From contig CASDPB010000115.1 in NCBI GenBank assembly GCA_949282305.1, forward strand, positions 1-36,532: 36,532 nucleotides of DNA, written 5' to 3'. Source of the DNA: an uncultured Lentisphaeria bacterium. Lineage in GTDB: Bacteria > Verrucomicrobiota > Lentisphaeria > Victivallales > UBA1829. The position numbers were made by a program, and so were the translations under genes. Under the pieces are notes generated by a model. That model did not search any database, was not told where the DNA came from, and saw nothing but the letters and a program-made list of their open reading frames with translations. Position 1 is the first letter of the stretch; each line of letters begins with the position of its first letter. Of the stretch, positions 1-36,532 are shown piece by piece.

Positions 1-302
1 CAATGAGCTCGGGCTTATTATTATGAAGAGGAGAATGCCGTCGGGCGGTCATCATAGCCCGACGGCATTCATCTTTTTGGTAAATTCCCACTCAAAAAAA
101 TCCCTCTTCCTCCTCACCATGGGGCTCGCTGGGCGCATACTTATTCCCGACACTTTTCCCGTGAAGAAGACAGACATGCCATTTTTACCGGCATGCCAGA
201 AAACATCCTGCAGATTGCAGGTTCACAATTGCAGAATTGTCTTTCAGATGCAGAAGTCTATGCAGTTTCCTCCCGCGTCACGGAAGATGCAATGCGGCAG
301 TT
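1..302. other. Gene-free left edge of the window
   Basis: I see no convincing gene here. It contains the tail of a rightward transcription unit (terminator listed separately at 34-77) and then about 220 bases between that terminator and the end of the leftward acetyltransferase gene. A small inverted repeat, CATGCC/GGCATG, around 175-197 could fold in the leftward transcript but has no T-run after it, so I do not call it a terminator. Short open frames here have no ribosome site and no recognisable product. Confidence 0.6.
34..77 (+). terminator. Intrinsic terminator of a rightward gene left of the window
   Basis: A perfect 13-bp stem (34-46 with 57-69, AATGCCGTCGGGC and its complement) has a 10-nt loop and is followed by CATCTTTTT. 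The T-run lies on the plus-strand side only, so it ends a rightward gene that lies before base 1. Confidence 0.85.
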
Positions 303-818
303 TCAGTCCAGAATCCGGGAATAACGCAGCTCAACAACAGGCTCTCCGATAAAATCCTGCTTCTCTCCGTCCTTCACGAATCCATTGCTTTCATAGCATC
401 TGATGGCACGGCAATTGGTGGAAAGCACCCATAAGGAAACCCTGGCAAACCCCATCTTCTTCAATTCATTCACAGCAAAACTTATCAAACTGGAACCGAT
501 TCTGCAGCGAAAGAACTCAGGCAGCAGGTAAAGTCCCTGAATCTCCCCCGTTCCCGGAATATTCTCATCACGGCAATGCCCGAAACTGACAAATCCAGCC
601 GTTTTGCCGTTCACTTCGGCAAGATAATAATATGCGCTGCCGGAATCAGCCTGAAGCAGATGTTTCCACAAGGCTTCCCGGGTCGCATTCTTTCGCTCAA
701 TGGTCTCCTCGGAAAGCAGCCCGGCATAAGCCGCACTCCAGGAACGGCGGTGAATTTCCGCCATAATTCCGGCATCATTCGCATTCGCACGGCGAATGGT
801 CAGACGATACTGATTCAC
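303..818 (-). CDS. GNAT family N-acetyltransferase
   Basis: Predicted acetyl-CoA-dependent N-acetyltransferase of 171 residues, the usual size of a single GNAT domain. Motif A, which binds the pantetheine-pyrophosphate of acetyl-CoA, is at about residues 94-115 (strand GLYLLP followed by RCRIGSSL, a variant of the R/Q-x-x-G-x-G/A loop). The following strand SLWVLSTN and CYESNGF at about 128-147 match motif B. The substrate cannot be read from sequence. The GTG start at 818 is chosen because AGGAGG lies six bases upstream; the frame stays open further but would then run into the rpsS gene. It follows the ribosomal protein cluster on the same strand, just after a strong terminator. The 39 bases between them leave no room for a well-placed promoter, so it may depend on read-through. 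Confidence 0.85.
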   Translation of the reverse strand: MNQYRLTIRRANANDAGIMAEIHRRSWSAAYAGLLSEETIERKNATREALWKHLLQADSGSAYYYLAEVNGKTAGFVSFGHCRDENIPGTGEIQGLYLLPEFFRCRIGSSLISFAVNELKKMGFARVSLWVLSTNCRAIRCYESNGFVKDGEKQDFIGEPVVELRYSRILD

Positions 819-857
819 AGAGTTCCTCCTGTCACATAACAGATCTGCCATGACAAT

Positions 858-894
858 GCAAAAAAGCCGGGACACCCTGAAGAGTGTTCCGGCT
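858..894 (-). terminator. Intrinsic terminator after rpsS
   Basis: In the leftward direction an 11-bp stem (894-884 with 875-865, AGCCGGAACAC against GTGTCCCGGCT, one G-U pair) with an 8-nt loop runs straight into TTTTTT. It sits 28 bases after the rpsS stop codon and closes the long ribosomal/RNA polymerase cluster. Confidence 0.88.
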
Positions 895-921
895 GAACAG
901 CGTAACTGTTTGGACAGTCTG

Positions 922-1197
922 TTAAACTGTCTTTCCGCTGATGACTCCATGTCCCTTGAACGTGCGTGTGGGAGCAAATTCACCGAGTCTGTGACCAACC
1001 ATGTTTTCTGTGATGAAAACAGTGGTGAATGTCTTGCCATTGTGCACGTTGAAGGTATGCCCGACAAATTCAGGAATAATCATGGAGCGACGGGACCAAG
1101 TCTTAATCGCCTTCTTGGCTCCGCTTTTCTCCATTTTCTCCACTTTTGCCACAACATGAGCATCAACAAACGGACCTTTTTTAATTGATCTTGCCAT
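922..1197 (-). CDS. rpsS: 30S ribosomal protein S19
   Basis: Small-subunit head protein S19, 91 residues, the normal length. The N-terminus [12 protein letters not shown] and the central stretches [17 protein letters not shown] and [11 protein letters not shown] are family hallmarks. S19 forms a heterodimer with S13 and contacts the A-site finger region. The start ATG lies 3 bases after the rplB stop, and its Shine-Dalgarno GGAGGAAG is inside the last codons of rplB, so the two are translationally coupled. In most bacteria rplV (L22) and rpsC (S3) follow at once. Here a terminator and then an unrelated acetyltransferase gene follow, so the S10 cluster is cut at this point. Confidence 0.98.
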
Positions 1198-1200
1198 GGT

Positions 1201-2028
1201 TTACTTCTTCCTCCGTTCAACAATGAATCTTCCGCTCGGTTTCTTGGGATGACGTGTGCGTTTCCCTTTGGCGAGCTGACCCCACGGGGAGACAGGATGT
1301 CCGCCGCCGCTGGTTCTGCCTTCACCACCACCCATCGGATGGTCAACCGGGTTCATCACAACACCGCGGACATGCGGTCTGAATCCGAGATAACGCTTCT
1401 TTCCGGCTTTGCCCAGGGAAGCATTCATGTGATCCAGGTTTCCGACCTGCCCGATGGTGGCTTTACAATCCAGATGCACCTTGCGGACTTCTCCGCTCGG
1501 CAGCTTGATCTGAGCATAATCGCCGTCTTTGGAACGGAGAATCGCAACCTGTCCGGCGGAACGAACCATTCTGGCGCCTTTTCCGGGAACAAGTTCGATA
1601 TTGTGAATCTCGACACCAACCGGGATGTTGCGAAGCTTAAGAGCATTGCCCGGCTTGATCTCAGCCTTCTCGCCGGAAAGAACGGTCTGACCGACCTTGA
1701 GTCCGTTCGGAGAAAGGATATAAGCCTTTTCGCCGTCCGCATACGCAATGAGAGCGATGAAAGCGGAACGGTTCGGATCGTATTCGATGTGCTGGACAGT
1801 CGCGGTAATGCCGTCTTTGGCACGTCTGAAGTCGATCATTCTGTAACGGCGCTTGTTTCCGCCTCCGCGGAAACGGGTGGTAATACGACCGTTGTTGTTT
1901 CTGCCGCCAGTGGAGCTTTTCCCTCTGGTAAGGCTCTTTTCCGGAGTTTTCCGGCTGATTTCAGAGTAGTCGATAACAGAAATGTAACGACGGCTCTTTG
2001 TCGTGGGATTAAAAGTCTTGATAGGCAT
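1201..2028 (-). CDS. rplB: 50S ribosomal protein L2
   Basis: L2, 275 residues, a primary 23S rRNA-binding protein required for subunit association and the peptidyl-transferase centre. It starts [14 protein letters not shown]. The conserved C-terminal segment [18 protein letters not shown] holds the histidine (E. coli His229) linked to peptidyl-transferase function, followed by the [12 protein letters not shown] tail. An AGGAG site overlaps the TAA stop of rplW, 7 bases before the ATG, which supports the start and coupled translation. Standard S10-cluster position between rplW and rpsS. Confidence 0.98.
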
Positions 2029-2039
2029 TCTCAGTCTCC

Positions 2040-2327
2040 TTAAGCAAGGTCAATGGAGCCTTCGGCGAGAGAAACCACTGCCTTCTTCCAGTCGGCACGG
2101 CGGCCCGGAAGGGGTGATCTCCCTGAACGTTTCGGCTTGCCCTTGTAGTTGAGCATGTTAACGGATTTGACCTTCACGCCGTAGATTTCCTCTACCGCGT
2201 CGGCGACTTCCAGCTTGGTAGCTTTGGACGCGACTTTGAAAGCATACTGATTCTTTTCTTTCAGAATCGTGGCTTTTTCAGTCATCATGATGTTCTTGAC
2301 AATATCGTATGGACTTGACTTGATCAT
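2040..2327 (-). CDS. rplW: 50S ribosomal protein L23
   Basis: L23, 95 residues, binds domain III of 23S rRNA at the polypeptide exit and is the docking point for trigger factor and SRP. Recognised from [26 protein letters not shown], the typical first strand and helix, and from [15 protein letters not shown], the basic extended loop. A GGGAGA site precedes the ATG. It lies between rplD (17-bp gap) and rplB (11-bp gap), as in the standard S10 operon. Confidence 0.97.
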
Positions 2328-2344
2328 TTCTCAATGTCTCCCGT

Positions 2345-2974
2345 TCATGCGAGTCTCTTGACAAATTCGTCAAGAGCTTCTTTTGTGAAGAGAAGCTTAT
2401 CAGCGTTGAGAACGTGATAAGTATTGACGGAAGCCGCCTTCATCATGCAGACCATCGGCATGTTGCCCGTCGCCAGAAGCAGATTGTCATCATGCTCCTT
2501 GATAGAAACGAGAAGTTTGCCGTCATCCACCTTCATGGCTTTGAAAACCGCTGCGGCACTTTTGGTCTTGTGATCGGCGAGGGTAAGATTGTCCACCACA
2601 AAAATCGCCTTGTCGTTAAGACGGTCGGAGAAAGAACGCTTGAGAGCGAGCTTTTTCACCTTGGCATTCAGTTTGAAAGCATAATCACGCGGTTTCGGGC
2701 CGAAGCTGTGACCGCCGTGACGCCAAACCGGATTTCTGACACTGCCGGCACGGGCACGGCCGAGTCCTTTCTGCTTGAACGGCTTCTTGCCGCTTCCGGA
2801 AACTTCCGCACGTGTCTTGACGGACGCCGTTCCCGCACGGTTCTCCGCGAGGAAAGCAACGACAGCGTCATGAACGGCCTGAGCGCCTTTGTCGAATTCA
2901 AGGCAAGTATCGTCGATCGTGTAATCCCCGACCTTCTCGCCCTTCATATTCAGTATGTCAACATTCATAGACAT
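2345..2974 (-). CDS. rplD: 50S ribosomal protein L4
   Basis: L4, about 209 residues, lines the exit tunnel with an extended loop. That loop is seen as the basic glycine-rich stretch GSGKKPFKQKGLGRARAGS followed by RNPVWRHGGHSFGPKPRDY. In E. coli L4 also represses its own S10 operon; no L4 target was identified here. The frame opens at a GTG at 2983, but I favour the ATG at 2974 because AGGTGA sits about 6 bases before it and overlaps that GTG; an ATG at 2968 is a third option. It lies between rplC and rplW. Confidence 0.96.
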   Translation of the reverse strand: MSMNVDILNMKGEKVGDYTIDDTCLEFDKGAQAVHDAVVAFLAENRAGTASVKTRAEVSGSGKKPFKQKGLGRARAGSVRNPVWRHGGHSFGPKPRDYAFKLNAKVKKLALKRSFSDRLNDKAIFVVDNLTLADHKTKSAAAVFKAMKVDDGKLLVSIKEHDDNLLLATGNMPMVCMMKAASVNTYHVLNADKLLFTKEALDEFVKRLA

Positions 2975-3006
2975 GATATTCACCTGTTAGTTGGTCCCGA
3001 AGGGGA

Positions 3007-3639
3007 TTATCTTTTCTTGGCTTTCTTGACGAGAAGAGTCCCGCCGTTCGGCCCGGGAACCGCGCCTCGGACGAAAAGCAGATTTTCATCAGCGGAAACT
3101 CTTACGATACGAAGATTCTGGACTGTACGGTTGCCATTGCCGAGTTGTCCGGGCAGCTTTTTGCCCTTCATGATGTTGCCGGGTTTCTCGCGGCAGCCGA
3201 TAGAACCGGGCTTGCGATGCCAGCCGCCGCCATGTCCGTCACGTCCGCCGGCAAAATGATGTCTCTTCATGACGCCGGCATATCCTTTACCCTTGGTGGT
3301 ACCGGAGATGTCAAGATATTCGCCTTCAGCAAAGATGTCCGCCTTGATCTGGCTGCCGATCTCCGCCTGGGGATCTTCTTCAGAACGGAACTCTCTGATG
3401 AAAGCCGGAGGATTGCTTTCAAGCCCCGCCTTTTTTACGTTTCCAAGAACAGCCTTCGATGTGTTCTTCACTTTCTTCACACCGAAACCAACCTGGACGG
3501 CTGAGTAACCGTCATGCTCCTTGGTCTTGACGCCGACGACCACACAGGGCCCTGCTTCAATGACTGTGACGGGAATCAGAATTCCCTTCTCGTCATAGAC
3601 CTGCGTCATACCAACTTTCTTTCCGATCAAACCTTTCAT
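3007..3639 (-). CDS. rplC: 50S ribosomal protein L3
   Basis: L3, 210 residues, an early-assembly 23S rRNA binder whose central loop reaches toward the peptidyl-transferase centre. The N-terminus MKGLIGKKVGMTQVYDEKG and the loop FAGGRDGHGGGWHRKPGSIG are diagnostic. The glutamine methylated in some L3 proteins is not evident in this loop. The start at 3639 is set by AGGAG about 5 bases upstream; the open frame extends 17 codons further with no ribosome site. There is an 85-bp gap to rpsJ upstream. Confidence 0.97.
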   Translation of the reverse strand: MKGLIGKKVGMTQVYDEKGILIPVTVIEAGPCVVVGVKTKEHDGYSAVQVGFGVKKVKNTSKAVLGNVKKAGLESNPPAFIREFRSEEDPQAEIGSQIKADIFAEGEYLDISGTTKGKGYAGVMKRHHFAGGRDGHGGGWHRKPGSIGCREKPGNIMKGKKLPGQLGNGNRTVQNLRIVRVSADENLLFVRGAVPGPNGGTLLVKKAKKR

Positions 3640-3724
3640 AATGCTCCTTTCAGGCACATGTCCTCTCGGAAAAAAGGACCTTGGTGCCAAAAAATGCCGT
3701 TATATGGCCAAACTGACTCTATGG

Positions 3725-4063
3725 TCAGTTTCCAATCTTGATTGAAATATCAACACCGGCGGGAAGATTCAGCTTCTTAAGCTCGTCAACCGTCTTCGCT
3801 GTCGGCTTGATGATGTCCATCAGGCGCTTGTGCGTTCTGATTTCAAACTGATCCATCGACTTCTTGTCAACATGCGGAGAGCGATTGACTGTCATGCGCT
3901 CAATGCGGGTCGGAAGCGGAATGGGTCCGGCAACAACAGAGCCTGTTCTGCGGGCTGTGTTGAGAATCTCTGCGACGGACTGGTCGAGGATTCTGTGTTC
4001 ATAGGCCTGAAGCTTGATGCGTATCTTCTGAGCCGTTTTTGTTGATGAGGTTCTGGTACTCAT
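3725..4063 (-). CDS. rpsJ: 30S ribosomal protein S10 (NusE)
   Basis: S10, 112 residues. It is a 30S head protein and, as NusE, links NusG and NusB in transcription antitermination and coupling. The core begins [19 protein letters not shown] and includes [29 protein letters not shown]. Relative to the usual 102-103 residues it has about 9 extra at the N-terminus (MSTRTSSTK). The ATG overlaps the fusA stop (ATGA, 4060-4063), and GTGGAG lies 11 bases upstream, so the extension looks genuinely translated and coupled to fusA. Confidence 0.97.
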
Positions 4064-6177
4064 TTGCTATTTTTCTCCACTATTTTCTCTTGGATTGTTT
4101 TCGGAACAGGCTCAAAGTGACTCGGCTCCATCGAATAAGAGGCTCTGCCCTTCGTCAGTGAGCGAATCGCGGTCGCATAACCAAACAGTTCGGAGAGCGG
4201 AACATTCGCGGAAATGATCGTGGTCCCTTCCTCCGTGGACATTTCAGAGATCGTTCCCCGGCGAGATGTCACGTCACCGATAATATCTCCGGTATTCTCA
4301 TCCGGAGTCGTGATTTCAACCTTCATGATCGGCTCAAGAAGAACCATGCCCGCCTTCTTGCAGGCATCCTTCAAGCCCATGGAAGCGGCGATCTTAAACG
4401 CCATTTCCGAGGAGTCCACAGGGTGATAGGAACCATCAAGAATGTCAACATGGAAGTCAATGCAGGGATAACCGGCAAGAATACCGGTCTGCGCGGCTTC
4501 CTTGATTCCCTGTTCAATCGGCTTGATGTACTCTTTCGGAATATTGCCGCCGACGACTTTGTTTTCAATCGTGATGCCGTGCCCGCGCTCCATCGGAGTG
4601 ACATCCATAATCACATGACCATACTGACCACGACCGCCGGACTGTCTGACAAACTTGGAATCGGCATTCGCCTTCTTGAGAATGGTCTCGCGGTAAGAAA
4701 CCTGGGGCTGACCGGACTGCGCCTCGACTTTGAACTCTCTGCGGAGACGGTCCATGATGATCTCAAGGTGAAGTTCACCCATACCGGAAATAATGGTCTG
4801 CCCGGTTTCATCATCGCTCTTCATCGTAAAGGTCGGGTCTTCATCGGAAAGGGCTCCGAGAGCGGTATAAAGTTTATCTCTGTCCGCCGTGGTCTTGGGC
4901 TCGACGGCGATGGAAATAACCGGTTCGGGGAAACTCATGGATTCAAGAACGATCGGATGATTTTCGTCACAGAGGGTATCGCCGGTTCTCACATCCTTGA
5001 AGCCGACTGCCGCGGCAATGTCGCCACTGTAAATCTCTTTGCGTTCCTCACGCTTGTTCGCGTGCATCTGAAGAATGCGTCCGAGACGCTCGCGTTTGCG
5101 TGTTCTGGGATTGTAAACAACAGCACCGCTGGTAGCGACACCGGAATATACACGGAAATAGATAAGTTTTCCGACATAAGGATCGTTCATGATCTTGAAT
5201 GCAAGCGCGGAGAACGGAACTTCGTCGCCGACTTCGCGGCTGTCCGGCTGATCCGTATCAGGATTCGTCCCGTGAACTTCCCAGATGTCTACAGGAGACG
5301 GAAGATAGTCGACAACGGCATCAAGCAGAAGCTGAACACCTTTGTTTTTGAATGCCGTTCCGCAGAACGCGGCGACAAGCTGACCGGAAAGAACTGCACT
5401 GCGAAGTCCCTTTTTCAGGAGATCAACGGGGGGGACTTCATCATTCAGGAAGACTTCCATGACAGACTCGTCATTTTCCGCGATACGCTCGATCATGAAA
5501 GCTCTTGCCTCGGCAAGTTTCTCTTTCATGTCTTCCGGTACGGGAATCTCTTTGATGTTCATATCATCGAACTCATAAGCCTTCTCGTGCATAACGTCGA
5601 CGAGACCGGAGAAATTGGCCTCGGCGCCGATCGGAAGAACCATCGGAACGACATTGGCTTTGAGTTTCGTGCGCATGGCTTCGACTACTTTGAAGAAGTT
5701 GGCGCCGGTTCTGTCCATCTTATTGACAAACGCAATGATGGGGACATGATATTTCTTTGCCTGTCTCCAGACAGTTTCAGTCTGAGGCTGAACACCGCCG
5801 ACTGCACAGAAAACGGCAACAGCGCCGTCCAGAACACGGAGTGAACGTTCGACTTCCGCAGTAAAGTCCACGTGCCCGGGAGTATCAATCAGATTGATTC
5901 GGTGTTTCTTGCCGTCCTTGTTCCAGAAGCAGGTGGTCGCTGCAGAAGTAATGGTGATACCGCGTTCCTGTTCCTGCACCATCCAGTCCATGGTGGCGTT
6001 GCCTTCATGAACTTCACCGAGCTTATGATTGATACCGGTATAGAAGAGAATACGTTCTGAAAGAGTTGTCTTTCCGGCATCAATGTGGGCCATGATACCG
6101 ATATTGCGGACCTCCGCGATCGGGGTAATACGACCGGGATTTTCTTGATAATCTACGTTTGCTTTATGTTCTGTCAT
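4060..6177 (-). CDS. fusA: Translation elongation factor G
   Basis: EF-G, 705 residues, the GTPase that drives ribosomal translocation and, with RRF, recycling. The P-loop AHIDAGKTT is at residues 30-38, switch I holds the normal RGITI, switch II is DTPGHVDF, and NKMD gives guanine specificity. The C-terminal domains IV and V are complete, with [19 protein letters not shown] typical of domain IV. In contrast to EF-Tu in this window, its effector region is canonical. No clear Shine-Dalgarno is seen before the ATG. It lies between rpsG (39-bp gap) and rpsJ (4-bp overlap). No tuf copy follows fusA; the only tuf in the window is at 19221-20429. Confidence 0.98.
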
Positions 6178-6216
6178 AATTTCAAATTGACTTCGCTGTT
6201 CTGAAAAAGCTCTGCA

Positions 6217-6687
6217 TTACCATCTGTAATGGGCAAAAGCTTTGTTGGCTTGCGCCATCTTGTGCGTGTCGTCCTTCTTTTTAATGGATGAACCTGTATT
6301 ATCGAAAGCATCAAGGAGTTCGGAAGCAAGAGCATCCGTCATTGATTTACCTTTTTTCGCCTGGGAGTAGGTGGCGATCCAGCGCATTGCCAGAGCGACC
6401 TGTCTCTCCGCGGGAACTTCAAGAGGAACCTGATAGGTCGCACCGCCGACTCGACGGCTCTTGACTTCCAGTTTCGGCTTGATATTTTCCACAGCCTGAA
6501 GGAAAACTTCAAGCGGTTCCATATCTTTCTTTTTCGCCTTGATCACATCGAATGCACCATATACGATCTTCTGGGCAACGGATTTCTTTCCGTTGCGCAT
6601 CAGTGTATTGATGAGACGAGCAACCAATTCGCTGTTGTACTTCACGTCCGGCGTGAGTTCTCTTTTTGTTATTCTGCGTCTTCTCAT
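6217..6687 (-). CDS. rpsG: 30S ribosomal protein S7
   Basis: S7, 156 residues, nucleates assembly of the 30S head and lines the E site. It starts [19 protein letters not shown] and has the conserved [18 protein letters not shown] and [12 protein letters not shown] segments. Length and sequence are ordinary. A weak GAGGAC lies about 11 bases before the ATG. In E. coli S7 represses its own translation by binding the rpsL-rpsG spacer; here that 68-bp spacer holds a stem-loop (6724-6753). Confidence 0.97.
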
Positions 6688-6723
6688 TGTATTTAAGCGT
6701 CCTCAAGTATTCGCTTGTTCTGC

Positions 6724-6753
6724 TTCTGCCGCCTGTTCAGGAAACGGGCAGAA
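6724..6753 (-). promoter_or_regulatory. Stem-loop in the rpsL-rpsG spacer
   Basis: In the leftward transcript TTCTGCC (6753-6747) pairs with GGCAGAA (6730-6724) in a 7-bp stem, directly after the rpsL stop. It has no T-run, so it is not a terminator. Its position matches the E. coli S7 autoregulatory site, but the S7 consensus itself was not tested. Confidence 0.45.
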
Positions 6754-6755
6754 AC

Positions 6756-7157
6756 TTATTTTTTCTTCTTTCCGGCAGGTTCTCCGGCTTTCGGAGTCTT
6801 GTTGCCGTATTTGGAACGTCCCTGTCTGCGTGCTTCAACGCCGAGGCTGTCAAGCGCTCCGCGCACGATATGATAACGTACGCCGGGGAGGTCACGAACC
6901 CTTCCGCCTTTCACGAGCACAACAGAGTGTTCCTGAAGATTATGCCCTTCGCCACCGATGTACGCGGTCACTTCATAACCATTTGTAAGACGCACTCTGG
7001 CGATCTTACGCATAGCCGAGTTCGGCTTCTTGGGCGTTCTTGTTGTAACCTGCAGGCAGACACCGCGTCTCTGGGGACACTTCGAGAGTGCTTTAGACTT
7101 GCTCTTCGCCACTTTTGTCCTGCGGCCCGATTTTACCAACTGATTGATTGTCGGCAT
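6756..7157 (-). CDS. rpsL: 30S ribosomal protein S12
   Basis: S12, 133 residues, sits at the decoding centre and controls accuracy. It starts [13 protein letters not shown] after a GAGGAG site; the frame extends 15 codons upstream without support. The accuracy loop [11 protein letters not shown] keeps both lysines, K43 and K44. The second loop reads [13 protein letters not shown], with Arg at position 88 (codon 6894-6896) where E. coli has Lys. K88R is a known streptomycin-resistance change in other species. The loop [10 protein letters not shown] also departs from the common VCTRVYTTTP. First gene of the str cluster; a possible promoter lies just upstream. Confidence 0.98.
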
Positions 7158-7210
7158 GATCTCCTCTTCACATATTCGCGTTGTTACAGTTATGTACGAC
7201 AAACGGGTAG

Positions 7211-7240
7211 ATAATATATCCTCCCGTCTGCCGTTTTCAA
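7211..7240 (-). promoter_or_regulatory. Possible promoter for rpsL/rpsG/fusA
   Basis: In the 124-bp rpoC-rpsL spacer, leftward TTGAAA (7240-7235) and TATTAT (7216-7211) are 18 bp apart, and start about 50 bases before the rpsL ATG. This would let the str genes be transcribed separately from rpoBC. It is called from sequence alone. Confidence 0.4.
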
Positions 7241-7281
7241 CTGCATATTTTATTTTTTTCAGTTTTTATTGACTTTCCCCG

Positions 7282-10200
7282 TCATTCCTTCTCGTAATCT
7301 ATGCTCGGATCGAATTCGCTGTCATCAATCTCATCATCGAATTCATCCTTGTCATCTTCATACTCGTCGTCGACAAAAGCCTCATCCCCGTTCTGGTCGG
7401 CGAAATCTTCATCCCCGTCCTTGTCTGCGAAGATGTCATCAATATCGTCATCGTCGCCGAAGTCGATATTTTCGATCGTCTCCTCTTTCTTCTGCTCGGG
7501 CAGTTCCACCGCAGGTTTCTCGATCGGAATCTCTTCGCCGAGCTTGACCAGACGCAGGTGCTGGAACTTCTCCGATCCGGTTCCCGCGGGAATCAGATGT
7601 CCGGTGATGACGTTTTCCTTGAATCCGCGGAGAACGTCAATCTTCCCGAGGGTGGCGGCATCGGTCAGAATTCGCGTGGTGTCCTGGAATGATGCCGAAG
7701 AAATGAAGCTCTCCGTTTCCAGAGAAGCCTTCGCGATACCGAGAAGAACCGGTTCGCCTTCGGCAGGCTTTTTACCGTTTTTACGGGCATCCTCGTTGGC
7801 ATGAATGAAGTCGTAACGATCGACCTGCTCACCGGTCAGGAACTGTGTGTCTCCCTGATCGACAATGCGGATCTTCTGCATCATCTGGCGAATGATGATC
7901 TCAATGTGCTTGTCATTGATTTCCACACCCTGCGCTCTGTAAACTTTCTGAATTTCGTTTACAATATAACGCTGCAACTCGTGGGGGCCGCAGATTTCAA
8001 GAAGTTTCTGGGGAATGATGGATCCCACCGTAAGCTTCTGTCCCTTGCGCACATAATCACCTTTGCCAACGATAAGGTGCTTTGACGTCGGGATGTTGTG
8101 CTCTTCAAAAACATCCTTGTTATCCGGATCACGTATGATGATGGTCTGACGACCTCTTACATTCTTGCCTCTGTCGACAATACCGTCGATACGGGCGATT
8201 TCCGCCACTTCCTTCGGCATACGGGCTTCAAACAATTCGGCAACACGCGGAAGACCGCCGGTAATGTCTCTGTTCTTCTGCTGCTGACGGGGAACTCGGG
8301 CAAGCGTCATGCCGGGAACGACTTTCTCTCCCCGCTTCACCATCAGCAGAGCGCCTGTCGGCAGCGGATAGTTGGAAATCAGCTCACCTTTTGCGTCATT
8401 GACGACAACCTGCGGAAGCAGGTCTTCGCGATGCTCCATGACGGTCAATTCCTCGATACCGCCGCGCTCGCTGCGATTCAGCGTCACGCCTTCGACAATA
8501 TCATGGAGTTCCACGATACCGTTTTCCTCCGCAATGATCGGCATCTGATAGGCATCCCAGGATGCGATCTTTTCCTTCGGCTTGACCCGGTCGCCGTCTT
8601 TCTTGTAAAGAATGGCGCCGACTTCCGCCGGGTATCTGTCAATTTCCGCATCCTTGACGGCATCCGACCAGAAATCATAGTCATGAGCATAAGAAGAGCC
8701 CATCACCTGTGCCTCCAGCCGGACTCTTTCCCGTGCTTTTGCCTCGGCTTCCTTCGCTTTCTCCTCATCATAGATGATGATATAGCCGTTCTTATTCACA
8801 ACCAGCGTATTGCCGTTTTTATCGGTGACGAGACGCAGATTTTCAAAACGGACCGTTCCCGCCTGGCGCGCCGTGATAACCGGTTCCTTGCCGCCGCCGG
8901 AAGAAATACCGCCGATATGGAACGTTCTCATGGTCAGCTGCGTTCCAGGCTCACCGATCGACTGCGCGGCAATGATGCCGAGCGCATCACCGATTTCCGC
9001 ATCCTTGTCCGTTGCCAGATTCTTGCCATAACATTTGACGCAGACACCATGCTCGACGTCGCAGGTCAAGACAGAACGGATCAAAACCTTCGTGATTCCG
9101 CGTTTTTCAATAAGATCCGCCTTCTCCGGCGTAAACTCTTCACCGGCACGGATGATGTAGCTGCCGTCACTCTTTGCGGGATCACGAATATCCTGGGCGC
9201 TGTAACGTCCGAGGAGCCGCGCCTTGAGCGGAAGCATGATCTCATCGCCTTCGATGATGGCTTCCACATAAATGCCCTTCAGCGTTCCGCAGTCTTCGGA
9301 ACGGCAGATGATGTCCTGCGCCACATCGACCAGTTTACGGGTCATGTAACCGGAGTCCGCAGTCTTCAGAGCCGTGTCTGCCAGTCCCTTGCGGGCGCCG
9401 TGAGTACTGATGAAGTATTCCTGCACCGTCAGCCCCTCACGGAAACTGGACAGAATCGGACGCTCAATAATCTCGCCGGACGGTTTCGTCATAAGACCGC
9501 GCATACCGGCAAGCTGTTTGATCTGGTCCTTGCTGCCTCGCGCTCCCGAGTCAAGCATGGCATATACAGGATTGATTTCTTTCTTACTCGCCTCTTCCAC
9601 TTCTTTCGTCAGCTCGTCCGCAACCGTATTCGCCGTCTTGGTCCAAGCGTCAACGACCTGATTGTGACGTTCGCCGACAGTCAGGAAACCTTTGTCGTAT
9701 TTCTCCTTGATCTCCTCGATTTTCCGGCGTGTCTCCCTGATGAGTTCCGGTTTCCGCTTCGGAATCAGCATGTCCGCAACGGAAATGGAGAATCCGGCAA
9801 CCGTGGCATATTCATATCCGAGATTTTTGAGATTGTCAAGAAGTTCAATCGTCTTGTCATGCCCGATATGGTCATATGCCTCGGCAATCAGTCTTCCGAG
9901 GTCTTTCTTCTTGGCAGGTCCATTGTAGAATCCCAGCCGCTTGTCCCAGATCCGGTTGAAAATACAGCGTCCGGGAGTCGTGATAATGAATTTATCCGTC
10001 GCATTGCCGCGCGGTGTCACAACCCCGTAATCCGGGTTCGGCAGCTTGATCGCATCATGGATCTTGATATAACCGGAATCCAACGCAAAGAGAACTTCAT
10101 GAACATCTTTGAAAATGCGGATTCTCTCTTTGTTCTTCGGATCAATCGTCAGATAATAAACACCGAGCGTAATATCCTGTGTCGGAGTCGTGATCGGCTT

Positions 10201-11706
10201 GCCGTTGGCAGGCGAGAAAATGTTGTTCGTGGAAAGCATGAGCAGTTTGCACTCAAGCTGCGCCGCCGGTGAAAGCGGAACGTGAACAGCCATCTGGTCT
10301 CCGTCGAAGTCCGCATTGTAAGCGGTACAGACAAGCGGGTGCAGACGCAGAGCCGAACCTTCGATCAGGATCGGGTCAAATGCCTGAATGGAAAGTCTGT
10401 GCAGCGTAGGCGCACGGTTCAGCATGACGGGATGTCCCTTCGTCACTTCTTCCAGAATGTCCCACACCACAGGCTCGCCGCGCTCGATCATCTTTTTGGC
10501 GCCGCGGACGGTATGGGCAAAGCCCCTGCCCTTCAGATGACGGATGATGAACGGCTCAAACAGAATCAATGCCATCTTCTTGGGAAGACCGCACTGCATG
10601 AGTTTCAGTTCAGGTCCGACAACGATGACGGAACGTCCGGAATAGTCCACACGCTTACCGAGCAGGTTCTGACGGAAGCGTCCCTGTTTGCCTTTGAGCA
10701 TGTCGCTCAGGCTCTTCAAAGGTCTGTTCCCGGCTCCGGTGACGGCACGTCCGTGACGCCCGTTGTCCAGCAGAGCGTCAACCGCCTCCTGAAGCATTCT
10801 CTTTTCGTTGCGGATGATGACTTCCGGCGTCCGAAGCTGAAGCAGATTCTTCAAACGGCTGTTGCGGTTGATGACGCGCCGGTAAAGATCGTTCAGGTCA
10901 GACGTCGCAAAACGTCCTCCTTCCAGCGGAACGAGAGGTCTCAGGTCCGGCGGAATGACAGGGAGAACTTCAAGAATCATCCACTCAGGACGGGAAGCGC
11001 TCTTCAAAAAGCCTTCGACAAGGCGCAGTCTCTTGGACAGCTTCTTGCGAATCGCTTTGTTCTTCGTGCTCGTCAGCAGGACTTCAAGTTCCGCATGAAG
11101 CGGCTCAAGATCAATCTGCTGCAGCAGCGTACGGATCGCGGGGGCTCCCATTTCCGCCTTGAACGCGTCTCCGTATTCATCTCTCGCCTGACGGTAGTTC
11201 ATTTCATCAAGAGACTCACCAAGCTTCAAAGGCGTATCGCCGGGATCCACAACCACCCAGTCTTCATAATAAATAATGCGCTCAAGGGTGCGCGCCGTCA
11301 TGTCAAGCATCAGGCCGATACGGCTGGGCATACACTTGAAGAACCAGATATGAGACACCGGCACCGCAAGTTCAATGTGTCCCATGCGCTCTCTTCTGAC
11401 CTTGGACTGCGTTACTTCAACGCCGCAGCGGTCGCAGATGATGCCTTTGTTCTTAACCCGTTTGTATTTGCCGCAGTTGCATTCCCAGTCCTTTTGCGGA
11501 CCGAAAATCCTCTCACAGAAAAGACCGCCTTTTTCAGGTTTGAAACTTCTGTAATTGATCGTCTCGGGATTCTTGATCTCACCGTGACTCCAGGAGCGGA
11601 TCACTTCCGGGGATGCAACTTTGATGGATACCACTTCAAAAGCGCTCATTCCCGAAGTCTGCTGCTGTGCGGGCATTTCCTTGCTGTTAAAACTATTGTC
11701 AATCAC
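7282..11706 (-). CDS. rpoC: DNA-directed RNA polymerase subunit beta'
   Basis: Largest RNA polymerase subunit, 1474 residues (E. coli 1407). The N-terminal zinc site uses Cys76, Cys78, Cys91 and Cys94. The catalytic Mg-binding NADFDGDQM is at about 464-472. The second zinc site lies in ICRSEDCGT and [13 protein letters not shown]. The bridge-helix/trigger-loop region [12 protein letters not shown]-like and [19 protein letters not shown]-like segments are intact. The last 67 residues (7285-7485) form an acidic tail with 36 Asp/Glu and only 3 Lys, containing near-repeats of FADxDGDE; this is not part of the catalytic core. Translation starts at a GTG at 11706 preceded by GGAGGA. It follows rpoB by 21 bp. 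Confidence 0.98.
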
Positions 11707-11727
11707 TTTGGATTCCTCCGCATTCCA

Positions 11728-14700
11728 TTATTTCGGAGACTCTGTCCGCTTGATCGTGCGGACGTCGAGACCCAAGCTCTGCATTTCTTTCAGAAGAACG
11801 TTGAACGACTCGGGCCGTCCGGCATCAAGTATGTTCTGTCCTCTTACGATCGACTCGTAGATTCGTGCTCTTCCCGTGACATCGTCGCTCTTGACCGTAA
11901 GCATTTCCTGAAGCGTATGTGCCGCTCCGTAAGCCTCAAGAGCCCAAACTTCCATTTCTCCGAAACGCTGACCGCCGTGCTGCGCTTTACCGCCGAGAGG
12001 CTGCTGCGTGACCAGAGAATAGGGTCCGACCGCTCTGGCGTGAATCTTGTTCGCCACAAGGTGGTCCAGTTTCAGCATATAAATCTGACCGACCATGACG
12101 CGCTGATCGAACTTGTTGCCCGTCCTGCCATCGTAGACATCGGTCTTGCCGTCGTATTCCTCGACGCCGTCGCGCATGCGGAAGCCCCACTTGAAGTCTT
12201 CGCCGGTCTTCTCGGCAATCTTCTGATTGGCCTGCTTCATCATGTCAACGATCGTCTCTTCCTGCACACCGTCGAATACCGGCGTCGCCGCCTTGAATCC
12301 GAGCATTTTCGCAGCCCAGCCAAGATGCGTTTCAAGAACCTGTCCGATATTCATTCGGCTGGGAACGCCCAGCGGGTTCAGAACAATATCAACCGGCGTG
12401 CCGTCTTTCAGGAACGGCATATCCTCCACCGGAACGATTTTCGCCACAATACCTTTGTTACCGTGGCGTCCCGCCATCTTGTCGCCAACCTGGATCTTAC
12501 GTTTGGAAGCGACATAGACCTTGACTTTCTTGATCGCTCCGGTCTCATCGGAAACACCGTTGGCAAGCGCATTCAGCTGCTCGTCACGGTTCTTCTCAAG
12601 AATCTGGAAACGCGGCTTGAAAGTCTCGATAATCTTTACGATCGCCTCTTTCGTCGGGCAGTCATCCATGCGGAACGAGTCATACTGTGCGGCAAGTTTC
12701 GCAATGGAAGGACGTGTCACTCTGCGGTTCGAGGAAATAAGAATGGCATCCTGTTTTGCAGAAGTCGTGTCATAAATCGGACACGGCAGCTTCTGCTGGA
12801 GCAGGATTTCGGAAAGTTTCTCAGTCAGTTCCTCAACAAGAGCCGTTTTCTGTTCCTTGAAGACATCCTTCGCATGTTTGGACTGGCGCTTGCGTTCCGT
12901 GTTGGTCATGTTCTGACGGTTCGGATCCTTTGCATATTCAATCCGGACATCCATGACGATACCGCCCTTGCCGCTCTGAACATACAGACTCGAATCCTTC
13001 ACATCCGCCGCCTTCTCGCCGAAGATCGCTCTCAGAAGACGTTCTTCCGGAGCAAGTTCCGTTTCGGACTTCGGAGTAATCTTGCCGACAAGAATGTCAC
13101 CCGGCTTGACTTCCGCACCGAGTCTGACAACACCGTCAACACCGAGATTCCTCAGCAAATCCTCGCTGACGTTCGGAATGTCGCAGGTGATTTCTTCAGG
13201 ACCAAGTTTTGTATCGCGGCTCGTAATCTCAAATTCATCAATATGAATACTGGTATAAACGTCTTCCTTCACAAGACGCTCGCTCAGTACAATGGCGTCC
13301 TCGAAGTTATATCCGCACCACGGCATGAAGGCAACAAACACATTCTTGCCGAGAGCAAGTTCGCCTTGCGCTGTCGCGGGACCGTCGGCAATCGCATCGC
13401 CGATCTTGACAGACTGTCCCTTATGAACCGTAGGACGCTGATTGATACATGTTCCCGCATTGCTGCGGAGGAACTTGACCATGCGGTAAACCATCGGATT
13501 CGGATCCGCCGTTTCGGTGCGCGGCTTGCCGTCTGTCGTGACAACCACTTCGGCAGCGGAGACCTCCGCCACAATGCCGTCCGCTTTCGCACAGGTAACG
13601 GCACGCGAATCGACCGCAACTTTCTTTTCCAAACCGGTTCCGACGTACGGAGACTCCGTAACCAGGAGCGGAACAGCCTGTCTCTGCATGTTCGATCCCA
13701 TCAGCGCCCGGTTCGCATCGTCGTGTTCCAGGAACGGAATCAGACCTGCGGCGGCGCTGACCAGCTGTTTCGGAGACACGTCCATATACTGAACTTCCTC
13801 ACGAGGCCTTTCAGCAGAATCTCCATACAGACGCGACATGACAGTCGGATTGATGAATCTGCCGTCCTTATCCAGCGGAGCATTCGCCTGCGCAATCACA
13901 AAGTGCTCTTCCTTGTCCGCTGTCAGATAGTCAATCTCATCTGTAACCGTCCCATCCACAACGCGGCGGTAAGGTGTTTCCAGGAACCCGAATTCATTGA
14001 TCTTCGCATACAGGGACATGGAAGAAATCAGACCGATATTCGGACCTTCAGGCGTTTCAATCGGACAAATGCGCCCGTAATGACTGGTATGAACGTCGCG
14101 GACCTCAAATCCGGCACGGTCACGGCTCAAACCGCCGGGGCCGAGGGCACTGAGACGTCTCTTGTTGGTGAGCTCGGACAGGGGATTGGTCTGATCCATG
14201 AACTGGGAAAGCTGGTTCCGGGCAAAGAAATCCCGGATGACGCCGATGAAGGCTTTCGGATTGATCAGCTTATTCGGAGTAATGCCGGTCTCGTCAGCAT
14301 TGATCAAAGACATTTTCTCTTTAATGAGACGCTCCGTTCTGTAAAGACCGACACGGCAATGATTCTGGAGGAGCTCGCCCACTGTGCGGACACGTCTGCT
14401 GCCGAGATGGTCAATGTCGTCGGTCTGCCCGGCAACATTTCTGAGTTTCATAAGAGCCTTGGTGGCTTCCATGAGGTCTGTCTTGTCAAGAATCCTCTCG
14501 GTCAGAGGAAGATCAAGCCCAAGACGTTCATTCAGTTTATAACGGCCGACAGTTCCAAGGTCATATCTCTTGTTGTCAAAGAAAAGTCTCTTGAGGAGTT
14601 GTTTTGCATTGTTGACACTCGGCGGATCACTGGGGCGCATTCTGCGATAGATTTCGCGCAGCGCATCTTCCGGAGTCTTTGCCGGATCCCTTGTAAGACA

Positions 14701-15549
14701 GTTCATCAGATAGGAATCGCCATCGGGTATAAAAGCAAGGTCAACATGTTTGACCTTGGAATCGCTGAGCAGTTTCACCAGACTTTCATCCAGCTTCATG
14801 AATTCATCAATCAGGAGCGCGCCATCTGCGGAATAAACAGGTTCGATGGTATAAAACGCGGAGAGATCCTCAGCCTTGAGGAGCTGAGCAGGAGTCATGG
14901 ATTTGATTTCATAAGCGGCGGAAAGCATGTCCCTGTTCGTCTCGTAGCCAATGGCACGAAGGAAAGTGGAGATCAGGAATTTTCTTCTTCTGCGCTGACG
15001 ATCAAGATAAATATAGATAAGGTCATTAATATCAAACTGGACTTCCATCCAGGATCCCCGGTCGGGAATGATCCTGTAGGAGTAAAGCATACGCCCGCTT
15101 GAATGTCTCGTTTTTTCAAAACAGATACCCGGGGATCTGTGGAGCTGACTGATGATGACACGTTCAGCGCCATTGATAATAAAGGTTCCCCGATCCGTCA
15201 TCAACGGAATATCTCCGAGAGAAACGGTCTCATGAAATACGGCGTCTTTCACCTTCAGGTTGAAATCAACACTGAGGGCGCCGGTATAGGAAATGCCATC
15301 CTTGATGCAGTCGACGACATCTTTCTTGGATGGTGTAATAGTATATGATTCAAACTCCAGGACCATCTGCTTGTCGAAGCTTTCCAGCGGAAACACTTCG
15401 TTAAAAACTTCCTGGAGGCCTTGATTCTTTCTTTCTTTCGGATCTGTCTCCAACTGAAGAAATGATTTATAAGATTCAATCTGAATTCCGATCAGATCCG
15501 GGATATCCAGCACGTCTCTCAATTTTCCAAAATTCACGCGTTCAGGCAT
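11728..15549 (-). CDS. rpoB: DNA-directed RNA polymerase subunit beta
   Basis: RNA polymerase beta subunit, 1273 residues (E. coli 1342, so some lineage-specific insertions are absent). Family landmarks run in order: IQIESYKSFL, MTDRGTFIINGAERVI, the rifampicin region RNQLSQFMDQTNPLSEL at about 444-460, GRICPIETPEGPNIGLI, and the C-terminal GGKAQHGGQRFGEMEVWALEAYGA. The residue aligned with E. coli His526 is Asn462 (codon AAC, 14164-14166), while the Asp516 and Ser531 equivalents are kept. The ATG at 15549 has GGGTGGA upstream. The gene follows an approximately 200-bp leader with hairpins that separates it from rplL. Confidence 0.98.
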   Translation of the reverse strand: MPERVNFGKLRDVLDIPDLIGIQIESYKSFLQLETDPKERKNQGLQEVFNEVFPLESFDKQMVLEFESYTITPSKKDVVDCIKDGISYTGALSVDFNLKVKDAVFHETVSLGDIPLMTDRGTFIINGAERVIISQLHRSPGICFEKTRHSSGRMLYSYRIIPDRGSWMEVQFDINDLIYIYLDRQRRRRKFLISTFLRAIGYETNRDMLSAAYEIKSMTPAQLLKAEDLSAFYTIEPVYSADGALLIDEFMKLDESLVKLLSDSKVKHVDLAFIPDGDSYLMNCLTRDPAKTPEDALREIYRRMRPSDPPSVNNAKQLLKRLFFDNKRYDLGTVGRYKLNERLGLDLPLTERILDKTDLMEATKALMKLRNVAGQTDDIDHLGSRRVRTVGELLQNHCRVGLYRTERLIKEKMSLINADETGITPNKLINPKAFIGVIRDFFARNQLSQFMDQTNPLSELTNKRRLSALGPGGLSRDRAGFEVRDVHTSHYGRICPIETPEGPNIGLISSMSLYAKINEFGFLETPYRRVVDGTVTDEIDYLTADKEEHFVIAQANAPLDKDGRFINPTVMSRLYGDSAERPREEVQYMDVSPKQLVSAAAGLIPFLEHDDANRALMGSNMQRQAVPLLVTESPYVGTGLEKKVAVDSRAVTCAKADGIVAEVSAAEVVVTTDGKPRTETADPNPMVYRMVKFLRSNAGTCINQRPTVHKGQSVKIGDAIADGPATAQGELALGKNVFVAFMPWCGYNFEDAIVLSERLVKEDVYTSIHIDEFEITSRDTKLGPEEITCDIPNVSEDLLRNLGVDGVVRLGAEVKPGDILVGKITPKSETELAPEERLLRAIFGEKAADVKDSSLYVQSGKGGIVMDVRIEYAKDPNRQNMTNTERKRQSKHAKDVFKEQKTALVEELTEKLSEILLQQKLPCPIYDTTSAKQDAILISSNRRVTRPSIAKLAAQYDSFRMDDCPTKEAIVKIIETFKPRFQILEKNRDEQLNALANGVSDETGAIKKVKVYVASKRKIQVGDKMAGRHGNKGIVAKIVPVEDMPFLKDGTPVDIVLNPLGVPSRMNIGQVLETHLGWAAKMLGFKAATPVFDGVQEETIVDMMKQANQKIAEKTGEDFKWGFRMRDGVEEYDGKTDVYDGRTGNKFDQRVMVGQIYMLKLDHLVANKIHARAVGPYSLVTQQPLGGKAQHGGQRFGEMEVWALEAYGAAHTLQEMLTVKSDDVTGRARIYESIVRGQNILDAGRPESFNVLLKEMQSLGLDVRTIKRTESPK

Positions 15550-15616
15550 TATTCCACCCTGTCATTGTGGTTGGCATGAGCTGTCTTTGCACAACGTCGC
15601 CTTTCTCGGGCCACGC

Positions 15617-15644
15617 AATCCGCGGGCGGCCTCAACCGCGGATT
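15617..15644 (-). promoter_or_regulatory. Stem-loop in the rpoB leader
   Basis: A perfect 9-bp inverted repeat, AATCCGCGG (15617-15625) with CCGCGGATT (15636-15644), lies between the rplL-rpoB attenuator and the rpoB start. No T-run follows it in the leftward direction. It is probably an RNA processing or regulatory structure in the rpoB 5' leader. Confidence 0.55.
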
Positions 15645-15709
15645 TGAAAAAAATAAATAAAAACACGGGAAAGCGGGGGCGTCCCCCTCCTCTGGGGGGA
15701 AGTCCCCGC
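15645..15709 (-). terminator. Attenuator-like terminator between rplL and rpoB
   Basis: In the leftward transcript GCGGGG (15709-15704) pairs with CCCCGC (15678-15673), enclosing a C-run/G-run inner stem (about 15699-15694 with 15687-15683). A T-rich tail follows, ending in seven T residues. A smaller 6-bp hairpin GCCGGC/GCCGGC (15718-15737) precedes it right after rplL. Partial termination here would give more L10/L7/L12 than RNA polymerase, as known for E. coli rplL-rpoB. Confidence 0.65.
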
Positions 15710-15749
15710 ATCTCCGAGCCGGCATTATGCTGCCGGCAATAGCGTCAAG

Positions 15750-16157
15750 TTACTTGACTTCAACTTTTGCGCCAGCGGCTTCAAGCTGTTCTTTGAACTT
15801 CTTGGCGTCGTCTTTGGAAACACCTTCTTTGACGGCTTTGGGAGCGGCCTCAACAAGATCTTTGGCATCTTTGAGTCCGAGACCGGTGATGGCTCTGACT
15901 TCCTTGATGACGCTGACCTTGTTCGCGCCAACTTCAGCGAGAACGACTGTGAATTCAGTCTGCTCTTCGGCAGGAGCTGCAGCAGCGGCTGCAACGGGAG
16001 CTGCGGCGGCAACTGCAACAGGAGCTGCAGCGCTGACACCGAGTCTGTCTTCCAGAGCTTTGACCAGTTTGGAAAGTTCGAGAACAGAAAGCTTCTCGAC
16101 ATAAGAGATGAACTGCTCCATCTCAGCCGAAACTTCTACGTTAGCGTTTTCAGTCAT
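15750..16157 (-). CDS. rplL: 50S ribosomal protein L7/L12
   Basis: L7/L12, 135 residues, the multicopy stalk protein that recruits translational GTPases. The N-terminal dimerisation domain ([22 protein letters not shown]) is joined by an unusually long Ala/Pro hinge (about residues 43-65, almost only A, P, V) to the C-terminal factor-binding domain. That domain carries the conserved [21 protein letters not shown]. It lies 32 bp after rplJ and before the attenuator region. Confidence 0.97.
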
Positions 16158-16189
16158 TATAGACCTCCGTTTTTATGTGAAAATTTGTT

Positions 16190-16738
16190 TTAATTTTGCG
16201 TTTCGTCAAGTTTGTTTTTATACGCATTGATGACATTGACAATGCTTGAGACCTTGGCATTCAGGACTCTGACCAGACCAGTCGGAACAGCATTGAGCAG
16301 TCCGAGCAGCTGAGCTCTGAGAGCATCCTTGGACGGAAGAGCCGCAATTGCGAGGACATCCTTGTCACTCATCATTCTGCCTTCCATATATCCTGCCTTG
16401 GGAGCAAGAACACCTTTGGAGGTCTTGCTGAACTCCTCGATCACTTTCGCGACCTGCCCCGCATCACCTTTGCCGACAACCACCGCGGTATCACCGGTCA
16501 GTCTTGTTTCTGCAAGAGCGGTCAAACCGTTCTTCTCGGCAACTTTGTTGATGAGACGGTTCTTGAGAACGTGGCACTGCGCATCGCACTTCGCCAGTTC
16601 ATCTTTGAACGCGTTGATCTCTTTGGATTTCAAGCCCTTGTAGGTCACGAAATACACATACTCAGCACCGACGATGATGCCGGCAACGTCATCAAACATC
16701 TGGATCTTTTCAGATCTCATCGCTTTTTGAGGTTTCAT
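16190..16738 (-). CDS. rplJ: 50S ribosomal protein L10
   Basis: L10, 182 residues, anchors L7/L12 dimers to the 23S GTPase-associated centre. Typical parts are the N-terminal globular domain with YVYFVTYKGLKSKEINAFKDEL and VLKNRLINKVAE, and a C-terminal helix that binds L12 dimers. Its ATG overlaps the rplA stop (ATGA, 16735-16738). That leaves no room for the long untranslated L10 leader used for autoregulation in E. coli, so control, if any, must differ. A second in-frame ATG lies six codons in. Confidence 0.95.
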   Translation of the reverse strand: MKPQKAMRSEKIQMFDDVAGIIVGAEYVYFVTYKGLKSKEINAFKDELAKCDAQCHVLKNRLINKVAEKNGLTALAETRLTGDTAVVVGKGDAGQVAKVIEEFSKTSKGVLAPKAGYMEGRMMSDKDVLAIAALPSKDALRAQLLGLLNAVPTGLVRVLNAKVSSIVNVINAYKNKLDETQN

Positions 16739-17442
16739 GCCAACTCCTTCACCATCGTACGTGTGTCAACTTTGATTCCGGGAGTCATCGTGGCGGAAAG
16801 CGTGCAGCTCTGAAGGTAAACACCTTTGGCGGAAGCAGGCTTCGCCTTGATGAGGGCCTTGATGACAGCAACGCAGTTTTCAGCAATGTCCTCGGCTTTG
16901 AAAGAAAGCTTTCCGACAGGAACCTGAACACATGCGCCTTTATCGGCTCTGAACTCTACACGACCGGCTTTCGCCTCCGCAACAGCATGACCGACTTTAT
17001 CTGTCACCGTTCCGGTTTTCGGATTCGGCATCAATCCTTTCGGACCGAGCTGACGGCCCAGAGGACGAACCTGAGACATCGCAGAGGGTGTCGCAATCAA
17101 AACATCAAAATCAACCCAGCCCTCTTTGATTCTGCCGATAATATCTTCATATCCGACAAAATCAGCTCCGGCATCCGCAGCTTCTTTTCTGCGGGTGTCA
17201 TCATCAGCAATCACACAGACCTTGACCGGCTTTCCGGTTCCTTTCGGAAGCGGAAGAGCTCCGCGGACTGTCTGATCCGTCTGCTTGGGATCCACACCGA
17301 GCTTGAACGAAAGTTCAACCGTCTGGTCGAATTTCGGCTGGGGCATCTCCTTCAGAGCCTTGACAGCATCCGCAAGCTGATACTGCGCGGCCTTGTCAAA
17401 TTTCTCAAGCTGAGCTTTATAAAGTTTACTTCTCTTACCCAT
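16735..17442 (-). CDS. rplA: 50S ribosomal protein L1
   Basis: L1, 235 residues, forms the mobile L1 stalk that helps move E-site tRNA. It starts [32 protein letters not shown] and contains the signature [23 protein letters not shown]. The ATG overlaps the end of rplK by 8 bp, with GAGGTG inside the rplK coding sequence, so translation of rplK, rplA and rplJ is coupled in series. Length and domains are ordinary. Confidence 0.97.
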
Positions 17443-17863
17443 CTACCACCTCAATTCCCATGCTGCGCGCTGTGCCTTCGATAATTCTCATCGCGGCCGC
17501 TTCGCTGCGGGCGTTGATGTCGTTCTTTTTCGTCTGCACGATCTGCTTGATCTGGGAGCGGGTAATCTTTCCGGCTTTTTCACGACCGGGAGCTTTGGAA
17601 CCGCTTGCAAGACCTGCCAGCTTCTTAATCAAAACGGGAGCCGGCGGAGATTTCGTGATGAACGTAAACGAACGATCCTGGTAAACGGTAATCACGACGG
17701 GGATCACTGTCCCTGCCTGCGATTGTGTTGCGGCATTGAACTGTTTGCAGAATTCCATAATGTTCACGCCGGCCTGACCCAGGGCAGGACCGACAGGAGG
17801 TGCCGGATTAGCAGCACCTGCGGGAATCTGCAAACGAATCTCCGCTGTTACCTTTTTCGCCAT
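17435..17863 (-). CDS. rplK: 50S ribosomal protein L11
   Basis: L11, 142 residues, binds the GTPase-associated 23S rRNA and is the sensor used by RelA. The N-terminal domain shows [33 protein letters not shown], including the proline-rich helix targeted by thiostrepton-type antibiotics. The C-terminal RNA-binding domain shows the lysine-rich stretch before [10 protein letters not shown]. The ATG at 17863 has GGAGG 6-7 bases upstream; the frame extends 17 codons further without support. It lies 97 bp after nusG. Confidence 0.97.
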
Positions 17864-17960
17864 TTGTTCCTCCGTATTCGTAATCGTGGTGCGGAAAAGC
17901 AGGATTCCTCCCACATTTACGACGTCATATTATATGAACGAGTTATTCGGGCCTCGGATA

Positions 17961-18521
17961 TTACTCCTCGCGCTCGACCTGCCAAAACTCAACTTCAACC
18001 GGTGTGGAACGTCCGAAAATGGAAACCATCAGCTTCAGTTTCCCCCTTTCCGGATCAATTTCAACAATAACACCTGAAAAATTCTCAAACGGACCGTCTT
18101 TGATTCTGACGTTTTCACCGACTTCGCCCGGAACAGCCGCAGGCGGACGGGGCTGTTCGGCAGGATGGTTAATCCAGATATCAATTTCCTCCTGAGACAT
18201 CGGCATGGGCTTCTCACCGCCGCCGCTGAAACTGATCACCCCCTGAATCCCATGGATGAAATGCCATGTATTCTCGTCAAGTTTTCCGTCAGCATCATAA
18301 AGCTCCATGCGGACCAGAACATAACCGGGAAAGAACTTGCGTTTCACAGTGGTCTTCTTTCCGTTTTTCACTTCAGTGATCTGTTCCGTCGGGATCAAGA
18401 CTTCATAAACAGGGAGTGAAGCATCTTCCATCTTGATCTGTTTTTCAATATTCTCCCGGACACGGTTTTCCTGTCCGGAAAGCGTGTGGAGAACATACCA
18501 TTGTCCTGCAGTGTTGTCCAT
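17961..18521 (-). CDS. nusG: Transcription termination/antitermination factor NusG
   Basis: NusG, 186 residues. It binds RNA polymerase through the N-terminal NGN domain (WYVLHTLSGQENRVRENIEKQI at about 8-29, then KRKFFPGYVLVRMEL). Its C-terminal KOW domain (VRIKDGPFENFSGVIVEIDPERGKLKLMVSIFGR) contacts Rho or S10. The linker holds a Pro-rich stretch common in the family. Its neighbours secE and rplK are the near-universal ones. Confidence 0.97.
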   Translation of the reverse strand: MDNTAGQWYVLHTLSGQENRVRENIEKQIKMEDASLPVYEVLIPTEQITEVKNGKKTTVKRKFFPGYVLVRMELYDADGKLDENTWHFIHGIQGVISFSGGGEKPMPMSQEEIDIWINHPAEQPRPPAAVPGEVGENVRIKDGPFENFSGVIVEIDPERGKLKLMVSIFGRSTPVEVEFWQVEREE

Positions 18522-18587
18522 GATACTAAGCTAAGCTCCTGGGAGTATGAATATTATTAAACGGGATTGCCGTATTGCTCTGCAACA

Positions 18588-18794
18588 TCAAAAAGTAGTA
18601 AGGTATCTGATAATTCTGAAGAGAATCTGATCCACTCCGGCCAGATACGCCGTGGTAATAACAAGTGCAACGATAACAAGAATGGTTGACTCAAAAAGCT
18701 GATCTCTCGTAGGCCAGTTGCATTTCCTCATCTCTTCCACAGTATCAAAAATGAAAGATCTTATTCTGTCTATCCAAACGCCCATTATCGGCAT
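18588..18794 (-). CDS. secE: Preprotein translocase subunit SecE
   Basis: SecE, about 68 residues, the clamp that stabilises SecY in the plasma membrane. It is the short single-span form: an amphipathic part with EEMRKCNWPTRDQL (the conserved W-P-T/S-R-x-E/Q motif), then one hydrophobic helix, STILVIVALVITTAYLAGVDQILF. The frame is open upstream to 18878, but that would overlap tRNA-Trp, so I start at the ATG at 18794; GGGAAAGGA lies just before it, with spacing on the short side. An ATG three codons later is a realistic alternative. Confidence 0.93.
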   Translation of the reverse strand: MPIMGVWIDRIRSFIFDTVEEMRKCNWPTRDQLFESTILVIVALVITTAYLAGVDQILFRIIRYLTTF

Positions 18795-18850
18795 GATCCT
18801 TTCCCGGTCTTTCAGTTTTCCATTGCCTGCATCCGGCTCAGGCAAAAAAA

Positions 18851-18927
18851 TGGCAGGGGCGGTGGGGCTCGAACTCACGACCTGCGGTTTTGGAGACCGC
18901 TGCTCTAGCCAACTGAGCTACACCCCT
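18851..18927 (-). tRNA. trnW: tRNA-Trp (anticodon CCA)
   Basis: A 77-nt cloverleaf with CCA encoded at the 3' end. The acceptor stem is AGGGGTG with CGCCCCT, the anticodon loop CTCCAAA gives CCA, and the T-loop has GTTCGAG. It lies between rpmG and secE, a placement also known in Chlamydiae (tuf, tRNA-Trp, secE). Confidence 0.97.
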
Positions 18928-18976
18928 GCAGGTTCCGGCTCTTTCGATGCAGCAGCCGGGACTGCGTCAGGCGACC

Positions 18977-19126
18977 TTACTTGGTCTCCTTGTGCACCGT
19001 ATGCTTGCGCTCAAACTTGCAGTATTTCTTCTTTTCAAGACGACCGGGAGTGTTTCTCTTCTCCTTGGTTGTCGTGTAGTTTCTGCGTTTGCACTCAGTG
19101 CATTCCAATGTAATAATTTCACGCAT
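18977..19126 (-). CDS. rpmG: 50S ribosomal protein L33
   Basis: L33, 49 residues. It reads [20 protein letters not shown], then [18 protein letters not shown], then [11 protein letters not shown], the usual length and pattern. The zinc ribbon is incomplete: Cys9 and Cys12 form the first CxxC and Cys36 is present, but the fourth cysteine position is Glu39 (YCKFE rather than YCxxC). Known L33 proteins usually have four of these cysteines or none. AAGGTGA lies 6-7 bases before the ATG. The gene sits between tuf and tRNA-Trp. Confidence 0.95.
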
Positions 19127-19171
19127 CTTGATTCACCTTGCAGAGTCTCTTTCAAGACCCATGCTGTTAAC

Positions 19172-19200
19172 CGCAGTCTCCGGTTTCCCGGAGCACTGCG
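19172..19200 (-). promoter_or_regulatory. Strong stem-loop between tuf and rpmG
   Basis: In the leftward transcript CGCAGT-G-CTCCGG closes a GAAA (GNRA) tetraloop with CCGGAG-ACTGCG, giving 12 base pairs with one bulged G. There is no T-run. An overlapping TGCGATAGCGCA palindrome (19197-19208) could compete with the base of the stem. It is probably an mRNA 3'-end stabiliser or processing site after the very highly expressed tuf. Confidence 0.6.
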
Positions 19201-19220
19201 ATAGCGCAATCGTAATTCTA

Positions 19221-20429
<1,209 letters not shown>

Positions 20430-20528
20430 CTCGTGTCCTCCTTTTGATGACTTCGCCTATGGCATTGCCTTTTACTATATTGTTAATTCCGTTTTTTATT
20501 TCTAAAATTCAAAATCAAACACTGAATA

Positions 20529-20604
<76 letters not shown>

Positions 20605-20669
20605 ACTCCTTTTTTCTGCACACCGAACTCTGCGTTTCGCCGCAAAGCATCAGCAATAGCAGAGCCTTT

Positions 20670-20697
20670 AATATAGCTCATGCAAATTGCATTTCAA
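20670..20697 (-). promoter_or_regulatory. Promoter of tRNA-Thr/tuf
   Basis: Leftward TTGAAA (20697-20692) and TATATT (20675-20670) are spaced 16 bp, about 65 bases before tRNA-Thr. The leader contains a possible CTCTGC/GCAGAG stem. Between this promoter and tRNA-Leu (20698-20823) I see only T-rich tracts in the leftward transcript and no gene. Confidence 0.55.
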
Positions 20698-20823
20698 ATG
20701 TTTTTCATATCTTTTTTGCGATTTTTTCTATTTTCTCAAGAAAAAGACGCCTCTATAAAATAGGTTTTCCTGAAAAAAAGATTCTCTAAAAAAAATCGAA
20801 GACCGGAGAAAAAGAAAGAAAAA

Positions 20824-20907
20824 TGGTGCTCGAGGGGAGACTCGAACTCCCACGGATCGCTCCACTAGCACCTCAAGCTAGCGCGTCTGCCATTCCGCCA
20901 CCCGAGC
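20824..20907 (-). tRNA. trnL: tRNA-Leu (anticodon GAG)
   Basis: An 84-nt class II tRNA with a long variable arm and encoded CCA. The acceptor stem is GCTCGGG with CTCGAGC (one G-U), the anticodon arm CTAGC-TTGAGGT-GCTAG gives GAG, and the T-loop is GTTCGAG. It reads CUC/CUU codons. It has its own promoter just upstream. Confidence 0.97.
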
Positions 20908-20941
20908 ATTTCATCGTATTCCATAACAAAGAACAGCCTTT

Positions 20942-20969
20942 ACTTTACGCCGTTTCTTCAATTTGTCAA
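20942..20969 (-). promoter_or_regulatory. Promoter of tRNA-Leu
   Basis: Leftward TTGACA (20969-20964), a 16-bp spacer, then TAAAGT (20947-20942). The expected start is near 20935, about 28 bases before the tRNA 5' end. This is the clearest sigma-70-type promoter in the window. Confidence 0.75.
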
Positions 20970-20998
20970 GCGGAATACAAACTTTTTTCGCTATTTTT

Positions 20999-21700
20999 TC
21001 ATTTTCTTCCGTTTTCAGCACATATCACTTTCATCCAGACAGCGGGAAACATCCACTCCATCCGCCCCCGATCCTTCCGAAAATTCCATTCAACCCCTCT
21101 TTCCGCGCCGGCAATCGGCACCAGCGACACAAACTCCCCTTCACAGAAAAACCTGCACACATCAAGTTTATCCGCTCCGTTCATCCTCAGCACGGCAAAT
21201 TCCCCATTTCTCACACGCTCATCCGCAATGCAGAGCAGAATTGTTCCCGGCGGATAAAATGAGCCGGCGCAGCATTCCAGCCTTACGGCAAAATGCTTTT
21301 TCCCCGCATCACAAACAAACGCTGCATTCCCGACTGCAAATTTCGCCGTGAACGCCTCCACCGTTTCCACCGCCGCATCATACAGCATCATGTCCCCTTC
21401 CCTGATGACCGGCACAGAAACCAGGCGTTTCTCAGCAAACACACCATTCAAACAGTCCGAATACTTTTCCCGGACCATATTCAGCTCCATCGCCGGCAGA
21501 TTCCTCACCAGATACGGCTCAATCTCGGGATACACGCGTCCGCGCCACAGATCGCTGCTGATGCTTCTCGTTTTCCCGTTCAGCCAGAACAAAACAGTAC
21601 TGTGCGCCACTCCAATCCGCCTGCTGAATGCAAGCAGACCGCCTTTTTTCTCCACAGCCTCAGCCAACGACCTGCGAATCATACCATCAATCAAACGCAT
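20999..21700 (-). CDS. HTH regulator with possible S24/LexA-like C-terminal domain
   Basis: Predicted cytoplasmic transcription regulator of 233 residues; family name uncertain. Residues about 21-45 look like a Cro/CI-type helix-turn-helix (LLAFSRRIGVAHSTVLFWLNGK). The C-terminal half resembles the LexA/CI fold: SFYPPGTILL stands where S-M-x-P-x-x-x-x-G-D-x-V-L-V is usual, then RNGEFAVLRMNGADKLDVCRFF. Ser, and a Lys in the second strand, could be the catalytic pair, but spacing and flanking residues are poor, so it may be a non-cleaving sensor. GGAGAG lies 6 bases before the ATG. It points away from the zinc-ribbon gene at 22072 across an AT-rich spacer. Confidence 0.75.
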   Translation of the reverse strand: MRLIDGMIRRSLAEAVEKKGGLLAFSRRIGVAHSTVLFWLNGKTRSISSDLWRGRVYPEIEPYLVRNLPAMELNMVREKYSDCLNGVFAEKRLVSVPVIREGDMMLYDAAVETVEAFTAKFAVGNAAFVCDAGKKHFAVRLECCAGSFYPPGTILLCIADERVRNGEFAVLRMNGADKLDVCRFFCEGEFVSLVPIAGAERGVEWNFRKDRGRMEWMFPAVWMKVICAENGRK

Positions 21701-22071
21701 AACATCTCTCCGGAAATTTTTCTTCCACTGTCACCTTTGTCAATATACAATAGCAATAAACATTATTTTTACAAGGCTTCCAATATTTTTTATTTTTATT
21801 TTATTTCAATATTTGATTTTGTTTGTAATGCAAATAAAATACACGTTTATAACAAACAGACGGAAAGAGCCCTCTTATTTCAGCACAAATTCAGCGTCAC
21901 ATCAAAAGCAGACATAAAACAACATTTCATATTCCCATAGACCATGTAAAAACATAGAGATAAATAAAATTAAACAAATAAACACGCAATAAACAATCTA
22001 AGAGCCATGTTTTTTACATTTTTTATTTGACGCTGGAATACTAATAACACAAAACAAGAAAGGAACTGATT
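21701..22071. promoter_or_regulatory. AT-rich divergent regulatory spacer with two matching palindromes
   Basis: These 371 bases separate two divergent DNA-binding protein genes and carry no gene that I can support. The spacer is much richer in A and T than its surroundings. Two palindromes share the same arms: ATGT-AAAA-ACAT at 21944-21955 and ATGT-TTTTT-ACAT at 22007-22019, each preceded by CC. A leftward promoter candidate is TTGTAA with TATTGT 16 bp on, in 21735-21775. A rightward TTGACG lies near 22028 but lacks a clear -10 partner. The palindromes could be operators for one of the flanking regulators. Confidence 0.4.
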
Positions 22072-22557
22072 ATGTTCGGTTGTCACAATTGCGGAAAGAA
22101 AATCAAAAAGAATACCCTCTACGCACACTCTCCCTGCGCCACATGCAGGACAGAGCAAAATCCAATGCCGCAGTCCCAGTACCGGGATGATCCGGCGAAC
22201 TTCCCGACGCTTCAGGTGATGCATCCGGCTTACACGGACGACGATGAAGTCTCTGTTGAATTCAAAATCAAGGAGAGACTTTTCCGCTCCCTCGCCCAGA
22301 CAATCCGGGTACTGACCGAAATGAAGGAAAAACATCCGGAAACGTATAAATTCATAGAGGCGAAAATGTACAATCCTCTTCTTACCTATACGGAACTTGC
22401 GGACATGTTCTCATGCCGGAAGCAGAATGTGCTGTATCATCTGAAGAAAGCCATCATTCTTTGTCCGGAACTTCAGAACACATTGCTGATTGACACCCGT
22501 TTTTCCGGCGGACATTATGCACTCAGAAGACCGGTCATGACAACCAGAAATTCATAG
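22072..22557 (+). CDS. Zinc-ribbon plus helix-turn-helix protein of unknown function
   Basis: I do not recognise a named family. The 161-residue product starts with a compact zinc ribbon (Cys4, Cys7, Cys22, Cys25: CHNC...CATC), has a variable acidic middle, and then a helical region (FKIKERLFRSLAQTIRVLTEMKEKHPETYKFIEAKM). It ends with a helix-turn-helix, LLTYTELADMFSCRKQNVLYHLKKA (about 99-123), that resembles sigma-70 region 4 or a phage-type regulator. AAAGGAA lies before the ATG. The pairing with the divergent HTH gene at 20999 and their shared spacer suggest a small regulatory module, perhaps of phage or plasmid origin. A role in transcription is inference. Confidence 0.75.
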   Translation: MFGCHNCGKKIKKNTLYAHSPCATCRTEQNPMPQSQYRDDPANFPTLQVMHPAYTDDDEVSVEFKIKERLFRSLAQTIRVLTEMKEKHPETYKFIEAKMYNPLLTYTELADMFSCRKQNVLYHLKKAIILCPELQNTLLIDTRFSGGHYALRRPVMTTRNS

Positions 22558-22626
22558 AAACAGATTCAGAAAATCCGATTTTCAGTGACACCGCCGCTGT
22601 TTTATTTTTAATACGACTGTATCATT

Positions 22627-23460
22627 CTATGCACGGATCTCCCGCGGGGAACGCCCCGTGGTTTCCGATATGACACGGGAAAAATAGGATGCCGAAGAAA
22701 AACCGCACATTCCGGCGATTTCCGCAACGGGAAGTGTCGTATTCCTGAGGTAATCCAGAGCGGCTTGAGTCCGGCGCCCGCTCAGATAGCCGGAAATGGA
22801 AGTGCCGTAAAGACGCGAAAAACTGCGGCTCAGGGAAACCCGGTTCACATGAAGCAGTTCAGAAAGGCGCTCTATATTCAGTTCCGGATCGGAGAAATCT
22901 TCATCAATCATCAGCCTGGCTTCTTCCGCGCATCCTTTCCGCCTCGCCGTCTTTTTCCCGCCGGAAACAGCCAGAGTCAAAATGCTGAATGCCAGAGAAA
23001 GCGCGGCAAGGCGCCGCTTCCGCTCCGGAAATGAAATTTCCAACTCCAGCTTGTTGAACAATGCACCGGGACACTCCCCGGCATAGCGGAGTCCCGGCTT
23101 GATTCCAAGCCCCCGGAACAGGGCATGAGCCTGTCTGCCGTCGATTGTCAGCCAGCGGTACTCGAACAGTTCTCCGGCGGGAAAAAAATAATGCTGCGAC
23201 CCCGGAGGATAATACCAGACATGCCCCGGCTTCAAAAGATACTGCTTCCGCTCCGACACAAAATATCCAGCCCCCTCCACACCCCAGAAAATTTCCCCGA
23301 AATGTGCTTTTTTCCATGAACCTTTATCAACCCGTGACAGGCGGAAATGACCGACGGAACGGACAAAGAAATCAAATTCGCTTTTCTGAAGGGGAGCAAA
23401 ACTATAATGTGAAAAAGTCTTCATGTCCGGAATCCAGTCATATTTCGTCTCTGGAATCAT
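22627..23460 (-). CDS. AraC family transcriptional regulator
   Basis: A 277-residue regulator of the AraC/XylS type. The N-terminal half is a cupin-like ligand-sensing domain (HFGEIFWGVEGAGYFVSERKQYLLKPGHVWYYPPG). The C-terminal 100 residues carry two helix-turn-helix motifs: LNIERLSELLHVNRVSLSRSFSRLYG, and VAEIAGMCGFSSASYFSRVISETTGRSPREIR with the classical signature. I start at the ATG at 23460. A TTG at 23478 keeps the frame open, but the stretch before 23460 contains a likely operator. It is divergent from the GH2 gene and most likely controls it in response to a sugar or uronide. Confidence 0.92.
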   Translation of the reverse strand: MIPETKYDWIPDMKTFSHYSFAPLQKSEFDFFVRSVGHFRLSRVDKGSWKKAHFGEIFWGVEGAGYFVSERKQYLLKPGHVWYYPPGSQHYFFPAGELFEYRWLTIDGRQAHALFRGLGIKPGLRYAGECPGALFNKLELEISFPERKRRLAALSLAFSILTLAVSGGKKTARRKGCAEEARLMIDEDFSDPELNIERLSELLHVNRVSLSRSFSRLYGTSISGYLSGRRTQAALDYLRNTTLPVAEIAGMCGFSSASYFSRVISETTGRSPREIRA

Positions 23461-23463
23461 GCC

Positions 23464-23491
23464 GTTACAAAATTCCAATATAATGTTACAA
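23464..23491. promoter_or_regulatory. Direct repeats GTTACAA, likely AraC-type operator half-sites
   Basis: GTTACAAAATT at 23464 and GTTACAATTTT at 23485 (9 of 11 identical) are direct repeats exactly 21 bp apart, two helical turns. The second ends 9 bases before the -35 box of the GH2 promoter. AraC proteins bind direct half-sites with this spacing next to the -35 box. The binding protein is inferred from the adjacent regulator gene. Confidence 0.6.
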
Positions 23492-23499
23492 TTTTATTA

Positions 23500-23527
23500 T
23501 TGCTCTTTCCAATTTGCTGATTATAAT
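23500..23527 (+). promoter_or_regulatory. Promoter of the GH2 gene
   Basis: TTGCTC (23500-23505), a 16-bp spacer, and a perfect TATAAT (23522-23527). The weak -35 box fits an activator-dependent promoter. The expected start near 23534 gives a leader of about 57 bases. Confidence 0.65.
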
Positions 23528-23590
23528 GTCTGTATGGAATATAATACAACGAGACAAAAATGCAAATCAATAACAGAGGAAAGGCTTTTT

Positions 23591-25234
23591 ATGTTGAGGA
23601 CTCAGAAACTGAACGGGGAATGGGATTTTCATTTTACCGAAAAGAGACTGCATGAAGTTGTCCCGGCGGACATTTCCTGCGATGCCAAGATGTCGGTGCC
23701 GGGTTGTTTTGACGCAAAAGGCAGGTTCCGTTATCTCCGGGGAACCGGAATCTACCGCAGAACGCTTTCCTGCGGAGGCAAAATCCGGCTGGACGTCGGA
23801 GCGGTCGGACTGCGTGCCGATCTGTTCTGGGACAAGAAGAAAATCGGTTCCATGGAGAAGCCGTTTACCAAAGAATCGTTTGTCTTTGATTCGGGAGCTC
23901 AAGGAGTTCATGAGCTCGTCATCGCAACGGAAAACATCCTGGACAAAGACCCGTCGTCCATGTTCCACCCCTATTACGACTTCTACGCCTACGGGGGAAT
24001 CTACCGGGAAGTCGCAATCACGGAACTTCCCGAAGTTTATCTTGACTATGAGCGCATCACTCCCCTGGATCTGGACGAAGGGACTGTTGAAATTCATCTT
24101 GAACTCGGGGGAAAATGGGAATCTCTCAAAGAGATCGAACTGGGCTTCGACGGCGGGCAAATGGTTCCGGTGCCTGTTACCGGTGAAATTGTGCATACGA
24201 TACAGAAAGTGCCTTCGCACCGGCTGTGGTCCGTTGAAACGCCGAATCTGCACCATCTGTACATCAAGGCAGGAGAGGATGAAAAGGAGCTCCGCTTCGG
24301 AATGCGCAAGGTCGGCTTGAAAGACGGACGCATTACCCTGAACGGGAAACCGGTCAAACTGATCGGATTCAATCGTCACGACGCCCATCCGGATTACGGC
24401 TATGCGATTCCTGCGGAAATCACGCGCAACGATCTGGAAATGATCCGGGGCAAGGGGTATAATTTCATCCGGGGATGCCATTACACACAGTCGGAAACGA
24501 TGCTCTCTATCTGCGATGAACTTGGACTGCTGGTATGGGATGAGTCTCTCGGCTGGGGAAACAGCATTGCCAGCATGACCGATCCCGTCTTCTGCCGCTG
24601 CCAGCTGGAACAGACCCGGCAGATGGTCCGCAAAAGCATCAACCATCCGTGCATTATCCTGTGGGGATTCCTGAATGAAGCCTCCACGCATAAACCGGAA
24701 GCGGGGACGCTCGTGAACTCGCTGGTGCGGACGATCCGCGGCGAAGATCAGTCGCGCCTTGTCACATTTGCCTCGAATCAGATATTCAACGATCTCTGTC
24801 TGGACTCCCTTGATGTAATCTCGTTCAACACCTATCCCGGCTGGTACGAACAGCAGGACGCCCAGCAGTTTCCGCGTGAGGAAGTGCTTGATGCACTGCG
24901 CAGAATCATTCAATTTTCCTCGCAGGAAAAATATCGCGGCAAAGGAGTCATTCTAAGCGAAATCGGAGCCGCCGCACTGCCGGGCGACCACAGCGGACTG
25001 CGCTGGTCGGAAGAGTATCAGGCGGAACTTCTGAAAGCAGTGCTGACGGAAGTCTGGAACGAGGAACGGTGGTCCGGTGTGGCGTTCTGGCACTTTTCCG
25101 ACACGAAAACCTATTCCGACGGCAGGGCGATTCATCGTCCGCGCGGCTTCAACAACAAAGGTCTCGTGACGGAATACCGGGTTCCCAAACTTGCCTGGGA
25201 AGCACTGGCGCGGCATCTCGCTGAATTGAAATAA
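23591..25234 (+). CDS. Glycoside hydrolase family 2, beta-glucuronidase-like
   Basis: A 547-residue retaining glycosidase with the GH2 layout: N-terminal jelly-roll sugar-binding domain (1-145), immunoglobulin-like domain (about 150-240), and a TIM barrel from about 250. The acid/base is Glu363 in LWGFLNEAS and the nucleophile is Glu457 in LSEIGA. Two features point to uronides: FNTYPGWY (412-419), typical near beta-glucuronidase active sites, and an N-x-K motif (Asn521, Lys523 in FNNKG) that aligns with the carboxylate-binding Asn566/Lys568 of E. coli GusA. Beta-galacturonidase is an alternative. No signal peptide, so it acts in the cytoplasm on imported glycuronides. The ATG at 23591 has AGAGGAAAGG upstream. 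An AraC regulator is divergent. Confidence 0.9.
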   Translation: MLRTQKLNGEWDFHFTEKRLHEVVPADISCDAKMSVPGCFDAKGRFRYLRGTGIYRRTLSCGGKIRLDVGAVGLRADLFWDKKKIGSMEKPFTKESFVFDSGAQGVHELVIATENILDKDPSSMFHPYYDFYAYGGIYREVAITELPEVYLDYERITPLDLDEGTVEIHLELGGKWESLKEIELGFDGGQMVPVPVTGEIVHTIQKVPSHRLWSVETPNLHHLYIKAGEDEKELRFGMRKVGLKDGRITLNGKPVKLIGFNRHDAHPDYGYAIPAEITRNDLEMIRGKGYNFIRGCHYTQSETMLSICDELGLLVWDESLGWGNSIASMTDPVFCRCQLEQTRQMVRKSINHPCIILWGFLNEASTHKPEAGTLVNSLVRTIRGEDQSRLVTFASNQIFNDLCLDSLDVISFNTYPGWYEQQDAQQFPREEVLDALRRIIQFSSQEKYRGKGVILSEIGAAALPGDHSGLRWSEEYQAELLKAVLTEVWNEERWSGVAFWHFSDTKTYSDGRAIHRPRGFNNKGLVTEYRVPKLAWEALARHLAELK

Positions 25235-25278
25235 AGACAGCCTCCTTTTTCCTGCGTGGACGAGTGCGCGGGAAAAGG

Positions 25279-25304
25279 TCTGCCGCCCTCCGCGGCAGAA
25301 TTTT
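25279..25304 (+). terminator. Terminator after the GH2 gene
   Basis: An 8-bp stem (25279-25286 with 25292-25299, TCTGCCGC and its complement) with a 5-nt loop is followed by ATTTT. A second, larger hairpin, formed by CCTTTTTCC and GGAAAAGG around 25243-25278, precedes it, so the region is a double hairpin. Confidence 0.6.
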
Positions 25305-25334
25305 CCGCATACGGACAATTTTTTTCCTTTTGTC

Positions 25335-25362
25335 TTGAATTTTTCATCATTTGATGTATTTT
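25335..25362 (+). promoter_or_regulatory. Promoter and likely operator of the TetR-RND operon
   Basis: TTGAAT (25335-25340) and TATTTT (25357-25362) are 16 bp apart. A palindrome CATCA-TT-TGATG (25345-25356) fills the spacer between them, a classical place for a repressor of the TetR type to block RNA polymerase. An ATTCAA at 25373 also mirrors the -35 box. Confidence 0.5.
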
Positions 25363-25392
25363 AAAGTCTTTAATTCAACAAAAAGGAAAATT

Positions 25393-26055
25393 ATGAGTGT
25401 AAAAAAACAGTTGAACAAGAAGGCATTGGCTCTGCTGAATGCCGCAGGGCGTCTGTTTGCCGCCAAGGGCATGGATGCGGTAACGACCCGGGACATTGCG
25501 GCAGAAGCCGGCGGCAGTGATATTTCGCTGATAAAATATTACTTCGGAAACAAGGAAGGACTGATCCAGGCAGTCGCGGAATTCGCCACCGCCCCGCTTC
25601 AGGAATCTTCACTGGAGGACTATTATCAGAAGAACCGGGAACTGCTCGCAACCCGAGACGGACAGCGTGCATTTGTCAGCGGAATGGTGGCAGTCATCTT
25701 CAACCGTTTCCATGCGGAAATGCCGGAACCCTGGTGCCGGGGCTTCATCCTTCAAGTCCTGCAAAAACCGGGCAAGGACCCCATGAGACGCACCCTGATC
25801 GAACGGTATATGAAGCCGATGATCACCGTTTTCACAAAAATCTACCGGGAAATCACCGGAAATGATGATCTGGAGACGGCGTTCTGCTGGTATCTTTTCA
25901 TCACCGCCCAGTTTTTCGTTTATTCCGGCGATTCCGGTCTGATTGAACTCCTGCATCCGGACAAAAAGAACGAGACGGGATTCCCGCTGCGCCTGCAGTA
26001 TTTCTGCACGCAGCAGGTATTGAACGGCTTCCGGCTGCTTCAGGAACAGAGGTAA
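25393..26055 (+). CDS. TetR family transcriptional regulator
   Basis: A 220-residue TetR-type repressor. The helix-turn-helix is at about 31-60: TTRDIAAEAGGSDISLIKYYFGNKEG, with the conserved Y-x-F-x-x-K-E. The C-terminal region is a variable helical ligand-binding and dimerisation domain. The start at 25393 follows AAGGAA; an in-frame ATG 14 codons earlier has no ribosome site and overlaps the promoter region. It is the first gene of an operon with an RND adaptor 4 bp downstream and a pump after that, so it most likely represses the pump and itself. The inducer is unknown. Confidence 0.92.
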   Translation: MSVKKQLNKKALALLNAAGRLFAAKGMDAVTTRDIAAEAGGSDISLIKYYFGNKEGLIQAVAEFATAPLQESSLEDYYQKNRELLATRDGQRAFVSGMVAVIFNRFHAEMPEPWCRGFILQVLQKPGKDPMRRTLIERYMKPMITVFTKIYREITGNDDLETAFCWYLFITAQFFVYSGDSGLIELLHPDKKNETGFPLRLQYFCTQQVLNGFRLLQEQR

Positions 26056-26059
26056 AACA

Positions 26060-27205
26060 ATGAAAAAGAGGCTGTTCGGAATCGTCGCCGGAGTAATCGG
26101 AGCTGCCGCAGCGGTGCTCCTTGTCCTGATTTTCCACAAACCGTCGCCACCGCAGGAAGTTTCCCCGCCGACCCGGGCGGTGAAACTGTTCCGGGTCAGT
26201 TCGGCGAACACGTCCGGAACGATCGTCTATCCCGGACGTGTCAGGGCACGGACACATGCGGATTTATTTTTCCGTGTTTCCGGGCCGGTCATCGAAAACG
26301 ACCTTGAACTGGGCATGGCAGTGAAAAAAGGACACACCATCATGCGGATTGATCCGCGGGACTATGAGCGCGAAGTGGAGCGACTGACACATAACATTGT
26401 GATCCTGAAGTCCCAGCTCACCTACAAGGAACAGGAATACCGGCGCATGGAACGTCTGCTGAAAAGCAGCGCCGTCAGCAAGGCGGATTATGAACTGGCG
26501 CTGAGTTCGCGCGATGCCGCCATGGCAGAGATCAAGGCTCAGGAGACGGAACTCCGAATCGCAAAAGACAAACTGGCGGATACCTGTCTGGTCGCTCCGT
26601 TCGATGGCAGGATCACGGATCTGAAAATCGAAAAGTTTGAAATGGCAAAAGCCAATGAAATTGTGGTCTCACTGCAAAACCTTGAGACACTGGAAATCGT
26701 CGTCCACGTTCCGGAAGGAAATCTCCCGGAACTGCAGACACTCGGTTCCGGGGGTTTCTTCGGCAGAGAATTTCCGGTGACATTTCCCGGAAGACAGCTC
26801 CGGCATACCGCAACGCTGACGGAGTTCCGCCCGGTCACTTCTGCGGAAAACGGAACCTATGAACTGCGCTTCCGCATGACACAGCCGGAAAAATTCATGA
26901 TATTTCCCGGCATGACCGCCGAGGTGCAGAATCTGCCGGACCGCCGCAGCATTTCCTCGAAAAAACCGCAGGTGCCATTTTCCGCAGTCCTCCGGAAAAA
27001 CGGAAAGGATTTCGTGTGGGAATACATCCCGGAATCAAAACAGCTGGCACGGCGTGAAGTAAACGTGCTCCGCGTTCATGACAATTTTGCGGAAACAGAT
27101 TCACTTCCTGCGGGAACTCTGATCGTCGCGGCGGGCGGGACCTGGCTTTCAGAAACTCATCAGGTCACGATTCTGAATCCGGAGGTGCTCCGTGAGCTTG
27201 ATTGA
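26060..27205 (+). CDS. RND efflux periplasmic adaptor (membrane fusion protein)
   Basis: A 381-residue HlyD/AcrA-type adaptor that links an inner-membrane RND pump to an outer-membrane channel. An N-terminal membrane anchor (about 5-25, GIVAGVIGAAAAVLLVLIF) without a lipobox Cys is followed by a first lipoyl half (RVSGPVIENDLELGMAVKKGHTIMRIDPRDY). Then come a helical hairpin (about 108-175, with KSQLTYKEQEYRRMERLLKSS) and the second lipoyl half (TCLVAPFDGRITDLKI). Beta-barrel and membrane-proximal domains complete it. It starts 4 bp after the TetR stop and its end overlaps the pump gene by 14 bp. Confidence 0.93.
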   Translation: MKKRLFGIVAGVIGAAAAVLLVLIFHKPSPPQEVSPPTRAVKLFRVSSANTSGTIVYPGRVRARTHADLFFRVSGPVIENDLELGMAVKKGHTIMRIDPRDYEREVERLTHNIVILKSQLTYKEQEYRRMERLLKSSAVSKADYELALSSRDAAMAEIKAQETELRIAKDKLADTCLVAPFDGRITDLKIEKFEMAKANEIVVSLQNLETLEIVVHVPEGNLPELQTLGSGGFFGREFPVTFPGRQLRHTATLTEFRPVTSAENGTYELRFRMTQPEKFMIFPGMTAEVQNLPDRRSISSKKPQVPFSAVLRKNGKDFVWEYIPESKQLARREVNVLRVHDNFAETDSLPAGTLIVAAGGTWLSETHQVTILNPEVLRELD

Positions 27206-30200
27206 ATATGTGCTGTCGCGGAAAAGTTTCTTCCTGCTGCTGATGCTCCTGGTGACTGCCGGCGGGACGTTCTCCTATTTCCGGCTGGGACGTCTGGAGT
27301 ATCCGAACTTCACAATCAAAAAGGCGATGGTCGTCACCAGTTATCCCGGAGCCACAGCACGCGAAGTGGAGGAAGAAGTCACGGACAAACTTGAGGAAGA
27401 GATCCAGAAGATGTCGCAGATCGACAACATCACCTCAATCAGCCGGGCGGGACTTTCCGTGATTTATGTGGAGATCCGTCCGGAATTCCGCACTTCGGAA
27501 ATGCCGCAGATCTGGGATGAACTGCGGCGCAAGGTGCATGACATCACGCCCAAACTGCCCGAGGGAACCGGGGAACCGAAAGTGCGCGACGATTTCGGTG
27601 ATGTCTACGGTATCTATCTTGCCCTGACCGGCGCCGGTTACTCGACGGACGAACTGAAAGACTATGCAGACCTGCTGAAAAAGGAGCTGCTCCGTGTTCC
27701 CAACGTCGCAAAAGTCGATTTCTGGGGTGTCCAGGAAAAAGTGATCTACGTGGAATTCAACCGTGCCAGACTTGCCACGCTCGGAATTTCCCATGAAAAA
27801 CTGTTCGCGACATTAAACCGGAACAACCAAATCACCGAATCCGGACAGCTGAAGATTGATGGCGAATATCCCGTTTTCCGGGTGACGGGCACCATTGACG
27901 GGATCGAGGCGATCCGCAATCTGCAAGTGGCGGATTCCCAGGGGAAACTGATCCGCCTCGGCGAAATTGCAGACGTCAGCCGCGGACACAAAGAACCGCA
28001 GGAACGCATCATGCGCAGAAACGGCGTCGAGGCCATCGGCATCGGTATTTCCATCGTAGACGGCGACAATGTGGTCGATCTCGGAAAAGCCGTCCGGAAA
28101 CTGCTCAAGGACACCGAATCAAGCCGTCCGGCAGGCATGGAGCTTTCCACCATCAACTTTCAGGCGGATGACGTGCAGAATTCCCTGAACGAATTCCTTG
28201 TCAATCTGGTGGAATCCGTCATCATCGTGATCGCGATTCTCCTGCTGACCATGGGATGGCGTTCCGGCGTGATTATCGGAATCACACTCCTGCTGATTAT
28301 CCTCGGCACCTTCATCGGCATGGATCTGATGCAGATTGACATGCAGCTGATTTCGCTCGGCGCCCTGATTATCGCACTGGGAATGCTTGTGGACAACGCA
28401 ATCGTCATTGTCGATTGTTTTCTGGTCAAAACCGCACGCGGGGTACCGCCCGAACAGGCCGCCGTCCAGTCGGTGAAAGAAACGCAATGGCCGCTGCTCG
28501 GAGCAACCATCGTGGCAATCCTCGCCTTTCTCGCGATCGGTTTCAATCCCGGAAATATCGGCGACTTCTGCAGTTCTCTCTTTTTCGTAATCATGATTTC
28601 GCTCTTCCTGAGCTGGGTCATGGCTCTGATTTTCACGCCGCTGCTCTGCTTATGGTTCCTGCCTGTGAACACGAAGCAGCCGGCACCGGAAGAGGAAATT
28701 TATTCGGGAAAAATCTACAACGCCTACCGATGGCTTTTGAATCTGACGCTCCGCTACAGGAAAACGACGATCGTGCTGCTGACGGTGTCTCTGTGCGCCG
28801 CCGCCTTCGCATCGCAGTTCGTGCCGAAAACCTTTTTCCCCTACTCCACAAGAAAGCAGTTCTATATTGATTACTGGGGAAATCCGGCGAATCATATTCA
28901 GAAGACGTATCAGGATGTCATGGAGATTGCCAAGTATCTGCGGACACTGGACGGCGTCGTCTCAACAACGGAAATTATCGGTGAAGGCACGCTGCGCTTT
29001 GTCCTGACTTACGATTACAACAGCCAGTCGCCGGACTATGGGCAGATTCTGATTGAAGTTGACGACCACCGCCGGATCGACAAGCTCATTCCGCAGATTG
29101 AAAAATATCTTGCGGAAAATTATCCGGATGCGGATACCATGATTCAGCGCTATGCCGAGGGGACGCCGATCCCGTTCAAAATCGAGGCACGTTTCCTGGG
29201 ACCCGATCCGAAGATTCTGCGCAGTCTCGCGGAAGAGGCAAAGACAATCCTGCGGCAGCATCCCAACACACGTTATATCCGGGATGACTGGCGCGATCCG
29301 ATAAAAAACATCCGCCTGGAATATTCGGATGTGAAGGCTCGTCCGACCGGCATCTCGCGGGAAGACTTTTCCAATGCGGTTCAGTGGAACTTCAACGGCG
29401 TGAAAACCGGGGTGTTCCGGGAAAAAAATGAGCTGATCCCGATCATTTCCCGGGCAACTTCCGCGGAACGGCAGAATATCCGCGATCTCGCAGGAGTCCA
29501 GGTTTACAGCTCCGTGACGGGAAAATATTATCCCGCCGGACAAGTCTGTGAGGAAAGCACGGTTTCATGGGAACCCCCGCAAATCCGTCACCGGGACCGG
29601 ATTCCCGCCATTACGGTTCAGTGTTCCCAGAAAAGCGGCACGGCAACGGCTCTGCAGAAAGAACTGGAAGAAAAATTCCAGAAGATCAAGCTGCCGCCGT
29701 TGTACAAACTGGAATGGGGAGGAGAAAAATACCAGCAGCAGATTGCAAAGGCAGGTCTGAAAAAACTCTTTCCGGTCAGCCTGATTCTGATGTTTCTGGT
29801 CGTTGCGATGCTTTTCCGCACCTTGCGGGAGTCTTTCATCGCGTTTGCGGTTCTGCCTTTCGCACTTACGGGCGTCGTCGGAGGGCTTCTGCTGCTTCGT
29901 CTGCCATTCGGTTTTATGGCAATCCTCGGATTTCTCGGACTTTCCGGAATGATGCTGAAAAATGCGATCGTGCTGCTGGATCAGATCAATCTGGAACTGA
30001 AACAGGGAACTGCGCCCCGCGACGCCGTCATCAATGCCTCGGTCAGCCGTCTGCGCCCGGTCACGATGGCGGCGGGAACGACCATTCTCGGAGTCGCCCC
30101 TCTGCTGGGACACGTTTTCTTCGATTCGATGGCGGCAACCATCATGTTCGGGCTGATCGGCGCCACTCTGCTGACCTTGCTCGTCGTTCCGGTTCTCTAT

Positions 30201-30251
30201 GCCATGTTCTTCCGTCTGCCGAACACAGCCGGGGAAAAAACTGCCGGATAA
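27192..30251 (+). CDS. RND family efflux transporter permease
   Basis: A 1019-residue inner-membrane proton-driven exporter of the AcrB type. It has the usual two-fold repeat: TM1 near residues 12-28, a large periplasmic loop, TM2-6, a second set with TM7 at about 530, and the C-terminal helices. TM4 reads GALIIALGMLVDNAIVIVD. The first Asp of the AcrB pair (Asp407) is kept, and the second (Asp408) is Asn, a variant I believe is common in some RND subfamilies. The GTG start follows GGAGGTG and lies inside the end of the adaptor gene. No outer-membrane channel gene is in the window, so the complex must borrow one. The substrate is not readable. Confidence 0.93.
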   Translation: MSLIEYVLSRKSFFLLLMLLVTAGGTFSYFRLGRLEYPNFTIKKAMVVTSYPGATAREVEEEVTDKLEEEIQKMSQIDNITSISRAGLSVIYVEIRPEFRTSEMPQIWDELRRKVHDITPKLPEGTGEPKVRDDFGDVYGIYLALTGAGYSTDELKDYADLLKKELLRVPNVAKVDFWGVQEKVIYVEFNRARLATLGISHEKLFATLNRNNQITESGQLKIDGEYPVFRVTGTIDGIEAIRNLQVADSQGKLIRLGEIADVSRGHKEPQERIMRRNGVEAIGIGISIVDGDNVVDLGKAVRKLLKDTESSRPAGMELSTINFQADDVQNSLNEFLVNLVESVIIVIAILLLTMGWRSGVIIGITLLLIILGTFIGMDLMQIDMQLISLGALIIALGMLVDNAIVIVDCFLVKTARGVPPEQAAVQSVKETQWPLLGATIVAILAFLAIGFNPGNIGDFCSSLFFVIMISLFLSWVMALIFTPLLCLWFLPVNTKQPAPEEEIYSGKIYNAYRWLLNLTLRYRKTTIVLLTVSLCAAAFASQFVPKTFFPYSTRKQFYIDYWGNPANHIQKTYQDVMEIAKYLRTLDGVVSTTEIIGEGTLRFVLTYDYNSQSPDYGQILIEVDDHRRIDKLIPQIEKYLAENYPDADTMIQRYAEGTPIPFKIEARFLGPDPKILRSLAEEAKTILRQHPNTRYIRDDWRDPIKNIRLEYSDVKARPTGISREDFSNAVQWNFNGVKTGVFREKNELIPIISRATSAERQNIRDLAGVQVYSSVTGKYYPAGQVCEESTVSWEPPQIRHRDRIPAITVQCSQKSGTATALQKELEEKFQKIKLPPLYKLEWGGEKYQQQIAKAGLKKLFPVSLILMFLVVAMLFRTLRESFIAFAVLPFALTGVVGGLLLLRLPFGFMAILGFLGLSGMMLKNAIVLLDQINLELKQGTAPRDAVINASVSRLRPVTMAAGTTILGVAPLLGHVFFDSMAATIMFGLIGATLLTLLVVPVLYAMFFRLPNTAGEKTAG

Positions 30252-30283
30252 GGACATTCCGGTCCCCTGCCCCGAACCCGAAA

Positions 30284-30327
30284 GCTGTCTGCCCGGCTCC
30301 GTCAGTGCCGGAAACCGGGCAGACAGC
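30284..30327 (+). terminator. Hairpin after the RND operon
   Basis: A perfect 13-bp inverted repeat (30284-30296 with 30315-30327, GCTGTCTGCCCGG) with an 18-nt loop lies 32 bases after the pump stop codon. On the plus strand a T-run (ATTTTT) follows only after 9 bases. On the minus strand it directly follows the stop of the small remnant at 30330. It probably serves both directions. Confidence 0.55.
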
Positions 30328-30329
30328 CG

Positions 30330-30527
30330 TTACAGATTTTTCAGCTCGTCTTCCCGCAGATGAAAGACTGCCGGCGCCATTCCCGGCTGCCGGATTTCCA
30401 CACAGCCGTCTTTCACGGCGGCGACACGCAGATGTTTTCCGTGCATTCCCAGTAAGGAGGCGATCTTCGCCATCGCCATACGCTTTCCGAACATGGTCGC
30501 GGTCAGGCGAGGATCTGGCGAAAACAC
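30330..30527 (-). pseudogene. C-terminal remnant of an unidentified leftward gene
   Basis: A 65-codon leftward frame with host-like codon use (mostly G or C in third positions) ending in PAVFHLREDELKNL. It has no ribosome site at its GTG or internal ATG. The frame stays open upstream to 30582, past the point where rightward AraC coding sequence begins. I read it as the surviving tail of a longer gene that lost its head by deletion; I cannot name the family. A genuine small protein is possible but less likely. The hairpin at 30284-30327 would be its terminator. Confidence 0.4.
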
Positions 30528-31090
30528 CCGGATACTGTCATTTCTTCGAGACAGACCCGCAACTTTCCGGTGAATACCGGTTCAAAGACCGCATTACGCT
30601 GGCACCGGACACCATGCTCAAAATCAACGAACTGTCAATCCAGATGCACCATGAACAGCAGACAAGAAAAACAGGCTGGCAGTTCATGATGAAAATGCTG
30701 TTCATGCAGATACTCTGCATCATCTGCCGCGCATTCGAGCAGCACTCCTCACAGTCCAATGAGGCACAGGAAATCACCCAGATCATACGGTATCTGAACG
30801 ATCATTATCCACAGAAACTCACATTGGAGAAACTCGCCGTAAGATTCGGCAAGTCAGTCCCTACCCTGAGCCGTCTCTTTCAGGCGACCCTGAACCGGAG
30901 CCCCATCGCCTACCTGATTCATCTCCGTCTGGAAAAAGCGGCGGCGGAACTGCGCTCCACCTCCGATTCCGTCACGGACATCGCCCATCAATGCGGATTT
31001 CTCGACAGCAACTATTTTTCCAAGATGTTTACGAAACAGTTCGGCGTCTCCCCCCGCGATTACCGCAAACAGGGCAGAACAGAACAATAG
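30521..31090 (+). pseudogene. 5'-truncated AraC family regulator
   Basis: From about 30521 the frame reads like the second half of an AraC-type regulator. GYCHFFETDPQLSGEYRF is the end of a cupin domain, followed by a helical linker (GWQFMMKMLFMQILCIICRAFEQ). Then come a complete two-HTH domain, TLEKLAVRFGKSVPTLSRLFQ, and DIAHQCGFLDSNYFSKMFTKQFGVSPRDYRK. The N-terminal 80-100 residues of the sensor domain are missing, and upstream sequence in this frame is Arg/Ser-rich nonsense. The first ATG (30614) lacks a Shine-Dalgarno, and would give a 158-residue product. Probably a pseudogene, although an HTH-only protein could be made. Confidence 0.75.
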
Positions 31091-31159
31091 AGCGTTCAAG
31101 TCAAAACAGGAGACGCAGAGATATGTTTTTCCCTTGCGCCCCCTGTATCCCGGACGGGC

Positions 31160-31975
31160 TCAGCGATGACGGTTGATCGCGTCTTTCAGCTCCCGGCATG
31201 CCGCCGCGGCCTTCTCCGCGAAATCGTTTCCGGAAGAAGCATAAATGATTCCGCGGGAGGAGTTGATCACAAGCCCCGTCTTATCTTCCGTCAGCCCGCA
31301 GTTCAGAACACCCTCCAGATCGCCGCCCTGCGCGCCGATTCCCGGAACCAGCAGAGGAGTCTTGCCGACAATACGGCGGATTTCACCGAGTTCCTGCGGG
31401 AACGTCGCGCCGGCAACCAGCATGGTATTCCCGTTGTAGTTCCACGGTCCGGCAATCAGTGCCGCAACGTGCTTGTAAAGCTCCATTCCGTTTTCCAGCT
31501 TCAGCTCCTGAATTTCCTTCGCCCCTTTGTTCGATGTGCGGCAGAGAACCACAACACCTTTGTCTGCGTAATCAAGGAACGGCTTCAAAGCATCCATGCC
31601 CATATACGGATTCACGGTCACGGCGTCGGCTTTGTAACGCCCGAAAGCCTCCAGCGCATACATCTGCGTGGTATTGCCGATGTCCGCACGCTTGGCATCC
31701 AGAATCACGGGAATCTCCGGATAATTTTTTCCGAGATATTCCATCGTCATGAGCAGCTGATCGTCGGCATCCTGACCGGCATAATAGGCCGCCTGCGGCT
31801 TGTAGCAGCAGACATCGGACGCCGTTGCATCAATGATCGCCTTATTGAATTCAAAAATCGGATGTTTCCGGGATGTGACGCATTCCGGCATTTTTTTCAG
31901 GTCGGGATCAAGCCCGACGCATACCAGCGAATTGTTGTTCTTCCATGCCGCCGAAAGTTTTTCCATAAAAGTCAT
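31160..31975 (-). CDS. pyrF: Orotidine 5'-phosphate decarboxylase
   Basis: Last step of UMP synthesis, OMP to UMP plus CO2; 271 residues, the longer type-2 form. The catalytic Asp-x-Lys-x-x-Asp is D93-K95-D98 in LDAKRADIGNT. Substrate binding is also seen in VGLDPDLKKMP near the N-terminus and in LLVPGIGAQGGD. The ATG at 31975 has GAGGAG 9 bases upstream; an earlier ATG at 31999 overlapping the previous gene is possible. Last gene of the aspS operon. Downstream to 31091 I see no clear terminator. Confidence 0.95.
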   Translation of the reverse strand: MTFMEKLSAAWKNNNSLVCVGLDPDLKKMPECVTSRKHPIFEFNKAIIDATASDVCCYKPQAAYYAGQDADDQLLMTMEYLGKNYPEIPVILDAKRADIGNTTQMYALEAFGRYKADAVTVNPYMGMDALKPFLDYADKGVVVLCRTSNKGAKEIQELKLENGMELYKHVAALIAGPWNYNGNTMLVAGATFPQELGEIRRIVGKTPLLVPGIGAQGGDLEGVLNCGLTEDKTGLVINSSRGIIYASSGNDFAEKAAAACRELKDAINRHR

Positions 31976-31988
31976 GTTCCGGAACTCC

Positions 31989-32693
31989 TCATCTGGCATC
32001 TTTGGATTTCGCCTGTTCCGGGAGGAACTCAACATATTCAAGGTAAGCCACGGCTTTGGATTTCGTATATTGCGAATTGCTGGTAACGCTCAGCGCCAGA
32101 TTCTTTTTCGGAATTTTCCCCTTGAAAAGTTTATTAAGCGCCTCGTAAATATTGCACTCATCCACATACCAGACGCCGGTCTTGTCTTCCTTGTTGCGGA
32201 CGCTGAACCATTTCACGGAAACCATTCCCATGCCGTAAGAGGCATCGCCTTCGGCTTTCTTCGGGGTGTCGGTCTCCCAGCGGTACGCCACACTGGTCGT
32301 CGCCCAGCGTCCAGCGCCGACGTAAATGCCGATCGCCTGATCGTCTTTTTCGCTGAAACGTCCATCCGCCCCTGTCGGCAACACGTCAACTCTCCATTTC
32401 CAGCGCATGATCGGATATTTCCTGAAGTCGATTTTGGAAATATCAAACAAAATAGTCCCCGTGGCATTCACGGCTTCCGCCTTCAGGACCTTCACTCCGT
32501 CCAGCGTCGCCACGGAAAACTTCGCCTGATCGGTTCCGGGCTTTCCCTTGTAGACCCATCCGGCAATGCCGTTTTTATCGTTCACCGCCTTTGTAAAATC
32601 AATCTTAAAACCTGTCGCGTCCGCCGCGGACAAGGTTCCGAAAAGCAGGAAAGCACCCGAAAGCGCCATCATGATTCGTCTGCTGAATTTCAT
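31989..32693 (-). CDS. Secreted DUF3047 family protein
   Basis: A 234-residue exported protein with a signal peptide (about residues 1-23: basic start MKFSRR, hydrophobic core, LSAADA cleavage region). The mature part matches what I know of DUF3047: IMRWKWRVDVLP, then EKDDQAIGIYVGAG, and a C-terminal strand VAYLEYVEFLPE. No function is established for the family; the periplasm is the expected location. GGAAGG lies 9 bases before the ATG. It is 21 bp after the lytic transglycosylase gene, which may hint at a cell-envelope role. Confidence 0.8.
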   Translation of the reverse strand: MKFSRRIMMALSGAFLLFGTLSAADATGFKIDFTKAVNDKNGIAGWVYKGKPGTDQAKFSVATLDGVKVLKAEAVNATGTILFDISKIDFRKYPIMRWKWRVDVLPTGADGRFSEKDDQAIGIYVGAGRWATTSVAYRWETDTPKKAEGDASYGMGMVSVKWFSVRNKEDKTGVWYVDECNIYEALNKLFKGKIPKKNLALSVTSNSQYTKSKAVAYLEYVEFLPEQAKSKDAR

Positions 32694-32714
32694 GTAAAAC
32701 AATTCCTTCCTTAA

Positions 32715-33323
32715 TTACGGTTTCCAGTTTTCACGGTATTCCTGATACTTTTCCATAATATCATCCACATAATCCCGTGTGGACGGAATGCCAATCCGCT
32801 CCCGGAAAGCGCCATCGCGACTGGCAGGCTTCCACTGATTGACACGCCGCGCGCCGGCATTGTATTCACTTAATGCCATCGGGATATTCTCACGGTAGGC
32901 ACTCCACTTGCGGAGAGCACGCCCCAGATACCATGATCCGATCTCAATATTCAATTCCGGATCATGCAAGGCACCGCGCGAGGGAGTGCGGAATCCTTTG
33001 ATCCGCGCCCAGTCCGCGGCGGCAAGATCCGGCATGATCTGCATCAGCCCGATCTCACCCTTCAATCCGCGCGCACGCTTATCGAAACGGCTCTCTTTCC
33101 AGATGACGGCCTTGATCAGGCAGGGATCCACATTATTGCGCTGCCCCGCCTTCACAATCAGTTCGTCATACCGGGAAAAGCGTGCACAGTAATCATAGAC
33201 CGCCTCGCCGACCTTCCAGATGACGATCACCGAGCATATAGCAATCAGAGAGATTGCAAGAAGCACAAGAAATTGAGCTTTCCTGCCCTTTCGTCTGCGC
33301 TCTTTTCTGATTCCATACGCCAT
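32715..33323 (-). CDS. Membrane-anchored lytic transglycosylase (SLT domain)
   Basis: A 202-residue murein-cleaving enzyme. The N-terminus is very basic (RKERRRKGRK) and is followed by one transmembrane helix (about 18-36), which would place the domain in the periplasm. The SLT family 1 signature is complete: catalytic Glu77 in VIWKESRF, then GEIGLMQIMP (89-98), and ALSEYNAG near the end. It is a short, minimal form, close in size to an isolated SLT domain. GAGGTG precedes the ATG, 16 bp after the aspS stop. Confidence 0.93.
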   Translation of the reverse strand: MAYGIRKERRRKGRKAQFLVLLAISLIAICSVIVIWKVGEAVYDYCARFSRYDELIVKAGQRNNVDPCLIKAVIWKESRFDKRARGLKGEIGLMQIMPDLAAADWARIKGFRTPSRGALHDPELNIEIGSWYLGRALRKWSAYRENIPMALSEYNAGARRVNQWKPASRDGAFRERIGIPSTRDYVDDIMEKYQEYRENWKP

Positions 33324-33339
33324 CGGTCACACCTCGGGT

Positions 33340-35202
33340 TCAGGACTTTGCCGCTTCCTGTGCAGCCTGTTCGATTTCCCGGATTTTGGCGGCTTCCGCC
33401 TTCAATTTCCTGAACGTCTCCTCATACTTCAATTCCGGTTCCAGCGGAATGATGCGGAGCTCGCGAAGCTGTTTCATATCGACTTCCGCAGGCGCATTCA
33501 TCATAAGATCCTGCGCCTGCTGGTTGAACGGGAACGCAATGACCTCGCGAATGTTCGGTTCGTCCGCAAGAAGCATCACCATGCGGTCCACTCCCGGAGC
33601 GATGCCGCCGTGCGGCGGTGCGCCGAGTTTGAATGCGCGGATCATGCCGCCGAAACGCTCGTCCACCGTCTCGCGCTTGTAACCGGCAATCTCGAACGCC
33701 TTGTACATGATGTCCGGACGGTGATTCCGGATTGCGCCGCTGGAAAGCTCGATGCCGTTGCAGACAATGTCATACTGATAGGCGAAAATATCAAGCGGCT
33801 TTTTGTTGAGAAGCGCATCCATTCCCCCCTGAGGCATGGAAAACGGGTTGTGGCTGAATATGATCTGGTTCGTCTCCTCATCCAGTTCAAACATCGGGAA
33901 ATCCACAATCCAGCAGAACTTGAACACATTCGGATCAATGAGCCCGAGCCTGTTTCCGAGTTCGGTTCTGACCTGTCCGCCGATCTCAAGCACCTTCGCC
34001 TCCTTATCGGCAAGGAAGAACATCACATCGCCCGGCTGGATCGCCGCCATTTCCTTCAGCTGTGCCAGTTCCTCGGGTTTCATGAACTTGACGATCGGGC
34101 TCTTTTCTCCTTCCGCGGTCCAGATGATGTACGCCATGCCCTTTGCGCCGACACTCTGCGCAAACGCAATCATATCGTCATAGAACTTGCGGGGCTGTGC
34201 GCCGCCGATTCCCGGAACTTTGATCGCCCGGACCACACCGCCGTTCCTGACAGTCGAGGCAAATGCGTTGAATCCGCTGTCGGCAAACACACTGGAAACA
34301 TCAATCATCTGAAGCGGATTGCGGAGGTCGGGCTTGTCCGTGCCGTATTTCGCCATCGCCTCGCGATACGGAATACGAACAAACGGAGCGTCTCCCATCT
34401 CCTTCCGGCTGAATTTCTTGAAGATATGACAGAGCAGTTTTTCAATGACTGCGAAAATATCGTCCTGCGTGACAAAACTCATCTCCACGTCCAGCTGATA
34501 GAACTCGCCGGGCGAACGGTCTGCCCTTGCATCCTCGTCACGGAAGCAGGGAGCAATCTGGAAATACCGGTCAAATCCCGCAACCATGAGCAGCTGTTTG
34601 AACTGCTGCGGTGCCTGCGGCAGAGCATAGAACTTGCCGGGATGGACACGGCTCGGAACGAGGTAATCGCGTGCACCTTCGGGCGAACTGCTGGTCAGGA
34701 TCGGCGTCTGATATTCCATGAACCCCAGATCGCACATGAATCTGCGGATTTCGGAAATGACTTTGGAACGCAGCACGATGTTCTCATGCAGTTTTTCGCG
34801 GCGCAGGTCAAGAAAACGGTATTTCAGGCGCAACGCTTCGGGCGCCTGTTCATCTTTGGCAATCAGAAACGGAATGACATCCGCTTCCCCGAGGACTTCC
34901 ATCTCCTCCGCCACGACTTCGATCTCACCGGTCTCCAGTTTCGGATTGACCGTTTCCGGCGTTCTTGCCACCACAGTGCCGGTAAAACAGACAACGGTCT
35001 CGACACGCCATCTGTCCAGCTCCTGATAGAAGTGCATTTTGGGATCAATGACGACCTGCGTTTTACCGTAATGGTCGCGAAGGTCGATGAAAATAACTCC
35101 GCCGTGATCCCTCACGCTGTGAATCCAGCCGGAGAGCCTGACCTTAGAACCTACATCGAAGCTCCTGAGCGCTCCGCATGTGTGCGTTCTGAACATATGC
35201 AT
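33340..35202 (-). CDS. aspS: Aspartyl-tRNA synthetase, bacterial type
   Basis: Class II synthetase charging tRNA-Asp, 620 residues (E. coli 590). The N-terminal OB-fold anticodon-binding domain covers about 1-110. Class II motif 2 is [10 protein letters not shown] (220-229) and motif 3 is [10 protein letters not shown] near the C-terminus. The bacterial GAD insertion lies between them. The OB fold reads RDHGGVIF with His33. A His at this place is associated with non-discriminating AspRS, which also charges tRNA-Asn, while discriminating E. coli AspRS has Leu. The C-terminus has an Ala/Lys/Glu-rich extension of about 30 residues. AGGAG precedes the ATG at 35202. First gene of its operon. Confidence 0.97.
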
Positions 35203-35241
35203 GATAATCTCCTTGTCAAAAATACATGATGATTGAAAATT

Positions 35242-35265
35242 ACATCTTGTAATATAACACGATGT
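35242..35265 (-). promoter_or_regulatory. Palindrome over the putative aspS -10 box
   Basis: Leftward ACATCGTG-TTATATTA-CAAGATGT has 8-bp arms with one mismatch, and its centre holds TATATT (35256-35251), a likely -10 box about 50 bases before the aspS start. The -35 match is poor. It could be an operator or chance in AT-rich DNA. Confidence 0.35.
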
Positions 35266-35331
35266 CCCTGATATTTCTCATCGTAAATGCGAATAAATCG
35301 GAGTAATTTGAATAAATCTGCATTTTTTTCA

Positions 35332-35369
35332 TTGACAAACTTGAAAAAAGCGCAATTCCATAGTAGATT
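35332..35369 (+). promoter_or_regulatory. Promoter region of tRNA-Val
   Basis: Rightward TTGAAA (35341-35346) and TAGATT (35364-35369) are 17 bp apart, about 20 bases before the tRNA. A TTGACA at 35332-35337 is a better -35 box but lacks a well-spaced partner. Confidence 0.4.
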
Positions 35370-35388
35370 TTATATCTTTTCAGATTCC

Positions 35389-35465
35389 GGGCGCTTAGCT
35401 CAGTTGGTTAGAGCGTCACGTTTACACCGTGAATGTCGGGGGTTCGAGTCCCTCAGCGCCCACCA
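35389..35465 (+). tRNA. trnV: tRNA-Val (anticodon TAC)
   Basis: A 77-nt cloverleaf with encoded CCA. The acceptor stem is GGGCGCT with AGCGCCC, the anticodon arm TCACG-TTTACAC-CGTGA gives TAC, and the T-loop is GTTCGAG. Its 3' end is a likely integration target, because a tyrosine recombinase gene follows at once. Confidence 0.97.
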
Positions 35466-35546
35466 TTTTAGCCTCATTTCTAAAGAAAAGTTGCCGTTTA
35501 TTACCATTCAGAGCTTTCTTTCTCTCTTTTCCGTATTATTTTAGCC
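35465..35546 (+). repeat. Direct repeat ATTTTAGCC between tRNA-Val and integrase
   Basis: The 9-bp sequence ATTTTAGCC occurs at 35465-35473, touching the tRNA 3' end, and again at 35538-35546, about 30 bases before the integrase start. Repeats in this position can be arm-type integrase binding sites. Two short copies in AT-rich DNA could also be chance. Confidence 0.3.
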
Positions 35547-35577
35547 AAAACAGGATTTTTCATCGCCGGAGGATGAA

Positions 35578-36532
35578 ATGGGAAAGAAAAACAAGATCAA
35601 ACTGGAAACCGGAACTGTTTACCAGAAAGAAGAAGGCGGAACTTATTATTTCCGCTATCAGGTCAATCATGAACGAAAATGTGTCAGCCTGAAAACGCAG
35701 AATCAGGAAGAGGCTCTGAAAAAAGCAAAAGAACTTCTGCCCATTGTTCAGGCAACAACGGCAGAAGTGATCTCCGCACATGTCAAAGTGGCACGCAATC
35801 TCGCAAGAAAAAGCCGCCCGCTTGCTCTGAAGGATGCCTGGAAAATTTATGCGGAACATCCGGACAGGGCATTTCCCGCGACACGTCATGAAGAAATTTC
35901 CTACGAAACAACCTTTACGGAATTCATACGTCACGTCGGGGAAGAAACACAGGTGGCGGCAATTACCCCAGGTATCGCAGACCAATATGCGGCTTATCTC
36001 AAGACGACGGCAATTTCAGTATCCACACATAATCGGAAAATTCTCCGTCTCAGAAAAATTTTTTCCACACTCTCGGATTATTATTCCGAAGACAACCCGT
36101 TTGCATCCCAGAATCTGCGCAGAAAACCACGGGAAGAACAAGGAAACATGGTGCGTCGTCTTGCATTCACAAAAGAACAGGAAGAAGCAATTCTCAAGGT
36201 TCTGGACGATCCGAGTTTCAAAGTCATGAATAAAAAAGAGCTGAAAGTCATTTATCTGATCGGGATGTATACAGGACAGAGGCTGAAGGACTGCGTTCTC
36301 CTGCAATGGGATCATGTGGATTTGATGCATCGTCGGATTTGGGTGAAACAGTTTAAAACCGGGAAACAGGTATCTATTCCCATCGCAGAACCGCTTGTCC
36401 GCGCACTGGAGCAGGCAAAAGAATGGCGCATCGACTCCTATGTTTCTCCCAATGTGGCAAAACGTTATTTGACGGTAGACGCAAAGGGAAAATCCGTAGG
36501 CGATAATTTTGTCAATATCGACGTGATGCGCG
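35578..36532 (+). CDS. Tyrosine recombinase/phage-type integrase (partial, runs off the end)
   Basis: An uninterrupted frame of 318 codons to the window end, with no stop. The ATG at 35578 has GGAGG upstream. Residues about 10-60 look like an arm-binding N-terminal domain (TYYFRYQVNHERKCVSLKT). Residues about 82-170 are the SAM-like core-binding domain. From about 195 the catalytic domain begins: the first catalytic Arg is Arg235 in MYTGQRLKDCVLLQW, and a beta-hairpin Lys lies in QFKTGKQVSIPI (260-263). The later H-x-x-R and Tyr nucleophile would lie beyond the window. It starts 112 bp after tRNA-Val in the same direction, the usual layout of an element integrated in a tRNA 3' end. Codon use is more A/T-rich than in the neighbours. 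Confidence 0.9.
   Translation, partial: MGKKNKIKLETGTVYQKEEGGTYYFRYQVNHERKCVSLKTQNQEEALKKAKELLPIVQATTAEVISAHVKVARNLARKSRPLALKDAWKIYAEHPDRAFPATRHEEISYETTFTEFIRHVGEETQVAAITPGIADQYAAYLKTTAISVSTHNRKILRLRKIFSTLSDYYSEDNPFASQNLRRKPREEQGNMVRRLAFTKEQEEAILKVLDDPSFKVMNKKELKVIYLIGMYTGQRLKDCVLLQWDHVDLMHRRIWVKQFKTGKQVSIPIAEPLVRALEQAKEWRIDSYVSPNVAKRYLTVDAKGKSVGDNFVNIDVMR

Follow-up and report, generated by a model that had tools for sequence, protein, structure and literature searches.

A divergent regulator pair and scattered phage genes with a common upstream signal in Lentisphaeria: a candidate switch for a possible GTA-like gene set

Introduction

Phages offer two familiar arrangements of small regulators. 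In Lambda, CI and Cro are encoded by divergent HTH genes over a common operator region, and small HTH proteins such as ArpU/RinA and T4 gp55 turn on phage late promoters.

The closest described systems are GTAs. In Caulobacter crescentus, RogA represses the promoter of the activators GafY and GafZ, which act on about 18 separate promoters, their own operon among them (PMC11150451). GafA of Rhodobacter capsulatus is a direct activator of the GTA and lysis promoters and shows strong positive autoregulation (PMC6363796), and the FpGTA of Faecalibacterium consists of two operons and is podovirus-like according to its authors (PMC12946183).

Here we analyse two regulator genes, A and B, on a 36,532-nt contig of an uncultured Lentisphaeria bacterium (the window), together with the remainder of its genome (G000) and 60 relatives. 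In known GTAs the structural genes sit together in one cluster or a few, whereas the phage genes described here lie at seven or more loci under one signal.

Results

Two divergent regulators of uncertain family

The ORFs of A and B diverge from 371 nt with 72% AT (Table 1), and the neighbours of A are tRNA-Leu(gag), tRNA-Thr and EF-Tu. An earlier note on this DNA had described two DNA-binding proteins of uncertain family, diverging over 371 AT-rich bases close to a tRNA-Leu, and all of this was borne out. For A, the Pfam matches YdaS_toxin (E = 0.0042) and Peptidase_S24 (E = 0.26) are both below the cutoff. The Pfam match of B, HTH_20 (E = 0.0027), is likewise sub-threshold, and no family above the cutoff was found for B in Pfam, PHROGs or NCBIfam.

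S24/LexA-type self-cleaving repressors carry a Ser/Lys catalytic pair. The residues that we take to form it are missing from the S24-like domain of the window A, from the other A of the genus and from A of G020; GDSM and VVVKK/VVIKK are kept in A of G041 and G048, both f7 genomes. In B, the CxxC...CxxC segment (Cys4, 7, 22 and 25) makes the protein a putative Zn binder. Structure prediction gave good confidence for the half holding the predicted HTH (residues about 59–138), and the N-terminal half, ribbon segment included, was poorly modelled (pLDDT 45–64). Residues 55–134 match region 4 of sigmaE (Z 8.1), WhiG (8.0) and AlgU (7.9), scores with which other HTH folds tie. Foldseek E values for the sigma-region-4 matches are not below 0.3, and the search with B returned nothing at E ≤ 0.001. 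The HTH of B is thus predicted to be sigma-region-4-like on fold matches that are middling, at Z 8.1 and below. Close relatives of B that have names belong to Victivallales/Lentisphaeria MAGs, and G000 is itself a MAG of Victivallales type. With dS near saturation, dN/dS is 0.07–0.09 for B and 0.12–0.19 for A. In G001, a single MAG, the B gene (L048 5406-5879) has a TGA at the conserved Cys22 codon. The gene may be broken there or misassembled, or the codon may be something more unusual, such as selenocysteine.

Table 1. Positions of the features discussed (window coordinates unless a locus is named).
Feature	Position	Strand	Description
tRNA-Leu(gag)	20824-20907	-	
Regulator A	20999..21700	-	233 aa; YdaS-like HTH and S24-like C-terminal domain; candidate repressor
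Block 1, candidate promoter of A	21747..21775	-	-35 TTGTAA, about 16 nt, -10 TATTGT/TATGTT; holds an ATAAAC half-site
ATAAAC half-site 1	21756..21761		count from motif scan, position read off sequence
Block 2, candidate sigma70-type promoter of B	21813..21852	+	TTGATT-N16-TAAAAT, then CGTTTATAA
GTTTAT half-site 2	21845..21850		position read off sequence
Palindrome 1 of the earlier note	21944-21955		not conserved
ATAAAC half-site 3	21978..21983		position read off sequence
ATAAAC half-site 4	21989..21994		position read off sequence
Palindrome 2 of the earlier note	22007-22019		not conserved
Block 3, shared signal TTTTTATTTGACGCT	22020..22034	+	15 nt; also before scattered phage genes
Regulator B	22072..22557	+	161 aa; CxxC...CxxC N-terminus and predicted sigma-region-4-like HTH; candidate activator
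TAG-bearing sequences of G006	L056 9672-10151, L021, L235; prfB G006:C8:4407-5441		
Hairpin-element loci of genus g9	L133, L135, L136, L137, L155-L158, L162, L163		

Operator and promoter candidates between A and B

The earlier note had singled out a pair of palindromes with ATGT and ACAT arms, 63 nt apart. They are present, but their meaning did not hold up. In 2000 dinucleotide shuffles of the 371 nt, a pair of 4-nt inverted repeats with the same arms and a 4–5 nt spacer arose in 50%; the exact ATGT/ACAT arm pair arose in 0.05%, the arm having been picked after it was seen. ATGT-N4/5-ACAT was found in none of five related A–B intergenic regions (0/5). Being unconserved and expected by chance, the palindromes were rejected as operators, and their lack of conservation is an outcome that the note had itself said would tell against its reading. 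ATAAAC/GTTTAT half-sites occur four times in each of six A–B intergenic regions (shuffle mean 0.5, P = 0.001) and are better operator candidates than the palindromes.

Aligning the related intergenic regions revealed three conserved blocks. Blocks 1 and 2 were read by eye as candidate promoters; block 3 lies 46 nt, measured from TTTGACGC, ahead of the start codon of B. Neither the half-sites nor block 3 figured in the earlier note.

Conservation of the pair

Orthologs of B were found in 11 of the 60 relatives. Counting G000 and a distant member in G023 (E = 7e-5), B is present in 13 of the 61 genomes. Homologs of A are widespread, with 40 of 61 genomes having one and G000 having three. A adjoins B in 6 of the 11 relatives with a B ortholog, two of these six in another family, a count that takes in G041, where two genes separate A and B. 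The divergent unit is kept in seven genomes (G000, G001, G002, G003, G020 and G048, plus G041), and the pair sits at this locus in two genera; the homologous pairs that the earlier note had proposed to look for elsewhere do recur. The remaining five of the 12 genomes with B (G004, G005, G006, G010, G011) have no adjoining A. The order in G020 is tRNA-Leu, A, B and then orthologs of the window genes from 31160 on, to aspS. In the window, a further stretch separates B from these genes. It covers 22627-31090, between B and pyrF-aspS, and holds AraC, glycosidase, TetR, RND efflux and AraC genes, names that we assigned from sequence.

Elsewhere B has other neighbours. In G011 (L055 4957-6521) and G006 (L056 7894-9513) it is followed by two genes of about 285 and 240 aa, for which a family search found no known family. 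A relative of the ~285-aa gene follows B in G004 (L057 3726-4541), and further relatives occur in several copies in G041. In G006 (genus g4), B holds two in-frame TAG codons, and an A paralog, the capsid gene and prfB hold one each. RF1 (prfA) was sought in this MAG (78% complete) and not found; four relatives have one, in one of them just under the cutoff. The G006 lineage may read TAG as an amino acid.

Phage genes among housekeeping genes

PHROGs named TerL (2e-39), TerS (8e-9), portal (2e-65) and capsid (9e-65), and Pfam named Terminase_3, Portal_Mu (4e-75), Mu-like_Pro (2e-53), Mu-like_gpT (7e-61) and Phage_Mu_Gp36 (2e-17). The head and packaging set named in this way comprises TerS, TerL, portal, protease, capsid and gp36. 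For the tail-side genes neither database gave an HMM name; we ourselves chose the names tail tube, chaperone, tail terminator (Z), decoration protein and MuF-like by size, gene order and resemblance. We identified no gene for a tape measure, a baseplate or lysis.

The nearby host genes differ from locus to locus in the window's genome: ttcA for TerL and Z, glnS for the portal gene, cysK for capsid and gp36, rpmA/obgE for the tail genes, an epimerase gene for TerS and EF-Tu for B. G020 has a portal–capsid operon between phosphomannomutase and murD and a tube-like gene after leuS, and TerL of G011 follows a PP2C gene. The portal–capsid operon is in one piece in G002 and G020; in the window's genome the two genes fall on separate contigs, each of which breaks off within the operon. 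Judged by sequence resemblance, one and the same neighbour precedes TerS in G000, G003 and G020. The phage genes stand on separate contigs among housekeeping genes, which is not the layout of an excisable prophage, and no replication or integration genes were seen beside the loci examined. A contiguous Mu-like prophage is present on contig C127 of the window's genome (L276), with portal and capsid 31–36% identical to our queries; it holds two TTTGACGC, neither before a gene.

Of the 61 genomes, 16 have a TerL ortholog (57–81% identity), among them all 12 in which B lies next to host genes, and 13 have a portal ortholog. Four genomes (G013, G017, G018, G019; 72–92% complete) have TerL with no B found. 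Ortholog identity of TerL and portal falls with host kinship, and dN/dS is 0.06–0.07 for TerL, 0.07–0.09 for capsid and 0.12–0.13 for portal, with dS near saturation. The phage genes thus appear to have been inherited vertically over the long term under purifying selection.

A common signal upstream of B and the phage genes

The signal was reached through Z (146 aa), a neighbour of B in G001, which has a homolog on contig C25 of the window's genome beside a lone TerL; TTTTTGTTTGACGCT stands upstream of both. A signal private to B had seemed to follow from a search with TTTATTTGACGC that gave one copy. This was ruled out, the pattern being too strict because position 4 varies (A, C, G, T).

In the window's genome the strict form TTNTTTGACGCT has 10 sites and the reversed pattern 1, and the corresponding counts are 11 vs 1 in G020, 9 vs 1 in G011, 7 vs 1 in G010 and 13 vs 1 in G018; G001, G004 and G005 have few strict sites (2, 2 and 1). 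In the window's genome the genes downstream are B, TerL, TerS, portal, Z, a tail-like gene and, at two contig ends, a second Z-like gene; two of the 10 sites (C17, C34) have neither a phage gene nor B downstream. Seven exact copies of TTTTNTTTGACGCT were found in the same genome, six of them preceding B, TerL, portal, TerS, the tail-terminator-like Z and a tail gene, and the seventh (C17) with no recognised gene after it. Fifteen sites have one mismatch, and four of these are further copies before such genes (C55, C19, C29, C119); the reversed control at up to one mismatch gave 13. The genes with the signal in front in G020 are B, TerS, portal, two Z-like genes, the tube-like gene and a 464-aa gene, and TerL has a looser form.

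When TerL orthologs were collected by homology alone, TTTGACGC lay 34–57 nt ahead of the start codon in 13 of 16 genomes, and it was upstream of the portal gene in 11 of 13. TerL is without the motif in G005 and G019, and in G048 it has the signal only through its operon. There the signal stands before an operon TerS–TerL and before an operon protease–decoration–capsid–X–portal, which accounts for the missing copies.

Among 303 genes predicted by our own ORF caller at 30 loci, TTTGACGC was near the start of 19, and 18 of these are phage genes or B. The 13 loci that were not chosen by motif contribute 151 genes and 6 hits, 5 of them phage genes or B; the 17 chosen by motif or phage-gene homology contribute 152 genes and 13 hits, all phage genes. 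The reversed motif gave 0 and 1 hits in the two sets. In the Fisher comparison of 13/16 with 1/284, the 284 include some phage genes without the motif. Across genomes, motif sites outnumber control sites 78 to 23 in the 12 genomes with B, and the counts are 39 vs 49 in 20 genomes lacking both B and a TerL ortholog. The motif excess tracks B (Fisher P = 5e-6, genomes with B against those with neither gene, leaving aside the four genomes with TerL and no B, which have 19 sites vs 8 control). Taken together, we are very confident that a set of phage genes scattered over at least seven loci has a common signal.

The aligned signal reads T5-N-TTTGACGC-T-Y, and an A/G-rich stretch that includes the ribosome-binding site comes after it. 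The alignment omits one of 52 listed genes, which has no TTTGACG within 160 nt of the chosen start, and columns T0–C7 are fixed by selection, since the rows are motif-bearing genes or their orthologs. The signal lies 34–58 nt ahead of most start codons, within the expected leader, and no conserved -10 or -35 box was found around it. We consider it unlikely to be the -35 box of a sigma70 promoter: there is no conserved -10, and in genes with the signal 34–39 nt ahead of the start codon, transcription beginning at normal spacing would start at or beyond the ribosome-binding site. With no conserved -35/-10 pair, we therefore take the signal to be a specialised promoter or operator near the transcription start.

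In genus g9 a repeated element comes after the signal; it is roughly 125 nt long, forms two strong hairpins and was seen at ten sites in two genomes, mostly directly after the T-rich ends of host genes. A search of Rfam gave no named match for this element, which could be a regulated small RNA or a small signal-spreading mobile element. L135 3588-3633 (+) matches the Acido-Lenti-1 RNA family at 33.3 bits, below the cutoff of 37.

Relatives in viruses

Relatives of B with 31–36% identity are found in four viral contigs, three of them 164–179 kb, and on this resemblance B's family also occurs in large phages. A search of B against INPHARED phages gave no hit. TerL has relatives in two viral contigs (43–45% identity). 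TTTGACGC was not found near the B homologs of the viral contigs, nor near these TerL relatives. Searches with portal, TerS and A gave no related viral contig, and on these results we rejected the idea of free phages carrying the same gene set. The earlier note had proposed looking for the pair in prophages; in viral contigs, relatives were found for B and none for A. In G023 the distant B-like protein is encoded just upstream of phage terminase genes.

Discussion

Our favoured reading, which we consider probable, makes A and B the control switch of a domesticated, GTA-like phage whose genes are spread across at least seven places in the chromosome. Of what marks a GTA, the genes themselves display chromosomal head and packaging genes, purifying selection and a non-prophage layout; the tail set consists of tube-like, chaperone-like and tail-terminator-like genes by size and order only. 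Selection on the phage genes and the signal both span two families. In this reading, which goes beyond the genes by inference, A would repress, B would read the signal, and the products would form particles carrying host DNA. For GTA-type packaging of host DNA in particular, our confidence is somewhat lower, and we only lean towards it.

In the off state, A would sit on the half-sites and hold back its own promoter and the sigma70-type promoter of B; by its position over the half-sites it is the natural candidate for a repressor of B. Once A is lifted, B would be made and would recognise TTTTTNTTTGACGCT ahead of the terminase, portal/head and tail operons and of its own gene. By acting on its own signal, B would lock on the expression of the whole phage-gene set. 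Positive feedback by B is the simplest reading because B, itself under the signal, is the sole regulator found there. Of the earlier note's two suggestions, the domesticated remnant of a mobile element is supported by the occurrence of B's family in large phages and by the signal common to B and the scattered phage genes. A two-regulator switch is plausible given the conserved divergent pair, now with half-sites, but the palindromes are not conserved, B is not Cro-like and no relative of A was found in viral contigs.

The same gene and motif evidence would fit an old prophage that was broken by rearrangement, its genes kept for a role other than DNA transfer (immunity, or a lytic or protein-delivery particle) and A and B still serving as the switch. 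This is unlikely in our view. That no tape measure or lysis gene was recognised agrees with it, but both terminase subunits, portal, protease and capsid are all under strong purifying selection, which favours a DNA-packing head over a tail-only device.

We give slightly less credence to the idea that the signal is read by another factor, such as a host sigma or a third regulator, or acts in the 5′ leader RNA, with B a mere target and A and B having another job. The position of the signal in the expected leader, without conserved -10/-35 boxes, speaks for this, and four TerL-bearing genomes have no detectable B. Those genomes are incomplete, however, B is the sole regulator found under the signal, and the signal excess tracks B.

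An ordinary CI/Cro-type immunity switch, left over from a prophage at the tRNA-Leu and unrelated to the other genes, would suit divergent HTH genes near a tRNA and the S24-like domain of A, in which the f7 genomes keep GDSM and VKK intact, but it is highly improbable given that EF-Tu, tRNAs and host genes flank the pair with no other prophage gene or integrase seen at the window locus, that the pair stays in place in two genera and that the common signal ties B to distant loci.

Returning to the switch of a GTA-like phage, it is quite possible, and we put it forward tentatively, that this is the first GTA-like system of Lentisphaeria and of an exploded type, with head, packaging and tail operons at separate addresses forming one regulon, run by B, a sigma-like zinc protein of phage origin, through the single-box promoter TTTTTNTTTGACGCT, with self-activation and a host-type repressor. 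Our search of the literature on GTAs with Lentisphaerae, Verrucomicrobia, dispersed loci and regulons found no such system described. If the reading is true, a captured phage can dissolve fully into a host regulon and still be kept, and a GTA-like system is added to a phylum where that search found none. The signal can be used for finding the remaining genes of the set.

Compared with Lambda CI/Cro, B is not Cro-like, there is no intact prophage and the targets lie elsewhere in the chromosome. The distant B-like protein upstream of terminase genes in G023 recalls phage late-gene activators; it differs from ArpU/RinA and T4 gp55 by its CxxC...CxxC segment, and none of their HMMs matched B above the cutoff.

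Among the GTAs, FpGTA resembles the scattered set in that terminase, portal and capsid are kept across a gut genus in separate operons, but it has two operons only, and the available part of the report describes no common signal (PMC12946183). RcGTA has one main structural cluster, its GafA is controlled by CtrA and GtaR, and a common signal of the TTTGACGC type is not described in the accessible portion of that paper (PMC6363796). The main structural genes of the Caulobacter GTA also form one cluster, and its activators work with IHF and antitermination (PMC11150451). That the B gene itself has the signal in front is what positive feedback like that reported for GafA and GafY would predict. 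The likeness to RogA with GafY/GafZ and to GafA is one of regulatory logic: the proposed arrangement would set a repressor over an activator that acts on its own promoter.
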